Assembly: GCF_004348825.1 (NCBI RefSeq)
Contig: NZ_SMJU01000015.1
Span: 1 to 64,000, forward strand
Direction of reading: 5' to 3'
DNA: 64,000 nt
Source: Arundinibacter roseus
GTDB taxonomy: Bacteria; Bacteroidota; Bacteroidia; Cytophagales; Spirosomataceae
The notes under the pieces are model-generated. The model worked only from the letters and a program-made list of their open reading frames with translations. It did not search any database and was not told the DNA's origin. This document shows, piece by piece, positions 1 to 64,000 of this stretch; within the stretch, counting starts at the first letter, position 1; each line of letters starts with the position of its first letter. The translations under genes were made by a program, and so were the position numbers.

Positions 1-1
1 C

Positions 2-1555
2 ACCTACACGCCTGATCCAGGCTTTGTGGGAGAGGATGTGTTCTGCTACGCGGCTTCCGACGGCATCGCCAGCGATACCGCCTGCGTGGCCGTGACCGTA
101 CAGCCGAATCCGACTCCGGCCAACGATTCGCCACTCGCGCTGAACGACAACACCCAGACGACGGAGGGCACACCGCTCAGCGTAAACGTATTGGCTAACG
201 ACGTGGACCCTGACGGGGATGCGTTGCAGAACCCCACGGTCGTGCAGGCACCGGCCAACGGTACGGCCTCGGTTAATGCCGACGGTACCATTCTGTACAC
301 GCCTGATCCAGGTTTTGTAGGTACCGATACGCTCACCTACCGGGTCTGTGATACGGGCACGCCATCTCTTTGCGACAGCGCACAGGTGATCGTGCAGGTA
401 CTTCCGGCTCCGGTGGACCCGGCTGCTAATCAGGCCCCGATAGCCGTTGACGACGCCAATACTACCACCGTCAACACGCCCGTGACCGGAACAGTAGCCG
501 CCAACGACAGCGACCCCGACGGAGATGCGTTGACGTTTGCCGGATTGACCAATCCTGCCAACGGAACGCTCACCGTAAATGCTGACGGCAGCTATGTTTA
601 CACGCCGGCGGCTGACTTTATCGGCAGTGATGTGTTTACCTATACGGTTTGTGACAACGGCACGCCCTCGCTGTGCGATACGGCAACGGTATTTATTACC
701 GTGACACCGGTAGCTGGTAAAGTAGCTCTATTGCCAAAGGTCTATCTACAAGGTGCACTATTTGGTGTATTCCTGCCAGATACCCTTATGCGGGACGATC
801 TGCGACTCAAAAACCTGATCCCGACCACAAGTCCTTATCCTGACATGGGACTGATTGGGATTACAAGCGCCAATGTGGCCAACATTACCGTAGTAAATGC
901 ATCTACCACTTCTACTAATAATTCAATTGTAGACTGGGTCTTTGTTGAGCTTCGGAGTGCGTTGGACTCTACACTTGTGCTTGACAGCCGCTCTGCCCTT
1001 GTTCAGAGAGACGGGGACATTGTAGAGGTAGATGGCCTATCGGCAATCACGTTTGACTCAGCCGTACCGGGTAGTTATTATGTTGTAGTTAGACACCGTA
1101 ATCATTTAGGTGTTATGTCGGCATCACCAATTGCCCTGAGTACTGCAACAACAGTTGTAGATTTCCGGAAGGCGGCTACTCCAACCTTTAACCTCAATGC
1201 AGCAAGTGCCGTAAACATACCGCAGGTCCCTGTTCAACAGGGAGTGGCGTTATGGGCAGGCAATGCGTTGTACCTAAATACGCTTGACAGCATGCGTGAG
1301 GTAATCTTTCAGGGGCCTGATAACGACGTCAACGTGATCTATCAACAGGTAATCAACTCTCCGGCCAATGCCCTCTTTAAAAGTCCTTTCTTTAATCTGA
1401 AAGGATACTACAATGGAGATATTAATATGAACGGAGAGACGATCTTCCAGGGAACGGGCAATGATGTAGAGTTCATCTATCAAAATGTTCAGAAAAATCA
1501 CGAAGGGAATACCCTGAAACAACCATTTTTTAAGATTAAAGAACAGACTCCCTAA
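2..1555 (+). CDS. Cadherin-like/Ig-like repeat surface protein, 3' part (5' end off the window)
   Basis: The reading frame is open to the left window edge, so this is the C-terminal part of a larger secreted adhesin-like protein. What remains holds tandem repeats of about 95 residues of the cadherin-like (Big_9/VCBS-like) type. Each has an N-terminal NDxDPDGDAL calcium-binding-type motif, then NGTxxxNADGxxxYTPxxxFxGxDxFTY and a CDxGTPSLCDTA signature with two cysteines. After the repeats comes a non-repetitive region of about 280 residues. It ends in two copies of a motif around GDINMNGETIFQG, an EF-hand/dockerin-like D-x-N-x-N-G loop followed by NDVxxIYQ. I recognise no T9SS sorting domain at the end. 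A hairpin follows the stop. Inferred role: extracellular adhesion or matrix protein. Confidence 0.85.
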   Translation, partial: TYTPDPGFVGEDVFCYAASDGIASDTACVAVTVQPNPTPANDSPLALNDNTQTTEGTPLSVNVLANDVDPDGDALQNPTVVQAPANGTASVNADGTILYTPDPGFVGTDTLTYRVCDTGTPSLCDSAQVIVQVLPAPVDPAANQAPIAVDDANTTTVNTPVTGTVAANDSDPDGDALTFAGLTNPANGTLTVNADGSYVYTPAADFIGSDVFTYTVCDNGTPSLCDTATVFITVTPVAGKVALLPKVYLQGALFGVFLPDTLMRDDLRLKNLIPTTSPYPDMGLIGITSANVANITVVNASTTSTNNSIVDWVFVELRSALDSTLVLDSRSALVQRDGDIVEVDGLSAITFDSAVPGSYYVVVRHRNHLGVMSASPIALSTATTVVDFRKAATPTFNLNAASAVNIPQVPVQQGVALWAGNALYLNTLDSMREVIFQGPDNDVNVIYQQVINSPANALFKSPFFNLKGYYNGDINMNGETIFQGTGNDVEFIYQNVQKNHEGNTLKQPFFKIKEQTP

Positions 1556-1562
1556 CACACAT

Positions 1563-1602
1563 AAGGCAGGTCGGGACACGCAGGTGTTCCGACCTAAGCC
1601 TT
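1563..1602 (+). terminator. Hairpin after the first adhesin gene
   Basis: Arms 1568-1579 and 1584-1595 form a 12-bp stem with one G-T mismatch. It is extended outward by AAGGC/GCCTT across two unpaired bases. Only a short T run follows (GCGTTTTG), so termination is likely but not canonical. It sits between the stop at 1555 and the next start at 1639. Confidence 0.55.
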
Positions 1603-1638
1603 GCGTTTTGAAGTGCTATTTATTTAAACAAATGAACG

Positions 1639-3789
1639 ATGAAAAAGCCAATAAAAGTCTTTCTGTTAGGTATCATATGGTCCATGTTAGGTCTTTTTTC
1701 CTATACCAAGGCGCAGGTCTCCACCAATACCGTCAAGTATCAGGTCACTTACAATTCAACAACACAAATCTACACTGCCTGGGTTATTCCGGACTATTCC
1801 CTGCCAAGCTCTTTCAACACTGGGAGCACGGAAAAAGGAGCAACAGCGCAATTTACGCTCGTGGTACCTAAAGATTTCGTCATTACACAAATTACTGACA
1901 TTAGGGGAACCTGGGCCAAACCCACAGAAGATGGATTTATAAAGCTCGGTCCTGGAAACGCTGGCCAAACCTGGACAGGGCTGAATCCCGAACTAAATTA
2001 TTATGTGGTAGGTAAAACTCCTTCTGAAACTGATTATGGCACTTTTGTCAGTGGAACACCAGTCGCCCTGTTTAGCTTTACAGGAAATGGTTGCTTTGGC
2101 CCTATTCAGCCCCTTGCTCCGGAGGATCCTTTTATCGATGCAGCGGATGACACCTACTCACTCAATGTAGCCAATAGTTTCTATTCCCGTTCCGGGCAAC
2201 CGGCTGGTGGCAATGTTGTTCCAGTAGAGCAATTTGTTAATATATTTGGCCTGGCAGCTCAATGTGCAACACCTGTCCAGCCTAGTATTTTTGCTTTTAA
2301 TGATAATAACATCACCCAGAAAAACACAGCGGTAAGTGATAATATCTTAAAAAATGATATCCTCAATACGGGTACTGCTCCACTTGTAGTGACCACAACA
2401 CCCCTTACGCAGCCCACAAATGGAAGTGTTACTCTCACAAGTACAGGAAACTATACCTATACACCTGCCAATAATTTTGTTGGAACAGACTCATTTGTCT
2501 ATCGGGTCTGTGACAGTAGTACACCTAGCGTATGCGACACCGCAATTGTAACGATTATCGTGGTAGATCCTGTAATTGGAGTTAATAATGCTCCGGTAGC
2601 TTTGGGAGATAATATTTTAACTCCCAAAAACACGCCCGCAAATGGTAATGTACTTACTAACGATAAAGAGTTTGATGCAGGACAAACACTAACGGCAAGC
2701 CTTGTGACAGGCCCCTCGCATGGAACCCTTACGTTAAACTCAAATGGAACCTATACTTATACCCCAACCAGCGGCTACGTAGGAAATGATCAATTTATTT
2801 ATCAGGCTTGCGACAACGGATCACCCGTTTTATGCAGCCAGGCTGTGGTTGATATTAAGGTTTATGAACCTGTCGCACAAAACTTACCTCCCATAGCAAA
2901 TGATGATCTTGTATTTAGAAACCCAACAGGACCTGCAACTGGAAATGTATTAATAAATGATGCCGATCCAGAGGGGGGTGTTTTAGTTCTTAACACAATT
3001 CCTATATCAGGTCCCTCAAATGGCACCGTAGTGCTGAATTCTAACGGAACTTTTACCTATACACCTAACGCAGGTTTTACTGGTCCTGATGAATTTATTT
3101 ACGAAGTCTGTGATTCGGAGGTTCCCAAGGCGTGTAGTCAGGCAACAGCATTTATTTTACCAATTACTGGCTCTGGAAATGCGGATCTCTCAATTGTAAA
3201 AATACTCACAGGCTCACAAAGCAGAACATTAGGCGAAATCCTTACTTATCGGGTGGTAGTTCATAACGCCGGGCCGAATGCCGCAACTAACATTATTGTC
3301 AAGGATAGCGTTGGCACAGGCCTGGAATTAATTAGCGGAGTGTCTGCCCAAGGCAGCTTCACAAATCCACTTTGGAATATTCCTGTTATAGCCTCAGGAG
3401 ATAGCGCTATTCTGACAGTAACTGCACGGGTTATAACACAGGGCGTCTCTTTTAATTATGCTTTACTAAAACAAGCTGATCAGACGGATAATAATTTAAC
3501 CAACAATGAGACTGTTGCCTGTGTAACCGTCCCTATTTTGTTATGTTCTGGACAGAAGGTAGAAGCAACTGTACCTTCAAACTACACGAATGTGGTATGG
3601 TATCGTGATGGTCAACAGGTTGGAGAAGGAAATACATTTCAAATCTCGCAAGCAGGAACCTACACCTACACTACAAGCAATGCAACCTGCCCCGCTGCGG
3701 GTTGTTGTCCATTGATTGTTCAAGCGGATGGAAACTGCTGCCCCCCACAAATCTGTGTACCGGTAACGGTTGTAAAGAAGAAAAAATAG
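1639..3789 (+). CDS. Secreted multidomain protein: novel N-terminal domain, three cadherin-like repeats, DUF11, Cys-rich tail
   Basis: A 716-residue exported protein. Residues 1-26 are a Sec signal peptide (MKKPIKVFLL start, cleavage after TKAQ). Residues of about 27-205 form a domain I do not recognise. It is shared with the next gene: YTAWVIPDY, EKGATAQFTL, ITDIRGTW, NSFYSRSGQ. Three cadherin-like repeats follow (about 215-500), each ending in a CDSSTPSVCDTA-like cysteine pair. Then comes a DUF11 domain beginning ADLSIVKILTG with the HNAGPNAATNI core, and a final Ig/PKD-like segment (VVWYRDGQQVGEGNTF). The last residues are Cys-rich (CCPLIVQ, CVPVTVV) and end in four lysines. There is no standard T9SS type A domain. 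The start is the ATG giving the signal peptide. Probable cell-surface protein. Confidence 0.85.
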   Translation: MKKPIKVFLLGIIWSMLGLFSYTKAQVSTNTVKYQVTYNSTTQIYTAWVIPDYSLPSSFNTGSTEKGATAQFTLVVPKDFVITQITDIRGTWAKPTEDGFIKLGPGNAGQTWTGLNPELNYYVVGKTPSETDYGTFVSGTPVALFSFTGNGCFGPIQPLAPEDPFIDAADDTYSLNVANSFYSRSGQPAGGNVVPVEQFVNIFGLAAQCATPVQPSIFAFNDNNITQKNTAVSDNILKNDILNTGTAPLVVTTTPLTQPTNGSVTLTSTGNYTYTPANNFVGTDSFVYRVCDSSTPSVCDTAIVTIIVVDPVIGVNNAPVALGDNILTPKNTPANGNVLTNDKEFDAGQTLTASLVTGPSHGTLTLNSNGTYTYTPTSGYVGNDQFIYQACDNGSPVLCSQAVVDIKVYEPVAQNLPPIANDDLVFRNPTGPATGNVLINDADPEGGVLVLNTIPISGPSNGTVVLNSNGTFTYTPNAGFTGPDEFIYEVCDSEVPKACSQATAFILPITGSGNADLSIVKILTGSQSRTLGEILTYRVVVHNAGPNAATNIIVKDSVGTGLELISGVSAQGSFTNPLWNIPVIASGDSAILTVTARVITQGVSFNYALLKQADQTDNNLTNNETVACVTVPILLCSGQKVEATVPSNYTNVVWYRDGQQVGEGNTFQISQAGTYTYTTSNATCPAAGCCPLIVQADGNCCPPQICVPVTVVKKKK

Positions 3790-3798
3790 AAAAAGCAT

Positions 3799-3834
3799 AT
3801 TAATTGGGTTTGCTAATTAGCAAACCCAATTAAT
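3799..3834. terminator. Perfect 16-bp hairpin between paralogous surface-protein genes
   Basis: Arms 3799-3814 and 3819-3834 are perfectly complementary (ATTAATTGGGTTTGCT and its complement) around the 4-base loop AATT. No T tract follows, so it may be an intercistronic processing or stability hairpin rather than a strong terminator. The next ATG is 32 bases downstream. Confidence 0.6.
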
Positions 3835-3866
3835 AGATATGGAATAAAGTCTAACACTGTACAACT

Positions 3867-4796
3867 ATGATACGTAAAAAGATAACGCTAGTGCTGGCTA
3901 TGTGCACACTCGTACTATTCAGATTGTATGCCCAGGAACGCTCTTCTCTGACGGTGCGGTATATGTTGAGTTATGATGATGATCTCAATACATACACCGC
4001 ATGGGTTGTGCCCAACTATAACACACCAAACGAGAATAATGCCGAGACGGATGAAAAAGGTGCGACAGCGCAGCTCACCTTACGGGTGCCAAAAGGATTT
4101 AACATCGAAAATATCCGTGATATAAGAGGGGCATGGGATAAAAACCCAATCCGATTTGGTAGTGAAGAGGGATTTCAGAAGGCAGGTGCCGATATGCGCT
4201 TCGAGTATTATGTGATCGGAAAAGCCCCTGTTGAAACCAATTACGGTTCGTTTAGACAAAACGAACCTGTAGCTTTGTTTAGCTTCTCGGGCAAAGGCGG
4301 AGCCCCGCAGGATTTGAACATTCTTGAAAGCCGCGATCCCTTTATTACTATTGCTGATCAACAATACGCACTGAACGTTAGCAATAGTTTTTATTCCCGT
4401 TCAGGTCAGTCAAGATCAGTAAACGCTACCCCCATTGAACAGTTTACAGCGCCAATTGACATGTCAAAACTATTGACTGAACTGGCCAACAAGGTTGATG
4501 CACAAATGACAGCTCCAACTTTCCAGGAGTTTAACAAGGAAATGCAGCTTATAACCTACCCCAACCCTGTGGTGAATCTTTTGAAAATTAACTACTTCTC
4601 TATCCGGAAAGATGATGTTGTACAGATCGAACTAGTAGAGATGAATGGTCAGGTTAGAAACAAAACACAATTTAAAGCTGAATATGGTGTAAATACCTTG
4701 GAAATGCCTGTAAGTAGCCTTTCCACGGGGATTTATTTGGTACGAATGAAAGCAGGAAAGGAAATGGTAAATAGAAAAATACTGAAAGTGAATTAA
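3867..4796 (+). CDS. T9SS type A sorting-domain protein sharing the N-terminal domain of its upstream neighbour
   Basis: A 309-residue exported protein. A signal peptide ending at LYAQ (about residue 22) is followed by a domain clearly homologous to the N-terminal domain of the gene just upstream: NTYTAWVVPNY, DEKGATAQLTLRVPKG, IRDIRGAWDK, YYVIGKAPVETNYGSF, NVSNSFYSRSGQ. A short linker leads to a C-terminal type IX secretion domain of about 80 residues. It starts YPNPVVN, contains GIYLVRM and ends RKILKVN. The protein should be exported by Sec, crossed through the T9SS and attached to the surface or released. The PorX homologue at the right edge of the window regulates that system in other Bacteroidota. 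The function of the shared domain is unknown to me. Confidence 0.88.
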   Translation: MIRKKITLVLAMCTLVLFRLYAQERSSLTVRYMLSYDDDLNTYTAWVVPNYNTPNENNAETDEKGATAQLTLRVPKGFNIENIRDIRGAWDKNPIRFGSEEGFQKAGADMRFEYYVIGKAPVETNYGSFRQNEPVALFSFSGKGGAPQDLNILESRDPFITIADQQYALNVSNSFYSRSGQSRSVNATPIEQFTAPIDMSKLLTELANKVDAQMTAPTFQEFNKEMQLITYPNPVVNLLKINYFSIRKDDVVQIELVEMNGQVRNKTQFKAEYGVNTLEMPVSSLSTGIYLVRMKAGKEMVNRKILKVN

Positions 4797-4861
4797 AGCA
4801 GAAACTTATACGTATTTAAAATAAGTTAAGACTAATTTTAGATTAGATTAATTTTAACTAG

Positions 4862-5734
4862 TCAAGCCTTAAAAAGTGCTTTCAAAAAGTGTTGTTGATA
4901 TCTTTCGCGGCAAGCAAGTTGATCCATACTTTGAAAAATAGCGACAAAAAACCTCTTCCAAATGTTGATCATTCTTTTGAAATTCATTGCAGCGGCTGCT
5001 AACAAAGACATTGATTGTATCTCCTTTTATGCCTTTATAAAAATTTCATGATAACCTGTAATTGGCTTTCAAATGGCCAATTACAGGTTCAATGGCTGCT
5101 CTTCTTGAAAATCCTTTTCTTAATTTCGTCTGCTTGTAACGACTTATTTTCTTGTTAAAGGTCTTCGGGCTATGGATCATTGTTTGACCAACCCTGGTTA
5201 CTCCCCGGCAATCGTTTTGACTTTCCGATCGGCTCTTTTTGCTTTTTTACCGTTCTTTGGATGAGTACGGAATCTTTGATCAACCCCGAGCTTTTTTAGT
5301 GTCCTGCTGTAACTTTGACGAAGTACAATGCCTTCCTTTTCAGCTATTGCCACACATTTTTTTATGATTTTTCGGTGTAGTTTATTGTCGGTTGGATAAG
5401 AAATGTTCTTCTCCTGAACCGTTGTATCAATACTGGCTTTATCTTCCTTTGCGTCTTTCCCGTTGATGCGAATGCTTTCCTTCAAAATCAGTTCAATACC
5501 TTCCGTACCGATCCGGTTGCGAAAATGTTTTAAAATCAATAAAGCAACCATCAACCGAATTGGTAAAGCCGGCCGTCCAAAATCTTCTCAGGAATGCTTC
5601 CTGAAGTGTTGATCAAAAAAAGACCAGTCTACCTGATTTGCCAGGATATACAGAGGATGTTTGCTGGATAGCTGCTCTTTTAGACCAGGTAAAAGGAAAT
5701 TCAACTGCTGGGTTTGTTTGGGTTTGGATAGCAT
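4862..5734 (-). pseudogene. Decayed IS5-like transposase remnant
   Basis: Pieces of one transposase are spread over two minus-strand frames. The N-terminus (MLSKPKQTQQLNF ... ANQVDWSFFDQHF) runs from 5734 to an in-frame TGA at 5588-5590. The same frame resumes with GRPALPIR and the catalytic-region motif SIDTTVQEKNISYPTDNK (5554-5198), but the stretch normally between LLILK and HFRNRIG is missing. After a stop at 5198, a shifted frame gives FSRRAAIEPVIGHLKANYR, and a further shift gives SLLAAAAMNFKRMINIW, ending at the stop at 4862-4864. The order and motifs are those of IS5-superfamily transposases. Stops, frameshifts and two large deletions make it non-functional. I could not define terminal inverted repeats or a target duplication with confidence. 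Confidence 0.8.
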
Positions 5735-5780
5735 TATTCTGCAAGATTTGTTTATTTTAGAATAAAAATCTTGCAGAATA
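5735..5780. repeat. 15-bp inverted repeat next to the transposase start
   Basis: Arms 5735-5749 (TATTCTGCAAGATTT) and 5766-5780 are perfect inverted copies around a 16-base AT-rich spacer. It abuts the presumed transposase start codon at 5734. It may be a relic of the insertion-sequence end or a regulatory palindrome of the element. Confidence 0.6.
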
Positions 5781-5981
5781 AACAAATAAATTCATAAGTT
5801 AAATCACTAGTATATAGATCGTTACATGGATTTTAAGAGGCAACAAGTTAGTAATTAAGCAGAATTGTTTTTCATTAAATGACCATCAATTAATAGCCTA
5901 ATTGGTTAACTATCAGCATTATAAAAAAAGCTAATGGCCGGGCGGCGTTCCGCTAATGACCTAAAAGCTAACGGCTACTTT

Positions 5982-6695
5982 TTACCCCATATTATGGTAT
6001 ACCCGCTGAACGTCGTCATCTTCTTCGATTCGTTCAATGAGTTTTTCTACTTCCGCAACTTCTTCTTCGCTCAGCACTTTGGTGTCGTTGGGAATTCGTT
6101 CAAAATCAGCTTCCACAATTTCGTATCCTTTTTCTTCCAGTTCTGCCTGTAAAACACCGAAAGATGTAAACTCACCGTAGATATTGATCTGATTTTTTTC
6201 TTCGTCCAGAAAAACTTCTTCTGCCCCAAAATCGATCAATTCCAGCTCCATTTCTTCAATATCCTGTCCGGTATTGGCAAGTTTAAAAATACACTTCCGG
6301 TCAAAAATAAAATCCAGCATTCCCATTGTTCCCAAACTGCCGCCCAGCTTATTAAAATAGCTGCGTACATTGGCCACAGTTCTCGTAGGGTTGTCGGTAG
6401 TGCTTTCGACCAAAATCGCCACGCCGTGAGGGCCGTAGCCTTCATATACCATTTCTTTGTAGTCGTCCTGATCTTTGGCGGTTGCGCGTTTAATGGCCCG
6501 GTCAATCGTGTCCTTGGGCATGTTAGCCGCGCGGGCGTTCTGCATCAAAACCCTCAATCGTGAATTCAGTTGCGGATCAGAACCCCCATTTTTTACCGCA
6601 AGCGTAATGTCCTTCCCAATGCGGGTGAAGGTTTTGGCCATGTGGTCCCACCGCTTAAACATGCGTGCCTTTCTATATTCAAATGCTCTTCCCAT
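5982..6695 (-). CDS. YebC/PmpR/TACO1-family protein
   Basis: A 237-residue member of the widely conserved YebC/TACO1 family. The family's N-terminal signature is clear: MGRAFEYRKARMFKRWDHMAK, then FTRIGKDITLAVKNGG, then ARAANMPKDTIDRAIKRA. Next come YEGYGPHGVAILVE and RTVANVRSYFNKLGGSLG, and an acidic C-terminal third (EEEVAEVEKLIERIEEDDD). Full length for the family (about 240 residues). Family members act as translation factors that relieve ribosome stalling (TACO1, YebC) and some were described as transcriptional regulators (PmpR). The gene is alone on the minus strand, divergent from the GNAT gene, with about 107 bases between the starts. The Bacteroidota-type N-terminus (MGRAFEYRK instead of MAGHSKW) is normal. 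Confidence 0.93.
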   Translation of the reverse strand: MGRAFEYRKARMFKRWDHMAKTFTRIGKDITLAVKNGGSDPQLNSRLRVLMQNARAANMPKDTIDRAIKRATAKDQDDYKEMVYEGYGPHGVAILVESTTDNPTRTVANVRSYFNKLGGSLGTMGMLDFIFDRKCIFKLANTGQDIEEMELELIDFGAEEVFLDEEKNQINIYGEFTSFGVLQAELEEKGYEIVEADFERIPNDTKVLSEEEVAEVEKLIERIEEDDDVQRVYHNMG

Positions 6696-6802
6696 ACGGA
6701 TTATAGTTGTACTAATTCTAATTTCTGTAATACATTCGCAAAACTACAAAACCCAACCTAACTGTACCAAAAAAATCTGACTATCAAACGCTACCATTTC
6801 CT

Positions 6803-7261
6803 ATGCAATCCACATGGCTTCTAAAATCATTTGCCGAACTCACCACCAATGAACTTTACGGTCTTTTACAGCTTCGAAGCGAGGTTTTTGTCGTCGAGCA
6901 GAATTGTCCGTTTCTTGATATGGATGATAAAGATCAGGCGTGTTACCATCTGATGGGCTATGTACCTGCACTCGGTCCGGGTATTCAGGCATATACCCGG
7001 CTTGTGCCACCCGGTATTTCCTTCCCATTTCCTTCCATTGGTCGGGTGGTTACGTCGCCTCAGGCACGTCGTACGGGCCTGGGGCGTATGCTGATGAGCC
7101 GTTCTTTGGAGGAATGCGAACGGCTCTTTGGTTCGCAGCCAATCCAAATTGGTGCGCAGCTGTACCTCCGTACGTTTTATGAATCTTTTGGTTTTGTGCA
7201 ATCAGGGGACATGTACCTTGAAGACGGGATCGAACATATTGAAATGATCCGACCGATGTAG
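6803..7261 (+). CDS. ElaA-like GNAT N-acetyltransferase
   Basis: A 152-residue single-domain acyltransferase of the ElaA branch of the GNAT superfamily. Landmarks are the N-terminal ELYGLLQLRSEVFVVEQNCPF, typical of ElaA, and DMDDKDQACYHLMGY. The core IGRVVTSPQARRTGLGRML contains the acetyl-CoA pyrophosphate-binding motif (Q/RxxGxG/A form, here RRTGLG), and the C-terminus has AQLYLRTFYESFGFVQSGD. The acceptor substrate of ElaA proteins is not established. It stands alone between YebC on the other strand and a gene-poor stretch of 455 bases. The ATG at 6803 directly precedes the conserved N-terminus and no better start is visible. Confidence 0.88.
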   Translation: MQSTWLLKSFAELTTNELYGLLQLRSEVFVVEQNCPFLDMDDKDQACYHLMGYVPALGPGIQAYTRLVPPGISFPFPSIGRVVTSPQARRTGLGRMLMSRSLEECERLFGSQPIQIGAQLYLRTFYESFGFVQSGDMYLEDGIEHIEMIRPM

Positions 7262-7459
7262 CAAGTGGGGAAATTTATAAACTTTTACCCACAAAAGTGG
7301 GGAATTATTTGCCGGAATTTTCTTGAATTTTTTATCTAAAAATTATTTTTTCAAATTAATAAAAAACTAAATGCCTGATAATTAAATGATTGGGTGATTT
7401 TGAACGTGTGATTACATGTTGCTGGTATAGGGATTTAAGGAATTCAATATGTCAAGCTA

Positions 7460-7580
7460 TTGACAACTGTGTAAAGTGTAATAATGCGACTTTTTTTTAA
7501 AAGAGCATTTATGAAATCACAGATAGAGGAGGGTTTACATCGAATAGTCTACTGTTATGCGGTAGACTATTTTTTTTACT
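7460..7580 (+). other. Gene-poor interval with promoter-like sequence and an orphan terminator (possible small RNA)
   Basis: Between 7262 and 7716 no convincing gene is visible. A TTGACA sequence lies at 7460-7465, followed by TAATAATG around 7479. At 7543-7571 lies a strong hairpin (arms 7543-7552 and 7562-7571, AATAGTCTAC and complement), followed directly by a run of eight T. A 27-codon ATG frame from 7511 runs through the hairpin and is probably chance. A transcript of about 90 nt ending at the hairpin is a possibility. The rest of the interval is AT-rich without recognisable content. Confidence 0.35.
7543..7578 (+). terminator. Strong intrinsic terminator without an obvious upstream gene
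   Basis: A 10-bp perfect stem (7543-7552 with 7562-7571) and a 9-base loop lead directly into a T run. The nearest upstream gene on this strand ends at 7261, 280 bases away. It could terminate that mRNA or a small RNA. Confidence 0.7.
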
Positions 7581-7716
7581 CAAATAGTTAATATGTGTAG
7601 AAATTATTGCCCAGAAATAACCATTTGAAGGCTGGACTGTAATTTGAATCATGGATATGTAGTGTAGAAAGTCACCCAGGCACGACGCTTTTTGTCGTGT
7701 TTAACCAACTGCAAAG

Positions 7717-7965
7717 ATGAACGATTCGGATGAAAATGAAGAAAATGTGGCACCCGGCAGCCCGGTTGGCTCAAAGCCTGCCAATGAAAATAAACATGTA
7801 GATAATTCACAGAAACCGGCCGAACAGCTGGATGATGAAATTTCTGAGGAGTTCGAGTCACATAACGCCAATACGCATCGGGGGTACAATGAAACGAAAC
7901 AGGATGTGCCCGTCAAAAAGGTCAATCTTTCGCAGGATAAACCACAAAAAAATGATGATGAGTAA
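7717..7965 (+). CDS. Small acidic, low-complexity hypothetical protein
   Basis: An 82-residue open frame without a recognisable domain, rich in Asp, Glu, Asn, Lys and Pro (starts MNDSDENEENVAPGSP, ends PQKNDDE). No signal peptide, membrane segment or cysteine is visible, and the composition suggests a disordered, soluble polypeptide. Its stop codon overlaps the start cluster of the lipocalin gene (ATGATGATGAGTAA), a typical sign of translational coupling, which favours it being real. The ATG lies about 17 bases after an AAACACGAC stretch without a clear Shine-Dalgarno sequence, which is common in Bacteroidota. Function unknown. Confidence 0.55.
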   Translation: MNDSDENEENVAPGSPVGSKPANENKHVDNSQKPAEQLDDEISEEFESHNANTHRGYNETKQDVPVKKVNLSQDKPQKNDDE

Positions 7966-8527
7966 AGACGAAAAATTTGAGTTCATGTGGCGTCTCCTGT
8001 GGCTGGGGGCTACAATTGGCGGCGTAGCTTACATGGTATCTGCCTGCCGTACAAGTCGTTCGCTGGAAACGGTTCAGGAGGTTGATCTGGCCCGATATTT
8101 GGGGAAATGGTACGAGGTAGCGTCATTTCCGGCTCGTTTTCAGAAAAACTGTACCTGTACTTCGGCGGAATACAAACTCAATGAGGACGGAACGATTTCA
8201 GTGCTGAATCAATGCTTTGATACGAAAAAAGGGAAATGGCAAAAATCCACGGCCCGTGCTTTTGTCCAGAATGAGCAGACCAAAGCCGAGCTTGCTGTGC
8301 AGTTTCTTTGGCCATTCAAAGGCGATTATTACATCATTGCCCTGGCCGATGACTACTCGCATGCCCTGGTGGGTACGCCCGATCGGAAATATCTTTGGCT
8401 GCTGAGCAGGGTACCTGAGATGTCCGAAAAAACCTTTGCAGAACTAACACAAATCGCTACCGCCAAAGGCTTTGATGTGAGTCGTTTGCAACGTACAAAA
8501 CAAAAGGATTGTGCGCCTGCTCAATAG
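7952..8527 (+). CDS. Bacterial lipocalin (Blc-like)
   Basis: A 191-residue lipocalin. The family signature is evident: VDLARYLGKWYEVASFPARFQKNC (G-x-W-Y motif), then TSAEYKLNEDGTISVLNQC, then FWPFKGDYYIIALADDYSHALVGTPDRKYLWLLSR, which is the Blc pattern. An N-terminal hydrophobic segment (LLWLGATIGGVAYMVSAC) looks like a signal or lipoprotein anchor with a possible lipobox Cys. The frame is open further upstream, but the ATG cluster at 7952-7960, overlapping the stop of the preceding small gene, gives the best start. Blc-type lipocalins bind fatty acids or lysophospholipids at the outer membrane; this ligand is inferred from the family. Confidence 0.88.
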   Translation: MMMSKDEKFEFMWRLLWLGATIGGVAYMVSACRTSRSLETVQEVDLARYLGKWYEVASFPARFQKNCTCTSAEYKLNEDGTISVLNQCFDTKKGKWQKSTARAFVQNEQTKAELAVQFLWPFKGDYYIIALADDYSHALVGTPDRKYLWLLSRVPEMSEKTFAELTQIATAKGFDVSRLQRTKQKDCAPAQ

Positions 8528-8578
8528 CTATTCCGGTTTTGCAATACCTGCTATATCTTTGCTGAAAAGTAATCTGCC

Positions 8579-8944
8579 ATGAAACTCAGTCGAATTGCTA
8601 TACTAAGTATTTTCGCCCTTTGGGGCTGCTCAGATTCCGGGGAGATTCTGGAACCGGAAATCGATTCAGCATGCGCCTACGACTCCCGCAAAACGCAGGC
8701 AATGCTTACCAATGAAGCTGGGACCGTGAAAATCACCAAAAACGGCACGGATGTGTGGACGGATATTGTACTGGACTCCAATCTGACACCGCTTTGTCCC
8801 TGCAACCTGCCAATTTCAGCCGCTAAAGATGGCCTTCGTGTCGTGATTACGGCCGAGGTTAAAGAAATTTATCCTAATGAAAAATGGCGTTGCCAACCTG
8901 TGAAGCTCAAAGAAATTCAGGTAATCAGCAGCAGCGGCAAATAA
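8579..8944 (+). CDS. Small putative lipoprotein
   Basis: A 121-residue protein with a lipoprotein signal: MKLSRIAILSIFALWGC, so Cys17 would be lipidated. The mature part has four more cysteines (SACAYD, PLCPC, WRC), predicted disulfides in the periplasm or on the outer membrane. No family is recognised. A TATCTTTG box at 8554-8561 fits a Bacteroidota -7 element and gives the gene its own promoter 18 bases upstream of the ATG. The neighbours (lipocalin upstream, metF downstream) do not point to a function. Confidence 0.7.
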   Translation: MKLSRIAILSIFALWGCSDSGEILEPEIDSACAYDSRKTQAMLTNEAGTVKITKNGTDVWTDIVLDSNLTPLCPCNLPISAAKDGLRVVITAEVKEIYPNEKWRCQPVKLKEIQVISSSGK

Positions 8945-9178
8945 TTTCTTCCCGCTAACGTAGAGATAAAAAATCTTTTTTTACTTCAATTCTTCATCTA
9001 CTATTCTGCCTTATGGATAGATTATTTATCTGTATAGTTTGGTTTTTTATAGATAAAATTTGTTAAAATAGCCAAAAGTTCCACAAAATCCGGTGGAGAA
9101 AAATGGCTCATTTTGCCAGACTATCCCTCAATATTGCCTTAATTTGTGCCGAAAAATAATGTTACGTATTGACAGAAC

Positions 9179-10135
9179 ATGACCAAAGTAACCGAGCACA
9201 TTGCGCAGGCAGGCGACCAAACTCTTTTCTCTATTGAAATAATTCCGCCACTGAAAGGACAAAACATCAATCAATTGCTGGACTCCATCGAACCGCTGAT
9301 GGAATTTAAACCTCCTTTTGTGGACGTAACCTATCATCGGGAAGAAGTTATTGATAAAGTACACCCCGACGGAAAAATTCAGCGAATTCCGGTGCGCAAG
9401 CGGCCCGGAACAGTGGGTATATGCGCACGACTCATGGAGCGCTTTCGGGTAGATGCCGTGCCGCACGTAATTTGCGGTGGATTTACCAAAGACGAAACCG
9501 AGGATATGCTCTTTGACCTGCACTATTTAGGAATTGATAATGTGCTGGTTTTGAGAGGAGATCCCGAAAAATCGGCGGGTGTATTTAAAGCCAAAGACGG
9601 TGGGCACGCCTATGCTTCGGACCTCATTTCGCAGGTTGTTGCCATGAATCACGGCAAATTGCTGCATGAAGAAACGGAGGCATCGCATACGGATTTTTGC
9701 ATTGGAGTGGCGGGCTATCCCGAAAAACACTTTGAGGCCGATACGTTTGACATCGACTTTGGATATTTGAAAAAGAAGGTTGATGCCGGTGCGGATTACA
9801 TCGTCACACAGATGTTTTTTGACAATCAGAAATATTTTCAGTTTGTGGAGCGCTGCCGGGCCGCGGGCATTACGGTGCCGATTATCCCGGGTTTAAAACC
9901 CCTTTCAACGCGCAAACAGTTGTCCATCTTGCCCCGGATTTTCCATTTGGAAATGCCACCGGAACTTGTGCAGGAAGCCGAAAAATGCGCTTCCGACGCT
10001 GATGTCCGGCAGGTTGGAATCGATTGGAGCATTCAGCAATGTAAGGAGCTGATTGCGTTTGGTGTGCCGGTGCTGCATTTTTATACGATGGGAAAATCAG
10101 ACAATGTGTATCAAATAGCGAAGGCGGTTTTTTGA
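9179..10135 (+). CDS. metF: Methylenetetrahydrofolate reductase
   Basis: A 318-residue TIM-barrel flavoprotein that reduces 5,10-methylene-THF to 5-methyl-THF for methionine synthesis. Recognisable features are FSIEIIPPLKGQNI (the catalytic Glu-containing beta-1 strand of MetF), PPFVDVTYHREE, the TxG-type motif in VGICARLMERF, DNVLVLRGDPEK with the RGD flavin-contact loop, CIGVAGYPEKH, and VTQMFFDNQKYFQF. Length fits bacterial MetF (about 290-320). It stands as a single gene followed by an intrinsic terminator at 10161. No S-box-like or other regulatory RNA was recognised in the 230-base upstream gap, which is AT-rich. Confidence 0.95.
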   Translation: MTKVTEHIAQAGDQTLFSIEIIPPLKGQNINQLLDSIEPLMEFKPPFVDVTYHREEVIDKVHPDGKIQRIPVRKRPGTVGICARLMERFRVDAVPHVICGGFTKDETEDMLFDLHYLGIDNVLVLRGDPEKSAGVFKAKDGGHAYASDLISQVVAMNHGKLLHEETEASHTDFCIGVAGYPEKHFEADTFDIDFGYLKKKVDAGADYIVTQMFFDNQKYFQFVERCRAAGITVPIIPGLKPLSTRKQLSILPRIFHLEMPPELVQEAEKCASDADVRQVGIDWSIQQCKELIAFGVPVLHFYTMGKSDNVYQIAKAVF

Positions 10136-10160
10136 ATATAATAAATGCATGTTTCAGGAA

Positions 10161-10187
10161 AGGCGAAATTTATTTCGCTTTTTTTTA
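10161..10187 (+). terminator. Terminator after metF
   Basis: GCGAAAT (10163-10169) pairs with ATTTCGC (10172-10178), followed by eight T. The hairpin starts 28 bases after the metF stop. The loop must open by one or two pairs to be sterically possible. Confidence 0.75.
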
Positions 10188-10322
10188 TACCTGATCGTGA
10201 GGGGTTTAAATAGTATTAGAAAAAATTAAAAAGTAGCCGTGCAACCATTGAGAGGTGTTTTTTCATCTATCCGGCAAACGTTCTTACAAAAAATAATTAA
10301 CCTTTCTAATCATTTAATAGCC

Positions 10323-10979
10323 ATGAAAAACATCCTGATTGCTCTGCTGACTACCTTCACGCTGCATGCCTTTGCTTCCGAAAGTGATTCTACCAATAAA
10401 GTCTATTTTTCGGGCGGGGCCAACGGCGGCATTCTGTCCTTTGCGTCCGTCCGGCAAGGCGGCGAGTCTGTACAGGCCGTACCCCGCTATACGTTGTTCT
10501 TTAACGTGGGTACCAACCTGAACATCGACGCTTCGCCTTTTGTGGGCTTCTTTTCCGGAGTCAATCTGTCAAACGTTGGGATGATTACCCGTTACGACAA
10601 CGATGTTAAGTTAAAACAGCGAGTGTATGCAGTGGGTGTGCCGTTGGGAATCAAATTCGGGAAACTGGATAACGCCTTCGGGTACGGAGGTGTGGAAGCT
10701 GCTTTTGCTCTTAATTACAAAGAAAAACTCTTTATCGATGGCGATAAAGTAGATAAGTTCAACGAATGGTTCAGCAACCGCTCTACGCAGGTGATGCCTT
10801 CGGTATTTGTTGGATTTCAGAAAAAGGGTGGATTTGGCGTAAAAGCGCAGTACTATCTTTCCAATTTTCTGAATCCGGACTTCCAGCAAAACGGCGTTAA
10901 ACCCTATCAGGGAATTGAATCACGGATTTTTTTCGTGACAGTTTCCTATTCCTTCGACAACATCCGTTTCCTGCACTAA
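10323..10979 (+). CDS. Porin-family outer-membrane beta-barrel protein
   Basis: A 218-residue exported protein. The signal peptide MKNILIALLTTFTLHAFA is cleaved before SESDSTNK. The mature part shows alternating hydrophobic/polar beta strands with aromatic girdles (YFSGGANGGILSF, FVGFFSGVNLSNV, VYAVGVPLGIKFGK, AQYYLSNFLN) and ends in an aromatic-rich strand (FFVTVSYSFDNIRFLH). This is the pattern of eight-stranded OmpW/OmpX-like or PorT-like barrels. The frame is open upstream to 10239, but the ATG at 10323 immediately precedes the signal peptide. No ligand or partner can be inferred. A hairpin at 11001-11024 separates it from the convergent ybjQ-like gene. Confidence 0.75.
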   Translation: MKNILIALLTTFTLHAFASESDSTNKVYFSGGANGGILSFASVRQGGESVQAVPRYTLFFNVGTNLNIDASPFVGFFSGVNLSNVGMITRYDNDVKLKQRVYAVGVPLGIKFGKLDNAFGYGGVEAAFALNYKEKLFIDGDKVDKFNEWFSNRSTQVMPSVFVGFQKKGGFGVKAQYYLSNFLNPDFQQNGVKPYQGIESRIFFVTVSYSFDNIRFLH

Positions 10980-11000
10980 TACCTCCAAAACATCAGAACG

Positions 11001-11024
11001 GGTCTGACTTTCAGAAGTCAGACC
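11001..11024. terminator. Bidirectional hairpin between convergent genes
   Basis: GGTCTGACTT (11001-11010) pairs with AAGTCAGACC (11015-11024) around a 4-base loop. It lies between the stop of the beta-barrel gene and the stop of the ybjQ-like gene on the other strand. T runs are weak. Confidence 0.6.
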
Positions 11025-11027
11025 TGC

Positions 11028-11348
11028 CTATTCAACCACAACGGCGGTGCCGTTTGCACTGACCATAAGCATCGAGCCGTTGCTGCCAATGGCTTGATAA
11101 TCAAGATCTACACCAATGATGGCATTTGCTCCAAGCCGCTGTGCCTGATCAATCATTTCGCGTATCGCAATACTCTTGGCTTCCCGCAGGCCCTGTTCGT
11201 ACGCACCGGCCCGGCCGCCCACGACATCGCGCACCCCGGCAAAAAAGTCTTTGACAATGTTGGCGCCAATGATCGCTTCTCCGTTCACGATCCCAATGTA
11301 CTTAGTGATTTTTTTTCCTTCAACGTTGGAAGTAGTAATGACGAGCAT
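11028..11348 (-). CDS. YbjQ/UPF0145 heavy-metal-binding-domain protein
   Basis: A 106-residue protein of the YbjQ (UPF0145) family. The full family pattern is present: [51 protein letters not shown], then the helix [29 protein letters not shown], and a final strand ([13 protein letters not shown]). It forms a small dodecin-like oligomeric fold and is sometimes annotated as putative heavy-metal binding; the biological role is not known. It is transcribed away from the copper ATPase gene ccoI, with about 360 bases between the two starts. No operon partner is visible. Confidence 0.9.
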
Positions 11349-11708
11349 AGGTTGTAGTTGAGGTTAATTTTTTACGGAAAATACAATGAATACTAGAAAT
11401 AGTAAGCGTAAAAAAGTTTTAGTGGTGTCTAAATCTATATTTAGGCCCTATTTTTAAGTATAAACGAAATCACCCTTTTCTTCCATAAGTTCTTTCCTCC
11501 ATAATTGACGTCAACGGATTTTGTTCAAAGATTGCAAATTGTTGCCAACATCCTGATTTATGACCAAAGTCACTTTCTGAGCCACGGGGGCATCATGCAG
11601 GGTACTGACATAATTGCGGAATTTTGACAAACATTTGAAACACCCCCTGAATCATGCAGTACATGATCAGAGGGAATTAAGAAAACTGTTCAGCGTCAGT
11701 CAGAATTC
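11349..11708. other. Divergent intergenic region upstream of ccoI
   Basis: 360 bases without a convincing gene. It carries the TGAC-N4-GTCA palindrome at 11561-11572 and a GAATTTTG sequence at 11619-11626 as the probable -7-like box for ccoI. The left part (11380-11480) is AT-rich and presumably holds the ybjQ-like promoter. A short frame starting at 11614 overlaps ccoI in another frame and looks like chance. Confidence 0.6.
11561..11572. promoter_or_regulatory. CRP/FNR-type palindrome upstream of ccoI
   Basis: TGAC-CAAA-GTCA, a perfect palindrome of two 4-base half sites with a 4-base spacer, the geometry of FNR/FixK sites. Its centre (11566.5) is 52.5 bases before the first base of the GAATTTTG box. 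This is the same distance as at the cco operon site. Binding by the REC-CRP protein encoded at 32528 is inferred. Confidence 0.6.
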
Positions 11709-14168
11709 ATGGGAAAAAACGAACCTGCTCTTGCCATTCATCCACCGGTTCAGCCGGCCGCCTGCTATCACTGCGGGGAAAGTTGCCAGGAAGAACACCA
11801 CCGCCACGATGACCATGATTTTTGTTGCGAAGGATGTAAGACAGTCTATGACTTGCTGAAAGAGAATGACTTATGTCAGTACTACCGCCTCGGAGATTCG
11901 CAGGGAAACTCGCCATCGGATGATTTTTATCAGGGCAAATTTGATCACCTGAATCTGGACGATGTACGCTCCAAACTCCTGGAATTTACAGATGGCAAGC
12001 AGGCCCGGGTCAACTGGCTCGTGCCAAAAATGCATTGCAGTTCGTGCATTTGGCTGCTCGAACAACTCCACCGCCTACATCCTGCGGTAGGAAGTTCGGT
12101 TGTTAATTTTCCTGAAAAAACCGTTCGGATTACCTTTCATCCCGACCGCATCAAGCTCAGCGAACTCGCCGAATTGATGTCGCGCATCGGCTACGAGCCC
12201 TACATTAGTCTGAATGACGTAGAAGGAAAGCAGGTCAATAAGTGGAACCGCACGCGGCTTTACAAAATGGGTATTGCGGGCTTTACTTTCGGCAATATCA
12301 TGATGCTGAGTTTGCCCGAATATTTTGACCTCGGGCAAAGTCAGGAAGATCAGCAGCTGCGTTGGTTGTTTACCGGGCTGAATGTCGCCCTTTCGTTACC
12401 GGTTATTTTTTATAGTGCTTCCGAATTTTTTGTGTCCGCCTGGAAAGCCCTGCGCGGCCGCTACCTCAATATTGATGCACCGATTGCTTTGGCGCTGTTG
12501 TCGGTTTTTCTGACGAGCCTCTACCAGGTTTTTTCCCAAACGGGCCCCGGCTATTTCGATTCGTTGGCCGGAGCGGTGTTCTTTATGCTGTTGGGGCGCT
12601 ATTTTCAGGATAAAACCTACGCAGGTATTGCGTTCGACCGCGACTACAAATCGTACTTTCCGATTGCGGTGGCGGTGATGAAAGAGGGTGTCGAAACCCG
12701 GTTGCCGGTCAATGACCTCCGCCCCGGCGACCACATTCTGATCCGAAACCGGGAGTTGATTCCGGCTGACGCCACCCTGCTCAGCCCGATAGCTTTGATT
12801 GATTATAGTTTTGTATCGGGTGAGGCCGATGCGGTGGAGCGTCGCAAAGGCGATGTACTGTACGCCGGTGGCCGTCAGTGCGGTCCGGCTGTAGAAATGG
12901 AAGTGGTGCGGCGGGTTTCGCAAAGCTACCTGACTCAACTCTGGAACAACGACGCATTTACGCATCAAAAAGAAGATCAGAATACTACGTTGGCATCGCG
13001 GATCAATCGCTACTTTTCGTCGGTTGTACTTGTGTTGGCTGCCGTTACGTTTTTGGTGTGGGCCTACATGGGTTCCTGGGAAACGGCCTTTAATGCCTCC
13101 ACTACGTTGCTGTTGGTTGCGTGCCCCTGTGCGCTGCTGTTGTCCACCACATTTACCAATGGCAATCTTCTGAGCCTTTTTGGTAAACATGGTTTTTATA
13201 TTAAAAATGCCTTTGCCATTGAACGCCTCTCCAAAATTGATACTGTGGTTTTTGATAAAACCGGAACGATGACGCTTTCCAACGAAGCAGAGGTACAGTT
13301 TATAGGTTCTACACTTTCGACCGACGAAAAACTAATCATCAAAACCCTCGCCGGGCAATCGTCGCACTCGCTGAGCCGTCTGATTGTCAAGTCATTGGCG
13401 GAGTCCTCTACGAGTCGCAAAGCCTTTACCCAATTTGAAGAACAGGAAGGCGCCGGCCTGCGGGCGGTGTGGGGACGGCAGGTGGTTCGGATGGGGTCAA
13501 AAGCGTGGGTCATGGAAGGAGGGGCCGTGCCCGTAGAAGAATTGGAACCCGGCACCAGAAATCCGAGAGTGTATGTCGCATTTAACGGGGAGTCGCGCGG
13601 CTATTTTGACGTAAAACCCCGCTACCGACCCGGCCTGACGGATAGCGTAAAGACCCTGCAAAAAGAAGGGTTCGGAACCTACCTGCTTTCCGGCGATCAA
13701 CCCACCGATCAGGTGTTTTTGGGCTCCGTTTTTGGTACAGCCGACCAACTGCTTTTTCAGCGGAAACCGGAACAAAAACTGGCTTTCGTAGACGATTTGC
13801 AACAAAAACACAAAACCGTATTGATGGTTGGCGACGGCCTGAACGATGCCGGAGCCTTGCAGCAAAGTGATGTAGGATTGGCCGTGTCGGACGACATCAA
13901 CACGTTTTCTCCGGCTTGTGACGCCATTTTGCAGGGTGAAAAATTGCCGCTACTGCCCAACTACATTCGGTTGGCGCAGGCCGGGCAGCGCATCATAAAA
14001 TCGAGTTTTGCTTTATCTTTACTCTATAACCTTGTAGGAATATCCTTTGCCATCACCGGACAGTTGTCGCCCGTAGTTGCGGCGATTCTCATGCCGATCA
14101 GTTCTATTTCTATCGTCCTCTTTACTACCCTCACGACCAATCAGGCGGCCAAAAAATGGATGCACTGA
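11709..14168 (+). CDS. ccoI: Copper-translocating P1B-type ATPase for cbb3 oxidase assembly (CcoI/FixI)
   Basis: An 819-residue P-type ATPase that exports copper to the periplasm to metallate the cbb3 oxidase. In order: a Cys/His-rich N-terminus (CYHCGESC, HHRHDDHD, FCCEGC), an HMA domain with MHCSSC (about residue 105), and transmembrane helices. Then come the ion-binding CPC motif in LLVACPCALLL (about residue 471), the phosphorylation site DKTGTMT (about 515), HSLSRLIVKS in place of the usual HP locus, and the hinge MVGDGLNDAGAL. The long Cys-rich N-terminus is typical of CcoI rather than CopA. It is separated by about 9.3 kb from the cco operon but carries the same TGAC-N4-GTCA palindrome upstream. 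The DUF2892 gene follows 42 bases downstream and a terminator ends the unit. Confidence 0.9.
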   Translation: MGKNEPALAIHPPVQPAACYHCGESCQEEHHRHDDHDFCCEGCKTVYDLLKENDLCQYYRLGDSQGNSPSDDFYQGKFDHLNLDDVRSKLLEFTDGKQARVNWLVPKMHCSSCIWLLEQLHRLHPAVGSSVVNFPEKTVRITFHPDRIKLSELAELMSRIGYEPYISLNDVEGKQVNKWNRTRLYKMGIAGFTFGNIMMLSLPEYFDLGQSQEDQQLRWLFTGLNVALSLPVIFYSASEFFVSAWKALRGRYLNIDAPIALALLSVFLTSLYQVFSQTGPGYFDSLAGAVFFMLLGRYFQDKTYAGIAFDRDYKSYFPIAVAVMKEGVETRLPVNDLRPGDHILIRNRELIPADATLLSPIALIDYSFVSGEADAVERRKGDVLYAGGRQCGPAVEMEVVRRVSQSYLTQLWNNDAFTHQKEDQNTTLASRINRYFSSVVLVLAAVTFLVWAYMGSWETAFNASTTLLLVACPCALLLSTTFTNGNLLSLFGKHGFYIKNAFAIERLSKIDTVVFDKTGTMTLSNEAEVQFIGSTLSTDEKLIIKTLAGQSSHSLSRLIVKSLAESSTSRKAFTQFEEQEGAGLRAVWGRQVVRMGSKAWVMEGGAVPVEELEPGTRNPRVYVAFNGESRGYFDVKPRYRPGLTDSVKTLQKEGFGTYLLSGDQPTDQVFLGSVFGTADQLLFQRKPEQKLAFVDDLQQKHKTVLMVGDGLNDAGALQQSDVGLAVSDDINTFSPACDAILQGEKLPLLPNYIRLAQAGQRIIKSSFALSLLYNLVGISFAITGQLSPVVAAILMPISSISIVLFTTLTTNQAAKKWMH

Positions 14169-14209
14169 TCCCGTTTTTTACACTTTCTTAACCTAAACTT
14201 CTTTGAATC

Positions 14210-14416
14210 ATGACAAAAAATATGGGTACCAACGATCGACTGTTGCGGGTTTTAGTAGCAATGATAGCCATCATTCTGTATTACGCCGGGATTCTGACAG
14301 GTGCATTGGGAAGTATTGCCCTGATCCTGAGCGGTATTTTTATTCTGACAAGCTTTGTGAGTTTTTGCCCGCTTTACACGCTTTTTGGATTTTCAACCTG
14401 CCCAATAAAAAAATAG
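14210..14416 (+). CDS. DUF2892 (YgaP-like) small membrane protein
   Basis: A 68-residue protein with two hydrophobic helices (LLRVLVAMIAIILYYAGIL and LGSIALILSGIFILTSFVSF) and the DUF2892 signature MGTNDRLLRVLVA and FCPLYTLFGFSTCP at its C-terminus. This is the membrane segment found alone or fused to rhodanese in YgaP. It follows ccoI by 42 bases and shares its terminator, so it is probably co-transcribed with the copper ATPase. The ATG at 14210 follows AATC with little Shine-Dalgarno sequence; an internal ATG at 14222 is a weaker alternative. The two C-terminal cysteines could matter for metal or thiol chemistry. Confidence 0.85.
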   Translation: MTKNMGTNDRLLRVLVAMIAIILYYAGILTGALGSIALILSGIFILTSFVSFCPLYTLFGFSTCPIKK

Positions 14417-14463
14417 ACTGCATTATAAATCCTCCCTAACTAGTCTAATACCGTCCTCCTCCC

Positions 14464-14514
14464 GGCTGTACTTTCGCCTTTCGTTTGTTCGAAAGGCGGG
14501 GTGCAGCTTTTTTT
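14464..14514 (+). terminator. Terminator of the ccoI-DUF2892 unit
   Basis: A long hairpin: CGCCTTTCG pairs with CGAAAGGCG, and an outer GCTGTA/TGCAGC arm includes one G-T pair. It is followed by seven T, 48 bases after the DUF2892 stop. Confidence 0.85.
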
Positions 14515-14678
14515 GGTTTAGGAGGTATAGCTAAGGTTTTGGCACACCACAATTTCCCATTCGTCACGCAGGAATCGTTGTTTGTATATAGAAAAGGCAC
14601 CTTCGGTCAATTCGTATAGGCATAGTTTTCGTAAAGCTTTTATATTTGGTTATCAATCAATTCTGAACAGCTTATTTT

Positions 14679-15425
14679 ATGAAAAGGATGAAACTAGTAG
14701 CGGCGTTGCTGCTTATGACACTCTCGGTTCAGGCGCAAACAGCGGACGAGATTCTCGACAAGTATTTTGAAAACACCGGAGGCCGTGAAAAATGGGCTAG
14801 CCTGAAAAGTGTTAAAATGAGTGGAAAAGTAAAAGTACAGGGAATGGAGATTCCGGTTGAGATTGTACAAACGGCGGAAGGACTGCAAAAAGTGACCATC
14901 AATTTTCAGGGTAAAGAAATTACCCAAATGGCGTTTGATGGCAATGAAGGATGGAGCACCAACTTCATGACCCAAAAAGCAGAGAAAATGGATGCCGAGG
15001 CAAGTGCGAACATGAAGCAGGAAACGAGCGATTTTCCTGATGCTTTTCTGAATTACAAGGAAAAAGGCTACGCCGTAGCCCTCGAAGGAAAAGAAACAGT
15101 GGAAGGCACCGAGACTTTCAAAGTAAAGCTGACCAAAAAGCCCGTGAAAGTGGAAGGCAAAGAAGAGGAAAACGTTAGTTACTACTTTTTTGACACCGAG
15201 AATTATGTTCCGATCATGACCCGCAGTACGCTCAAAAGCGGGCAAATGAAAGGCGCTTCGGTAGAAAATGTCATGAGTGATTATCAGGACGCCGATGGCT
15301 TTATGTTCCCGTATTCGCTGACTACCAAATACAACGGACAGACTGGCGAATCCATTCAGATTGAAAAAGTGGAAACCAACGGTACCATTGATGCTAAGTC
15401 CTTTGCTTTTCCAGAAGGCAACTAA
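14679..15425 (+). CDS. LolA-fold outer-membrane lipoprotein-sorting-like protein
   Basis: A 248-residue exported protein. The signal peptide MKRMKLVAALLLMTLSVQAQ is followed by TADEILDKYFENTGGREKWASLKSVKMSGKV, the typical opening of a large Bacteroidota family with a LolA/LppX-like half-barrel fold. Later blocks (GNEGWSTNFM, LEGKETVEGTETFKVKLTKK, YYFFDTENYVPIM, DAKSFAFPEGN) also fit. Family members are annotated as outer membrane lipoprotein-sorting protein or DUF4292-like; the cargo is unknown. TATATTTG at 14641-14648 is a good -7 box. A hairpin separates the gene from the VPS10-like gene 80 bases downstream. Confidence 0.75.
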   Translation: MKRMKLVAALLLMTLSVQAQTADEILDKYFENTGGREKWASLKSVKMSGKVKVQGMEIPVEIVQTAEGLQKVTINFQGKEITQMAFDGNEGWSTNFMTQKAEKMDAEASANMKQETSDFPDAFLNYKEKGYAVALEGKETVEGTETFKVKLTKKPVKVEGKEEENVSYYFFDTENYVPIMTRSTLKSGQMKGASVENVMSDYQDADGFMFPYSLTTKYNGQTGESIQIEKVETNGTIDAKSFAFPEGN

Positions 15426-15434
15426 AAAGTACTT

Positions 15435-15476
15435 CTTTTCCGGTTTTTTTTTCTTGCCGGGGAAAAACCGGAAAAG
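15435..15476 (+). terminator. Hairpin between the LolA-like and VPS10-like genes
   Basis: CTTTTCCGGTTTTT (15435-15448) pairs perfectly with 15463-15476 (14 bp, 14-base loop). No long T run follows the second arm; the T stretch is inside the stem and loop. A probable terminator or attenuator. Confidence 0.6.
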
Positions 15477-15504
15477 CTCTTTCCCATTCTTTTGACCCCC
15501 ATAC

Positions 15505-18500
15505 ATGATGAAAAAATTTACATTTTTCCTGGCAGTCTTGCTGCCAGGCTTGCTTGCGCATGCTCAGGAGGCCATTCCGCTTAAAGGCGACGAACTGTTT
15601 GGTTCGCTTCGGGCGCGCCACATTGGCCCCGCGCTTATGAGCGGGCGGATCTCCGACATTGAAGGCCATCCTACCGACGCCCGTATCGTATACATCGGTG
15701 CCGCTGGCGGGGGCGTCTGGAAAACGGTGGATGGTGGAGTAACTTTCAAGCCCATTTTTGATAAACATAATCAGTCCATTGGTTCCCTGGCCATAGATCC
15801 CACCCGGCCCGATCAGGTGCTATGGGTTGGTACGGGCGAATGCTGGACGCGCAACAGCGTCACCATAGGCGATGGACTTTTTAAATCGACCGACGGCGGC
15901 CAAAGCTGGAACCGCATGGGCCTTGAAAAAACGGAGCGTATTGCTTCCATTCAGGTAAATCCCAAAAGCCCGGATATTGTCTATGCCGCAGCAATGGGCC
16001 CGCTGTGGGGGCCTGGTGCCGACAGAGGCCTGTACAAAACGACCGATGGTGGAAAAACCTGGGAGAAAATCCTGTACATCGACGAAAATACCGGCTGCTC
16101 GGAAGTTACGCTGGATCCGCAAAATCCGGAGATTGTGTACGCCGCCATGTGGGAGCACCGGCGGACGGCCTATTCGTTCAGCTCGGGAGGCGAAAAATCG
16201 GGACTATTTAAGTCGACCGACGGTGGCAAAACCTGGAATAAAATTCACACGGGCTTTCCGACCGGGCAGCTGGGCCGCATTGCCCTGGCCGTTGCCCCTT
16301 CACAGCCCAATCGCCTGTATGCCGTGATTGAGTCCGACAAGGATGCTACCAAAGGGCTGTACCGCTCAGACAACGCCGGAGAATCGTGGGAGCGAACCAA
16401 CGGTGATTTTGAGCTCACGGTTCGGCCTTTTTACTTTTCAAGAATCGTGGTTGATCCCCGCAACCCGGACGTGCTGTGCAAAGCCGGACTCAGTGGCTCC
16501 ATCAGCCGTGATGGAGGCAAGACGTTCAAAGCACTGGGAAATATGCATGCGGATATTCATGATATATGGTTTGATATTAAAGACTCAGATCGCATGTACG
16601 TAGCTACCGATGGCGGCTTGTATCGCTCCTGGAATGGTGGCAGTGTGCTGGAAATGGTGAAAAATCTGCCGATTTCTCAATTTTATCAGGTAAGCCTCGA
16701 CAACGCCACGCCCTATAAAATTTATGGCGGTTTGCAGGATAATGGTTCGTGGTATGGACCTTCGGAAAGTCCGGGAGGCATTGAAAACCGCGACTGGTTT
16801 TCAGTAGGAGCGGGCGATGGTTTTCGGGTATACAGACACCCGACGCAGGCTAACATCATCTATTCGGAAATGCAGGGAGCCGAGTACATCTGGCGCTATG
16901 ATACGGAACTAAAACAGATGAAAATCATTAAGCCTTATCCCGAAGCCAACGAACCCAAGCTGCGGTTTAACTGGAATGCAGCGCTAAACATAAGCCCGCA
17001 CAAGCCCGATCGCCTGTATGTAGGCAGCCAATTTTTGCACCGTTCCGAAGATCGTGGCGAAACCTGGACAAAGATTTCACCAGACCTGACGACCAACGAT
17101 CCGGCCAAGCAAATGCAGCAAAACTCAGGCGGGCTGTCAATGGATAATTCCGGGGCCGAAAATCATTGCACCATTTTTAGCGTCAACGAATCGCCTCTGG
17201 ACGAGAATATTATCTGGGTAGGTACCGACGACGGCAATGTGCAGGTAACCACTGACGGAGGCAAAACCTGGACCAACGTGGTAGGGGCGATTGAAGGGCT
17301 CCCCAAAAATACCTGGGCGTATCAGGTGGAGCCCAGCCGCTTTGATAAAAATTCGTGCTATGTAGTGTTTGACGGCCACGCCCAAAATGATATGAAACCC
17401 TATGTTTTTAAAACCACGGATCTTGGCAAATCCTGGAAATCTGTCGTGACGAGTGACGTAAAAACGTTTGTGCGGCATATTAAGGAGGATGTTGAAAATC
17501 CTGACCTGCTGTTTCTCGGCACCGAAATGGGCCTGTACATTACCGTAGACGGGGGCCAAAACTGGTCGCAGTTTACCAACAATATGCCCCCGGTGGCGGT
17601 GCATTATCTGGCCATTCATCCTGCCACCAACGACCTCGTGATGGCTACTCACGGCCGGGGAATCCTTATTTTGGATGATGTAAGCCCGCTACGGCAGGTA
17701 ACCAAAGAAGTCATAGCGAAGGATGTACACTTTTTCGAAAGAAAACCAACGATTGTGCGTGAGGATAGTCCCTTTGTAGAAGGTGGCGACACGGGTGAGT
17801 TTGTGGGTGAAAATCCAACCCGCGTGGCGCAGATTATTTACTATCTCAAAAGTCGTCACACCTTTGGTAAAATGAACATGGAGATATTTGATAAAGATGG
17901 AAAACGTGTAGCCGATATGGTGCCCGGTAAAGCCAAAGGGATCAACATCGTGACCTGGAATTATCAGTACAAAATGCCGAAAATCGCCAAAGGAAAAACC
18001 TTCTCATCTGGTGGATTTGCTACGCCTACACTTCCGGCGGGCACCTACAAAGTTGTGCTTACCAAAGGTGCCAAGACCTACGAAAGCACCGTTGCGCTGG
18101 CCTCTGACCCCCGCTCGCTCTACACGGCTGAGGATCGGGCCCTGCAATATTCAACTACCATGAAGCTATACAATATGACCGAGCAGCTGGCCTACGTGGT
18201 CGATCGGGCAGATGCCCTTCGGGACAGTATTTCGACAAAAATTAAGACCAATAGTAAGTTGGGTAAAGGGCTGGAACCTGTTCAAAAACAACTTCTTGCG
18301 TTGAAGGAAAAAATGGTTGTTACCACAGGTGATAACTACGTAAGTACTGCCGAACCGCAGCTTCGTGAAAAAATAGCCGATTTGTACAGTGAGGTTTCCG
18401 GCTACCTTGGCAGACCTACAAATGCGCAGCTCGACCGCCTGACCGGCCTGGAAAAGGAACTGGAAAACGCAGAAAAAGCGGTAGGAGAGGTTGTGGAAAA

Positions 18501-18582
18501 AGTAAACGGACAATTAAAAAAATCCAAAGCCCCAGTCGTTTCTCTTCGCAGCCAGGAAGAGTTTATGAAAAGTGACAGCTGA
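15505..18582 (+). CDS. VPS10/sortilin-like beta-propeller (BNR repeat) exported protein
   Basis: A 1025-residue exported protein. The signal peptide ends at AHAQ (about residue 21). It is followed by two beta-propellers built from repeats with the BNR/Asp-box form S-x-D-G-G-x-T-W: KTVDGGVTF, STDGGQSW, TTDGGKTW (twice), SEDRGETW, TVDGGQNW and others, over about residues 60-720. A linker domain (about 760-870) contains the APAGTYKVVLT-like strand LPAGTYKVVLTKG. The last 130 residues are helical, probably coiled coil. Such Bacteroidota proteins are annotated as glycosyl hydrolase or VPS10 domain-containing, but no glycosidase active site is evident and enzymatic function is not established. It is a single gene with a terminator at 18607. 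Confidence 0.82.
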   Translation: MMKKFTFFLAVLLPGLLAHAQEAIPLKGDELFGSLRARHIGPALMSGRISDIEGHPTDARIVYIGAAGGGVWKTVDGGVTFKPIFDKHNQSIGSLAIDPTRPDQVLWVGTGECWTRNSVTIGDGLFKSTDGGQSWNRMGLEKTERIASIQVNPKSPDIVYAAAMGPLWGPGADRGLYKTTDGGKTWEKILYIDENTGCSEVTLDPQNPEIVYAAMWEHRRTAYSFSSGGEKSGLFKSTDGGKTWNKIHTGFPTGQLGRIALAVAPSQPNRLYAVIESDKDATKGLYRSDNAGESWERTNGDFELTVRPFYFSRIVVDPRNPDVLCKAGLSGSISRDGGKTFKALGNMHADIHDIWFDIKDSDRMYVATDGGLYRSWNGGSVLEMVKNLPISQFYQVSLDNATPYKIYGGLQDNGSWYGPSESPGGIENRDWFSVGAGDGFRVYRHPTQANIIYSEMQGAEYIWRYDTELKQMKIIKPYPEANEPKLRFNWNAALNISPHKPDRLYVGSQFLHRSEDRGETWTKISPDLTTNDPAKQMQQNSGGLSMDNSGAENHCTIFSVNESPLDENIIWVGTDDGNVQVTTDGGKTWTNVVGAIEGLPKNTWAYQVEPSRFDKNSCYVVFDGHAQNDMKPYVFKTTDLGKSWKSVVTSDVKTFVRHIKEDVENPDLLFLGTEMGLYITVDGGQNWSQFTNNMPPVAVHYLAIHPATNDLVMATHGRGILILDDVSPLRQVTKEVIAKDVHFFERKPTIVREDSPFVEGGDTGEFVGENPTRVAQIIYYLKSRHTFGKMNMEIFDKDGKRVADMVPGKAKGINIVTWNYQYKMPKIAKGKTFSSGGFATPTLPAGTYKVVLTKGAKTYESTVALASDPRSLYTAEDRALQYSTTMKLYNMTEQLAYVVDRADALRDSISTKIKTNSKLGKGLEPVQKQLLALKEKMVVTTGDNYVSTAEPQLREKIADLYSEVSGYLGRPTNAQLDRLTGLEKELENAEKAVGEVVEKVNGQLKKSKAPVVSLRSQEEFMKSDS

Positions 18583-18606
18583 TTTTTTGAAACACATCCA
18601 ATAACG

Positions 18607-18640
18607 AAAACAGCCGGACTCGCGAGGGTCCGGCTGTTTT
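18607..18640. terminator. Bidirectional terminator between convergent genes
   Basis: AAAACAGCCGGAC (18607-18619) pairs perfectly with 18628-18640. It carries T tracts on both strands and is placed between the VPS10-like gene and the convergent PhyH gene. Confidence 0.88.
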
Positions 18641-18661
18641 GGTTTATTAACTTATTTTCAT

Positions 18662-19627
18662 TCACCATTTTTCCAATCCTAGTAATTTCCTGCCCAATTC
18701 ACTTAACTCCGCGGTAGGGTAGCGGGTTTGTTCCAGTTGGCGCGGGTCGCCGGGGAAGGCGTAGCCTTGTGGCGCAATCCTGTTTTTCCAGGAAGTAACT
18801 CGCCACTGCCGAAGCTGTTCGTTGTCTTCTTCGGCGGGCATCATCGAAATGTACTGCGCAATTCGGACTTTATCTTTGGAATAATTTGGTCGAATGCCGT
18901 GAGGTTGTAGGCTATTGAAAATCAGTAAATCACCGGCTTCGAGTTTGACTTTCACGAGCTTTTCTTCAAAATCGGTGATGTCAGGCTGAAAGCGGTGTCG
19001 GTCGGCGGGTTGAGTCAATTTCCAGGTATTGTAGGTACGATACAGTTCCGGTATGCACTGAAAACCTCCCATGTTTTCGTCGGTTTGGTCGGCGAGGGCC
19101 AACACTCCCTGTACGTTTTGGGGCTTGGTTTCGGGATCATAGTCCCAATGTATAAAACCTTTGTAGTCGAAGCCCGGCCTGATCGGAAAATTCAGGTTGG
19201 CGCGGTCAATAGTCACCCACAATTTTTCGGTTCCCCAAATATCTACAAAAGCATCATAGACGCGCTGCATTTGCCGGTTATTCCACAGATGCTGATTGTT
19301 GTAGACCTCTACCATGCCCGTTCCGGCAAGTTCTTTCATCTGCATTTCGGCCCGTGGCGCGGTATACCATGTATCCGGATTAGCCGGATCTTTTTCTTCG
19401 AACTCCCACAAAAACGCCGCTGTTTCCAGCGCCTGCTGCCGTGAAACCGCATTTTTTACAACGATATACCCATTTTGAATCCAGAATGTCCAGTCTTCTT
19501 CACTCAGAACCCGCAGCGGCTGCCCGTTTGAGCGATCGTTTAGACTTAGTTTACTACTCGTAGCGGTGGAAGGATTGCCGGGAATATCCTGATGCGCATT
19601 ATTCGGAATCATGGTAGGGGTTTCCAT
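18662..19627 (-). CDS. Phytanoyl-CoA dioxygenase (PhyH) family protein
   Basis: A 321-residue Fe(II)/2-oxoglutarate-dependent oxygenase of the PhyH family. The metal triad is readable: the H-x-D pair in FIHWDYDPETKPQ (about residue 158) and the distal His in NSLQPHGIRPNYS, with the following Arg (GIRPN) in the position that usually holds 2-oxoglutarate. LAGTGMVEVYNNQHLWNNRQ and GGFQCIPELYRTYN (the GxxxxxPG-like loop) support the fold. The substrate cannot be told from sequence; the family hydroxylates lipids, amino acids and small metabolites. A TACATTTG box lies upstream on the minus strand at 19667-19660. Monocistronic, convergent with the VPS10-like gene. Confidence 0.85.
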   Translation of the reverse strand: METPTMIPNNAHQDIPGNPSTATSSKLSLNDRSNGQPLRVLSEEDWTFWIQNGYIVVKNAVSRQQALETAAFLWEFEEKDPANPDTWYTAPRAEMQMKELAGTGMVEVYNNQHLWNNRQMQRVYDAFVDIWGTEKLWVTIDRANLNFPIRPGFDYKGFIHWDYDPETKPQNVQGVLALADQTDENMGGFQCIPELYRTYNTWKLTQPADRHRFQPDITDFEEKLVKVKLEAGDLLIFNSLQPHGIRPNYSKDKVRIAQYISMMPAEEDNEQLRQWRVTSWKNRIAPQGYAFPGDPRQLEQTRYPTAELSELGRKLLGLEKW

Positions 19628-19902
19628 GTATTGTGCAAGTTTAGGTAGAAATACTACTACAAATGTATCGCATAACTAGCCAAACTGAAAAGATTTTGAG
19701 CGTAAAATGGAAGCGAGATGGGTAAAGTCAGGATAATACTCTTGTTTTTTCAGAAAAGGGGACTTAATGGTTGAGGATTAACCAACGTGGAATTTTGTTT
19801 TGTGTAAAGTTTTTTAAAAAAGATTAAACAAAAAAATAAACAACCCGTTCATAACGATAATCAACAAACTGAAAATCAAGTAAACATCAAACAAACAAAC
19901 GT

Positions 19903-20415
19903 ATGAACAAGGCATCATTTTTGACAAAAATCAGTTTAATCGCCGTCATGATCTTCGGAGTTATGGTTCAGGCACGTGCACAAACGCCAACGGGAAAAGA
20001 TTTGGCAGGCAGCGCCGGACTTTCTGAAAACCACACTACTTTGCTCGCCGCATTGAAAGCAGCCGGATTGGCAGACCAAGCTTCCGCTGCCGGTCCGTTT
20101 ACGGTGTTTGCGCCCGACAATGCCGCGTTTGACAAACTTCCCGAAGGAACCGTAGCAACCTTGTTGAAGCCCGAAAACAAGAAGACTCTCTCAGGAATTC
20201 TGTTGTACCACGTGGTGCAGGGAGCTGTTTTGTCCTCTGCTTTGAAGGATGGACAGGTAATCAAAACGGTAAACGGAGCGTCATTGACCGTGCGCATGAA
20301 AGACGGAAAAGTAATGCTCGAAGACACCAAAGGTGGAATGTCAACCGTAACGGCGGCAGATATTCAGGCCACCAACGGCGTCGTACATTCGATTGATTCG
20401 GTGTTGATGCCATAA
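19903..20415 (+). CDS. Exported fasciclin (FAS1) domain protein
   Basis: A 170-residue protein with a signal peptide (MNKASFLTKISLIAVMIFGVMVQARAQ) and a single FAS1 domain. The two hallmark motifs are present: FTVFAPDNAAFDKLPEGTV (H1) and LLYHVVQGAV...NGVVHSIDSVLMP (H2 with the conserved His). FAS1 proteins mediate adhesion or bind hydrophobic ligands; single-domain secreted forms are common in Bacteroidota. About 275 bases of AT-rich sequence precede it, and I see no further gene there. A hairpin at 20454 separates it from the convergent madM gene. Confidence 0.9.
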   Translation: MNKASFLTKISLIAVMIFGVMVQARAQTPTGKDLAGSAGLSENHTTLLAALKAAGLADQASAAGPFTVFAPDNAAFDKLPEGTVATLLKPENKKTLSGILLYHVVQGAVLSSALKDGQVIKTVNGASLTVRMKDGKVMLEDTKGGMSTVTAADIQATNGVVHSIDSVLMP

Positions 20416-20453
20416 GGAAAAGTTGGAGTGAGGAGGAAAAGCCATGAAAATGA

Positions 20454-20487
20454 ATCACCCGCCCGGACGCAAGTCTGAGCGGGTGAT
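20454..20487. terminator. Hairpin between convergent fasciclin and madM genes
   Basis: ATCACCCGC (20454-20462) pairs with GCGGGTGAT (20479-20487), followed by CTTTATTTT. It is placed to serve both convergent transcripts. Confidence 0.7.
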
Positions 20488-20522
20488 CTTTATTTTGGGG
20501 CAGATGAAAGATTTATTTTTTC

Positions 20523-21281
20523 TCAAAAGAATAATTGCAAAAATAAATACAAGATTGAAGGGCAAAGCAAACAGCCAAGTCCTGTATAAAAAGTGGCCGT
20601 AAGTGCGCCATAAGGTACGAGCACCGGATCAGTGGCAGCGAGTCCGGCAGTTACTCCGCTTGTGGTGCCCATGAGCCCGCCAAAAATCATGGCGGCATGT
20701 GGCGAACGCAGGCCGATATGCGGTGCAAGGAATGGCGTTCCGACGGTAACAACCAGGGTTTTGACCACTCCGGCGGCAATGCTGAGGGCAATAACATCCG
20801 AACTGGCACCAATTGCTCCTCCCGTAACGGGACCTACAATGTATGTACAAGCTCCGGCTCCAAGAGTGGTAAGGCTGACGGCATCGGTGTATCCAAAAAA
20901 CAGACCAACCGCTACCCCGCTGAAAAAGGAAAGGAAAATTCCCAAAAAAAGAGAAAGTACTCCCGCCCAACCGGTACTGCGCATCACGAGCAGGCTCGCG
21001 CCCATGGCAGTGGCAAGCACGGCAAAATCGCGGAACATAGAACCGCCCAAAAGCCCAAAACCGGCAAAAAATGGGATGTCTGCAATACCTTTGGTCCCGC
21101 CGGTGTAGTGCCCGCCAAGGTAGGCCAATATAAGCCCGATGAGGATCGCTAAGGCAGAGCCCGGTATTTTTTTGCGGGTCAGGTGTGTAGAAAAGATGCT
21201 TGCTACAAACATCAATACCCCTACCACCAAAAAGGCAACAATCAATCCGTTTTTCAGGACAAAAGCAGTTAGCGTTTCCAT
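20523..21281 (-). CDS. madM: Malonate transporter, MadM subunit
   Basis: A 252-residue integral membrane protein matching MadM, the large subunit of the Na+/malonate symporter MadLM. It has about eight hydrophobic segments, the N-terminal KNGLIVAFLVVGVLMFVASIFS, the Gly-rich blocks PFFAGFGLLGGSMFRDFAVLATAMGA and GPVTGGAIGASSDVIALSIAAGVVKT, and GGLMGTTSGVTAGLAATDP. Length is close to known MadM (about 255). It follows madL by 7 bases and is the last gene of the matB-madL-madM operon, which imports malonate and activates it to malonyl-CoA. Confidence 0.88.
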   Translation of the reverse strand: METLTAFVLKNGLIVAFLVVGVLMFVASIFSTHLTRKKIPGSALAILIGLILAYLGGHYTGGTKGIADIPFFAGFGLLGGSMFRDFAVLATAMGASLLVMRSTGWAGVLSLFLGIFLSFFSGVAVGLFFGYTDAVSLTTLGAGACTYIVGPVTGGAIGASSDVIALSIAAGVVKTLVVTVGTPFLAPHIGLRSPHAAMIFGGLMGTTSGVTAGLAATDPVLVPYGALTATFYTGLGCLLCPSILYLFLQLFF

Positions 21282-21288
21282 GGATTAG

Positions 21289-21651
21289 TTACTGGGTTTT
21301 TTTGGCCAGGCGGGTGAGAAGGGGGAGGGCTGCCATACCCAATACTACGGGAATAAAACCTGCGGCAAGGGCTATGAATCCGCTGGAAACGGCTAGTTTG
21401 ACATTTTGAGTAGCGGCCATCGCCACAATAATCGGAATGTACATGTGATTCCAGAACTGAATGCCGTTTTCGGTGTGGAGCGTGAGTGCGCCTTTTTTGC
21501 GAAGCCAGTCGCTGAGGACAACCAGAAACAACATGGCAAATCCTACACCGCCAACGTTGGCTTGTACGCCAAGGAGGTTCCCGAGATAGTCGCCCAGTAG
21601 CTGACCGACTGTGTAGCAAAAGGCCAAAAGGGCAACGCCGTATATAATCAT
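21289..21651 (-). CDS. madL: Malonate transporter, MadL subunit
   Basis: A 120-residue membrane protein with four hydrophobic segments. It opens MIIYGVALLAFCYTVGQLLGDYLG, the typical MadL N-terminus, and contains VNVGGVGFAMLFL-like (QANVGGVGFAMLFLVVLSD) and GIQFWNHMYIPIIVAMAATQNV blocks characteristic of the small subunit of the malonate/Na+ symporter. It lies 13 bases after matB and 7 bases before madM, so the three genes form one operon. Both subunits are needed for transport in characterised systems. The ATG at the 5' end gives the full family length. Confidence 0.88.
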   Translation of the reverse strand: MIIYGVALLAFCYTVGQLLGDYLGNLLGVQANVGGVGFAMLFLVVLSDWLRKKGALTLHTENGIQFWNHMYIPIIVAMAATQNVKLAVSSGFIALAAGFIPVVLGMAALPLLTRLAKKTQ

Positions 21652-21664
21652 GAATGAGGGCGAA

Positions 21665-23152
21665 TTAGAAAAGTTTTTTCAACTCATTTTTGGTCACTTT
21701 ACCCATGGCATTTCGGGGTAGTTCTGCCAGGATTTTGTAAGAGCGGGGTATTTTGTAGGCCGGCAGTTTTTCGCGTAGCCAGTTCTTGAGCGTTGAAAGA
21801 TCCAGATCATGCGGATGCTCCACCACAAGGACCGCAGCCACCAGCTCGCCCCACTCTTCGTCGGGAATGCCAAGTACGCTGCAATCGGTGATGTCGGGAT
21901 GAGCACGCAACACTTCTTCTATTTCCAGGGCAGAAATTTTATATCCGCCCGATTTGATAATATCAATCGAATCGCGCCCCAAAATGCGATAGTAGCCATC
22001 TTCTACAATGGCAATATCGCCCGTTTTGAACCAGCGATCTTCGGTAAAAGCCTCGCGGGTAGCGTCGGGTTTGTTCCAGTATTCAAGAAAAAGAGTTGGA
22101 CCTTTAACCTGAATTTCACCCGGGTTTCCCTGCTGCAATACCTGATCCTGCTCGTCTACAAGCCTGACTTTTACCCCCGGCAGCGGCTGACCGATGTATC
22201 CGGCGCGGCGCTTGCCCTGGTAAGGATTGCTGATACCCATGCCGATTTCGGTCATGCCGTAGCGTTCCAGCAGGGTATGACCGCTGATGGTTTGCCATTT
22301 TTCCAACACCGAAACCGGTAAGGCTGCCGAGCCCGAGACCATCAGCCGAAAGCGGGAAAGAACCGCAGAAATCTCCTGCTGCTGCTCTGCCGACAAATGT
22401 TCATAGTACGTAATGAGCTTGAAGTAGATCGTCGGAACAGCCATAAAAACATTGATTGATCCTTTTTGAAATGCCTCAAATACAGCTTCTGCCGAAAATG
22501 CCGGGAGAAATTCTACCGTAGCACCAGCCCAAAGCGCACACGAAACGACATTGATGATGCCGTGCACATGATGCAGCGGCAACACACAAAGAATATGATC
22601 TGAATTGGTCCATTGCCAGGCTTCTACCAGCGTACTAATCTGCGCATTAAGCGCTCCATGAGTAGTTACTACGCCTTTGGGTTGGCTGGTTGTTCCGCTT
22701 GTATACAGAATCATAGCCCGACGCTGAGGCGCAAGTTCGGGGAGGGTTTTCTCAGAAAAATCCTGAGTGGGTTTTTGATCCAATGAAATAAAACGTAAGC
22801 CTTTTTGGGCCGCAAGAGGAGCCAAAAGTGCCGCGTATTCGCCACTTGCTACCACGATTTCGGCGCCGGTATCTTCCAGCACGTATTGCAAAGAAGGCAG
22901 CGGATAGCTGATACTTAGCGGAACGGCAATGCCTCCGGCCCGCCAAATGCCCCATTGTACAAATACGTAATCAAAGCCGGGCTCTATCATATAGGCCACG
23001 CGCATTTCCTGTAAATCGGATGTTTGGCCCAGCAGCTGATCGGCAAATTGGCCGGAGGCCTGCATCAATTGTTGATATGAAAAGGTTTGGCCGTGGCTAA
23101 TGACTGCCTGACGGTTGAGGTGCCGGGTAGCGTTGGCAACTAATGAAAGCAT
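21665..23152 (-). CDS. matB: Malonyl-CoA synthetase-like acyl-CoA ligase
   Basis: A 495-residue member of the ANL (AMP-forming acyl-CoA synthetase) superfamily. Key motifs are the P-loop-like A3 core MILYTSGTTSQPKGVVTTHG (about residue 150), YGMTEIGMGISNPY (A5), WFKTGDIAIVEDGYYRILGR (A7/A8 hinge) and the C-terminal lysine in LPRNAMGKVTKNEL (A10). Length and the adjoining malonate transporter genes support malonate as substrate (malonate + CoA + ATP to malonyl-CoA); the specificity is inferred from context. First gene of the operon, with a TATATTTG box on the minus strand at 23198-23191 about 40 bases upstream. It is divergent from the cco operon. Confidence 0.85.
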   Translation of the reverse strand: MLSLVANATRHLNRQAVISHGQTFSYQQLMQASGQFADQLLGQTSDLQEMRVAYMIEPGFDYVFVQWGIWRAGGIAVPLSISYPLPSLQYVLEDTGAEIVVASGEYAALLAPLAAQKGLRFISLDQKPTQDFSEKTLPELAPQRRAMILYTSGTTSQPKGVVTTHGALNAQISTLVEAWQWTNSDHILCVLPLHHVHGIINVVSCALWAGATVEFLPAFSAEAVFEAFQKGSINVFMAVPTIYFKLITYYEHLSAEQQQEISAVLSRFRLMVSGSAALPVSVLEKWQTISGHTLLERYGMTEIGMGISNPYQGKRRAGYIGQPLPGVKVRLVDEQDQVLQQGNPGEIQVKGPTLFLEYWNKPDATREAFTEDRWFKTGDIAIVEDGYYRILGRDSIDIIKSGGYKISALEIEEVLRAHPDITDCSVLGIPDEEWGELVAAVLVVEHPHDLDLSTLKNWLREKLPAYKIPRSYKILAELPRNAMGKVTKNELKKLF

Positions 23153-23335
23153 GGGCAGAACTGTGTGAAACAGGGGTTAGGGTTCTAAGGCAAATATAGT
23201 AGCATTTTTTGGTGCAGTTCTGATTTTTAAATACGTAATACACAGCGCAGGCTGTAAAAAGCAGGCCTGAACTCTCTTCATACAGGGAAGACTTTACCCG
23301 TCTGATTCTTCTTCTTCACCAACCAACATTACCCG

Positions 23336-23355
23336 AAACTGACCAATGTCAGTTT
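23336..23355. promoter_or_regulatory. CRP/FNR-type palindrome upstream of the cco operon
   Basis: AAACTGAC-CAAT-GTCAGTTT, two perfect 8-base arms around a 4-base spacer, the best copy of the TGAC-N4-GTCA motif in the window. Its centre (23345.5) lies 52.5 bases before the first base of the TAGTTTTG box, putting it near -65 from the expected start. That is a class I-like activator position. Confidence 0.7.
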
Positions 23356-23397
23356 TGTGACCGGTTTCCCCTCATCGTTTGCCGCTAGGCCGGGCGG

Positions 23398-23405
23398 TAG
23401 TTTTG
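23398..23405 (+). promoter_or_regulatory. -7-like box of the cco operon promoter
   Basis: TAGTTTTG fits the Bacteroidota consensus TANNTTTG. A TTTG lies 16 bases upstream (23378-23381). The same octamer occurs in front of hemN (29754-29761). Transcription would start about 50 bases before the ccoS ATG. Confidence 0.5.
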
Positions 23406-23461
23406 ATGCTGAAAACAAGTACACCAGTTCGGGACAGTCACCTTTTAGCAAACGCTTCAAC

Positions 23462-23635
23462 ATGAGTGCATTATTTATTCTAATCGGTTTTAGTTTACTG
23501 GCCGCAGTCGGGTTTCTGGCCGCTTTTGTGTGGTCCGTACGCGACGGGCAGTTCGACGACGATTACACACCTTCTGTCCGTATCCTGTTCGACGATACCC
23601 CCGAGCCTTCTCCACCCCCCGCCAAAAAATCATGA
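23462..23635 (+). CDS. ccoS: cbb3 oxidase assembly protein CcoS
   Basis: A 57-residue single-pass membrane protein starting MSALFILIGFSLLAAVGFLAAFVWSVRDGQFDD, the CcoS signature: one helix followed by WxxxxGQFDDxxxPxxRILFDD. CcoS is needed for insertion of heme b and copper into CcoN. The frame is open upstream to a GTG at 23357, but that extension would cover the promoter and has no CcoS similarity, so the ATG at 23462 is chosen. It is the first gene of the cco operon; ccoNO follows after 62 bases. The C-terminal tail is Pro-rich (PEPSPPPAKKS). Confidence 0.92.
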   Translation: MSALFILIGFSLLAAVGFLAAFVWSVRDGQFDDDYTPSVRILFDDTPEPSPPPAKKS

Positions 23636-23697
23636 AACTTTTAAAATTCCCTTTCAATAAAAACCACTCTTCACTTTAACCAACTTTTTCCTTTATT

Positions 23698-25872
23698 ATG
23701 GTCAACGTTCTAAACACGGATACCGCCCCGGGCGCACTGGATGAATTTCAGTATGACAACCGGATCGTGCGGAACTTCGCCATCGCTACCGTCCTGTATG
23801 GTCTGATCGGAATGCTGGTGGGGGTATTGATCGCTTTTCAGCTGGCGTACCCTTTCCTCAATTTTGATCTTTCCTACACGACCTTTGGCAGGCTCCGCCC
23901 TCTTCACACAAATGCCGTCATTTTTGCATTTGTAGGCAATGGCTTCTTTACGGGATTGTACTATTCTGTACCCCGCATCCTGAAAGCCCCTATGTGGAGC
24001 AAAGCGCTGAGCAACTTCAATTTCTGGGGTTGGCAGCTCATTATTTTGGGTGCAGCTATCACGCTTCCCCTGGGTTTTACGTCTTCCAAAGAATACGCCG
24101 AACTGGAATGGCCTTTTGATATTGCCATTGCCGTGGTGTGGGTGGCTGCTATGATCAACCTGATCATGACTCTGCTCAACCGTCGTACGCAGCATATCTA
24201 TGCAGCGATTTGGTTTTACCTGGCTTCGTTTATCACCGTGGCAATGCTGCACGTGGTTAATAGCCTGGCACTTCCCATTTCACTTTTCAAAAGTTACTCG
24301 TTGTACGCAGGCGTACAGGATGCGCTCGTGCAGTGGTGGTATGGACACAACGCGGTGGCGTTCTTTTTGACCACACCTTATTTGGGTTTGATGTACTACT
24401 TCCTTCCCAAAGCGGCCAATCGTCCTATTTATTCCTACCGATTGTCAATCGTTCACTTTTGGGCGTTGATCTTTTTGTATATCTGGGCCGGTCCTCACCA
24501 CTTGCTCTATAACTCTCTGCCTGACTGGGCCCAAACACTCGGAACCGTTTTCTCAATTATGCTGATTGCACCATCCTGGGGTGGTATGATCAACGGCTTG
24601 TTTACGCTGCGGGGTGCCTGGGACAAAGTGCGCGAAGATGTTGTACTCAAATTTATGGTAGTAGCGATTACTGCTTACGGGATGGCGACGTTTGAAGGCC
24701 CGATGCTTTCACTCAAAAACGTAAACGCAATTAGCCACTTTACCGACTGGACCGTAGCTCACGTACACGTGGGTGCATTGGGATGGAACGGCTTTCTGAC
24801 TTTTGGTATATTCTACTGGCTTATTCCACGCCTGTACAATCAGCCGCTGCACTCGCAGAAACTGGCCAACTTCCACTTCTGGATTGGTACGCTAGGGATT
24901 CTGTTTTATGCCGTGCCAATGTACTGGGCAGGCTGGACACAGAGCTCCATGTGGAAAGAATTTACCGAAGAAGGTCTCTTAAAATATCCTAACTTCCTCG
25001 AAACCGTTACGCAGCTGATTCCGCTTTATGTCTTGCGTGGTATTGGTGGTGTGCTTTACCTGATTGGTTTTGCTACCATGATTTATAACCTCTACGTAAC
25101 CGCCAAAAAAGGTCATTTGGTAGGAGAAGAAACCGCCAAAGCCCCCTCATTGGCTTCTATCTGGAATGTTCCTGAAAAAGAATACTGGCACAGCCGAATC
25201 ATGGAGCGTAAGCCTTTGGTCCTTACTGTGGCAGCACTCGTGGCGGTAGCAATTGGCGGTATTATAGAAATTGTACCGACGTTCATGATTGAATCTAATG
25301 TACCCACGATTGCGAGCGTGAAGCCTTACACACCGCTTGAATTGCAGGGACGTGATATTTATGTTCGGGAAGGCTGTTACGTATGTCACTCGCAAATGGT
25401 GCGCCCGTTCCGCTCGGAAATTGAGCGCTATGGCGAATATTCCAAGGCGGGAGAGTTTGTGTACGACCACCCGTTCCAGTGGGGTTCCAAGCGTACCGGT
25501 CCGGATTTGCACCGCGTAGGAGCCAAGTATCCTGACTCGTGGCACTACAACCACATGGAAGATCCTACGAGTATGTCGCCGGGCTCTATCATGCCTCCCT
25601 ATGCCTTTATGCTGGATGCAACGCTGGATACGACCACGACGGCTGCCAAAATCAGAGCGATGATTACGCTGGGTGTACCGTACGAAGAAGGATATGATCA
25701 GGAAGCTAACCGGGATCTGATGAAACAAGCAGACCAAATTACGGAAAGCTTAAAGCAAAGTGGTATCAAAACAACGTCTGATAAAGAAATCATTGCTTTG
25801 ATTGCCTACCTGCAACGCCTTGGGACTGATATAAAAACCGACAAAGGAGTAGCCTTACAATCAGGACTTTGA
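23698..25872 (+). CDS. ccoNO: Fused cbb3 cytochrome c oxidase subunits I and II (CcoNO)
   Basis: A 724-residue fusion. Residues 1 to about 480 are CcoN: roughly twelve helices with the His-rich sites for low-spin heme b, the heme b3-CuB centre and its ligands. Examples are RPLHTNAVIFAFVGNGFF, WWYGHNAVAFFLTTPYLG, IWAGPHHLLYNSLPDW and VAHVHVGALGWNGFL. After a further helix (VLTVAALVAVAIGGIIEIVP), residues of about 530-724 are CcoO. It has one c-type heme motif CYVCHSQMV (about residue 560) and axial Met candidates in MSPGSIMPPYAFM. It reduces O2 to water with high affinity and pumps protons. CcoNO fusion is a known trait of Bacteroidota. It sits 19 bases before ccoQP. Confidence 0.95.
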   Translation: MVNVLNTDTAPGALDEFQYDNRIVRNFAIATVLYGLIGMLVGVLIAFQLAYPFLNFDLSYTTFGRLRPLHTNAVIFAFVGNGFFTGLYYSVPRILKAPMWSKALSNFNFWGWQLIILGAAITLPLGFTSSKEYAELEWPFDIAIAVVWVAAMINLIMTLLNRRTQHIYAAIWFYLASFITVAMLHVVNSLALPISLFKSYSLYAGVQDALVQWWYGHNAVAFFLTTPYLGLMYYFLPKAANRPIYSYRLSIVHFWALIFLYIWAGPHHLLYNSLPDWAQTLGTVFSIMLIAPSWGGMINGLFTLRGAWDKVREDVVLKFMVVAITAYGMATFEGPMLSLKNVNAISHFTDWTVAHVHVGALGWNGFLTFGIFYWLIPRLYNQPLHSQKLANFHFWIGTLGILFYAVPMYWAGWTQSSMWKEFTEEGLLKYPNFLETVTQLIPLYVLRGIGGVLYLIGFATMIYNLYVTAKKGHLVGEETAKAPSLASIWNVPEKEYWHSRIMERKPLVLTVAALVAVAIGGIIEIVPTFMIESNVPTIASVKPYTPLELQGRDIYVREGCYVCHSQMVRPFRSEIERYGEYSKAGEFVYDHPFQWGSKRTGPDLHRVGAKYPDSWHYNHMEDPTSMSPGSIMPPYAFMLDATLDTTTTAAKIRAMITLGVPYEEGYDQEANRDLMKQADQITESLKQSGIKTTSDKEIIALIAYLQRLGTDIKTDKGVALQSGL

Positions 25873-25891
25873 CCCTCAAATTCTTATTCCA

Positions 25892-26953
25892 ATGAAATTC
25901 AAAAATTATCTCGAAACCATTGCCGGCATTAGCATCTATCCGTTGATTTCCCTGGTAATATTCTTTGCCTTTTTCGTAACGCTGATCGTGTATGTGATGC
26001 GTATGGACCGCAAAACAGTTGATAAGCTAAAAGCGATTCCGCTGGACGATAGCCTCGTCAAAAAAAGTATCCTGACTGTGCTGGGGTTGCTGGTAGTACC
26101 AGCGGCCTTTGCTCAGGACGCTGCCGCAACGCCAACGTCTACTACTGATGCCATGTTGTACACTGTCCTTTTTGTACTGGCCTGCATGATCGTGATTTTG
26201 GTGGTAGTGCTGCTGCAAGTGGTTTCTATTTTACGAAAACTAACTGCCAAGTCGCAACCTGAGGCTGTAAGTAACGAATCTGCACCGATGTTTAGCTCCA
26301 ACTGGTGGAGCTATTTCAGCGGGTTTGCTACGCCGCTCAGCGAAGAAGAAAAGATCATCATCAAAGGACATGATTATGACGGTATTCACGAACTCGACAA
26401 CCGGATGCCACCGTGGCTGCAGTTCCTGTTTGTGGGCACGGTTGTCATTGCCATTGGCTACGTATTGTACTATCACACCACAGGTTGGGGCGATTTGCAG
26501 GAGGCAGAGCTTGAAAAAGAACTGGCCGTAGCTGAGGTTCAAAAGCAGGCATTTATTGAAAAAATGGGGGCAAGTATTGACGAAAATACCGTCACACTGC
26601 TCGAAGATGAAGGCATGCTGAAAGAAGGTGGTGTGATTTTTCAGGAAAAATGTGCCGCCTGCCACGCCGCTGATGGCGGTGGTGGCGTGGGTCCAAACCT
26701 GACGGACGACTACTGGATTCATGGGGGAGATGTGAAAGATGTGTTCAAAACCGTGAAGTACGGTGTTCCCGAAAAAGGAATGATTTCCTGGGAAAAACAG
26801 CTGAAACCACTCGACATGCAAAAAGTGTCAAGCTATATCAAGGTACAGTTGCAGGGCACCAAACCCGCAAGTCCAAAGGCCGCCGAAGGTACCTTACAGG
26901 AAGCAGCCCCCGCAGCAGCCCCGGCTGAAACTGAACCTGTGGCCCTCAATTAA
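25892..26953 (+). CDS. ccoP: cbb3 oxidase CcoQ-CcoP fusion with a single heme-c motif
   Basis: A 353-residue protein. Residues 1-58 look like CcoQ (one helix, YPLISLVIFFAFFVTLIVYVMRMDRK). Residues of about 59-130 add two hydrophobic stretches around AFAQDAAATP. Then comes the CcoP part: MFSSNWWSYFSGFATPLSEEEK, HDYDGIHELDNRMPPWLQFLF (the CcoP hallmark) with a membrane helix, and one C-terminal cytochrome c domain with CAACHAADG (about residue 253) and Met candidates. Canonical CcoP carries two CXXCH motifs; only one exists here. The C-terminus ends in an Ala/Pro/Glu-rich tail. It accepts electrons and passes them to CcoO. A hairpin lies between this gene and ccoG. Confidence 0.93.
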   Translation: MKFKNYLETIAGISIYPLISLVIFFAFFVTLIVYVMRMDRKTVDKLKAIPLDDSLVKKSILTVLGLLVVPAAFAQDAAATPTSTTDAMLYTVLFVLACMIVILVVVLLQVVSILRKLTAKSQPEAVSNESAPMFSSNWWSYFSGFATPLSEEEKIIIKGHDYDGIHELDNRMPPWLQFLFVGTVVIAIGYVLYYHTTGWGDLQEAELEKELAVAEVQKQAFIEKMGASIDENTVTLLEDEGMLKEGGVIFQEKCAACHAADGGGGVGPNLTDDYWIHGGDVKDVFKTVKYGVPEKGMISWEKQLKPLDMQKVSSYIKVQLQGTKPASPKAAEGTLQEAAPAAAPAETEPVALN

Positions 26954-26968
26954 TAAAAATACTAACAA

Positions 26969-26996
26969 CAGTGGCGGGCCTTCGAGTCCGCCACTG
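26969..26996 (+). other. Intercistronic hairpin between ccoP and ccoG
   Basis: CAGTGGCGG (26969-26977) pairs perfectly with CCGCCACTG (26988-26996), with a 10-base loop and no T tract. It may set 3' mRNA stability and lower expression of the downstream assembly genes relative to the structural subunits. Confidence 0.6.
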
Positions 26997-27028
26997 CCTG
27001 TTACAACAATAGTCAATTCCAAAATGCT

Positions 27029-28438
27029 ATGAGTACTCTTGCTGACCCCTTTGATAGTGACGAATCGTTTCGCGACCATTTCAATGCAGTAGATGATGAT
27101 GGAAACCGTAACTGGTTTTATCCTCAAAAACCATCGGGAGCCTGGCACGATCGCCGCGTTTGGTTTTCTGTTATTGCGCTTGGAATTTTGTTTGCGGGAC
27201 CTTTTCTGAAACTCAATGGGCAGCCTTTGTTTCTCTTCAATATTCTGGAAAGGAAATTTATCATATTCGGACTTTTCATCGGGCCGCAGGACTATTGGCT
27301 CTTTGGTCTCACGATGTTGTCCTTTATGGTCTTTATCGTCCTTTTTACTACCATTTTTGGTCGTTTGTGGTGCGGGTGGGCCTGTCCGCAAACGGTATTT
27401 ATGGAAATGGTTTTTCGTAAAATCGAATACGCTATTGAAGGCGACCGGGCACAACAAAAATCTCTTGATAAAGCCCCCTGGACTACCCAAAAGATTAGCA
27501 AAAAAGTATTGAAATGGTCCATCTTTCTCTTTGTTTCATTTCTGATTGGCAACCTGCTGATCGCTTACGGCATTGGGGTAGATGAGCTCAAAAAAATAAT
27601 TACCGAACCCATTTCCGAGCACGTCGGTTTGTTCTCGGGCGTGGTGATTTTTACCCTTATTTTCTACTTCAACTTTGCCTGGCTTCGCGATCAGGCCTGT
27701 ACAGTTGTGTGCCCCTATGGACGTTTACAGGGCGTTTTGCTTGATAAAAACTCCATAGTCGTTGCCTACGATTACAAGCGCGGAGAACCCCGCGAAAAAT
27801 TGAGAAAAGGGCAGGACAGAACCGCCGGCGATTGCATCAGCTGTTTTCAGTGCGTGGCCGTCTGCCCCACCGGAATCGACATTCGAAATGGTACCCAAAT
27901 GGAATGTGTCAACTGTACTGCCTGTATTGATGCCTGCGATACTATTATGGATAAAGTAGGCATGGATCGGGGGTTGATTCGCTATACCTCAGAAAATGCG
28001 ATTGCTAACGGAATCAAGAAACTGATTACTACACGTACGGTGGGCTACATCGTGGTCCTGACCTTGCTTTGGACGGTTTTAGGCTATCTCGTCATTACCA
28101 GAACCGATACCGAAACGACGCTTCTTCGCGCGCCGGGTTCGAGCTTTATTGAAAATCCGGACGGGACAATCAGCAACCTCTATACCTTCAAGATTTTTAA
28201 TAAAACCAACCACGAAATAACCCCCGTCATGTCGATAGAGTCGCCCAAAGGCACACTTCGGTTTGCGGGTGTACCCGACCTTCGGCTTGATGCCGCCGGG
28301 ATGTCGCAGGGGACCGTATTTGTTACCATTCCCAAAACTGCCCTTGAAGGCCGGAAAACGAATGTGAAGTTTGCTATAAAATACGGAGAGGAAACGCTCG
28401 AAACGTTCGAAACAACGTTTATGGCACCCCAATGGTAG
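27029..28438 (+). CDS. ccoG: cbb3 oxidase accessory polyferredoxin CcoG
   Basis: A 469-residue membrane iron-sulfur protein. There are about five helices with the membrane motif FGRLWCGWACPQTVFMEM, followed by DQACTVVCPYGRLQG. Two [4Fe-4S] ferredoxin clusters follow (CISCFQCVAVCPTG and CVNCTACIDACD, about residues 270-310), then a last helix and a periplasmic Ig-like domain (TNHEITPVMSIESPKG). CcoG (FixG/RdxA) reduces Cu(II) to Cu(I) for oxidase assembly in characterised bacteria. Its length fits the family. It follows ccoP after 75 bases containing a hairpin. ccoH begins 42 bases after its stop. Confidence 0.94.
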   Translation: MSTLADPFDSDESFRDHFNAVDDDGNRNWFYPQKPSGAWHDRRVWFSVIALGILFAGPFLKLNGQPLFLFNILERKFIIFGLFIGPQDYWLFGLTMLSFMVFIVLFTTIFGRLWCGWACPQTVFMEMVFRKIEYAIEGDRAQQKSLDKAPWTTQKISKKVLKWSIFLFVSFLIGNLLIAYGIGVDELKKIITEPISEHVGLFSGVVIFTLIFYFNFAWLRDQACTVVCPYGRLQGVLLDKNSIVVAYDYKRGEPREKLRKGQDRTAGDCISCFQCVAVCPTGIDIRNGTQMECVNCTACIDACDTIMDKVGMDRGLIRYTSENAIANGIKKLITTRTVGYIVVLTLLWTVLGYLVITRTDTETTLLRAPGSSFIENPDGTISNLYTFKIFNKTNHEITPVMSIESPKGTLRFAGVPDLRLDAAGMSQGTVFVTIPKTALEGRKTNVKFAIKYGEETLETFETTFMAPQW

Positions 28439-28480
28439 AGTAATGGAGACGTATTGAATGATACTTTAACAGGTAAAAAA

Positions 28481-28930
28481 ATGAAAAAAATGAATTGGGG
28501 AGCAGGAATTGCTCTATTGTATATCGGGTTTGTGATCGGAATCCTGACCCTCGTAACCATGAGTATGAATCAACGCGTGGATCTGGTTTCGGAAGATTAT
28601 TATGATCAGGAACTGCGTTTTCAGGGAAAAATGGAAAAGATTCAGCGTAGTCAGGACCTGTCTCAGCCGATCAGCTGGCAAGTAAACGACAAGACTATTT
28701 CGATACAATTTCCGGAGAATTTTCAATCTCAAACCCTTAGCGGAACTATTGCGCTTTATTGCCCGTCAGATCCGCGAAAGGATGTGCTCTTTGGTATAAA
28801 TGCCGATGCCCAAAATCAGCAGATTATTCCGCTTGATAAAGTTCAGGAAGGTCGTTATCTGATAAAACTGGATTGGAAAAATGGCGAGATAAGCTACTGG
28901 AATGAAGGGGTAATTACCATTCAGAAATAA
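28481..28930 (+). CDS. ccoH: cbb3 oxidase assembly protein CcoH (FixH)
   Basis: A 149-residue protein with one N-terminal helix (WGAGIALLYIGFVIGILTLVTM) and a periplasmic beta-rich domain, matching FixH/CcoH. The usual family motif after the helix is present: VDLVSEDYYDQELRFQGKME. CcoH associates with the oxidase during maturation. The frame opens at 28454, but the ATG at 28481 has AGGT spaced before it and gives the normal FixH N-terminus. The next gene, SafE-like, starts 33 bases downstream after a small GGGGT/ACCCC hairpin (28941-28954). Confidence 0.88.
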   Translation: MKKMNWGAGIALLYIGFVIGILTLVTMSMNQRVDLVSEDYYDQELRFQGKMEKIQRSQDLSQPISWQVNDKTISIQFPENFQSQTLSGTIALYCPSDPRKDVLFGINADAQNQQIIPLDKVQEGRYLIKLDWKNGEISYWNEGVITIQK

Positions 28931-28963
28931 AACTAAAAAAGGGGTGCTAACCCCAAAATCGTT

Positions 28964-29686
28964 ATGAGCGCGATGCTATTGCTGGCCTTTACGCTGGGTT
29001 TGATGAGTAGCTTTCACTGCGTAGGCATGTGTGGGCCTATTGCCATGGCGCTGCCGGTACACAAAGGCAGCCGTTTCATGCAGCTTGCCGCTTTGTTTTC
29101 TTATAACACAGGACGGGCCGCGACTTATGCTTTGTTGGGTACGCTCATTGGCGCGCTCAGCGGGGCATTGGTGTGGGTGGGCTACCTGCGTTATTTGTCC
29201 ATTGCGGCCGGTATATTTATGTTGCTGTACGTTCTTTGGCCCTCCAAGCTTGATGCCTACCTGCACGTTCCTGCCTTTTGGCAGCGAATGGTGGGGCAGG
29301 TGAAAGCCCAAATGGCGGGCATGCTGCACCGCCGGAGTCTGTCAGGCTGGATTGCCCTCGGCATGCTCAACGGCCTGTTGCCCTGCGGCATGGTTTACCT
29401 TGCCGTTGTAAGTTCAGTAGCAATGGGCAGCGCATTCAACGGCGCACTTTACATGTTTACCTTTGGCATGGGTACTTTACCTGCCATGATGGCCGTTGGG
29501 TTTTTTAAGCAATGGTTTACCCCCTCGCTACGCAGTCGCTTTCGCCGGATGACCCCGGTATTTATGGCGATTGCCGGCATATGGCTCGTGGTTCGTGGCC
29601 TCGCCATTCAGCTGCCAACGGCGCTTCCGTCGAATGGCTCAACGACCGAAATTCCCGTTTGCCACAGCAGTGGTTCTTCCCGATAG
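28964..29686 (+). CDS. SafE/TauE-like (DsbD-related) membrane protein of the cco operon
   Basis: A 240-residue protein with six predicted helices and the N-terminal motif FTLGLMSSFHCVGMCGPIAMALP. Two cysteines in the first helix (CVGMC) are typical of the SafE/YfcA-like, DsbD-related family found at the end of cco operons. It also shows YNTGRAATYALLGTLIGALSG and GMLNGLLPCGMVYLAV with a third conserved Cys. Such proteins are thought to help copper or thiol delivery for cbb3 biogenesis; that role is inferred from context. The C-terminus after the last helix is short and hydrophilic. It is the last gene before the hemN promoter region. Confidence 0.85.
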   Translation: MSAMLLLAFTLGLMSSFHCVGMCGPIAMALPVHKGSRFMQLAALFSYNTGRAATYALLGTLIGALSGALVWVGYLRYLSIAAGIFMLLYVLWPSKLDAYLHVPAFWQRMVGQVKAQMAGMLHRRSLSGWIALGMLNGLLPCGMVYLAVVSSVAMGSAFNGALYMFTFGMGTLPAMMAVGFFKQWFTPSLRSRFRRMTPVFMAIAGIWLVVRGLAIQLPTALPSNGSTTEIPVCHSSGSSR

Positions 29687-29718
29687 TGCCCCTGTGGCCC
29701 CCAAATCACCTATTTTCC

Positions 29719-29730
29719 TGACAATTGTCA
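29719..29730. promoter_or_regulatory. CRP/FNR-type palindrome upstream of hemN
   Basis: TGAC-AATT-GTCA, a perfect 12-base palindrome 33 bases after the preceding stop codon. Its centre (29724.5) is 29.5 bases before a TAGTTTTG box (29754-29761), near -43 from the expected start. That is a class II-like activator position. Confidence 0.65.
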
Positions 29731-29753
29731 TGTTTTCCAGCCAAAACTCCCCG

Positions 29754-29761
29754 TAGTTTTG
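29754..29761 (+). promoter_or_regulatory. -7-like box of the hemN promoter
   Basis: TAGTTTTG, the same octamer as at the cco promoter, fits TANNTTTG. It would start the hemN mRNA about 50 bases before the ATG. No good -33 TTTG is visible at the consensus distance, as expected for an activator-dependent promoter. Confidence 0.45.
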
Positions 29762-29816
29762 GATTCTGCAACTGTCGTGAGGACGGGCAGATACTGACCC
29801 TTACTCACTTAACCTT

Positions 29817-31190
29817 ATGCTTCCTATGGATCACCAATTGTTACAAAAATATAACGTGCCGGGACCGCGCTACACAAGCTATCCAACGGTGCCGTACTGG
29901 CAATCAACCCCTCCTTCGCCTGAGCAATGGGGCGAACTGGTGAACGATACATTTTCGGTAACTAATAAAATGCAGGGAATCAGCCTGTATATCCATATTC
30001 CATTTTGTGAAAGCCTATGTACGTACTGCGGCTGTAATACCCGGATCACGGTCAATCATGCCGTAGAACAACCTTACATGGAGGCGGTTTTGAAAGAATG
30101 GGAGTTATATAAAGCGGTGTTGGGTTCAGAAAAACCCCGGATTCGGGAGCTACACCTGGGAGGCGGAACGCCCACTTTTTTTAGCCCCGAAAACCTGAAA
30201 TCCATGATTAGCCGGTTGCTCGAAGGCTGCGAAATTCATGAGCAGGCCGAATTTGGCTTTGAAGCACACCCCGGCAATACGACCGACGAGCACCTCATGG
30301 CTCTGTACGAAGTTGGTTTCAGACGAATCAGTATTGGCGTTCAGGATTTTAACCCGATTGTGCTCGAAATAATTAATCGGCATCAAACCTACGATCAGGT
30401 AAAACACCTGACCGAAAAGGCTCGTGAAATTGGTTATACTTCCGTCAATTATGACGTGGTGTACGGCCTGCCCCAGCAGAAAGTATGCTCCATGACGCAA
30501 ACCATTTATAAAGTGATTCAGCTTCGGCCCGACCGCATTGCCTTTTACAGCTATGCGCATGTGCCCTGGATCAAACCCGGTCAGCGACGCTTTACCGAAG
30601 AAGATTTGCCCGACTCCATGAAAAAACTGGCGATCTACGAAACCTGCCGGGGAGCGCTCGAAATGGCCGGTTACGAAAACCTCGGCATGGATCATTTTGC
30701 CCTCAAAACCGACGGATTATTTAAAGCATTTGAAGAAAAACGCCTGCATCGGAATTTTATGGGCTATACCGATACCCAAACGTCCCTGCTCATTGGCCTG
30801 GGTGTTTCGGCGATCAGCGACGCGTGGTGGGGCTACGTTCAGAATGAAAAAGGAGTAGAGGCGTACTACAAACGCCTGGCCCTGCGTGAGTTGCCTTTTT
30901 TCAGAGGGCACGTGCTCAACCGTGAAGATCTTATTTTGCGTCGGCATATTCAGCACCTGATGTGTAATTTTGAGACCACCTGGTCGCATACACAGGAGGT
31001 TTCGCAGGCCTTTTATCAAGGACTTGCCCGGCTGGAAGAAATGGAAAAAGATGGGCTCGTAATCATTGAACCTTACCATTTACGTGTAACTGAAAGTGGA
31101 CGTAATTTTGTCCGAAACGTGTGCATGGCCTTTGACGCCCGTTTGTGGGAAAACGTACCGCAAACCAACCTTTTTAGCCAAACGGTCTGA
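29817..31190 (+). CDS. hemN: Oxygen-independent coproporphyrinogen III oxidase (dehydrogenase)
   Basis: A 457-residue radical SAM enzyme converting coproporphyrinogen III to protoporphyrinogen IX without O2. HemN marks are VPGPRYTSYPTVPYW at the N-terminus and the cluster motif YIHIPFCESLCTYCGCN (CX3CX2C plus the fourth Cys of HemN, about residue 62). LHLGGGTPTFFSPENL, FEAHPGNTTDEHL, RISIGVQDF and NYDVVYGLPQQ follow, with the HemN-specific C-terminal domain. Full length for true HemN (about 450), unlike HemW (about 380). ATG at 29817, with an in-frame ATG at 29826 as alternative. It supplies heme under low oxygen, fitting its place next to the cco genes and its own CRP/FNR-type site. Confidence 0.95.
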   Translation: MLPMDHQLLQKYNVPGPRYTSYPTVPYWQSTPPSPEQWGELVNDTFSVTNKMQGISLYIHIPFCESLCTYCGCNTRITVNHAVEQPYMEAVLKEWELYKAVLGSEKPRIRELHLGGGTPTFFSPENLKSMISRLLEGCEIHEQAEFGFEAHPGNTTDEHLMALYEVGFRRISIGVQDFNPIVLEIINRHQTYDQVKHLTEKAREIGYTSVNYDVVYGLPQQKVCSMTQTIYKVIQLRPDRIAFYSYAHVPWIKPGQRRFTEEDLPDSMKKLAIYETCRGALEMAGYENLGMDHFALKTDGLFKAFEEKRLHRNFMGYTDTQTSLLIGLGVSAISDAWWGYVQNEKGVEAYYKRLALRELPFFRGHVLNREDLILRRHIQHLMCNFETTWSHTQEVSQAFYQGLARLEEMEKDGLVIIEPYHLRVTESGRNFVRNVCMAFDARLWENVPQTNLFSQTV

Positions 31191-31252
31191 AGAAAAATTA
31201 CAGGTAATTCATCTCGAAAATTGTTCCTTACAAAATACTCCCTTACTTTGGT

Positions 31253-32509
31253 ATGTTAGAGCTATTTATTAAACATACAGAAGAAATGAAGCGGCATATC
31301 GAGATGTTGAATGCACTCTTCAAACATGCCACAGAAGGCATTATCGTGGTCGATGATCATGGAACGATTGCCATGGTGAATCCAACGGCAAAAGACCTTT
31401 TTGGCTATGATGACGATGAATTGGTCGGAAATAAGATAGAAATCCTGATTCCGATCCGGCATGCCCGGCAGCATGTGCATCAACGAATTAATTATATGCA
31501 TGAACCCCGCGCGCGGGGTATGGGCAATAATCGGGATCTTTTTGCCCGCCGAAGCGATGGAAGCGAGTTTCCGGTTGAGGTAAGTCTGAGCCCTTTTTCT
31601 ACGAGTGAAGGCGATTTTGTGGTGGCTTTTGTGGTGGATATTACCGCCCGAAAAAAGCAGGAAAATGACATTAAAGAAGCCAATATTGAGATTCAAAAGC
31701 TAAATACGGAGCTGGAAATGCGCGTAACTCAGCGTACACAAGAGCTTGGCGAAGCGTTGCGAAAACTCGAAACTTCACAGGAAGAGGTGGTCAGAGCCCT
31801 GGAAAAAGAACGTGAATTGAATGATATGAAGAGTAAATTTGTAACCATTGCATCGCACGAATTTCGTACACCTTTGGCTACAATTTTGTCCTCTGCTTCG
31901 TTGATTGGCCGCTATGTTTTGACCGAAGAAAATGATAAACGGTTCAAACATGTACAACGCATCAAATCAGCGGTAAATAACCTGACGGAGATCCTCAACG
32001 ATTTTTTGTCTATCGGAAAACTGGAAGAAGGACGCATGCAGAGTGTCCCCGTACAACTCGATATGCCGTCTTCCTGCCTGGACCTGATGGACGAAATTAA
32101 GGGTGTGTGCAAAGAAGGACAAAAAATTGAATATCAACACAGCGGTGGAGCCGAAGCGTGGCTTGACAAGCACCTGCTGCGCAATGTGCTGATCAATCTT
32201 TTGTCCAATGCCATTAAGTATTCTGACTGCCACACCACGATTTTTCTGCGTACCCGAGTGGATGAAAAAGGAGTTCATTTTGAAATTCAGGATCAGGGAA
32301 TCGGGATTCCGGAAAGCGATCAGCCGTACATCTTTGACCGGTTCTTTCGGGCTCACAATGCCGGTAATGCACAGGGAACGGGCCTTGGCCTGAATATCGT
32401 TAAAAAATACATCGACCTGATGCAGGGGGATATTTCGTTTGAAAGTATTACCGGAAAAGGAACCACTTTTTTCATTTTTCTGCCCAATCACGCCGAGGTT
32501 GTCGCCTAG
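31253..32509 (+). CDS. PAS-domain histidine kinase with FixL-like heme-pocket residues
   Basis: A 418-residue soluble sensor kinase. The PAS domain is at about residues 20-135 (ATEGIIVVDDHGTIAMVNP, LFGYDDDELVGNKIEILIP). It continues through RARGMGNNRDLFARRSDGSE to FPVEVSLSPF. An ungapped comparison from memory with Bradyrhizobium FixL puts His74 at the heme ligand His200 and Arg94 at the O2-contacting Arg220. A coiled coil (about 140-190) leads to the HisKA phospho-acceptor His202 in ASHEFRTPLATI. The ATPase domain has NLLSNAIKY, DQGIGIPESD and GTGLGLNIV. No membrane helix. The response regulator gene follows after 18 bases. Heme binding is inferred, not proven; related PAS domains without heme share the MGxxR...DGSEFPVE pattern. 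Confidence 0.88.
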   Translation: MLELFIKHTEEMKRHIEMLNALFKHATEGIIVVDDHGTIAMVNPTAKDLFGYDDDELVGNKIEILIPIRHARQHVHQRINYMHEPRARGMGNNRDLFARRSDGSEFPVEVSLSPFSTSEGDFVVAFVVDITARKKQENDIKEANIEIQKLNTELEMRVTQRTQELGEALRKLETSQEEVVRALEKERELNDMKSKFVTIASHEFRTPLATILSSASLIGRYVLTEENDKRFKHVQRIKSAVNNLTEILNDFLSIGKLEEGRMQSVPVQLDMPSSCLDLMDEIKGVCKEGQKIEYQHSGGAEAWLDKHLLRNVLINLLSNAIKYSDCHTTIFLRTRVDEKGVHFEIQDQGIGIPESDQPYIFDRFFRAHNAGNAQGTGLGLNIVKKYIDLMQGDISFESITGKGTTFFIFLPNHAEVVA

Positions 32510-32527
32510 CTTTACCTATCCGAACCA

Positions 32528-33592
32528 ATGAATACGAAGAAGATTTTACTAATTGAAGATAATCCCGAAATGCGGGAGAATACAGCGGAAATCCTGGAAT
32601 TGGCGAACTACGATGTGGTGACCGCTACGAACGGAAAAGAAGGGGTGAAAATGGCGCATTCGCTCAATCCCGATCTCATCATTTGTGACATCATGATGCC
32701 CGAACTCGACGGCTACGGTGTGCTGCATCTGTTGAGTAAAGAGGAAGAAACGTCCAATATTCCCTTCATATTTTTGACTGCCAAGGCCGAAAAAAACGAT
32801 TACCGCAAAGGCATGACAATGGGTGCGGACGATTATCTGACCAAGCCCTACGACGACGTAGAACTATTGAGTGCCGTGGAAGTTCGCCTGAAAAAAAGCG
32901 AACGACTGAAAGCAGAGTTTAATCGCACAGGTGAAGGGCTCGATCAGTTTATTCAGGAAGCCCGCTCGGTGGATGCGCTCAACAAACTGACGCAGGAAAA
33001 GAAGGTTAAGTCATTTCGTAAAAAAGAAACCGTTTATACCGAAGGCAGTTATCCGACCGGCATTTTCTTTTTGCTGGAAGGTAAAGTCAAAGCCTATCGC
33101 GCCAATGAATACGGCAAGGAATTCATTACGGATTTATATAAAAAAGGCGATTTCTTTGGCTACGTGGACCTTTTGCAGGGCACGCCCTATCAAGACACAG
33201 CCGTAGCCCTCGAAGAATCGGAAGTGGCGGTGATACCCAAAGAGGATTTTTTTACTCTTTTGCAGGGAAGTAGGGAAGTTTCCGGGAAGTTTATCAAAAT
33301 GCTTTCCAATGAAATCAAGGAACGGGAAGAACGCCTGCTGCAACTTGCCTACAACTCCGTTCGGAAACGGGTCGCCGAAGCACTCATCATGCTTGCGACG
33401 CGCTATCAGGCCGATAAAACCAAGCCTTTTTCGATGGCAATTACCCGTGAAGATATTGCTTCGCTCGTGGGAACAGCCACCGAAACAGTAATCAGAACGT
33501 TGTCTGACTTCAAAGAAGAAGCACTCGTAGAAATGAAAGGAAGTCTCATTACAATTATCAATTATGATAAATTGCTGAGGATGCGAAACTGA
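32528..33592 (+). CDS. Response regulator fused to a CRP/FNR-type DNA-binding module
   Basis: A 354-residue protein. Residues 5-120 form a receiver domain with acidic pocket E10/D11, phospho-acceptor Asp54 in LIICDIMMP and Lys106 in LTKPY. Residues of about 155-265 are a cyclic-nucleotide-binding-type barrel (YTEGSYPTGIFFLLEGKVKA). Its phosphate-binding cassette reads FFGYVDLLQGTPYQDTAVAL, without the Arg used for cAMP. The C-terminus is a Crp-type winged helix with recognition helix TETVIRTLSDFKEE, keeping the Glu and Arg of CRP/FNR. No FNR-like cysteine cluster is present. It combines the jobs of FixJ and FixK, and the best candidate targets are the TGAC-N4-GTCA sites before ccoI, ccoS and hemN. 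It ends in a terminator at 33621. Confidence 0.9.
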   Translation: MNTKKILLIEDNPEMRENTAEILELANYDVVTATNGKEGVKMAHSLNPDLIICDIMMPELDGYGVLHLLSKEEETSNIPFIFLTAKAEKNDYRKGMTMGADDYLTKPYDDVELLSAVEVRLKKSERLKAEFNRTGEGLDQFIQEARSVDALNKLTQEKKVKSFRKKETVYTEGSYPTGIFFLLEGKVKAYRANEYGKEFITDLYKKGDFFGYVDLLQGTPYQDTAVALEESEVAVIPKEDFFTLLQGSREVSGKFIKMLSNEIKEREERLLQLAYNSVRKRVAEALIMLATRYQADKTKPFSMAITREDIASLVGTATETVIRTLSDFKEEALVEMKGSLITIINYDKLLRMRN

Positions 33593-33620
33593 TTTTTAAA
33601 GGAATATTTTACAAATGAAA

Positions 33621-33669
33621 AATGCTGGATCCAAGGTCTAATTTTAGCCTTGATCCAGCATTTTTTTTA
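33621..33669. terminator. Bidirectional terminator after the two-component genes
   Basis: AATGCTGGATC (33621-33631) pairs with 33652-33662, with an inner AAGGT/GCCTT pairing and a run of eight or nine T after the second arm. It separates the response regulator from the convergent dehydrogenase gene. Confidence 0.88.
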
Positions 33670-33687
33670 GTTTTCCTGGCGGTAATG

Positions 33688-34629
33688 TCAGACAGCTGCT
33701 GTTTGAAGCCACGCCGAAATCTGATTCACCAAAACCTCATTGATTCGTACATAACTTTCGTGTGACCATCCCGCAATGTGCGGTGTCAGCACTACCCGGT
33801 CTGAGGTGCGCAGATAGTCAAAGGCTTCCTGCTGTGGATTGGTGAGTTGGCTGAGTTTTTCGTTTTCAAGAACATCCAGGCAAGCGCCCAGAATTTTCCC
33901 TGATTTCATGCCGTTTACAACGTCTCTCAAACTTACAACTTCGCCCCGCGACACGTTGATGAGATAAAACGGCTTTTGAAAATTGGCGATGAAAGAATCG
34001 TTTACAAGCAAACGCGTCTGATCTGTCAGCGGAATATGTAAACTCAGCACATCGGCTTCCGCCTGAATCTGAGACAACGTAGCTTCCTGAACCCATTCAT
34101 CTCCAAAATTGGAACGGTACTTATCATACGCCAACACTTTACACCCAAAACCCCGCAGGCGGCGGGCCGTAGCGCTGCCGTTGTTGCCGTAGCCCACAAT
34201 GCCCACCGTTTTGTTCATGAGCTCTACGCCCCGGTTTCCTTCGCGGTCCCAAATCGCTTTTCGGACTTCCCGATCGGCTTTGTTCAGGTTGTTAAAAAGC
34301 ATCAAAATCATGCCCAACGTATGCTCCGCTACGGCGTCGCGGTTTCCTTCGCCGGCATGGAAAAGCGTAATATTCATACGCTCCGTGAGCGGCACGTCGA
34401 TCAGGTCGAGACCGGCTCCGGCGCGGGCAATGAAGCGCAGCCGCTGCGCCTGCGTCAACAATTCTTCGTCAATGCGGGTCTTGCTTCGGATAATCAACCC
34501 ATCATAGCCTGATAGATAGGCGAGTATATCGGTGCGTCGAAATCCCGGTTTAAAGTCATAGGCCCATCCGTGCGATTCCAGCAAGGGAAAAAGCGAAGGG
34601 TGCATTTCGTCTGCAATCAGTATTTTCAT
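33688..34629 (-). CDS. D-isomer-specific 2-hydroxyacid dehydrogenase
   Basis: A 313-residue NAD-dependent dehydrogenase of the SerA/HprA-like family. It carries the substrate-domain block FIARAGAGLDLIDVPLTERM and the Rossmann motif VGIVGYGNNGSATARRL (GxGxxG form, about residue 147). The catalytic Arg lies in LINVSRGEVVSLRDV, the Glu/Asp in GACLDVLENEKLS and the His in VVLTPHIAGWSHESY. It lacks the ACT regulatory domain of SerA. The likely reaction is oxidation or reduction of 3-phosphoglycerate, glyoxylate/hydroxypyruvate or similar 2-oxo acids; no substrate can be fixed. It is divergent from pdxA, whose product is linked to 4-phosphoerythronate metabolism, so a role near PLP synthesis (PdxB-like step) is possible but not shown. 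Confidence 0.88.
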   Translation of the reverse strand: MKILIADEMHPSLFPLLESHGWAYDFKPGFRRTDILAYLSGYDGLIIRSKTRIDEELLTQAQRLRFIARAGAGLDLIDVPLTERMNITLFHAGEGNRDAVAEHTLGMILMLFNNLNKADREVRKAIWDREGNRGVELMNKTVGIVGYGNNGSATARRLRGFGCKVLAYDKYRSNFGDEWVQEATLSQIQAEADVLSLHIPLTDQTRLLVNDSFIANFQKPFYLINVSRGEVVSLRDVVNGMKSGKILGACLDVLENEKLSQLTNPQQEAFDYLRTSDRVVLTPHIAGWSHESYVRINEVLVNQISAWLQTAAV

Positions 34630-34777
34630 GGGAGCGGTGGATTTTTCGTAACTTGCACGTTAACTATGTACAAAAGTCGGTAGTTTTTAGAGAAAAGCAT
34701 GCAGATAGCGATGCTAAATTGTAGAATCAACGGCTGGCTTTTTGTACCAGTATTGACTATTTCAGACTAAATTTTCC

Positions 34778-35884
34778 ATGAGTGAGTTACAAAGTTATAA
34801 GCCTATTGTTGGCATTAGTATGGGAGATTACAACGGCATAGGACCGGAAGTAATACTTAAAGCATTGGAGAGCAATCAATTATCTCGTCAATGTACACCA
34901 GTGATCTACGGTTCTTTGCGTGTGTTAAATAAGTATCGTCAGATGCTGAACATGAAAGAATGGAACCTGCAGGCCATTCAGAAAGTAGAACAGGCCAACC
35001 CGAAGTCTACCAACGTGATTACCTGCTGGAACGATCAGCAAACGGAACTGGAACCGGGGAAAATAACTCCCGCTGCCGGAAAAGCAGCCTTTGCAGCGCT
35101 CAAGCGAGCTACGGACGATCTGAAAGCAGGCCGTATTAACGCCCTCGTGACAGCGCCGATCAATAAGGATACGATGCAGAGTGAAGACTTTAAATTTCCG
35201 GGTCATACCGAATACCTGGCTCAGGCTTTCGGCGTCAAAGAAGCGCTGATGTTTATGGTCGCCGGTGACTTTCGGGTAGGAGTACTGACGGGCCACATTC
35301 CGCTGGATCAGGTTCGGGCGCAACTGACTCCCGAAAAATTAACCGCCAAAATAAGTCAGATTCTCCACTCACTTCGCTCAGATTTCGGGATTGTCAAACC
35401 CCGTTTGGCGGTTTTGGGACTAAATCCGCATGCCGGAGAAAACGGTTTGCTGGGCACGGAGGAACAGGACATTATCAGCCCGGTTTTATTAAAATTCAGG
35501 GAAAAAGGTGAATTGGTAATCGGGCCATTTCCGGCTGACGGATTTTTTGCAGCCTCTACCTACCGACACTACGATGCCGTTTTGGCCATGTATCACGATC
35601 AGGGATTGATCCCGTTCAAAACCATTGCCTTTAATTCAGGTGTTAACTTTACGGCGGGCTTGTCGGCCGTACGCACCTCGCCCGACCACGGAACAGCTTA
35701 CGACATTGCCGGCAAAAATAGCGCCGAACCGGGTTCCATGCTGGAAGCGATTTACCTGGCCTGCGATGTAGCGCGCTATCGGCTGGATACAGCCGAAATT
35801 GTCAAAAACGCACTCGTATCGACTCCACAGGCTTCTGAAAGTCAGGCGCCCGGAAAAGCCCAACGCCCGAATCGTAACTCCTGA
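34778..35884 (+). CDS. pdxA: 4-hydroxythreonine-4-phosphate dehydrogenase
   Basis: A 368-residue PdxA of pyridoxal phosphate synthesis (DXP-dependent route). Features: VGISMGDYNGIGPEVILKAL at the N-terminus, ALVTAPINKDTMQ, FPGHTEYLAQAFG (metal-binding His), GVLTGHIPLDQV, LGLNPHAGENGLLG, FPADGFF, and MYHDQGLIPFKTIAFNSGVN (second metal His), then RTSPDHGTAYDIAGK. A C-terminal tail of about 25 polar residues goes beyond the usual end. It is followed after 73 bases by the YicC gene; together with the glycosylase gene these may form one unit. Confidence 0.94.
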   Translation: MSELQSYKPIVGISMGDYNGIGPEVILKALESNQLSRQCTPVIYGSLRVLNKYRQMLNMKEWNLQAIQKVEQANPKSTNVITCWNDQQTELEPGKITPAAGKAAFAALKRATDDLKAGRINALVTAPINKDTMQSEDFKFPGHTEYLAQAFGVKEALMFMVAGDFRVGVLTGHIPLDQVRAQLTPEKLTAKISQILHSLRSDFGIVKPRLAVLGLNPHAGENGLLGTEEQDIISPVLLKFREKGELVIGPFPADGFFAASTYRHYDAVLAMYHDQGLIPFKTIAFNSGVNFTAGLSAVRTSPDHGTAYDIAGKNSAEPGSMLEAIYLACDVARYRLDTAEIVKNALVSTPQASESQAPGKAQRPNRNS

Positions 35885-35957
35885 GTTCCTTTGGAAGGAA
35901 ATTTAGGTGCGATTTTATTAAAAATTATTTTCTATACCCTTTTACAAAACATACGGA

Positions 35958-36845
35958 ATGCTCAAATCCATGACCGGCTATGGTATAGCCCACGTTGAAT
36001 CCGATTCGCTTACGGTTACTGTCGAAATAAAAACACTAAATTCTAAGTTTCTGGATATTTTTTGCCGGATTCCCCGGCAGTACTCTGAACGTGAAATTGA
36101 GATTAGAAATCAAATTACCCAATCGCTGGAACGAGGCAAGGTAGAGCTCTCGCTGACGGTACAGCCCGTCGGAACTACCGCCGCGGCTTCGGTGGTCAAT
36201 CGCTCGCTGGTTAGCGCCTATTTTCGTGATTTGAGCAAAACAGCCGAAGAATTGGGCTTTACGGCCGATCCAACCGAATTGCTCCGACTTTCGCTGCAAA
36301 TGCCAAATGCCTACAATACGGACGTTGCCAATGAAGAGCGGCGGGATCAGGAAGGCGCTTTGCTCAAACAAGCTGTGCTGGAAGCGATTCGTAAATGTGA
36401 CACGTTTCGGCAGCAGGAAGGCCAACTGACAGCAGCCAAACTGATGGAATACATCGCCTCGATTCGGGGCCTGCTCACGCAGGTGCAGGAGCAGGATGTG
36501 CTGCGCATTCCGGCAGTGCGTGAACGACTCGAAAAGCAGGTTCGTGACCTTTTGTCGGACGATAATTTTGATCCAAACCGTTTTGAGCAGGAATTGATTT
36601 ACTACATAGAGAAATATGATATTTCGGAAGAGAAAGTTCGGTTGGCCAACCACCTGAACTACTTTGAAGAAACGCTCGCTTCGACCGATAGCAACGGCAA
36701 GAAACTTAATTTTATAGCCCAGGAAATTGGCAGGGAAATAAATACCATCGGTTCCAAAGCCAACGATGCCGGTGTGCAGCGGCTCGTGGTGCAGATGAAA
36801 GATGAACTCGAAAAGATTAAAGAGCAAACCATGAATGTGATCTAA
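35958..36845 (+). CDS. YicC family endoribonuclease
   Basis: A 295-residue YicC protein. It starts MLKSMTGYGIA, the invariant N-terminus, and continues VEIKTLNSKFLDIFCRIP. It ends with the DUF1732 block EEKVRLANHLNYFEETL, then GKKLNFIAQEIGREINTIGSKAND, with the last helix MKDELEKIKEQTMNVI. The family is Mn/Mg-dependent RNase and has been linked to sRNA turnover in E. coli. Full length for the family (about 290). It overlaps nothing and the glycosylase gene starts 3 bases after its stop, indicating co-transcription. Confidence 0.93.
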   Translation: MLKSMTGYGIAHVESDSLTVTVEIKTLNSKFLDIFCRIPRQYSEREIEIRNQITQSLERGKVELSLTVQPVGTTAAASVVNRSLVSAYFRDLSKTAEELGFTADPTELLRLSLQMPNAYNTDVANEERRDQEGALLKQAVLEAIRKCDTFRQQEGQLTAAKLMEYIASIRGLLTQVQEQDVLRIPAVRERLEKQVRDLLSDDNFDPNRFEQELIYYIEKYDISEEKVRLANHLNYFEETLASTDSNGKKLNFIAQEIGREINTIGSKANDAGVQRLVVQMKDELEKIKEQTMNVI

Positions 36846-36848
36846 GGA

Positions 36849-37466
36849 ATGCAGGGTCGGCACAGCGCAACATTTTACAGACAACATTCTACCCTGGCAC
36901 TTTCGCAACTATTACTTGGCTGTGAGCTCGTACACGAAAGCGGGGAAGGGATTACGGCCGGAATTATTGTCGAAACGGAAGCCTACCTCTGGGGCGATCC
37001 GGCCTGCCATGCCTACCGCAAAAAAACCGCCCGAAATGCCGCAATGTTTGGCCCGCCGGGAACGCTGTACGTCTATTTGATTTATGGATTATACTATTGT
37101 GTAAACGTCGTTGGCGGGCCGGAAGATCAGGGCGAGGCGGTTTTAATTCGGGCTTTGCAGCCGACCCGCGGGCAGGATCTGATGGCTTTGCGACGAACGC
37201 TGCATCCAAAATCGTTACTGCCGGGAGCCCAGAAATTCTTTGGTGAGCGCGATTTGTGCAGCGGCCCTGGCAAGCTCGTGCAAGCCATGGGCATACGGCC
37301 CGAGCACAACGGGCTTTCGCTGGAAGAGCCTGCGATTTACATTACTACTCCGGTAATTTCAACGTTTGACACCGTAACTACCACCCGCATTGGCATCACA
37401 CAGGGTGCTGAACTTCCGTATCGCTTTTATATCAGAGATAATAAATTTGTGAGTAAAAAAGGCTGA
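36849..37466 (+). CDS. 3-methyladenine DNA glycosylase (AAG/MPG family)
   Basis: A 205-residue base-excision-repair enzyme of the alkyladenine glycosylase family. Motifs include GIIVETEAYLWGDPACHAYRK with the catalytic Glu (about residue 42), ARNAAMFGPPGTLYVYLIYGLYYCVNVVGG, EAVLIRALQP and DLCSGPGKLVQAMGI. It removes alkylated purines from DNA. Full length for bacterial members (about 200). It starts 3 bases after YicC and ends before a strong terminator. The first ATG gives an N-terminus reaching the usual SxxLLGxxLV motif (LSQLLLGCELVH), so no alternative start is needed. Confidence 0.92.
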   Translation: MQGRHSATFYRQHSTLALSQLLLGCELVHESGEGITAGIIVETEAYLWGDPACHAYRKKTARNAAMFGPPGTLYVYLIYGLYYCVNVVGGPEDQGEAVLIRALQPTRGQDLMALRRTLHPKSLLPGAQKFFGERDLCSGPGKLVQAMGIRPEHNGLSLEEPAIYITTPVISTFDTVTTTRIGITQGAELPYRFYIRDNKFVSKKG

Positions 37467-37506
37467 TCTGTTGTCTCAAATTGAGAGACGGGATCAGCCT
37501 TTTTTT
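37457..37506 (+). terminator. Terminator after the glycosylase gene
   Basis: AAAGGCTGATC pairs with GATCAGCCTTT (second arm from 37492), an inner GTCTC/GAGAC stem is present, and a T run follows. It overlaps the stop codon region (37464-37466). Confidence 0.88.
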
Positions 37507-37629
37507 GATTTTTTTCGGTCTTTTCAATTACCCAAAATCCCGGTGGCTATTGCCAAATACATATGGCAAGCGTATCTTGTTTCCTGTTGCTGCATAATTC
37601 ATAATCCTGAAATTTTATAGTTAATTTGG

Positions 37630-37660
37630 TGCCGTTGTTGGTTTTTTTACCAACAACACA
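37630..37660. repeat. Dispersed palindromic repeat, copy A
   Basis: GTTGTTGGT (37634-37642) pairs with ACCAACAAC (37649-37657) around a T6 loop, preceded by TGCC and followed by ACATGAATAAAT. It shares the TGCCGTTGTTG arm and the following GAATAAAT-like tail with copy B, and lies 46 bases before the Gfo/Idh/MocA start. Confidence 0.65.
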
Positions 37661-37705
37661 TGAATAAATTAATAATCAATTACTTAAATTCTTAAACCCA
37701 AAATA

Positions 37706-38791
37706 ATGAACCCATTGACAACAAATGTAAAAGTACTGGTTGTAGGTTGTGGAAATATGGGCGCTTCGCATGCGCAGGCCTATCAAATGCTGGAAGGATT
37801 TGAAATTTGCGGGATTGTATCCACTGGAAAAAGCAAGGAAGTACTCAATGAAAAATTAGGCGGAGGTTATGCGCTTTTCTCCGATTACGCCGAGGCCCTT
37901 GCCGTCACGCAGCCGGATGCCGTCTGCATTTCAACCTACCCTGATACCCACGAAACCTTCGCCATCATGGCCCTCGAACAAGGCTGTCATGTATTTATCG
38001 AAAAACCATTGGCTGATACCGTTGAAGGATCCGAGCGTGTGGTAGAAGCTGCCCGAATAGCGGGTAAAAAAGTGGTTGTGGGCTACATTTTGCGGCATCA
38101 TCCTTCGTGGGAAAAGTTTGTGGAGATTGCGCAGGACATGGGCAAGCCGCTCGTGATGCGGATGAATCTCAATCAGCAGAGCCACGGCCAAATGTGGACC
38201 GTGCACCGGAACCTGATGAAAAGCCTGAGCCCGATTGTGGATTGTGGCGTGCATTACATTGACGTGATGTGCCAAATGACTCGCTCAAAGCCCGTGCAGG
38301 TTTCGGCGATTGGCGCACGGCTAACGGACGATATTCCGGCGACGAACTATAATTACGGACAATTGCAAATTCGCTTTGAAGACGGCTCGGTCGGTTGGTA
38401 TGAGGCAGGTTGGGGACCGATGATGAGCGAAACAGCCTTTTTTGTAAAAGACGTGATTGGCCCCAAAGGCTGTGTGTCTATCGTTGCCAAAGAAGCCGGT
38501 GGAGCCGGGAAGTCAGATAACGTTGACTCGCACACCAAAACCGAATCGTTGCGGGTGCATAAGGCCGATTTGAATGAAAATGATGAGTTTGTGTATCAGG
38601 ATGAATGGATTAATCTAACCGACGAGCCTGATCATCAGGAGCTATGCAATCGGGAGCAACGCTATTTTCTTCGGTCAATTCAGGAAGATTTGGACCTGAC
38701 GGATCATTTGCAGGATGCAGTCAACAGCCTGCGCGTAGCTTTTGCCTGCGATGAGTCCGTACGAACCGGGCAAGTCGTGCTGCTGCCTTAG
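37706..38791 (+). CDS. Gfo/Idh/MocA-family oxidoreductase
   Basis: A 361-residue NAD(P)-dependent oxidoreductase. The Rossmann fold starts KVLVVGCGNMGASHAQAY (GxGxxG). The family's dinucleotide-proximal block follows, DAVCISTYPDTHETFAIMALEQGCHVFIEKPLADT, with the EKP motif and its catalytic-region Lys. The C-terminal alpha/beta domain contains VDCGVHYIDVMCQM (the GxHxxD motif with D/H residues that contact substrate) and YNYGQLQIRFEDGSVGWYEAGW. Substrates of the family are sugars, inositols and related polyols; here unknown. It is a single gene between two copies of a palindromic repeat. Confidence 0.9.
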   Translation: MNPLTTNVKVLVVGCGNMGASHAQAYQMLEGFEICGIVSTGKSKEVLNEKLGGGYALFSDYAEALAVTQPDAVCISTYPDTHETFAIMALEQGCHVFIEKPLADTVEGSERVVEAARIAGKKVVVGYILRHHPSWEKFVEIAQDMGKPLVMRMNLNQQSHGQMWTVHRNLMKSLSPIVDCGVHYIDVMCQMTRSKPVQVSAIGARLTDDIPATNYNYGQLQIRFEDGSVGWYEAGWGPMMSETAFFVKDVIGPKGCVSIVAKEAGGAGKSDNVDSHTKTESLRVHKADLNENDEFVYQDEWINLTDEPDHQELCNREQRYFLRSIQEDLDLTDHLQDAVNSLRVAFACDESVRTGQVVLLP

Positions 38792-38825
38792 GGCTATTGG
38801 AAGTGGACGTGTTGTTGGTCGAGTT

Positions 38826-38859
38826 TTCTGTCGTTGTTGTTTCTTCAACAACGGCAGAA
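38826..38859. repeat. Dispersed palindromic repeat, copy B
   Basis: Arms 38826-38839 (TTCTGTCGTTGTTG) and 38846-38859 pair over 14 bp with one G-T mismatch around a 6-base loop; AATAAAT follows. It is placed between the Gfo/Idh/MocA gene and the AT-rich protease gene. Confidence 0.75.
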
Positions 38860-38958
38860 ATAAATCTATACAAGTGGACAATCTTATTGTAGCAATCCGT
38901 GAAAGTTTTATTTTAGATTTTCACGGATTATTTTTCATTTCAGCTTTAACGACTAAAA

Positions 38959-40203
38959 ATGCAAAAAAGTCATGGGACTCTTACATGTCAAAAACCAAAA
39001 GTCCTATATTTAATAGCTTTAAGTATATTCTTAATAGCATCTTGCAAAACAGAGCAAAGCTTAGTATCTAAGATTATATCGAAACACTATTATAAAGAAT
39101 GGTTTTTCTTGAACACCTCCGGGGACGAAACTACTACCATCCCATTCGAAATAATTGATGGTTGGATTGTTTTGAAATTACAAATTAATGAAAAAGATAC
39201 TACCCATTACAAATTCATTTTTGATACAGGGGCCATGACTACCATTGACCTTGATCTGGCAAGGAATTTGAACCTGCCAATATTAAGGGATTTGACAGCA
39301 GTAGACGTGAATTCTTCTGAGAGTAAAGCCGTGCTAACTTCAATTAATAAATTGAAGATTGGAGAAAGAACATTTTTTAATGTTGGAGCAATCTCCTCAA
39401 AATCAGATATTTTTGGTTGCAATGAAATAAAAGGTCTGTTTGGACTCAACTTAATGAGAGATGCAGTATTTCGGATAAATTTTAAGAGTAAGCTACTATC
39501 AATATCTTCCACTCTAAATGCCTCCATTAGCAACTTTGATCAAATAAAAATTGCAAACGATTGGAAGAAATATAATTTTATAGAATTGAAGTCAAATAAT
39601 AAAACAATAAATGCCCTTTTTGACACCGGATTTCCTGACTATGTAGCTTTAAACAATTCCTTGAAAAATAAATTCGAGATAGATAGTTTTTTGAAAAGCA
39701 AGTTATTGTTCACAGGGGGGCTAAGCTCTTCTGTTTCGGATACTCTACATTTTTATAGGCCTCATAATTTGAAAGCAGGCGAACAAATGCTGGATCGTGA
39801 GGTTTTTGTATTTTCTAATAATAAAACTTTAATTGGAAGCGGTTTTTTGTCAGGATTTGAAGAGGTAATTATTGATGTGTCTAATAATAAATTATATGTG
39901 TCTAAAAACAAGACAGAAATAAGTAAGCTTTACAAAATACCTAATGTTACGTTAGGATGGAAGAATGGATCAGTTAAAGTTACCAGCTTGGTGGTAGGAA
40001 GCAAGGTTGAAGAAATGGGGATTAGGTTAGATGATCAAGTGGTTTCTATCAATAACATATCAACTTCTGATTTACATGATGCCTGCATGTACAAAAAATT
40101 TAAAATTGATAATGCTATTTTTAAAAGTGATCTAAGGTTAACAATTTTAAGATCTGAATCTATGTTTGACTATTTCATTAATTCAAGTATTTTATATGAT
40201 TAA
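38959..40203 (+). CDS. Retropepsin-like aspartic protease lipoprotein with a C-terminal PDZ domain
   Basis: A 414-residue predicted lipoprotein. After a hydrophobic segment (VLYLIALSIFLIASC) Cys29 fits a lipobox. Two aspartic-protease half-domains follow, each with the catalytic triad: FIFDTGAMTTID (about residue 90) and ALFDTGFPDYVAL (about 220). They are followed by a PDZ-like domain near the C-terminus (VTSLVVGSKVEEMGIRLDDQVVSINN). This is the architecture of the Bacteroidota periplasmic aspartyl-protease-with-PDZ family; substrates are not known. The gene is clearly richer in A+T than its neighbours and uses AT-ending codons. It is bracketed by palindromic repeats. The start is not certain, as the first 14 residues are polar before the hydrophobic segment. 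Confidence 0.78.
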   Translation: MQKSHGTLTCQKPKVLYLIALSIFLIASCKTEQSLVSKIISKHYYKEWFFLNTSGDETTTIPFEIIDGWIVLKLQINEKDTTHYKFIFDTGAMTTIDLDLARNLNLPILRDLTAVDVNSSESKAVLTSINKLKIGERTFFNVGAISSKSDIFGCNEIKGLFGLNLMRDAVFRINFKSKLLSISSTLNASISNFDQIKIANDWKKYNFIELKSNNKTINALFDTGFPDYVALNNSLKNKFEIDSFLKSKLLFTGGLSSSVSDTLHFYRPHNLKAGEQMLDREVFVFSNNKTLIGSGFLSGFEEVIIDVSNNKLYVSKNKTEISKLYKIPNVTLGWKNGSVKVTSLVVGSKVEEMGIRLDDQVVSINNISTSDLHDACMYKKFKIDNAIFKSDLRLTILRSESMFDYFINSSILYD

Positions 40204-40226
40204 TTACTAAGCTGTAAGTAGGAATA

Positions 40227-40266
40227 CTGCCGTTGTTGATGGTTCACCAACTGAGGCAGACGGCAG
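40227..40266. repeat. Dispersed palindromic repeat, copy C (imperfect)
   Basis: CTGCCG (40227-40232) pairs with CGGCAG (40261-40266). The interior GTTGTTGATGGTTCACCAAC retains a GTTG/CAAC pairing but is degenerate. It lies in the gap between the protease and thioredoxin genes. Confidence 0.55.
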
Positions 40267-40328
40267 ATGAGAGTGATAATTAAAAGAAATCCCACTAGAC
40301 TAATTCCATATTTTCAAGTAAAAAGCAT

Positions 40329-41789
40329 ATGAAATCACTCCTTTCAATTTTCTGCTCAATCATTTCTATTCTTTTTGTTTCAGGTTGCGTTTCTTCCTTG
40401 GAAGAGGATAAAACTCAAATAAATATCTCTTCCCGTGAATATCCTGGAATGGAGGTATCTTTAAAAATAACACGAGGTTTGCCTCTTAGCCCCAAAGAAA
40501 TTCATACGACTCTGCTGGATTCCCTGGGGCGTGCAAGAATTGAATTTTTCCATAAGGATACCCTTCATGCATTATTGGTAGTTGGCGAATATGAATTCTT
40601 CACAACCCTATACCTGGAACCCGGGTCATCTATTGATCTTACGATTGCGAATGGACTTCCTCAGTATGATGGTGATTTGAAAATCATTAATTCATACTAT
40701 CATAAAATTAATTTAAATGCAATAGAGGGACAGGAATATGTAAACTCAAATTATGCGAAATATATATCTGCATCTCCTTTAAAACAACAGGTGTATCTGG
40801 ATAGCCTTGCAATCATTGGCATAGAATTAAAAAAGCAGATCGAAAGAGACAATTCTATTTCAGACCATTATAGGCAAATGCTAATTGACTATTTTGCCCT
40901 TTTTGAAATCACTCAACGCATGGATTTTAATACGAAAGTCGATCTCAATAAGATAAACAACGAGGAGAAGATTGTGGTTTTAGACTCAACTTTATCTAAT
41001 GCATTTGAAAATTTTAGCATACAATCTAAGTATGTAAAGTATCCAAATTATTTGTGGTACATGAACATGAGGTTACGACCATTATTATTTAATATTCTGT
41101 CCTATCACTACGAGAATGGTATAAAAATGGAAGAGTATGAATACATTAAAAAAGCGATATTTAAAGATCCAAAATTGAACGATTATCGGGAAATACTACT
41201 AGCTATGCTTGTATCGAAAATGTTGCATGATGATGACATAGCTTATGAGTTGGGTTCAAAGCTTACCAGTTCGTTTCAGAAAGATTATCCCGAATCAAAA
41301 TACTTAAATGATTTGACTTATATACTTCCTGAACTCTTTCAGTTAAAAAGCGGGATGCCAATGAAGGACATAGAAATGCATGATCCAAGTGGAAAAGCAT
41401 TCAATGTTTCCAGCCTTAAAGGGAATCTTGTGTACATTGATGTATGGGCAACGTGGTGTGGACCATGTTTGGATGAATTGGAATATTCTAAAAAGTTATC
41501 GAAAAAATATTCAAATCAATCGGGTTTGAAATTTCTTTACGTATCAATAGACGAAGACACAGAGAAATGGAAGAAATTTTTGAAAGAAGAATTACAAATT
41601 AAAGGCCTGCACGGTATCCAAAATTCTGAGTTTGTAGCAGATTCAAGTATGATCACCAATCTGTATAAATTTAGTGGAATTCCCAGATATATTCTGATCG
41701 ATAAAAATGGAAAAATAATTAATTCAAACGCCAAACGTCCGTCGGAATTAGTGACTGGTAATCATTTAGATTCTCTTTTGGCTCTCTAA
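40329..41789 (+). CDS. TlpA-like thioredoxin-fold lipoprotein
   Basis: A 486-residue predicted lipoprotein. The hydrophobic N-terminus ends ILFVSGC, so the Cys at about residue 20 fits a lipobox. Residues of about 25-340 form a long Bacteroidota-type N-terminal region (a DUF4369-like beta domain at the start, then helices). The last 140 residues are a TlpA/ResA-type thioredoxin domain with the redox motif in IDVWATWCGPCLDELE (WCGPC) and the cis-Pro segment FSGIPRYILIDKNGK. It probably reduces or isomerises thiols in the periplasm. It shares the AT-rich composition of the upstream protease gene, from which it is separated by a degenerate palindromic repeat. The two may have arrived together. 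Confidence 0.85.
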   Translation: MKSLLSIFCSIISILFVSGCVSSLEEDKTQINISSREYPGMEVSLKITRGLPLSPKEIHTTLLDSLGRARIEFFHKDTLHALLVVGEYEFFTTLYLEPGSSIDLTIANGLPQYDGDLKIINSYYHKINLNAIEGQEYVNSNYAKYISASPLKQQVYLDSLAIIGIELKKQIERDNSISDHYRQMLIDYFALFEITQRMDFNTKVDLNKINNEEKIVVLDSTLSNAFENFSIQSKYVKYPNYLWYMNMRLRPLLFNILSYHYENGIKMEEYEYIKKAIFKDPKLNDYREILLAMLVSKMLHDDDIAYELGSKLTSSFQKDYPESKYLNDLTYILPELFQLKSGMPMKDIEMHDPSGKAFNVSSLKGNLVYIDVWATWCGPCLDELEYSKKLSKKYSNQSGLKFLYVSIDEDTEKWKKFLKEELQIKGLHGIQNSEFVADSSMITNLYKFSGIPRYILIDKNGKIINSNAKRPSELVTGNHLDSLLAL

Positions 41790-41817
41790 TTTGGGTAATT
41801 TTACTTATGTTGTTTTG

Positions 41818-41852
41818 CTACCGTAGTTGGTGTTTTCTACCAACTACGGTAG
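41818..41852. repeat. Dispersed palindromic repeat, copy D
   Basis: CTACCGTAGTTGGT (41818-41831) pairs perfectly with 41839-41852 around a 7-base loop. The arm matches the (C)TGCCGTTGTTGG arm of copies A-C with two compensated changes. It is between the thioredoxin gene and the convergent DUF4199 gene. Confidence 0.75.
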
Positions 41853-41888
41853 AAGTTTGCCCCAAATTTCTAGTAAAAACGCATTCCA

Positions 41889-42416
41889 TCAGCCAACAGG
41901 AACCGTTTTCCTTTTTAGAATCAAAGCACTAATCAGGGAAACAATGAGGCCAACGGGGAGTATTTCGGCATAGGTGAATAAAATAACAAACAGGGGGTTT
42001 TGGTACATGCTTTTGTACGTTTCCATGTCGGCTTTCTGTTTGGCCAATTCCGTAGCAGTTGCACCGCTTGTGCCTGCTTCTTTGAGCACATAATCCGTGT
42101 AGCGATCCATAAAATCAGGGATAAAAAAATAGTAATCAACAAGCCAGATTACTACATAAATTGTAGACGCAACGAGTGTGATGTACAGGCCAATCAGAAA
42201 GGCTTTTTTGAAAGAGAGCGTGCCGTCGCTGATAGAATCCCGGTAGTTTTTTACGCCGACAAAAATAAAGGCAAAAGCCAGAATCATGGAGGCGTAGCCC
42301 AGAAAAACGTTTCCCTCAAAATTGTCGCTTTGGTAGCAGGTAGAAATGGACCAAACCATAAAAGCGCTCACGAGTAACCCGGCAATTGTCCCAAAAATCA
42401 AAATGATTCGTTTCAT
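41889..42416 (-). CDS. DUF4199 family membrane protein
   Basis: A 175-residue membrane protein with four predicted helices (ILIFGTIAGLLVSAFMVWSI, GYASMILAFAFIFVGVKNY, KAFLIGLYITLVASTIYVVIWL and FVILFTYAEILPVGLIVSLISALIL). The YRDxxxxGTLSFKKAFxIGL block (NYRDSISDGTLSFKKAFLIG) is typical of DUF4199, a Bacteroidota family of unknown function. A longer frame reaches 42485, but the ATG at 42416 gives a normal N-terminus. The central soluble stretch is helical (EAGTSGATATELAKQKADME). It is a single gene, convergent with the thioredoxin gene, and upstream of it lies the LuxR gene on the same strand. Confidence 0.85.
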   Translation of the reverse strand: MKRIILIFGTIAGLLVSAFMVWSISTCYQSDNFEGNVFLGYASMILAFAFIFVGVKNYRDSISDGTLSFKKAFLIGLYITLVASTIYVVIWLVDYYFFIPDFMDRYTDYVLKEAGTSGATATELAKQKADMETYKSMYQNPLFVILFTYAEILPVGLIVSLISALILKRKTVPVG

Positions 42417-42541
42417 ACAGTGTAGTGTTTTTTTATTGATAAAACTGTGGGCAAAAGTGGAAGGAAATCGTCTGAAATGAGTCATACTTTCAGGTGATTT
42501 TGTATGAAAAACCTACATTCATACCAAAGAATGACAAGCCG

Positions 42542-42994
42542 CTAAGAGATGATTCTCAGCCGGCGGGCCTTTTCAATTGCCTGCGTTCGGCGTTTTACGT
42601 CCAGTTTTTCAAAGACACGGGACGAGTGGGTTTTGATCGTGTTGAGGGAGACAAACAAGCGCGCTGCAATTTCCTGATTGCTCAGTCCTTCGGCCATTAA
42701 ATTGAGTACTTCCAGTTCGCGTTTGCTGAGCGAATGAGTCGTTTCAGTTTCATGAAAATTTGGTATTGTAGTCGTTGCTTCGGTACGTGCAGAATGCTGT
42801 TTTGGTAAGGTTAGTTTCAGAGCCAGCCAAATACCCAAAGCTGTGAAAAACAACGCCACAACTCCCATGTAAAGCTCCGTGGCGTGATGAATGATTAGCA
42901 GACGAAATTCCAGCCATTTTAACACAAAAAGTAAAACTGACAGCAAAAATGCATACAGTAAGGTGCTTTTATATGTAGCCCAAAAATGTGTCAT
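42542..42994 (-). CDS. Membrane-anchored LuxR-type HTH regulator
   Basis: A 150-residue protein with two N-terminal helices (TLLYAFLLSVLLFVLKWLEF and LYMGVVALFFTALGIWLAL) and a cytoplasmic GerE/LuxR-type HTH: SLSKRELEVLNLMAEGLSNQEIAARLFVSLNTIKTHSSRVFEKLDVKRRTQAIEKAR. No receiver or ligand-binding domain exists between membrane and HTH, so signal input would be through the membrane part. The frame is open upstream to 43126 into the next gene, but the ATG at 42994 gives a sensible start 47 bases after the radical SAM gene. Probably co-transcribed with it. Such small TM-LuxR proteins are frequent in Cytophagales. Confidence 0.82.
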   Translation of the reverse strand: MTHFWATYKSTLLYAFLLSVLLFVLKWLEFRLLIIHHATELYMGVVALFFTALGIWLALKLTLPKQHSARTEATTTIPNFHETETTHSLSKRELEVLNLMAEGLSNQEIAARLFVSLNTIKTHSSRVFEKLDVKRRTQAIEKARRLRIIS

Positions 42995-43040
42995 CGGTTG
43001 AAGCCTTCTGTCAATCAATAGTTCAGGAAAACGGCTTTTC

Positions 43041-45242
43041 TCAGACGATAAGCAAACCGTGATTCTGCAAGGTTTTCCAGATATCAGAAGTAGCAAATGC
43101 TTCAAAACTACCCAAATCGGCGGCATTGTAGGCTGTTTTCATTGTTTCCAGCGGGAAAATTTCCGAGGTGGACACATGCAGGCGGGGAAGAATTTCTGCC
43201 AGCCATGTTCCCAAAGTGACGGACGTATGAATGGCCCATTCGTCCTTCTTGCTGTAAAAGACGAGCTCGGCCATAGCCTGCGTTTTCTTTCCCTGTTTTT
43301 CTTCAAAAAAATCAATGGTTGGCATATTTCCCAACCACACGACCTGCGCATTTGGCCGTGGGGCAGGCGTGGGTTCGGCGAGCGCTTTCTCTATGTAGTG
43401 CGGGGGAATCGACGTGGCCGGAACTTTATGCTCAAACCATTGGGAAAGCGGAAATTCAAAACACACGCCATGCATGTAATTGAAGAGCGATTTGCGCAAG
43501 CCTTCTGCAAACTGATCGTGGTCTGTTCCGAGCGGATCGTCATGAAAAAGGTCGTTGTCGGCAAAAGCTCCAGCTACCGGGCCGATGCGCTGCACGTCAA
43601 ACTCGGCGGGTAAAAGACCCACCGGGCTGTGGGCCGTCATGGCAAAGCGATGCCAAAAGCCCGACTGCACGATGCCAAGTTCAAACAATTGCCGCACCAT
43701 TTCCAGCGAATCAATCGTTTCCTGCGCGGTTTGAGTAGGAAAACCGTACATCAGGTACGCATGAACCATGATGCCGGCCTGTGTGAAAGCATCGGCCACA
43801 CGCGCCACCTGCGCCACGGTCACGCCTTTTTTCATACGTTCGAGCAGGCGGTCGGAGGCTACTTCCAGCCCGCCTGATACGGCAATACAGCCGGAGGCTT
43901 TGAGCAAAAGGCATAAGTCGGGCGTAAAGTTTTTTTCAAACCGAATGTTGGTCCACCAAACCACCGTCAGCCGCCGCCGCAGTATTTCCAGTGCCACGTC
44001 ACGCATGAGCGCGGGCGGCGCGGCTTCATCGACAAAATGAAAACCATTCTGCCCCGTTTGCTGAATGATTTCTTCAATCCGATCACAAATCAACGCCGCT
44101 GTCACGGGTTCGTAGCGCTTGATGTAGTCCAGCGAAATGTCACAAAACGAACATTTTCCCCAATAGCAACCGTGGGCGAGCGTGAGCTTGTTCCAGCGGC
44201 CGTCGCTCCACAACCGATGCATCGGATTCACGATTTCAATCACCGAAAGGTAGTCGTGTAGCCGGAGTTCGCGGTAGTCGGGCGTTCCTACATCACGTTG
44301 AGCGACGTCGCGTTCTTTGGCGCCGTTAATATATACAACCTCCCCATTTACAAGGCAATAGGTACGTTTCAACTGACTACGTTCCCGGGTACCCCGCAGG
44401 TAGTCGAGTAGCGAAAGCAGCGGAGCTTCGCCGTCGTCCAGGCAGATATAATCGAGAAATTCAAAAACCCGTGGGTCTTTCAGGCTCCGAAGTTCGGTAT
44501 TGGCAAAACCGCCGCCCATCACCACTGCAATATGCGGATAGTGTTTTTTTATAAATTGCCCGCATTTCAGAGCTCCGTACAAATTTCCCGGAAAAGGCAC
44601 CGAAAGTCCCACCAATGTAGGTTCCAAATGCCTGATTTTTTCATCCAGAATATCCAATAAATACCGTGAAAGCAGAGTTTCGGGCGCATGAAGTTCCTGA
44701 TACAATTCGTCAAAATGTGTGGCGGTGCGGCCCAACCGCTCGGCGTAGCGGCTAAACCCAAAATGCGGATCGACAGCCTCCTGAATTAAATCGCCGATGT
44801 CTTCGAGATACAACGTACACAAATGCCGTGCTTTATCATGAATACCCATCGTTCCAAACGCCCAATCCAGTTCTTCGAGTGTCTGAAAACGGGCGGCTTC
44901 GGGCAAATAGCTGCGGTCGCAAATGCTGTGCGCAAGCGTTGGATTTCTATTTTGTAAAAATGAAATAACCGGGTCAATCGTCCTAATGTACTCTTCTTTC
45001 AAACTATAAATCCGAAAGCTATTGTCCGAAAGCTCACAGTCCGACGCTTCCAGTTCCTCAAAAAGCTGCTGTAAACCAGCCTTTGAAAATAGCCGCAGGA
45101 TGACTTCAATGCCAAGATCTGCCTGATGCGATGCAATACCAACCGTATTCAAAAAACCTTTCAGGTAAGCCGTAGCCGGGTAGGGCGTGTTGAGCTGGGT
45201 GAAAGGCGGCGTAATGAACAGGGAAACAAGGGGCTTGGTCAT
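43041..45242 (-). CDS. B12-binding-domain radical SAM protein
   Basis: A 733-residue protein with an N-terminal cobalamin-binding-like region (SLFITPPFTQLNTPYPATAYLKGFL, then LVGLSVPFPGNLYGALKCGQFIKKHYPHIAVVMGGGFAN). The radical SAM core has LTLAHGCYWGKCSFCDI, with the cluster cysteines at 359, 364 and 367 in CX4CX2C spacing rather than the common CX3CX2C. GGLEVASDRLLERMKKGVT and AYLMYGFPTQTAQET continue the barrel. The classical DxHxxG cobalamin motif is not evident. C-terminal 200 residues unknown. The reaction is unknown. It is followed 46 bases downstream by the LuxR gene. Confidence 0.86.
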   Translation of the reverse strand: MTKPLVSLFITPPFTQLNTPYPATAYLKGFLNTVGIASHQADLGIEVILRLFSKAGLQQLFEELEASDCELSDNSFRIYSLKEEYIRTIDPVISFLQNRNPTLAHSICDRSYLPEAARFQTLEELDWAFGTMGIHDKARHLCTLYLEDIGDLIQEAVDPHFGFSRYAERLGRTATHFDELYQELHAPETLLSRYLLDILDEKIRHLEPTLVGLSVPFPGNLYGALKCGQFIKKHYPHIAVVMGGGFANTELRSLKDPRVFEFLDYICLDDGEAPLLSLLDYLRGTRERSQLKRTYCLVNGEVVYINGAKERDVAQRDVGTPDYRELRLHDYLSVIEIVNPMHRLWSDGRWNKLTLAHGCYWGKCSFCDISLDYIKRYEPVTAALICDRIEEIIQQTGQNGFHFVDEAAPPALMRDVALEILRRRLTVVWWTNIRFEKNFTPDLCLLLKASGCIAVSGGLEVASDRLLERMKKGVTVAQVARVADAFTQAGIMVHAYLMYGFPTQTAQETIDSLEMVRQLFELGIVQSGFWHRFAMTAHSPVGLLPAEFDVQRIGPVAGAFADNDLFHDDPLGTDHDQFAEGLRKSLFNYMHGVCFEFPLSQWFEHKVPATSIPPHYIEKALAEPTPAPRPNAQVVWLGNMPTIDFFEEKQGKKTQAMAELVFYSKKDEWAIHTSVTLGTWLAEILPRLHVSTSEIFPLETMKTAYNAADLGSFEAFATSDIWKTLQNHGLLIV

Positions 45243-45362
45243 GAAAAAGTAAGTTTATTCACGCAAAGGTACGAGGCCGCACCCTGCAATATTTCTTCTT
45301 TACAAAGAGATTTTGATTTAATTGGTTCATAAAATCATAACGAAGGCTTTGTACACACGTCC

Positions 45363-45393
45363 TTGCATTTGGCCGACAGGGGGTTTATATTTG
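45363..45393 (+). promoter_or_regulatory. Bacteroidota-type promoter upstream of the lysine-catabolism genes
   Basis: TTG (45363-45365) and TATATTTG (45386-45393) are separated by 20 bases, close to the consensus TTTG-N19-TANNTTTG. It would give a leader of about 250 nt before the ATG at 45653. The leader has several weak GC-rich pairings but no riboswitch that I recognise, and no small frame of note. Confidence 0.5.
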
Positions 45394-45652
45394 TGTAAAT
45401 CAACAGTTCAGACTTCTAGTTGAACCCCTTGCTCAACATACAGCGGGCCCGATTTGCCTTTCTGCGCAGCATGTCTTCCCATGTGCCGGGCATGTAGCGC
45501 CTTAGTTTTCCACTTCTTTTTCTTAGTGCGTGTTTCCGTGGTTTTGTCTTTTTAAGATATAAACCTGGCTTGTGCGTATACTTATTTTTTAATTGTTTAA
45601 TGAGGCATTTGCTTCGTTTAATCCATATATTTTTCTAATTCGGCAATTCCCT

Positions 45653-46729
45653 ATGAAAACTAACGAAATAAAGAAAATCCTGGTCATTGGCATGGGTAAA
45701 GTAGGTTCTTTGGTAGGAACTCTGCTCAGCAACCGCTTTGAAGTTGTCGGCCTCGACAAAGCTGCTCCGGCCGTAGAACTGCCTTTTCTATGTAAAAAAG
45801 CGGATGTTACTAATCACGCCGATTTAAAAACTCATCTGACGGGCTTTGACGCAGTGGTGTCCTGCATGCCTTATAATTTGAACTTACCTATTGCCCAAAC
45901 GGCCTATGAGTTGGGCATACATTACTTTGACCTTACCGAGGACGTCCCCACGACGGTTGCGATTCGTGAAATGGCGAAAGATAGTCGGGGCGTAATGGCT
46001 CCGCAATGTGGACTGGCACCGGGATTTATCGGGATTGTCGGGGCCGATCTGGCGAAGAACTTTACCCGCCTACGCGATATTGAACTGCGGGTGGGTGCCT
46101 TGCCACGCTATCCAAACGGCCTGTTGGGCTACTCGTTTACCTGGTCCCCGGCGGGCGTCATTAATGAATACATCAACGATGCCGAGGTTATTCATAACGG
46201 AGTACGTAAAACGGTTTCTTCGCTTGATGGCATTGAGGTGATCAATATTGAAGGACAGGAATTTGAAGCGTTTACTACTTCCGGCGGCCTGGGCACGATG
46301 TGCGAAACCTATGATGGACGAGTTGATACGCTCAACTACAAGACGATACGCTACCCCGGTCATGCCAAACTGATGCGTTTTATGCTTTATGAATTAATCC
46401 TGAAAAATGATCGGGAGCTAATCGAACGCATTCTGACGGAGGCAAAACCTCCGGTACAGGAAGATGTGGTGTACGTATATGCCGTAGTTGAAGGCTGGAA
46501 AGGAGAAATACTGGAACGTGAAGAGTTTTACCGGGCCTATCATCCGATTACTATCGACGGTCAGCATTGGCGGGCTATCTCCTGGACGACCGCTGCGTCA
46601 ATTGCCGCAGTGGTCGAAATGGTAGCGGATGGGACGCTGCCACAAAAAGGGTTTGTCCGGCAGGAAGACATTGCGCTTGATGCTTTTCTGAACACGACAA
46701 ATGGAGCGTTCTTTGACGAGACTGTGTAG
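45653..46729 (+). CDS. Saccharopine dehydrogenase family protein
   Basis: A 358-residue NAD(P)-dependent oxidoreductase of the saccharopine dehydrogenase (NADP/Lys9-like) family. The Rossmann start is KILVIGMGKVGSLVGTLLSN, then DAVVSCMPYNLNLPIAQTAYELGIHYFDLTED and the GLAPGFIGIVGADLAKN block. The C-terminal domain has YSFTWSPAGVINEYINDAEVI, EAFTTSGGLGTMCETYDGRV and TIRYPGHAKLMRFMLYELILKN. Known members interconvert saccharopine with lysine or aminoadipate semialdehyde. The next gene, an ALDH7-like enzyme, suggests lysine catabolism to aminoadipate. The ATG at 45653 removes an unlikely 20-residue extension. The leader is long (see promoter at 45363). Confidence 0.85.
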   Translation: MKTNEIKKILVIGMGKVGSLVGTLLSNRFEVVGLDKAAPAVELPFLCKKADVTNHADLKTHLTGFDAVVSCMPYNLNLPIAQTAYELGIHYFDLTEDVPTTVAIREMAKDSRGVMAPQCGLAPGFIGIVGADLAKNFTRLRDIELRVGALPRYPNGLLGYSFTWSPAGVINEYINDAEVIHNGVRKTVSSLDGIEVINIEGQEFEAFTTSGGLGTMCETYDGRVDTLNYKTIRYPGHAKLMRFMLYELILKNDRELIERILTEAKPPVQEDVVYVYAVVEGWKGEILEREEFYRAYHPITIDGQHWRAISWTTAASIAAVVEMVADGTLPQKGFVRQEDIALDAFLNTTNGAFFDETV

Positions 46730-46812
46730 TTTTTTTAAAATTTATTCAAGATTATATTTATTTAAAATACTGGTAATTAATAGATTATTGGTAAAACCCA
46801 TTTATTCAAAAC

Positions 46813-48339
46813 ATGCAAACGTTCTTACAAAAGCTTTCTATAAAACCTAAAAATGCTGGTGTTAGTACCGGTCAGCAGCAGTGGACTAGTACCGGCGAGG
46901 AGATCGAATCTTTTTCTCCGGTGGATGGAAAATCTATTGGCACTACCACAGAAACTACCCGCAAAGATTATGATCAGGTACTCGAAACCGCCCGGCTTGC
47001 CTTTCGGGAATGGCGGCTTGTGCCCGCACCCCGACGGGGCGAAATTGTCCGGCAGATTGGCGATGCGCTCCGGGAAGGCAAACAGGAATTGGGCCAACTG
47101 GTCAGTTACGAAATGGGCAAAAGCCTGCCCGAAGGGCTGGGTGAAGTTCAGGAAATGATCGACATCTGTGATTTTGCGGTGGGACTGTCCCGGCAGCTGT
47201 ACGGCCTGACGATGCACAGCGAGCGCCCGGCGCATCGCATGTACGAGCAGTGGCATCCGCTTGGAGTCGTTGGCATTATTTCGGCCTTTAATTTTCCGGT
47301 AGCAGTTTGGTCCTGGAACGCGATGATTGCCTGGGTGTGCGGCGATGTGTGCGTGTGGAAACCTTCCGAAAAAACTCCTCTGACGGGTATTGCCTGTCAG
47401 CAACTGATACAAGCGGTTTTTGCCAGGAACGAGGTACCCGAAGGCGTTTCCTGCCTGATTAGCGGCGGGCGCAGCGTGGGAGAATGGATGGCAAACGACC
47501 CTCGCGTTGATCTGCTATCGGCAACGGGAAGTACCCGCATGGGCAAAGCCGTGGCCGAAGCCGTTGGGCGCCGATTGGGACGCAGTCTTCTTGAATTAGG
47601 AGGAAACAACGCTATTATCATAACACCGGAAGCCGATTTGGCCGTTGCCATTCCGGCCATAGTTTTTGGTGCCGTAGGTACTGCCGGACAACGCTGCACA
47701 AGTACCCGCCGACTGATTGTCCACACCGCAATGTATGATGAAATGAAGGAGCGACTGCAAAAAGCCTATGCTCAGCTCCGAATTGGCAATCCGCTCGAAA
47801 CTGGCGTACACGTGGGGCCACTCATTGATCAGGATGCTGTGGGCGGTTATCTGGCAAGCGTAGAAGCGATTCGTAAGCAGGGAGGTAGTTTTGTAGTAGA
47901 GCCGGAGGTGCTTTCAGGAGCGGACTATGAGTCAGGCTGTTATGTGCGGCCTTGCATTGCCGAAGCCGAAAATCAGTGGGAGATCGTGCAGCGCGAAACC
48001 TTTGCACCGATTTTATACCTGATCCGCTACGAAACGCTGGAAGAAGCTATTGACCTTCAAAATGGCGTTCCACAAGGACTTTCTTCGGCTATTTTTACCT
48101 TAAACATGCGCGAGGCCGAGCAATTTTTATCGGCGGCGGGCAGCGATTGCGGCATTGCGAATGTGAACATCGGTACTTCCGGCGCCGAAATCGGAGGCGC
48201 TTTTGGTGGCGAAAAAGAAACCGGCGGAGGGCGCGAGTCTGGCTCCGATGCCTGGAAAGCCTACATGCGTCGCCAAACCAACACGCTCAACTATGGCCGA
48301 ACGCTACCGCTGGCGCAGGGCATTACATTTGATATTTAG
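46813..48339 (+). CDS. ALDH7-like aldehyde dehydrogenase (aminoadipate semialdehyde/piperideine-6-carboxylate dehydrogenase)
   Basis: A 508-residue NAD(P)-dependent aldehyde dehydrogenase. It contains LGVVGIISAFNFPVAVWSWNAM, then VWKPSEKTPLTGIA, then the catalytic Glu in SLLELGGNNAIII and the catalytic Cys in VGTAGQRCTSTRRLI. The NVNIGTSGAEIGGAFGGEKETGGGRESGSDAWKAYMRRQTNTLNY ending is the ALDH7 (antiquitin/AmaB) hallmark. ALDH7 oxidises alpha-aminoadipate semialdehyde to 2-aminoadipate. Placed 83 bases after the saccharopine dehydrogenase gene on the same strand, it completes a two-step lysine-degradation module in which the lysine-2-oxoglutarate reductase half is not visible here. Confidence 0.92.
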   Translation: MQTFLQKLSIKPKNAGVSTGQQQWTSTGEEIESFSPVDGKSIGTTTETTRKDYDQVLETARLAFREWRLVPAPRRGEIVRQIGDALREGKQELGQLVSYEMGKSLPEGLGEVQEMIDICDFAVGLSRQLYGLTMHSERPAHRMYEQWHPLGVVGIISAFNFPVAVWSWNAMIAWVCGDVCVWKPSEKTPLTGIACQQLIQAVFARNEVPEGVSCLISGGRSVGEWMANDPRVDLLSATGSTRMGKAVAEAVGRRLGRSLLELGGNNAIIITPEADLAVAIPAIVFGAVGTAGQRCTSTRRLIVHTAMYDEMKERLQKAYAQLRIGNPLETGVHVGPLIDQDAVGGYLASVEAIRKQGGSFVVEPEVLSGADYESGCYVRPCIAEAENQWEIVQRETFAPILYLIRYETLEEAIDLQNGVPQGLSSAIFTLNMREAEQFLSAAGSDCGIANVNIGTSGAEIGGAFGGEKETGGGRESGSDAWKAYMRRQTNTLNYGRTLPLAQGITFDI

Positions 48340-48394
48340 GCAAGCCATTTTCCTTTAAAGCGTATCCGGGTAGCAAAAACGCAGGTATATTTCT

Positions 48395-48402
48395 TATTTT
48401 TG
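48395..48402 (+). promoter_or_regulatory. -7-like box of the PqqD-B2 cassette
   Basis: TATTTTTG fits TANNTTTG, 50 bases before the PqqD ATG. The 112-base gap after the ALDH7 gene contains no small ORF that could encode a precursor peptide. The transcript probably runs through the five genes of the cassette. Confidence 0.45.
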
Positions 48403-48451
48403 CAGTAGTTAAAAAAAATTGACTACACCGGATACGTAATCTTTATTACAT

Positions 48452-48736
48452 ATGAATAGCGAAGCCAAACAAACGCAGTACAGGTTAACCTCCGATCAGG
48501 TATCGTCTAATCTGGGGGGTGAAGTAGTGATTCTGAATCATGACAAAGGGGTTTACTATGGATTGGGAGAGGTAGGTGCGCTCGTGTGGAGTGCCCTGGA
48601 AAATACCTCACATTCGTTTGAGGAGTTGTGCACCCTGGTAATGGCTGAATATGAGGTAGATCAGGAAACCTGTGAGGCTGATATGGAAGCTCTACTTGCT
48701 GAGCTTATGGAAGAAAAACTAATTGAAGTCGTTTAA
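48452..48736 (+). CDS. PqqD-family protein (RiPP recognition element)
   Basis: A 94-residue PqqD-like protein: YRLTSDQVSSNLGGEVVILNHDKGVYYGLGEVGALVWSALE (the winged-helix fold with LxxxxGxYYGLNxxGxxIW-like motif), followed by FEELCTLVMAEYEVDQETCEADMEALLAELMEEKLIEVV. PqqD domains bind leader peptides of ribosomally made modified peptides and present them to maturases. It is the first gene of a five-gene unit. The stop codon overlaps the start of the B2-like gene. In lasso peptide clusters the same function is called B1; in HprK-related systems a similar PqqD accompanies a kinase. Confidence 0.9.
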   Translation: MNSEAKQTQYRLTSDQVSSNLGGEVVILNHDKGVYYGLGEVGALVWSALENTSHSFEELCTLVMAEYEVDQETCEADMEALLAELMEEKLIEVV

Positions 48737-49184
48737 TTCTGATTTGATACCCTGGGTTTTACATATCAAAAAGGCAGGAAGTTTGCCGCTCGCCCGCTAC
48801 CTTGCGCTCATGCAGGCGGCGAGCGTACTAATAGGTATTAAATTATTTTTGGTGATACTTCCTTTCCGAACATTCAGGCGTATCTATGGAAAATTGACCA
48901 ATCCTGCCCACAAACAACAGTACACGCAGGCGTATATTTCGGACCGGATTTGGGCCGTACGAACAGCGGCACATTGGCTGCCGTTTTCGTTACTCTGTTT
49001 GCCACAGGCGCTTAGCCTCAAATTTTTGCTTAGAAAAGAGGACCAACTACCTTTACACATCGGCGTGCAAATTCAGGCTTCTGCTGGTTTTGAAGCACAT
49101 GCGTGGGTTGAGAAAAACGGCAAAATTATCATTGGAGAGTGGCCAGAAAATACAACGTATAAACCCATTTGGGTTTGGCAATAA
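48723..49184 (+). CDS. Lasso-peptide-type B2 protein (transglutaminase-like leader peptidase)
   Basis: A 153-residue protein of the lasso peptide B2/McjB C-terminal family. A hydrophobic N-terminal half (LPLARYLALMQAASVLIGIKLFLVILPF) precedes the transglutaminase-like core: Cys92 in LLCLPQALSLKFLLR (the nucleophile) and His126 in GFEAHAWVEKNGK. The acidic partner expected after the second strand is a Glu (IIIGEWPE) rather than Asp. These proteins cut the leader from a precursor peptide. The only start giving this length is a TTG at 48723, overlapping the PqqD stop codon by 14 bases; a later start is possible. Confidence in family is good, in the start moderate. Confidence 0.86.
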   Translation: MKSFNSDLIPWVLHIKKAGSLPLARYLALMQAASVLIGIKLFLVILPFRTFRRIYGKLTNPAHKQQYTQAYISDRIWAVRTAAHWLPFSLLCLPQALSLKFLLRKEDQLPLHIGVQIQASAGFEAHAWVEKNGKIIIGEWPENTTYKPIWVWQ

Positions 49185-49232
49185 AACCTACCTGTCGGAC
49201 ACTTTACTTTATACATTTTAGAAACCCACTAC

Positions 49233-50309
49233 ATGCCTTCGCTGCACAGTAAGCTTCCTTCGCTCTATCATACGCTATTTCCAGAACTAGCTTCGCTGGA
49301 AGCTCCAACCGAAAGCTTTGCTACCTGCGAAAACTGTGTGCTTTGTCAAAAACCCGACAGCCCGTTTCTTGATACCAAGTGCTGTACCTATTATCCTCAG
49401 CTTCCTAACTATTTTATTGGTGGTATATTAAGTGATTCCCGCCCGGAATTGCAGGAAGGCAAACAACGTCTGCGAGCGCTGATTCAGGCGGGGCACGGCG
49501 TTACACCCACAGGTTTGGTGACACCGCTGCGCTACGACCTGCTGAATACCGCAATTCGTACTGATAAGTCGCCGGCCAAAGGAAACGAATGGACCAAAGC
49601 GGAGGTAGATACGCTGCGGTGTCCATTTTACGATCAGGGAGCCTGCACCGTGTGGGACTACCGCGAACACGGCTGCTCAACGTCTTTCTGTAAATCCGTT
49701 GGCGGCGAAACCGGCACGGCTTTCTGGAATTCTTTGTCGGTGTATCTAACGGATATTGAAGATGCCCTGGCACGTTATGTACTAGTGTTCATGAATTTTC
49801 CGGCAGATACCATTTCAGCCGAACGTTTGAGTACTCAAAATTTAGGACTCGACAGCGCCGTTGGTGAGGTAAATGCTGTGGAGTATAAGCGGTTGTGGGG
49901 AAGTTGGGCAGGTAAAGAAGAAGTATTTTATGTAAAAGCATTCGAACTTGTTCGTGATCTGGATCAAACGCAGCTGAGTGGTTTGCTAGGGGTTAAAGGC
50001 GCCGTTCGATGGCAGCAGTTGCTGGCTCGTCAGCAACAGTTTTTGACTCCCGAAATTCCCGATTGGCTGGTTCTGAGTGACGAAGTAACGATCGAAAAAT
50101 TGGCTATTGGTGAAGTAGAACTCAAAACCACTCAGGGTACTTTCGTTGTGCCGGGGTTGGTCTATCATTTTTTAACAAAACTCGACACAAAATATACGGT
50201 TGATGCAGTTGATCAAACCCTCAATGCGCTGGGAGTAGAGTTTAAAAAAGAGTATTTGACAATTCTTTTCCACTTGAAAATTCTTCGTCCCGGACAAACC
50301 ATTAAATAA
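49233..50309 (+). CDS. Cys-rich YkgJ-like protein of the RiPP-like cassette
   Basis: A 358-residue protein without a confident family name. The N-terminal 160 residues hold nine cysteines: 32, 35, 38, 50, 51, 130, 138, 148 and 153. The pattern CENCVLC, KCCTYYPQLPNYFIGGIL, CPFYDQGACTVWDYREHGCSTSFC resembles the YkgJ-type zinc/iron-chelating fold (CxxC, CC, CPxxxxGxCxIYxxRPxxCR). The remaining 200 residues are a mixed region with no motif I know. It contains no radical SAM, ATP-grasp or ThiF motif. It occupies the position in which the asparagine-synthetase-like lasso cyclase is usually found and is on the same strand between B2 and the HprK-like kinase. A metal- or Fe-S-dependent modification role is conceivable but not shown. 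Confidence 0.7.
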   Translation: MPSLHSKLPSLYHTLFPELASLEAPTESFATCENCVLCQKPDSPFLDTKCCTYYPQLPNYFIGGILSDSRPELQEGKQRLRALIQAGHGVTPTGLVTPLRYDLLNTAIRTDKSPAKGNEWTKAEVDTLRCPFYDQGACTVWDYREHGCSTSFCKSVGGETGTAFWNSLSVYLTDIEDALARYVLVFMNFPADTISAERLSTQNLGLDSAVGEVNAVEYKRLWGSWAGKEEVFYVKAFELVRDLDQTQLSGLLGVKGAVRWQQLLARQQQFLTPEIPDWLVLSDEVTIEKLAIGEVELKTTQGTFVVPGLVYHFLTKLDTKYTVDAVDQTLNALGVEFKKEYLTILFHLKILRPGQTIK

Positions 50310-50327
50310 TTAAATACAGCCCAACTT

Positions 50328-50335
50328 TATATTTG
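50328..50335 (+). promoter_or_regulatory. -7-like box just before the HprK-like gene
   Basis: TATATTTG, matching TANNTTTG, ends 17 bases before the ATG at 50353. It could give an internal promoter for the kinase and nucleotidyltransferase genes. No matching -33 TTTG is seen. Confidence 0.35.
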
Positions 50336-50352
50336 CTTGAAAATCAGGATTC

Positions 50353-51261
50353 ATGCCGCTATACTTCGCCTTCAACCTCCTCATCCGATCCGACATCAGT
50401 TTGCCCGAACTGAATCCGGCTACCGAAACCGGACAGCCGGAAGACATTCGAATTTGCCTGACAAGTCTTACGTTACCGACCTTAAAGCAAACGCCCATTC
50501 ACCGGCGTGGCGTAAGGGCTCGGAGTGGCTCCGCGGGCAGTGATACAATTTTCATGTCCTGGAAAGGTATTGCCGCATACAAAGCCGTTGGCGGTCATAC
50601 ACTTTTTGTAGATAGCTACACCGAAGATGCGTCCGTCCTTAGCCTGTTTACGGTTAGTGAAGCTTTGGGGTGTATTCTCTTGCAACGCGGATTGTTGCTG
50701 CTGCATGCAAGTGCGGTGCAGGTAGGAGCGGGTGCTTACTGTTTTATGGGGGTGCCGGGTGCGGGAAAATCAACCACGGCAACGGCTTTTGTGCAGGCCG
50801 GAGCGCCGCTGTTAAGTGATGATTTAACGGCTATATGGTTTAATGAAAAGAAAGAACCCTTTATTCTTCCGGCCTATCCTCAGTTGAAAATCTGGGAAAA
50901 TACGGTGGAAGGCCTTTCTTTTGAAAAAACGGATTTGCAGCCGGTAAGCGAAGGAATTAATAAGTTTTCATTTAATCCTCAACACAATTTTCCGACCCAA
51001 CCTGTTCCGTTGGCGCAGGTTTATTTTATTCATAAAGCCCGCAATAAACCTGCTTTACAGCAAGTCAAACCCACCGAAGTACCGATTGAACTGGTTCGGC
51101 ATTTTCCGTTGGCTACACATTTGCTGGAAGGGAAAGTTTTGCACCAACATTTTTTGCAAAGTATGTGGTGCGCAGCGGCGGCTTCTATTTGGCGAAAACG
51201 TCGTCCGGCAGATTTTAAAGCGCTCCAAAATTGGGCTGAAAGCTGTATTCAAATATCCTGA
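50353..51261 (+). CDS. HPr-kinase-like (HprK-related) serine kinase
   Basis: A 302-residue protein with the HprK/PEP-carboxykinase-like P-loop fold: a family His in LLLLHASAV (residue 118), Walker A FMGVPGAGKSTTATAF (133-140) and LLSDDLTAI with the SDD pair at 155-157, as in HprK-related kinases. No N-terminal HprK DRTGG domain. In lasso clusters such kinases phosphorylate the C-terminus of the precursor peptide (paeninodin type), and HprK-related proteins also accompany PqqD-like proteins elsewhere. It starts with ATG at 50353 and its last base overlaps the first base of the nucleotidyltransferase start codon, so the two are translationally coupled. Confidence 0.85.
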   Translation: MPLYFAFNLLIRSDISLPELNPATETGQPEDIRICLTSLTLPTLKQTPIHRRGVRARSGSAGSDTIFMSWKGIAAYKAVGGHTLFVDSYTEDASVLSLFTVSEALGCILLQRGLLLLHASAVQVGAGAYCFMGVPGAGKSTTATAFVQAGAPLLSDDLTAIWFNEKKEPFILPAYPQLKIWENTVEGLSFEKTDLQPVSEGINKFSFNPQHNFPTQPVPLAQVYFIHKARNKPALQQVKPTEVPIELVRHFPLATHLLEGKVLHQHFLQSMWCAAAASIWRKRRPADFKALQNWAESCIQIS

Positions 51262-52370
51262 TGGAAACATTTATCCACCCTGCATTGCCTTCCGCAGAAC
51301 TAGCGCTGATTCAATCGGCCTGTTTGGGGGTACCACTGGCAGAAGAAACCTGGACGGACGTTCGGGGAGAACGGCTTTTGGCGCTGGCACGCTGGCATCA
51401 GGTGCGTCCGCAGGTTTTTGCGGCTGTTCAGCATTTTTCTGCTTCGTGGGTTGGTGAGTTAAAACAAGAGGTCTTTCAGCTTACACTATCCAATTTGGTC
51501 AATACGCGTGAAACACTCAGTTTACTGACTATTCTTAAAAAAAATCAGATTTCGGCCTATGCCTATAAAGGCTGCGTGTGGGCCGAGTGGCTCTATGGCC
51601 AACAAAGTCGACGTGAATTTGGGGATATAGATTTGCTGGTAGCAAAAGATGATGTAAACCGTTGCCTCGACTTATTTCGATCGGTGGGGTATGCGCCCGA
51701 CCCGTATCGGGAATATCTTTTAACTAATCAAACGTCGATTCGGGACGCTTTTTTTCGAACGGACTACCACATTCCCATGGAAAAAAGGGTAGGGGCGGCA
51801 TCAAGTATGATGCTGGAAGTCCATTGGCAGGTGGCTTATCCTCGTTTGTGTTTTTCGTTTCCATCCAAAGAATGGAGTGAGTATAAAGTACAAATGATGA
51901 TTCAGAGCGAGTCCGTACGCTGTTTCACCAACGAGTATCAACTGTTGCTGCTTATCATGCATCATGGGGGAAAAGAGAATTGGGCAAAACTAAAATACGT
52001 GGCCGATTTGGCTGCCTATATGAAGCGTTACGGTGCTGCAACCAATTGGCCGCTTGTGAAACGATTGGCGGAGAAAAAAGGCCTTTGGAAACTGGTACGG
52101 CAAAGTTTGGGCCTTTTAAAAGCGCTTGGCATGCCGTGGAGTGACGCATGGCCTGAGGTTGAGGCAGTTTCGCTGAAAGCTACCATTTTGAAAAATTGGG
52201 AGGAAATGCCCCCCGATCCTAAAAATTCTACCTGGATGTACCTGAAACAAGCCATAACGATTCGTGAACATACAGCTGATCAATGGGAGGTTGCCAAAGC
52301 TCATCTTCGGTATATGAGTGAGCTGAAACTTCTGCTGCATAAATCACGCTGGTACGCAGGTAAATCGTAG
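51261..52370 (+). CDS. Nucleotidyltransferase family protein of the RiPP-like cassette
   Basis: A 369-residue protein of the lasso/HprK-associated nucleotidyltransferase family. The N-terminal alpha-helical part (LARWHQVRPQVFAAVQ) precedes the polymerase-beta-like core: AYKGCVWAEWLYG, then RREFGDIDLLVAKDD with the metal-binding Asp pair (122 and 124). The C-terminal third is helical with a HHGGKENWAKLKYVADLAAYM motif (about residue 230). Family members are found in RiPP gene clusters with kinases; the nucleotidylated target is unknown. It ends before a bidirectional terminator. The start codon overlaps the end of the kinase gene by one base. Confidence 0.84.
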   Translation: METFIHPALPSAELALIQSACLGVPLAEETWTDVRGERLLALARWHQVRPQVFAAVQHFSASWVGELKQEVFQLTLSNLVNTRETLSLLTILKKNQISAYAYKGCVWAEWLYGQQSRREFGDIDLLVAKDDVNRCLDLFRSVGYAPDPYREYLLTNQTSIRDAFFRTDYHIPMEKRVGAASSMMLEVHWQVAYPRLCFSFPSKEWSEYKVQMMIQSESVRCFTNEYQLLLLIMHHGGKENWAKLKYVADLAAYMKRYGAATNWPLVKRLAEKKGLWKLVRQSLGLLKALGMPWSDAWPEVEAVSLKATILKNWEEMPPDPKNSTWMYLKQAITIREHTADQWEVAKAHLRYMSELKLLLHKSRWYAGKS

Positions 52371-52412
52371 GCAAAGTTTCCTGTTTCGCAAAAGTATATT
52401 CTGCCAAAAAAC

Positions 52413-52450
52413 AAAACGGACGATACATTTTATATGTACCGTCCGTTTTT
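52413..52450. terminator. Bidirectional terminator between the cassette and ftsH
   Basis: AAAACGGAC pairs with GTCCGTTTT, with an inner ATACAT/ATGTAC pairing and T runs on both strands. It lies between the stops at 52370 and 52470. Confidence 0.85.
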
Positions 52451-52469
52451 ATTAATTAATTCCTGAAAA

Positions 52470-54536
52470 TCAGGCCTTTGATTCTTCTGCCGGGCTTTCT
52501 GCTTCGGTAATTACATCGCTTGCTTTGGCTTTTTCTTCCAATGCCTGCTTCACTACTTCTTCATGAATTGCGGCTTCTTCCCGCGAGCGGCGGTTTACGT
52601 ATGCCTGATAGTTCGTTTCCTTCTCGTAAGGTCTTTTTCCAATCAAACGATCCAGGTCACTTTGGAATAAAATCTCTTTTTCCAATAACTCCTGCGCAAT
52701 CGTTTCCAACTCAGTCCGCTTGTCGCGGAGAAGTGTCATCACATGCTGATACGCTTTATCGACTAACAATCGAACTTCGTGGTCAATTTTCTCGGCAGTT
52801 GCGTCAGAGTAAGGTTTGGTAAATGAATAATCCGATTGCTTGGAATCATAAAACGAAATGTTTCCAATTTTATCATTCATTCCGTACATCGTCACCATGC
52901 TGTATGCCAGTTTGGTAACTCGTTCGAGGTCGCTAAGAGCTCCGGTAGAGATTTTGCCAAACACTACATCTTCGGCAGCCCGTCCACCCAACGTCATACA
53001 CATTTCGTCGAAAAGCTGCTCGGTACGGTAGAGATACTGCTCACGCGGCAAATACTGCGCATAACCCAATGCTGCCACTCCACGAGGTACAATCGTTACT
53101 TTTACCAACGGATCTGCGTGTTCGAGGTACCATCCGGCTACGGCGTGGCCGGCTTCGTGGTAGGCTACAATCTGCTTTTCTTCGGGCGAAATCAGTTTGT
53201 TTTTCTTTTCCAAACCACCAATTACCCGATCCATCGCATCCTGAAAATCCTGCATTGTCACCTCGTCACGGTCGCGACGGGCAGCGATAAGCGCTGCTTC
53301 GTTGCAAACGTTGGCAATTTCGGCACCGGCAAAACCAGGCGTTTGGGCAGCTAATTTCTGAATATCTACGTCCTGAGAGATCTTGATGGGTTTCAGGTGT
53401 ACTTTGAAAATCGCTTCACGGCCAATTACGTCCGGCTTATCAACAGAAATCTGACGGTCAAAACGGCCGGGACGAAGCAACGCCGAATCCAGTACATCCG
53501 GACGGTTAGTTGCGGCTACGATAATAATACCTGAGTCCGTAGCAAAGCCATCCATTTCAACAAGCAGCGAGTTTAACGTATTCTCACGCTCGTCGTTTGA
53601 GCCGGGCATACCGCCACGTCCACGTGAACGACCTACGGCGTCAATTTCATCAATAAAGATGATACAGGGAGCTTTTTCTTTGGCTTGCTTGAAAAGGTCA
53701 CGAACCCGGGCTGCGCCTACGCCTACAAACATTTCTACAAAATCAGAACCTGACAAAGAGAAAAACGGTACGCCTGCTTCGCCCGCTACGGCCTTGGCCA
53801 GCAGGGTTTTACCCGTACCGGGAGGGCCTACCAGCAAAGCTCCTTTGGGGATTTTTGCACCTAATTTTTTAAACTTATCGGGACTTTTAAGATAATCCAC
53901 AATTTCCTTAATCTCCTCTTTGGCTTCATCGAGTCCGGCAACGTCGTTAAAGGTAATTTTTACCTTATTTTCGGCATCAAACAGCGTAGCTCTCGAACGG
54001 CCAATGTTGAAGATTTGCCCACCGGGCCCTACACCTCCTGACATTCGGCCCAGCAGGAAGTACATCACCAGAATCATGACTATGAAAAAGCCCCACGTGC
54101 CGATAAAGCCCGTCCAGTCGTTTCGGGTGTCAATTTTATATTCAATTTTATCTCCATCGGCGACTCCCTCCTGCATTTGTTCAAGATCTTTCTTGAAGGT
54201 TTCGGCAGATGTTACCTGAAACTGATAGTGTGGTCCTGCTTCTCCGCTGAAATAATTATTGTCTTTGGATAAAACCTGATACTTATCTTTTTTAAGGGCC
54301 TCCGGTTTCAGTGTTACCTCCACCGATTTGTCGTTCACAATCGTAACCCGTGCCACTTCGCTGTCGGTTACCATTTTCTCAAATCGCTTTTGGGTAGTCT
54401 CCCGAAGTGTAGAAGACCGATTGAGGTATGTAATTCCCAGTATCGTGGCGATCAAGGCAGCGATGATCCAGCCCTGATAGCCACGTTGCGGGCTTTTGGG
54501 ATTCAATGGATTTCTTTTGTTATCGTTATCAGACAT
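52470..54536 (-). CDS. ftsH: ATP-dependent zinc metalloprotease FtsH
   Basis: A 688-residue membrane-bound AAA+ protease. N-terminal helices ([17 protein letters not shown] and [17 protein letters not shown]) flank a periplasmic domain. Then the AAA module: Walker [16 protein letters not shown] (about residue 235), [21 protein letters not shown], Walker [18 protein letters not shown], and SRH-type [15 protein letters not shown]. The protease zinc motif is [15 protein letters not shown] (HExxH, about 455). The C-terminal tail is acidic and Ala-rich. It degrades membrane and regulatory proteins. rsfS lies upstream on the same strand, separated by 69 bases, so they may share an mRNA. Confidence 0.97.
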
Positions 54537-54605
54537 TATAATAGGGCATTAGTAGAAATTTGTTATAAAAACATATTCCGCGTGAGTAATGTTCACAGGA
54601 ATATT

Positions 54606-54989
54606 TTAAGCAACCGACTCTTCAATTAAAGTCAGTTCTGCATCTCCCCAGAGCTCTTCCAGGTCATAGTATTTGCGACGATCTTTTTTGAATACATGGA
54701 CTACAACGTCGACATAGTCAATTAAAATCCATTCGCGGTTCGTTTTTCCTTCTTTATGCCAGGGGTTTTCCTGAATTGCCTTGTGTACCTCATGTTCAAT
54801 GGAATCAGCGATAGCGTCGATTTGGGTATCTGATGTACCCGAACAGATGATGAAGTAGTCCGCTACGGCATTTTTTACTTTGCGAAGGTCAAGAATTGCA
54901 ATTTCCTGCCCTTTCTTTTCGATCATTCCTTTCGTTACAAGCTGGCAGAGGTCTTGTGAAGATACTTCTTTATTTTTGCGTTGTTTCAT
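54606..54989 (-). CDS. rsfS: Ribosomal silencing factor RsfS
   Basis: A 127-residue RsfS (DUF143, Iojap family). Signature blocks: AILDLRKVKNAVADYFIICSGTSDTQIDAIADSIEH, then NREWILIDYVDVVVHVFKKDRRKYYDLEELWGDAE. It binds L14 of the 50S subunit and blocks subunit joining in starvation. The N-terminal part has a Lys-rich start (MKQRKNKEVSSQDLCQLV). Upstream of ftsH on the minus strand and divergent from birA; the birA reading frame is open into rsfS, but the start of birA lies outside. Confidence 0.95.
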   Translation of the reverse strand: MKQRKNKEVSSQDLCQLVTKGMIEKKGQEIAILDLRKVKNAVADYFIICSGTSDTQIDAIADSIEHEVHKAIQENPWHKEGKTNREWILIDYVDVVVHVFKKDRRKYYDLEELWGDAELTLIEESVA

Positions 54990-55069
54990 GCGTTTTGTTT
55001 ACCGGTGAAAGTCCAAACTGTTCATGGCACAGTTTGGCATTGATAAAAGTAAAAAATAAATCAAAAAAA

Positions 55070-55843
55070 GTGTACGACTCTTGCGCTAAAACCTTGTTTA
55101 TAGGTAAAAAGATTGTTTATCTGCCATCTTGTCATTCTACCAACGACATAGCGGCTGAATTAGTGCGTGCTGAAAAGTTGCCGGAGGGTTCCGTTGTCAT
55201 CACCAGCGAGCAAACTGCCGGGCGTGGACAACGTGGTTCCCGATGGATTACCGAGCAGGGCGCAAATTTTACGTTTTCGGTAGTATTCTGTCCTGCTTTT
55301 TTGGCCATAGATCAACAATTTCTTCTTAGTCAGGCGGTTGCATTAGGTGTTTTGGGTTTTCTGTCTGACAAATGTGCCCATGCCCAGATCAAATGGCCCA
55401 ATGATTTATACATTCAGGATTCGAAAGTCGGAGGTATTTTAATTGAAAATTCGATCCAGGGCGCGCGCCTGTCACACGCAATCGCGGGAATTGGCCTGAA
55501 TATCAACCAACGCCAATTTTCTGTCCCACGGGCTACGTCTCTTTTTCGGGAAACCAGGCAATTTTTTGACTTGAAAACCGAGCTGCCCTTGTTGCTACAA
55601 CATTTGGAACAATCGTATTTACAACTCAGAAATGGCCATTTTGAGGTTATTCGTGAGCGGTACAAAACGCGACTGCTGGGTTTTGGTCAGAAGCGAACTT
55701 TTGCTGCCAACGGTATTCTTTTTTCCGGAACAGTCGTAGGAATTACGCCGTATGGACAGTTACAGGTTCTGACAGAAGAGGGAGCGATTCGGGAGTTTGA
55801 CATCAAGGAGATTGAATGGAAATTTACTCTGGACGAGAGCTAA
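55070..55843 (+). CDS. birA: Biotin-[acetyl-CoA-carboxylase] ligase
   Basis: A 257-residue monofunctional (non-DNA-binding) biotin protein ligase. It contains PSCHSTNDIAAELV and the biotin/ATP-binding loop SEQTAGRGQRGSRWITEQGANFTFS (GRGRRGRxW type). KWPNDLYIQDSKVGGILIENS (KWPNDI motif with catalytic-region Lys) and GIGLNINQ complete it. The C-terminal SH3-like domain ends IREFDIKEIEWKF. It attaches biotin to the acetyl-CoA carboxylase carrier protein. No HTH repressor domain. The frame is open upstream to 54896; the GTG at 55070 gives the usual length and N-terminus of this family in Bacteroidota. Its 3' end overlaps the convergent TMEM220-like gene by 20 bases. Confidence 0.88.
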   Translation: MYDSCAKTLFIGKKIVYLPSCHSTNDIAAELVRAEKLPEGSVVITSEQTAGRGQRGSRWITEQGANFTFSVVFCPAFLAIDQQFLLSQAVALGVLGFLSDKCAHAQIKWPNDLYIQDSKVGGILIENSIQGARLSHAIAGIGLNINQRQFSVPRATSLFRETRQFFDLKTELPLLLQHLEQSYLQLRNGHFEVIRERYKTRLLGFGQKRTFAANGILFSGTVVGITPYGQLQVLTEEGAIREFDIKEIEWKFTLDES

Positions 55844-56165
55844 GCCATCCCAGCAAGCCCATCGCCACTGCACAAATACCCAACCCAAGCGACTCGCGTG
55901 CCAATTCAATATTGAGACTTCGCATCCCTAAATCACCAAAAAAGATTCCTTCAAATTCGGGTGGCCAAACAAGAAAAGTACCAATCAGAAAAGCCACAGC
56001 CAAACCATAAAATATCCAGTAAGGCCACAGCCGTTTGTGGGCCATGTAGCAGGCAAGTGCAGCTGCCGAATAGATGGATATCCAGATTTCGGGGTCAGGA
56101 TCATTGAACTGAAAGTAGGAGAAAAGCAGGAAGAGTAGTCCGAAAAGTAGCGATACAAATTTCAT
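55824..56165 (-). CDS. TMEM220-family membrane protein
   Basis: A 113-residue protein with three to four helices: MKFVSLLFGLLFLLFSYFQFNDPDP, IWISIYSAAALACYM, YWIFYGLAVAFLIGTFLVWP and the C-terminal SLGLGICAVAMGLLGWLSS. The FQFNDPDPxxW block and the RESLGL segment are the signature of the transmembrane protein 220 family (PF15071). Role unknown. Convergent with birA, with overlapping 3' ends. The start ATG follows a clear AT-rich stretch. A bidirectional hairpin lies further upstream, separating it from the T9SS protein gene. Confidence 0.85.
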   Translation of the reverse strand: MKFVSLLFGLLFLLFSYFQFNDPDPEIWISIYSAAALACYMAHKRLWPYWIFYGLAVAFLIGTFLVWPPEFEGIFFGDLGMRSLNIELARESLGLGICAVAMGLLGWLSSRPE

Positions 56166-56249
56166 TTGCAGTAAAAATTACAAGGCTTAACAGGTAAAAC
56201 TTTTGCAGAACAAAGAAAATTCCAGGGCCAAATTACTGATAGCGGCTAC

Positions 56250-56296
56250 AAAAAACAGGGAGCAAAGAAATTGAATCTTTTGCTCCCTGTTTTTTT
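56250..56296. terminator. Terminator of the T9SS protein gene
   Basis: AAAAAACAGGGAGCAAA pairs with TTTGCTCCCTGTTTTTT (about 56250-56266 with 56279-56296) around a 12-base loop. It has a T tract on either strand and is positioned just after the stop of the minus-strand gene that ends at 56314. Confidence 0.85.
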
Positions 56297-56313
56297 ATGG
56301 ACCTGTTATCTAA

Positions 56314-56877
56314 TCAATTTTGCTTCACAATCTTGTGCGTTTTACGACCATTTGGCGTGTCCAACGTACACAGATACACTCCATTGGGGAGTGTTTCAGA
56401 CTCAAAAGTGATTTTGTGCGTTCCACCGCTTTGCGGCTCGTTGGTCAGCAGTCGTGAAATGACCGTTCCGCGCAGGTCCAGAATACTAATACTTACCGAA
56501 GCCGTTTCGGGAATTGTATATTCGATTAAGGTATTTTGAGCAAATGGATTTGGATAGGCTCCCAGGCTGAAAACATTTTCTTCCCAGGTAATCAGAGACA
56601 ACTCTACGGGCGCACATGCCGCAATGGAAGCGTCAAAAACGGTACCGGGCTTTACTTCAAACCCTGCACTAAGCGTTACGGACTCTCCGGCCCGATAGGC
56701 TACATTGCCCGACTGAATCACGTTGGAGGCTGTCAGGTGCTCGCTTGCCTGCTCCACAAGTGTCCCGCCTGACAGCGGCGCGGTGAGTGTGACGGTTGTA
56801 GGGCAAGAGTCCTGAGCCTGAGCGCAATAAGTAAAAGTAGCCAGGGCAAGGGATAAGAGTAGCGTAGTTTTTTTCAT
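56314..56877 (-). CDS. Small secreted protein with T9SS type A sorting domain
   Basis: A 187-residue exported protein. Signal peptide MKKTTLLLSLALATFTYCAQAQ, then a short mature region with TASNVIQSGNVAYRAGESVTLSAGFEVKPGTVFDASIAAC. This is the Bacteroidota motif that precedes many T9SS tails (SGxVxxxAGxxVxLxxGFxxxxGxxFxAxI). It is followed by a type A C-terminal domain (AYPNPFAQNTLIEYTI ... NGVYLCTLDTPNGRKTHKIVKQ). A TATATTTG box lies on the minus strand at 56960-56953. Expected to reach the surface through the type IX system whose regulator PorX is encoded nearby. Confidence 0.85.
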   Translation of the reverse strand: MKKTTLLLSLALATFTYCAQAQDSCPTTVTLTAPLSGGTLVEQASEHLTASNVIQSGNVAYRAGESVTLSAGFEVKPGTVFDASIAACAPVELSLITWEENVFSLGAYPNPFAQNTLIEYTIPETASVSISILDLRGTVISRLLTNEPQSGGTHKITFESETLPNGVYLCTLDTPNGRKTHKIVKQN

Positions 56878-57023
56878 AGTTCGATTGGTTCAAAAAGTGA
56901 GTCATTGACTTAAAGGACAAAGACCGGTAGTTTTCCGAAAAAAGCTACGTACCAAATATACACAGGGTAAGGTGGATAAGCCACTATTTTTATCCATATT
57001 GTTCAAAAAAGTTATCAATCGGA

Positions 57024-57743
57024 TTATTGAGCCCGCTGCGCGGCGCAATACTGATCAATGGCAATTTTGGCTTCGGCAAATCCTAATTTCTGTGCCTGCT
57101 TCAAACTCAAACATGCCAAATCCTGCTCGCCACTTTCCAGCTGAGCCAACCCCAACCCGTAGTACGCCTTCCCAAAAGACGGATCGTAGCGGGTTGCTTT
57201 TTTGAAAGCTACGACTGCTTTTTCGTACGATTTTTCACGGAAATACGTATTGCCCAAATTATACCAGGCCTGTACATTGTCTTCGTCGAGCTGTGTGGCT
57301 TTTTCAAAATCCTGAATTGCCTGCGGGATTTGTTCCATCAGGGCCAAAACCTGACCGCGATTGAGGTACACATCGGCCGTGTCAGGAGCGAGTTGGGCCA
57401 CCCGATTGTAGTCGATAAGAGCAGAATCCAATTGATTTTGGGTAGTATAAAGCAGCGCACGGTTAAAATAAGGCTGATAAAAATCGGGTTTGAGCTGAAT
57501 CGCCTGTGCATAGTCGAGCAAAGCATTTGGATATTCTTTTAGCTCAAAATAGGCCACCCCGCGGGTGTTGAAAGCCTCGGCGTTTTTTAGGTCTTTATCA
57601 ATAGCTTTGTTCAGATAATCAATGCCTTCCCGGGTTTTTCCTTCGCGCAGCAGGGTTTTACCTTTAATCAAAAAAGCATCTGAGGATTGTGAACACTGAA
57701 AGAAAAAAAGGCTACAAAAAAATAAGATAAGCAGACGAATCAT
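57024..57743 (-). CDS. TPR-repeat lipoprotein
   Basis: A 239-residue lipoprotein. The N-terminus MIRLLILFFCSLFFFQC ends with a lipobox Cys (residue 17). About six tetratricopeptide repeats follow: AFNTRGVAYFELKEYPNALLDYAQAIQLKP, PYFNRALLYTTQNQLDSALIDYNRV, VYLNRGQVLALMEQIPQAIQDFEKA, AWYNLGNTYFREKSYEKAVVAFKKA, KAYYGLGLAQLESGEQDLACLSLKQA. The start at 57743 (8 codons into the longer frame) gives a standard signal. It may act as a periplasmic scaffold. It is divergent from the SRP RNA gene, with about 90 bases between. Confidence 0.88.
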   Translation of the reverse strand: MIRLLILFFCSLFFFQCSQSSDAFLIKGKTLLREGKTREGIDYLNKAIDKDLKNAEAFNTRGVAYFELKEYPNALLDYAQAIQLKPDFYQPYFNRALLYTTQNQLDSALIDYNRVAQLAPDTADVYLNRGQVLALMEQIPQAIQDFEKATQLDEDNVQAWYNLGNTYFREKSYEKAVVAFKKATRYDPSFGKAYYGLGLAQLESGEQDLACLSLKQAQKLGFAEAKIAIDQYCAAQRAQ

Positions 57744-57821
57744 GAATTGATTTTTATTGGTTTGCACAAAAGTACGGGAGAAAGCCTTGCGAAAGTTTTC
57801 TTTTTGTCAGGAAAATGTACG

Positions 57822-57829
57822 TATCTTTG
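57822..57829 (+). promoter_or_regulatory. -7-like box of the SRP RNA gene
   Basis: TATCTTTG, a perfect TANNTTTG match, 5 bases before the predicted 5' end of the RNA. TTTTTG lies 16 bases further upstream (ends 57806). Confidence 0.5.
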
Positions 57830-57833
57830 CAAC

Positions 57834-57924
57834 GGCAAATCGGAACTACCAGCTCCTGCCGAATCCCCCAGGTCCTGACCGAAGCAAGGGTAGGTGGTCG
57901 TAGCGGTGAGATTCTCGGTTTGCC
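57834..57924 (+). ncRNA. ffs: Bacterial signal recognition particle RNA (small type)
   Basis: A 91-base RNA folding into one long hairpin. The ends GGCAAA (57834-57839) and TTTGCC (57919-57924) pair. The apical half holds CCCCCAGGTCC...GAAGCAAGGG, the SRP domain IV core with the 5' CAGGUCC and 3' GAAGCA strands. A run of seven T follows immediately (terminator), and a TATCTTTG box precedes it. The order in the tip, CAGGTCC-TGAC-CGAAGCA, departs from the common CAGGTCC-GGAA-GGAAGCA, so the tetraloop differs from the consensus. It binds Ffh for co-translational membrane targeting. A protein frame reading through it from 57815 was rejected. Confidence 0.78.
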
Positions 57925-58030
57925 TTTTTTTGTTTCTTTTCAGGTCAAATCCCTTTCTTCTTTTGGATTCCTGTTGCTTTCCCTACTTTTGTATCTGATT
58001 GTTTTCACAACCAAATCCTTTACATATCAA

Positions 58031-58687
58031 ATGAAATTCTTTATCGATACGGCCAATTTGGCTGAAATCAAAGAAGCCCATGCACTGGGAGTTCTTGATG
58101 GTGTTACCACCAATCCATCCCTCATGGCCAAAGAAGGCATTACAGGCAAAAACAACATCATGAGCCATTACAAAGCGATTTGTGATCTCGTAGATGGTGA
58201 CGTTAGTGCCGAGGTAATCTCAACGGATTTTGAAGGAATGGTGCGCGAAGGAGAAGAGCTGATCGAAATTGATGACAAAATCGTAGTGAAAATTCCGATC
58301 ATTAAAGACGGCGTTAAAGCGCTCAAATATTTCTCAAATAAAGGAATCCGTACCAACTGTACGCTGATTTTCTCCGCCGGACAGGCTTTGCTAGCTGCCA
58401 AAGCCGGTGCTACGTATGTATCCCCGTTCATTGGCCGTTTGGATGATATTTCTACGGATGGAGTCGCTTTAATTGAACAAATTGTTACGATCTACCGCAA
58501 CTATAATTACGAAACGCAGGTATTGGCTGCGTCTGTTCGTCACCCTATGCACATTATGCAGTGTGCCGAGATTGGCGCGGATGTTATGACCGGTCCGCTG
58601 AGCGCAATTCTTGCCCTTTTGAAACATCCTTTGACGGATAGTGGCCTGGAAAAATTCCTGGCCGATTACCAGAAAGGAAATCAGTAA
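58031..58687 (+). CDS. Fructose-6-phosphate aldolase/transaldolase-like protein
   Basis: A 218-residue class I aldolase of the small transaldolase (TalC/FSA, subfamily 3B) type. [31 protein letters not shown] is the classic opening, with the catalytic Asp in FIDT and TTNPSL. The Schiff-base Lys is in [14 protein letters not shown] (about residue 87). [31 protein letters not shown] follows. Length matches the FSA family (about 215-220). A longer frame from 57815 reads through the SRP RNA and is not used. Whether it acts as transaldolase in the pentose phosphate pathway or as fructose-6-phosphate aldolase cannot be decided; in Bacteroidota this protein usually serves as transaldolase. It is 45 bases before ftsE. 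Confidence 0.92.
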
Positions 58688-58732
58688 TTCGCAGACTTCG
58701 CTACTGCAAGTCGCTCATTTTTTTGTTACGAA

Positions 58733-59410
58733 ATGACCATTACCAACGAGCCCGTCGTTTTGCTTGAACGTGCGGATATTTATCAGGGTACAAAGCCCAT
58801 TCTGGCTGATGTGAATTTTCATATCGATAAAGGAGAATTTGTTTTTCTAATCGGACGAACCGGTAGCGGAAAAAGCTCGCTGCTCAAAACCCTTTATGCC
58901 GACCTTTGGCTCCAAACGGGCTCTGCCCGGGTGGCGGGCTATGAGCTGCACAAAATAAAACGGAGTGACGTACCTTTCCTGCGCCGCAGGATTGGTATCG
59001 TCTTCCAGGATTTTCAACTCCTGACGGATCGCTCAGTGGAGGAAAACCTGACTTTTGTCCTGAAAGCTACGGGCTGGAAAGAAAAAGCCGACATTGCCCG
59101 GCGCATTTCGGAAGTGCTCATGCAGGTTGGCCTCGGCACGTCCCCAAAGAAAATGCCGCATCAACTGTCAGGCGGAGAGCAGCAGCGGGTCGTGATTGCG
59201 CGCGCGATGCTCAATGAGCCCCAGATTTTGATTGCCGATGAGCCAACCGGAAACCTCGATCCTGAGGTGAGTGAGCAAATCATGCAGGTTTTTAAAACGA
59301 TCAATACCGCCGGAACGGCTATTCTGATGGCTACTCATAACTACGATTTGCTCAAAAATCACCCGGCAAGAATCCTGAAATGTGAAAATGGCGTGGTGCA
59401 TGAGTCCTGA
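58733..59410 (+). CDS. ftsE: FtsE-like cell division ATP-binding protein
   Basis: A 225-residue ABC ATPase of the FtsE subfamily. Walker A FLIGRTGSGKSSLLKTLYADL (about residue 42), the Q-loop region RRRIGIVFQDFQLLTDRSVEENL (typical of FtsE), the signature LSGGEQQRVVIARAM (about 145), Walker B ILIADEPTGNLD and H-loop ATHNYDLL. It probably pairs with FtsX, which is not in this window, to activate peptidoglycan hydrolases at division. ATG at 58733 has no clear Shine-Dalgarno sequence. The gene converges on the heme oxygenase gene, with 1 base between the stop codons. Confidence 0.9.
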   Translation: MTITNEPVVLLERADIYQGTKPILADVNFHIDKGEFVFLIGRTGSGKSSLLKTLYADLWLQTGSARVAGYELHKIKRSDVPFLRRRIGIVFQDFQLLTDRSVEENLTFVLKATGWKEKADIARRISEVLMQVGLGTSPKKMPHQLSGGEQQRVVIARAMLNEPQILIADEPTGNLDPEVSEQIMQVFKTINTAGTAILMATHNYDLLKNHPARILKCENGVVHES

Positions 59411-59411
59411 T

Positions 59412-60035
59412 TTACAGGCGCATCTTTTGCCAATAGGCTGAAAAATAATCCTCAATGTATCCGAACGTTGCGTTGGCCGACTGAATAATTCCGTCGGCTT
59501 TTTCCGGATTCTCTTCTGCAAATGCTGCTAGTACTTCCAGAAACTCTTTCCACGAAAGCCCATTTTTTTCAGTAGCTCCGGCAAAAAAACGCCCGCCAGC
59601 CTGTGGCGTTACGCCTAGGACCTGATTGACATGCCGACCAATCACTTTTCCACCTAGTTTTGATCCTTCCAGTACGTACACAGCCCCAAAAACCTGTGCT
59701 TCGGTACGTATTTCGGGGACAGGAAGCTGCAAAGGCAAAGATTCATGAAGCGAGGGCCCGGACAAATAATCAATGTCTTCCTGTGCCAGAAAACTCCTTT
59801 TTTCAAGAGTTAAATTGGGATGATTGATTTGTAAATAGGCTGATTCACAGGCTTTTTCTAGGGAAGAAAACGCGCCATGAAACCCATGCAAAATTGTAAT
59901 ATATTGTGACAGTTTTAACTCCTGATGCATCAGTTGCTGACTTAGCACAGATTGTTCCAGGGCTTCGTGTCTGAATTTGGTTTGCTCCCTTAGCGTGTGA
60001 ATAAAATTAATAGTCGGGGTCTTTTTGAGTTCCAT
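59412..60035 (-). CDS. bphO: Heme oxygenase (BphO-like) for phytochrome chromophore
   Basis: A 207-residue bacterial heme oxygenase. The proximal His is in KFRHEALEQSVLS (His23). A second hallmark is YVLEGSKLGGKVIGRHV (GSxLGG, distal helix). It cleaves heme to biliverdin IXalpha, the chromophore of the adjacent bacteriophytochrome. The ATG at 60035 overlaps the 3' end of the phytochrome gene by 29 bases and gives the normal N-terminus; an upstream in-frame ATG at 60098 would lie inside the phytochrome coding region and is rejected. It is the last gene of the operon RR - phytochrome - heme oxygenase. Confidence 0.9.
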   Translation of the reverse strand: MELKKTPTINFIHTLREQTKFRHEALEQSVLSQQLMHQELKLSQYITILHGFHGAFSSLEKACESAYLQINHPNLTLEKRSFLAQEDIDYLSGPSLHESLPLQLPVPEIRTEAQVFGAVYVLEGSKLGGKVIGRHVNQVLGVTPQAGGRFFAGATEKNGLSWKEFLEVLAAFAEENPEKADGIIQSANATFGYIEDYFSAYWQKMRL

Positions 60036-62340
60036 GAGTTGAGTGTAGCGGCGTGGAGCCAAAGTCAATAATGCGTGATAATGGGAAAATAAGTTCAAAC
60101 TGACTGCCTTCGTTAGGTTCGCTGTTGACCCAAATGTAGCCCTGATGATTCATCATGACTTTCCTGCAGATGGCCAACCCAATGCCTGTACCGGAGGTCT
60201 CAGTATTTAGTCGTTTGAATAGTCGAAAAATAATATCCCGGTAGTCTTTCTCAAATCCAATACCGTTGTCCTGAATAAAAATCGAGTAGTAAGAGCCTTC
60301 GATTGCGCCTAATTCCTTCGCCACCTCTTCTGATGGCTCGCTTGCCCAAATAGCAACATGAAGGTCTGTATCAGGTTTGCGAAATTTGAAGGAATTTGTT
60401 AAAAGATTCAGAAATAATTGCCTGATCTGAAACGGAATACCATTAATTCCAGGCAAGTTGTCCATATGAATCGTGGCTCCGGCTGCGGTAAACTCCTCCT
60501 GTTTTTCCTGGATTATTTCTGATAAAAGGGAGTTACTATTGATGACAGAAGATGGTTCATGGCCCGTAGAAATGTACGAGTAGGCCGAAATGTCGTCCAG
60601 CAGCTTCTGCATGCGCTGCGCCGAATTCTGCATTCGGTTTATAGAATCTACCAGCGTGTCCGTAAGGGTTTGGGTTTCCTGACTAAGTACCCGTGACGCC
60701 AGTACCTGAATTTTTCGCAGGGGTTCTTTGAGGTCATGCATGCTGATCCAGTGGATGTTTTCGAGTTCTTCCGTTGCGGCCTGCATGCGCTCATTGAGTG
60801 CGCGCTGCTTGTCGGCATCCTGCTGCAAGTGCAGCAATCGCAATTGTTTCTGAAAAACCGAAGCAAAGTAAGTCGTAGCTTCTACATGCACGGCAGCCCA
60901 GGCCGAACTTGTGTTTTTGACAACTTCCTGCCAGGCTTCAAACGACTTTCTCGGGCTGAGTTTTTGCCTTGCTTCCAGTAGTTGATCGGCTGCCGTGGGC
61001 CGGCCCGCCCAGGTAATCGTTTGAGACAACCCGGGCCTGAACCACAGGATACAATCTTCGCTCAAATAACCCAAAGGCTGATACATGATTCCGGAAGCCA
61101 GGTGCGCGTATGCTTCTGCCGGTGGAAATAGTGTGGCTATATTTTTACTAAAAAATGGTTCGTAACCCGTATGTTCCAGCAAAAAATTGGTTAGCTCTTT
61201 GATTGATTCCGTAGCGGGTACGTTCCCATTCGTAAATATCTGACCATCAATCAAAATGGCAACTCCCTGAGCCTGAGCGATGCGGAGTAGTTCGGGATTT
61301 GTAATGATGTCGCGTACCCGAATAGCCTCCTGCGTAAAAAAAGGAATTAAATGATTTAGACTTTTGTCTACAATTTCAACTTCCCGAACGGCCTGATTGC
61401 GCTCATGAAGGTCGATTTGGGAAGAAAGTAAAAATCCCAACAACTGCGCACTGTCGCGTTGCTTCAAGGTTAGATGCTTAGCTGACGAATGATGACACGC
61501 AATGAGCCCCCACAGACGATGATCTTTGATAATGGAAATGGAAAAAGAAGCCCCAACACCCATGTTTTTGAGGTACTGTACATGAATCGGCGACACACTG
61601 CGCAGCTGTGCGTGGCTCAGATCCAATTGTGCGGGAGCATCGTCCCATGCAGCGGGCAAACCATAAATTGCAACCGGCTCATAGGCTGTATCGTCGATCG
61701 CCCGCAACGGATTTTTGAGGTAGAGCTCGCGCGCCTGCGGCGGAATATCACTCGCCGGGTAACGTAGTCCCAAAAATGATTCCAGTGTTTCCAGGCGACT
61801 TTCGGCCAGTACTTCGCCCGTAAAATCTTCCTGATCGAACCGGTAGATCATGCTTCGGTCAAAACCCAACGTTTGCCTTACATAGTTTGCTACGGTTTGG
61901 CAAAGCTCCGTCAAATTACCGGGAGACTGGATCAAGGAAAGTAAATCGGTGAGTTGTATGCTGTAAGTTTCAGGAAGTATGTCCGCAATTGGTTCAATTT
62001 CCAGAATACGAACATTGCCCGACTGATGGGCGATCAGCTGAAAGGTTTGGTAGCTGTGAGTTACTAAAAACCGTTTGTTTTGGAACGAACTTTTTTCCTG
62101 GAAGTACGTTTCTATTTCGCTACTTTCCTGAGGGAAAAAGTCTTTAATGCTTTGTCCCAGAATGTGTTGCAAGGGAAGGCTGAAAAGCTTTTCCAGATTT
62201 TCACTTCCATAGCAAATCCGGCCATTTGCTGGATTTACCCCAATCAGGTAGCCGTGTGGCTGAATACTTCCCGGAATGTGGATAGGCTCCTCGTCACAAT
62301 CCGAAATGGTTGCAACTGTATTATTTGTTAAATTAATCAT
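60007..62340 (-). CDS. bphP: Bacteriophytochrome histidine kinase
   Basis: A 777-residue red/far-red photoreceptor kinase. Residues 1-120 are PAS with the biliverdin Cys at position 15 in ATISDCDEEPIHIPGSIQPHGYL. The GAF domain contains FLGLRYPASDIPPQARELY (PxSDIPxxAR, Asp198) and RSVSPIHVQYLKNMG with His253. The PHY domain carries the tongue motif SPRKSFEAWQEVV. The HisKA box is HWISMHDLKEPLRKI. The ATPase domain has FLNLLTNSFKF, QDNGIGFEKDY and SGTGIGLAICRKVM. All chromophore-binding residues are in place, so it is predicted photoactive with biliverdin made by the adjacent heme oxygenase. The response regulator gene lies just upstream. Expected output: phosphorylation of that regulator. Confidence 0.95.
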   Translation of the reverse strand: MINLTNNTVATISDCDEEPIHIPGSIQPHGYLIGVNPANGRICYGSENLEKLFSLPLQHILGQSIKDFFPQESSEIETYFQEKSSFQNKRFLVTHSYQTFQLIAHQSGNVRILEIEPIADILPETYSIQLTDLLSLIQSPGNLTELCQTVANYVRQTLGFDRSMIYRFDQEDFTGEVLAESRLETLESFLGLRYPASDIPPQARELYLKNPLRAIDDTAYEPVAIYGLPAAWDDAPAQLDLSHAQLRSVSPIHVQYLKNMGVGASFSISIIKDHRLWGLIACHHSSAKHLTLKQRDSAQLLGFLLSSQIDLHERNQAVREVEIVDKSLNHLIPFFTQEAIRVRDIITNPELLRIAQAQGVAILIDGQIFTNGNVPATESIKELTNFLLEHTGYEPFFSKNIATLFPPAEAYAHLASGIMYQPLGYLSEDCILWFRPGLSQTITWAGRPTAADQLLEARQKLSPRKSFEAWQEVVKNTSSAWAAVHVEATTYFASVFQKQLRLLHLQQDADKQRALNERMQAATEELENIHWISMHDLKEPLRKIQVLASRVLSQETQTLTDTLVDSINRMQNSAQRMQKLLDDISAYSYISTGHEPSSVINSNSLLSEIIQEKQEEFTAAGATIHMDNLPGINGIPFQIRQLFLNLLTNSFKFRKPDTDLHVAIWASEPSEEVAKELGAIEGSYYSIFIQDNGIGFEKDYRDIIFRLFKRLNTETSGTGIGLAICRKVMMNHQGYIWVNSEPNEGSQFELIFPLSRIIDFGSTPLHSTHGTQKDPDY

Positions 62341-62370
62341 CTTTTGGTTAAAAAATCTACTGCAAAGATT

Positions 62371-62826
62371 TCATTCGTCTACTAGTTCATTTAGATAAAA
62401 AGGGAGAGGTTTGGCAGCAAAAATCTGCTGAACTGCTATTCCGATCAGATTTTTGAGGGTTCCGAAATTGTCAGGTTTTCGGATATAAAGCGTGGCACCT
62501 TTGGCTTTGGTGGTTTCAATCATCCGTGGCGACGAGCTTGTCGAGATAATATACACTTTGGTCAGGTGGTTGCCCAACCGCTGACGAACGTAGTCCAGGC
62601 ATTCAATTCCGTTGCACTTGGGCAGGTTCAAATCCAGAAAAATAGCGTCAGGCAGGGTTTCGGCATTGGACAAAATGCTCATAAGCATTTCTCCATCCGT
62701 GAATTGCTCACAATCCACCAAACTTTTATATTCGTTAATGGCGTCCAAAAACAAAAAGCGATCGTCCTCGTCGTCGTCAACGAGAAAAATCTTCGACTTA
62801 GAAGCCGAGGATTGTGGTAGCAGCAT
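62371..62826 (-). CDS. Single-domain response regulator (Rcp-like) of the phytochrome operon
   Basis: A 151-residue receiver domain without an output domain. IFLVDDDEDDRFLFLDAI has the acidic pocket and Asp65 is the phospho-acceptor in DAIFLDLNLPKCNG. The Lys is in LYIRKPDNF (Lys117). An extended C-terminal helix and the FAAKPLPFYLNELVDE tail follow, as in cyanobacterial Rcp1-like partners. It is the first gene of the unit, 30 bases before the phytochrome start. It probably accepts phosphate from the phytochrome kinase and acts through protein contacts. The first residues (MLLPQSSASKS) are variable. Confidence 0.9.
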   Translation of the reverse strand: MLLPQSSASKSKIFLVDDDEDDRFLFLDAINEYKSLVDCEQFTDGEMLMSILSNAETLPDAIFLDLNLPKCNGIECLDYVRQRLGNHLTKVYIISTSSSPRMIETTKAKGATLYIRKPDNFGTLKNLIGIAVQQIFAAKPLPFYLNELVDE

Positions 62827-62934
62827 GTAGGTAAATGAGTAAAATAATACGAATTTCAGATAGTAACTAACTGATTCAGACGTGCTATTTTGGAGGGTAC
62901 TTTTGGTTTACAGAGAGTAAATTAAAAGAGAGGG

Positions 62935-62984
62935 AAATGTGAGACTTCAATCCAGTTTTATGTGGAGGATGGAGTCTCACATTT
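62935..62984. terminator. Hairpin after porX
   Basis: AAATGTGAGACT (62935-62946) pairs perfectly with AGTCTCACATTT (62973-62984) around a 26-base loop. It is placed about 23 bases after the minus-strand porX stop. The T run is short. Confidence 0.6.
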
Positions 62985-63006
62985 TCTAAAAAGATGTAAA
63001 TATAAG

Positions 63007-64000
63007 TTATTTAGCCTTTAAATCAATAAACGGAATAATGACTTCTTCCATCGAAATACCGCCGTGCTGAAATGTATCCCGGTACAAATTTACGTACTGA
63101 TTATAGTTATTTGGGTAGGCAAAAAAGTAATCTTCTTTGGTAAATACGTAGGAAGTAGACACGTGCGGTTTTGGAAGAAAAAATCGCTCAGGTTTACGAC
63201 AAACCAGCAAATGATCGTCGTCAAAGCCCAGGTTTTTTCCATGCTTATAGCGCAGATTGGTATTTGTCTCGCGGTAGCCAATAATTTTCACCGGCTTCTG
63301 TACCCGGATCATCCCGTGGTCAGTGGTCAGAATCAGTCGACATTTTTTCTCGGCAATTTTCCGGATCAAATCGAGCAAAGGCGAATGCTGAAACCACGAT
63401 TTCGTGATAGACCGATAGGCCGCTTCATCGGGCGCAAGTTCCTTGATCATTTGCACATCGGTGCGGGCGTGGGAAAGCATATCCACAAAATTATACACCA
63501 CTACATTGAGCGAATTCCCCAATAAATTGGAAAAGTTATCCACCAACGATTTCCCCTGATTCGTATTCAGAATTTTATTGTAAGAAAACTTCACCGGCAA
63601 ACGATTCCATTCGAGCTGTTTTTGCAGCAGTTCGTGTTCATGCTTATTCAGCCCTTCTTCGCCTTCGGCGGTATTTTCGTCACTGACCCACCACTGCGGA
63701 AATTTACGCTCGATTTCGCTCGGCATCATTCCCGCAAAAATCGCATTTCGCGAATAGCCCGTAGTTGTAGGTAAAATAGAATAGTAGGTCGATTCTTCCT
63801 CTATATTGAAATATTCCTGCAAAATTGGCTGAATCATTTTCCATTGATCAAAGCGAAAATTATCAATCAATAAAAAGAATAGTGACTCGCCGCTACCTTT
63901 CAGATGTGGGAACACTTTCTGCTTCATCAATTGATGCGAAAGCAACGGACGATCGGCCCGGGGATCATTCAACCAGTCTTCATATTCCTCTTCGATAAAC
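63007..64000 (-). CDS. porX: PorX-type PglZ-domain protein, C-terminal part (start off the window)
   Basis: The minus-strand frame is open to the right edge and starts inside a PglZ/alkaline-phosphatase-superfamily domain. Motifs: SLFFLLIDNFRFDQWKMI (the metal/nucleophile-region Asp), TTTGYSRNAIFAGM with the Thr nucleophile-region, VVYNFVDMLSHARTD, LILTTDHGMIRV (DHG metal motif) and STSYVFTKEDYFFAYPNN. The C-terminus is GGISMEEVIIPFIDLKAK. In Bacteroidota this architecture belongs to PorX, a response regulator fused to a PglZ phosphodiesterase that controls the type IX secretion system. Its receiver domain would lie beyond the right edge; that this is PorX is therefore a strong inference from family and organism. 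T9SS cargo proteins are encoded at 3867 and 56314. Confidence 0.9.
   Translation of the reverse strand, partial: FIEEEYEDWLNDPRADRPLLSHQLMKQKVFPHLKGSGESLFFLLIDNFRFDQWKMIQPILQEYFNIEEESTYYSILPTTTGYSRNAIFAGMMPSEIERKFPQWWVSDENTAEGEEGLNKHEHELLQKQLEWNRLPVKFSYNKILNTNQGKSLVDNFSNLLGNSLNVVVYNFVDMLSHARTDVQMIKELAPDEAAYRSITKSWFQHSPLLDLIRKIAEKKCRLILTTDHGMIRVQKPVKIIGYRETNTNLRYKHGKNLGFDDDHLLVCRKPERFFLPKPHVSTSYVFTKEDYFFAYPNNYNQYVNLYRDTFQHGGISMEEVIIPFIDLKAK

Follow-up and report, generated by a model that had tools for sequence, protein, structure and literature searches.

A probable shared maturation hub for dispersed lasso-type peptides in Arundinibacter roseus, with precursors linked to type IX secretion cargo

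Lasso peptides are usually regarded as products of compact, self-contained gene clusters and are mined accordingly; a dedicated ABC exporter is common in these systems though not universal, and the rings of the known peptides have 7–9 residues. The use of one enzyme set for many precursors is familiar from the prochlorosins. The closest described relatives of the locus reported here are paeninodin and pseudomycoidin, with split B1 and B2 proteins and K/N tailoring, where the paeninodin-type kinase acts at a C-terminal Ser of the core (PMC8498205). In unclustered lanthipeptide maturation, proteases are encoded far from the precursor (PMC8960859), and in Porphyromonas, PorU transfers cargo C-termini to amines, even to stray peptides if A-LPS is missing (PMC4560394). 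The system described below shares with paeninodin and pseudomycoidin the B1, the B2, a cyclase, an HprK-like kinase, a nucleotidyltransferase and a Y..P leader with a penultimate Thr; it differs in its scattered genes (several cyclases and about nine precursors for a single hub, and no exporter seen), in its cores, most of which lack the C-terminal Ser, in its link to type IX secretion (T9SS) cargo and PorU2, and in the Cys-rich RRE protein present in some genomes. As with the lanthipeptides and prochlorosins, the maturation enzymes stand away from the precursors and one set appears to serve many; but this is another RiPP class, in which leader recognition and proteolysis constitute the hub whereas the cyclases are themselves dispersed. 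A C25-family His/Cys sortase-like enzyme beside CTD cargo recalls the PorU/A-LPS system of Porphyromonas gingivalis (PMC4560394); here, however, the enzyme belongs to a distinct PorU2 clade associated with RiPP precursors, lasso cyclases and a lipoprotein.

The window (the whole 64,000-nucleotide stretch that was analysed) carries five open reading frames on the + strand where the initial annotation had drawn them, with the predicted overlaps of 14 bases between B1 and B2 and of 1 base between the HprK-like and NTP_transf_5 genes; the remaining intervals measure 48 and 43 bases, and all five frames are open with intact motifs. The first gene (48452..48736) encodes a PqqD-family B1 protein, i.e., a RiPP recognition element (RRE), of 94 aa (PF05402, E 5.8e-19); it matched NF033536 lasso_PqqD_Bac at E 6e-20, under the family cut-off, and the solved lasso RRE TbiB1 (5v1u) by sequence at E 8.7e-12. 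The second (48723..49184, TTG start) encodes a lasso B2 leader peptidase of the transglutaminase-like type, 153 aa (lasso_biosyn_B2 NF033537, 86.7 bits, cut-off 33), whose catalytic-type Cys and His are kept in ten relatives. A Cys-rich protein of 358 aa, without a Pfam or NCBIfam match, follows at 49233..50309. The fourth product (50353..51261, 302 aa, Walker A GVPGAGKS) is an HprK-related kinase of the lasso K type that scored 29.7 bits with TIGR04352 against a cut-off of 200 (E 3e-7, confined to the P-loop region); kinase homologues in the same cassette of relatives are 44–54% identical to it. The last (51261..52370, 369 aa, motif GDIDLL) is an NTP_transf_5 nucleotidyltransferase of the lasso N type (PF14907, 140.7 bits), single-copy in a PF14907 search of the genome. 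Solved structures searched by sequence with the kinase and the nucleotidyltransferase yielded no relatives. The family matches of B1 and B2, with K and N genes alongside, bear out the earlier assignment to a lasso-type accessory set. The region upstream (45593..48339, + strand) holds a saccharopine dehydrogenase-like gene (45641-46729) and an aldehyde dehydrogenase gene (46813-48339), and an FtsH gene lies downstream on the - strand (52470..54536); these serve as synteny markers, and FtsH also borders the hub in a genome of another genus (G138).

The unit and its flanks had been described as lacking a cyclase and a precursor, and this holds for the window as a whole: none of its 940 ORFs is precursor-like (best profile E 0.85), and no cyclase is encoded there, all six Asn_synthase genes of the genome being on other contigs. 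The genome (5.83 Mb, 44 contigs) contains these six genes, two B2 and two PqqD genes. One B2/PqqD pair is that of the window; the other, on contig C4, belongs to a complete, separate and unrelated lasso cluster with its own B1/B2, cyclase, kinase and candidate precursor. The five remaining cyclases are orphans, two on C33, two on C40 and one on C43, with no B1/B2 nearby. Their best family was lass_lactam_cya (with E values between 1e-66 and 1e-140, short of the 525-bit cut-off); they keep SGG(L/I)DS and are without the Cys2 of glutamine-dependent asparagine synthetases. The asparagine-synthetase-like cyclase of a lasso system is present in this genome, then, outside the cassette. The cyclases are joined to a gene for a lipoprotein of about 230 residues and one for a C25 protein (PorU2). 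The island on C40 (island A) also has a precursor-like ORF beside the cyclase; around the island B and island C cyclases, a pattern search of the surrounding stretches found no precursor adjoining, and a profile later placed one precursor 13 kb from cyclase C, beyond curli genes. Island E adjoins a YcaO enzyme and is without T9SS cargo. No exporter (the lasso D gene) was seen adjoining the hub or the islands on reading their ORFs; an ABC gene adjoins the Runella aurantiaca cluster (L019:5740-7503).

A precursor profile was built from the ORF that neighbours the cyclase on C40 (MNAYTTNTPVAFALKNSKKSYHKPSLVHRGTVARLTLKAGSSTDAFTNFTP), together with ORFs of the same kind from relatives, and searching the genome with it gave nine precursors at E<=1e-4, on C18, C33, C40 and C43 and none on the contig of the window; the substrate is thus encoded elsewhere, one of the two possibilities raised by the initial annotation. 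There are five candidate cyclases for these nine. The leader carries the motif Y..P....G....LT (the L is not found in all), and the core, numbered from the conserved Thr at -2, has G3-S4 and an Asp at position 7 or 8; in the alignment of leaders and cores the Y, P, G, T, G-S and D are invariant. Among 50 family cores the acceptor Asp is at position 7 in 41 and at position 8 in 8 (49 together), and so falls within the 7–9 residue rings of known lasso peptides. Lys occupies core position 1 in 41 of the 50, which is unusual. NF033521 lasso_leader_L3 was above cut-off for one precursor and near cut-off for others. An identical core, TLKIGSTSDVGGMQPMP, is joined to different leaders in four precursors (one on C18, two on C33, one on C43); over 51 nucleotides they show 8-11 differences from one another (4 for the C33 pair) and no amino-acid change, and by this measure the precursor cores are evidently under selection. 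The precursor at C33:438383 seems to be without a start codon.

In our judgement the cassette is probably a shared maturation hub for the approximately nine dispersed lasso-type peptides of an unclustered system, a role that is well supported. The chemical steps, the lasso topology and the action in trans are those suggested by family membership: B1 would recognise the Y..P....G leader on small precursors expressed from other chromosomal loci; B2 would cut the leader off two residues after the conserved Thr; a lasso-type cyclase from yet other loci would join residue 1 to Asp7/8; and the kinase and nucleotidyltransferase, together with the Cys-rich RRE protein in a few lineages, would tailor the product. 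Since most cores are without a C-terminal Ser (it is present in just 3/50), the kinase cannot follow the paeninodin scheme, and its site, if any, must differ.

The surroundings of the precursors point to the cell surface. Of the precursors with sequenced surroundings, 35/51 directly adjoin, on the same strand, a gene that encodes a T9SS C-terminal sorting domain, as scored with a domain model made from this genome's cargo; of the genes further off, 5/271 carry this domain. Usually the cargo gene comes first and the precursor follows after 3-118 bases. Pfam PF18962 (Por_Secre_tail) was confirmed in 7/10 tested neighbours from other genomes, and also in precursor neighbours within the genome of the window, where such cargo genes number only 36 and 7/9 precursors adjoin one (p ~5e-12 with the related C33 copies counted separately). 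Three further precursors, in three genera, lie beside curlin genes. The C25 protein linked to the cyclases is PorU2, a putative T9SS sortase (NF052324, 869-948 bits, cut-off 450), with H615 and C649 (island A numbering) invariant in 26 sequences. The lipoprotein was modelled at pLDDT 88 and gave weak LolA/lipocalin-like matches only (TM ~0.2-0.3). PorU2 is, to our knowledge, uncharacterised, and we know of no precedent for a PorU2 clade tied to lasso cyclases and RiPP precursors; a search of the open-licence literature, with subscription journals mostly outside its reach, found no paper that mentions both lasso peptides and type IX secretion (or T9SS), and none that names "PorU2". Most precursors would be operon partners of T9SS cargo, and a few of curlin genes. 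With genes for a lipoprotein and for a dedicated PorU2-type sortase next to the cyclases as well, the most likely place of action of the peptides is the cell surface, in company with the exported protein.

We consider it possible, and on balance doubtful, that the PorU2 sortase and the lipoprotein join or anchor the matured peptide to its partner cargo, in place of the Porphyromonas A-LPS amine. Lys1 of the core could supply the free amine for such a PorU2 transfer; both the conjugation of peptide to cargo and the coupling by PorU2 are speculative. The peptides could instead be ordinary secreted lasso antimicrobials or signals, with cargo, lipoprotein and PorU2 merely co-regulated, a reading compatible with the hub and to which we give a little short of an even chance. 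Adjacency within an operon means co-expression and not conjugation, and the three precursors beside curlin genes and island E beside its YcaO enzyme have no T9SS cargo. The PorU2 data weigh the other way. In precursor genomes PorU2 lies within 10 kb of 38/65 cyclases, versus 0/26 in precursor-less genomes (p 3e-8), and phylogenetically the PorU2 proteins linked to cyclases group in a single clade (100/100 support) separate from ordinary PorU2; the only unlinked member of that clade is a tandem neighbour inside the lasso locus of G138, and the three PorU2 copies of this genome go to three subclades. The separate clade and the 0/26 versus 38/65 contrast suggest more than co-regulation.

Precursors and B2 occur together across the family. 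Among 150 genomes compared, 54 have precursors, 67 have B2 and 53 have both (Fisher 3e-26), and the one precursor genome without B2 is an 83%-complete genome. At genus level, where kinship is allowed for by the genus counts only, B2 occurs in 21 of 36 genera, and these include every one of the 15 genera with precursors (p ~1e-5). We think it improbable that the hub acts on another peptide or protein (e.g., by way of the Cys-rich protein) and that maturation of the dispersed precursors falls to different enzymes, for instance the C4 B1/B2. The surplus of genomes with B2 (67) over those with recognisable precursors (54) would fit such a target, as would the RRE-like domain of the Cys-rich protein and its myxococcal relatives outside lasso clusters. 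Yet the closed genomes with a single B2 (G020, G033 and G044) have only these precursors; the hub B1 is 37-55% identical to the B1s of precursor genomes and the C4 B1 only ~30%; and the leader of the local C4 precursor is of another kind and lacks the LT motif. The C4 B1/B2 could in principle share the maturation work in this genome.

The Cys-rich protein had been proposed as the only candidate chemistry enzyme of the set, a proposal that does not survive the five orphan lasso-type cyclases of this genome and the finding of the Cys-rich gene in just 5/150 family genomes. As a replacement cyclase it is likewise out: it is missing from most of the genomes that bear the system, and cyclases are encoded elsewhere. 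Eight cysteines (C32, C35, C50, C51, C130, C138, C148 and C153), which form an N-terminal cluster, are invariant in an alignment of 19 relatives. The structure model (pLDDT 85.8) has a C-terminal domain (~residues 274-356) that fold comparison relates to the RRE-like winged helix, the best matches being recognition elements of RiPP enzymes, among them TigE (Z 8.7), the PbtF RRE (Z 7.8) and TbiB1 (Z 7.6); this domain also matches lysine methyltransferases (PKMT) and YcfD hydroxylases, which contain similar winged helices, and unrelated rows scored far lower. The RRE-like domain is visible by fold comparison only: the profile comparison of the Cys-rich protein with PqqD was insignificant, and its sequence gave chance-level matches only against solved structures. 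The match lists held no usable fold match for the N-terminal cysteine domain, which is not proof of a new fold. Relatives of the protein in myxococci occur outside lasso clusters. Because of its C-terminal RRE-like domain the protein gains interest as a tailoring candidate, and on the model it is a putative leader-docking tailoring enzyme.

Scatter of these genes is general in the family. Of 116 precursors, 99 are >15 kb from B2, and for 67 there is no B2 or cyclase nearby. The closed genome G020 has its hub at 0.96 Mb, its cyclase at 3.38 Mb and its precursors at 1.20, 2.78 and 5.32 Mb; in the closed genomes G033 and G044 hub, cyclase and precursors are likewise far apart, so the scatter does not arise from contig breaks. 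Compact arrangements also occur. One genome (G145) has in a single cluster a large adhesin, cargo, precursor, B1, B2, kinase, nucleotidyltransferase, cyclase, lipoprotein and PorU2, and a cyclase adjoins the relatives of the cassette in Runella, Rhabdobacter and several other genera and is absent there in others. The syntenic locus of Rhabdobacter roseus (G023) runs saccharopine dehydrogenase-like gene, aldehyde dehydrogenase, B1, B2 and Cys-rich gene, and between the latter and a kinase 54% identical to that of the window it carries a block of cargo, precursor, cyclase, lipoprotein and PorU2; in the genome of the window this block is present, intact, as island A on C40, 48-59% identical protein by protein. 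Since the Rhabdobacter locus has the cyclase block beside the hub, the cassette is part of a split system and not a relic; judged from this synteny, it is in all likelihood what remained at the locus after block and hub separated, with nothing lost. That it is instead an ordinary lasso cluster in decay, after loss of cyclase and precursor, is very improbable and is rejected: Rhabdobacter and Runella do keep a cyclase and precursor beside the same genes, so the block did leave the locus of the window, but all five frames are open with intact motifs, the departed block is present and complete on C40, the split recurs in closed genomes of other genera, and the NTP_transf_5 and HprK-like genes stay with the hub where the cyclase is far away. 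The initial annotation would have taken this copy for a degraded lasso cluster if every relative had a cyclase and precursor immediately next to the corresponding locus; some relatives do have the cyclase there, but in closed genomes of others hub, cyclase and precursors are megabases apart.

In many genomes of one family, then, leader processing, ring closure and precursors are encoded apart, and cluster-based mining would therefore miss most of the precursors. The linkage to cargo and PorU2 gives PorU2 a concrete partner and suggests a surface role for lasso-type peptides, a connection between lasso peptides and T9SS that was unsuspected until now.

In one of the other genomes compared (G072), the lipoprotein gene (L134:9024-9692; L numbers denote fetched stretches with local coordinates) lies within the hub operon, directly 3' of the B2 gene, a position that counts as independent evidence for assigning the lipoprotein to the system; elsewhere the lipoprotein follows the cyclase.

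Islands joining a precursor, a YcaO protein and a lasso-type cyclase were found on contig C33 of the A. roseus genome (L026:6467-10580) and in genome G062 (L175:6171-10177), and they represent putative azoline/thioamide-type chemistry together with a lasso-like scaffold. Cys is the last core residue in both (GSGDSDGSTQQFPVC, GSGDADGMTGLSVC). The third C33 copy of the core that several A. roseus precursors have in common (C33:438383; L062:10383-10496) is apparently without a usable start codon, and a second, divergent precursor-like ORF lies just upstream (L062:9912-10040). On contig C43, a lasso-type cyclase lies at one end of a curli locus (C43:126001-163000; L024, L059; listed with L158 and L161) in which a curlin gene is adjoined by a precursor with the core AGGSFSADVPGGATDGPFGG; in two further genera a similar precursor is also found next to curlin genes.

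A self-contained lasso cluster, separate from the hub, lies within C4:46001-65900 (L017). It encodes a kinase, B1, B2 and a cyclase of its own, together with a candidate precursor of 37 aa (MKNSQNAKKQWVSPKLTAIQIEAAGAIEIDGVYGGIS) that is without the LT leader motif. Within the window, the gene at 43041-45242 (minus strand) encodes a radical SAM protein that also gives a weak B12-binding match; it lies upstream of, and in the opposite orientation to, the saccharopine dehydrogenase-like gene and is outside the conserved gene set.

Myxococcota, too, encode the Cys-rich RRE-like protein: it is present in records from Archangium, Corallococcus, Citreicoccus and other myxobacteria (L035-L046), and no lasso genes were recognised near its genes in these stretches. 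In genome G088, a divergent lasso precursor (QWSVPKIKSRLTIQSTSGPRAGSSDSNMMSS; L021:7509-7637) adjoins a cyclase and the Cys protein; its core, GPRAGSSD..., has a C-terminal Ser, and the precursor is therefore a putative paeninodin-like substrate for the kinase.
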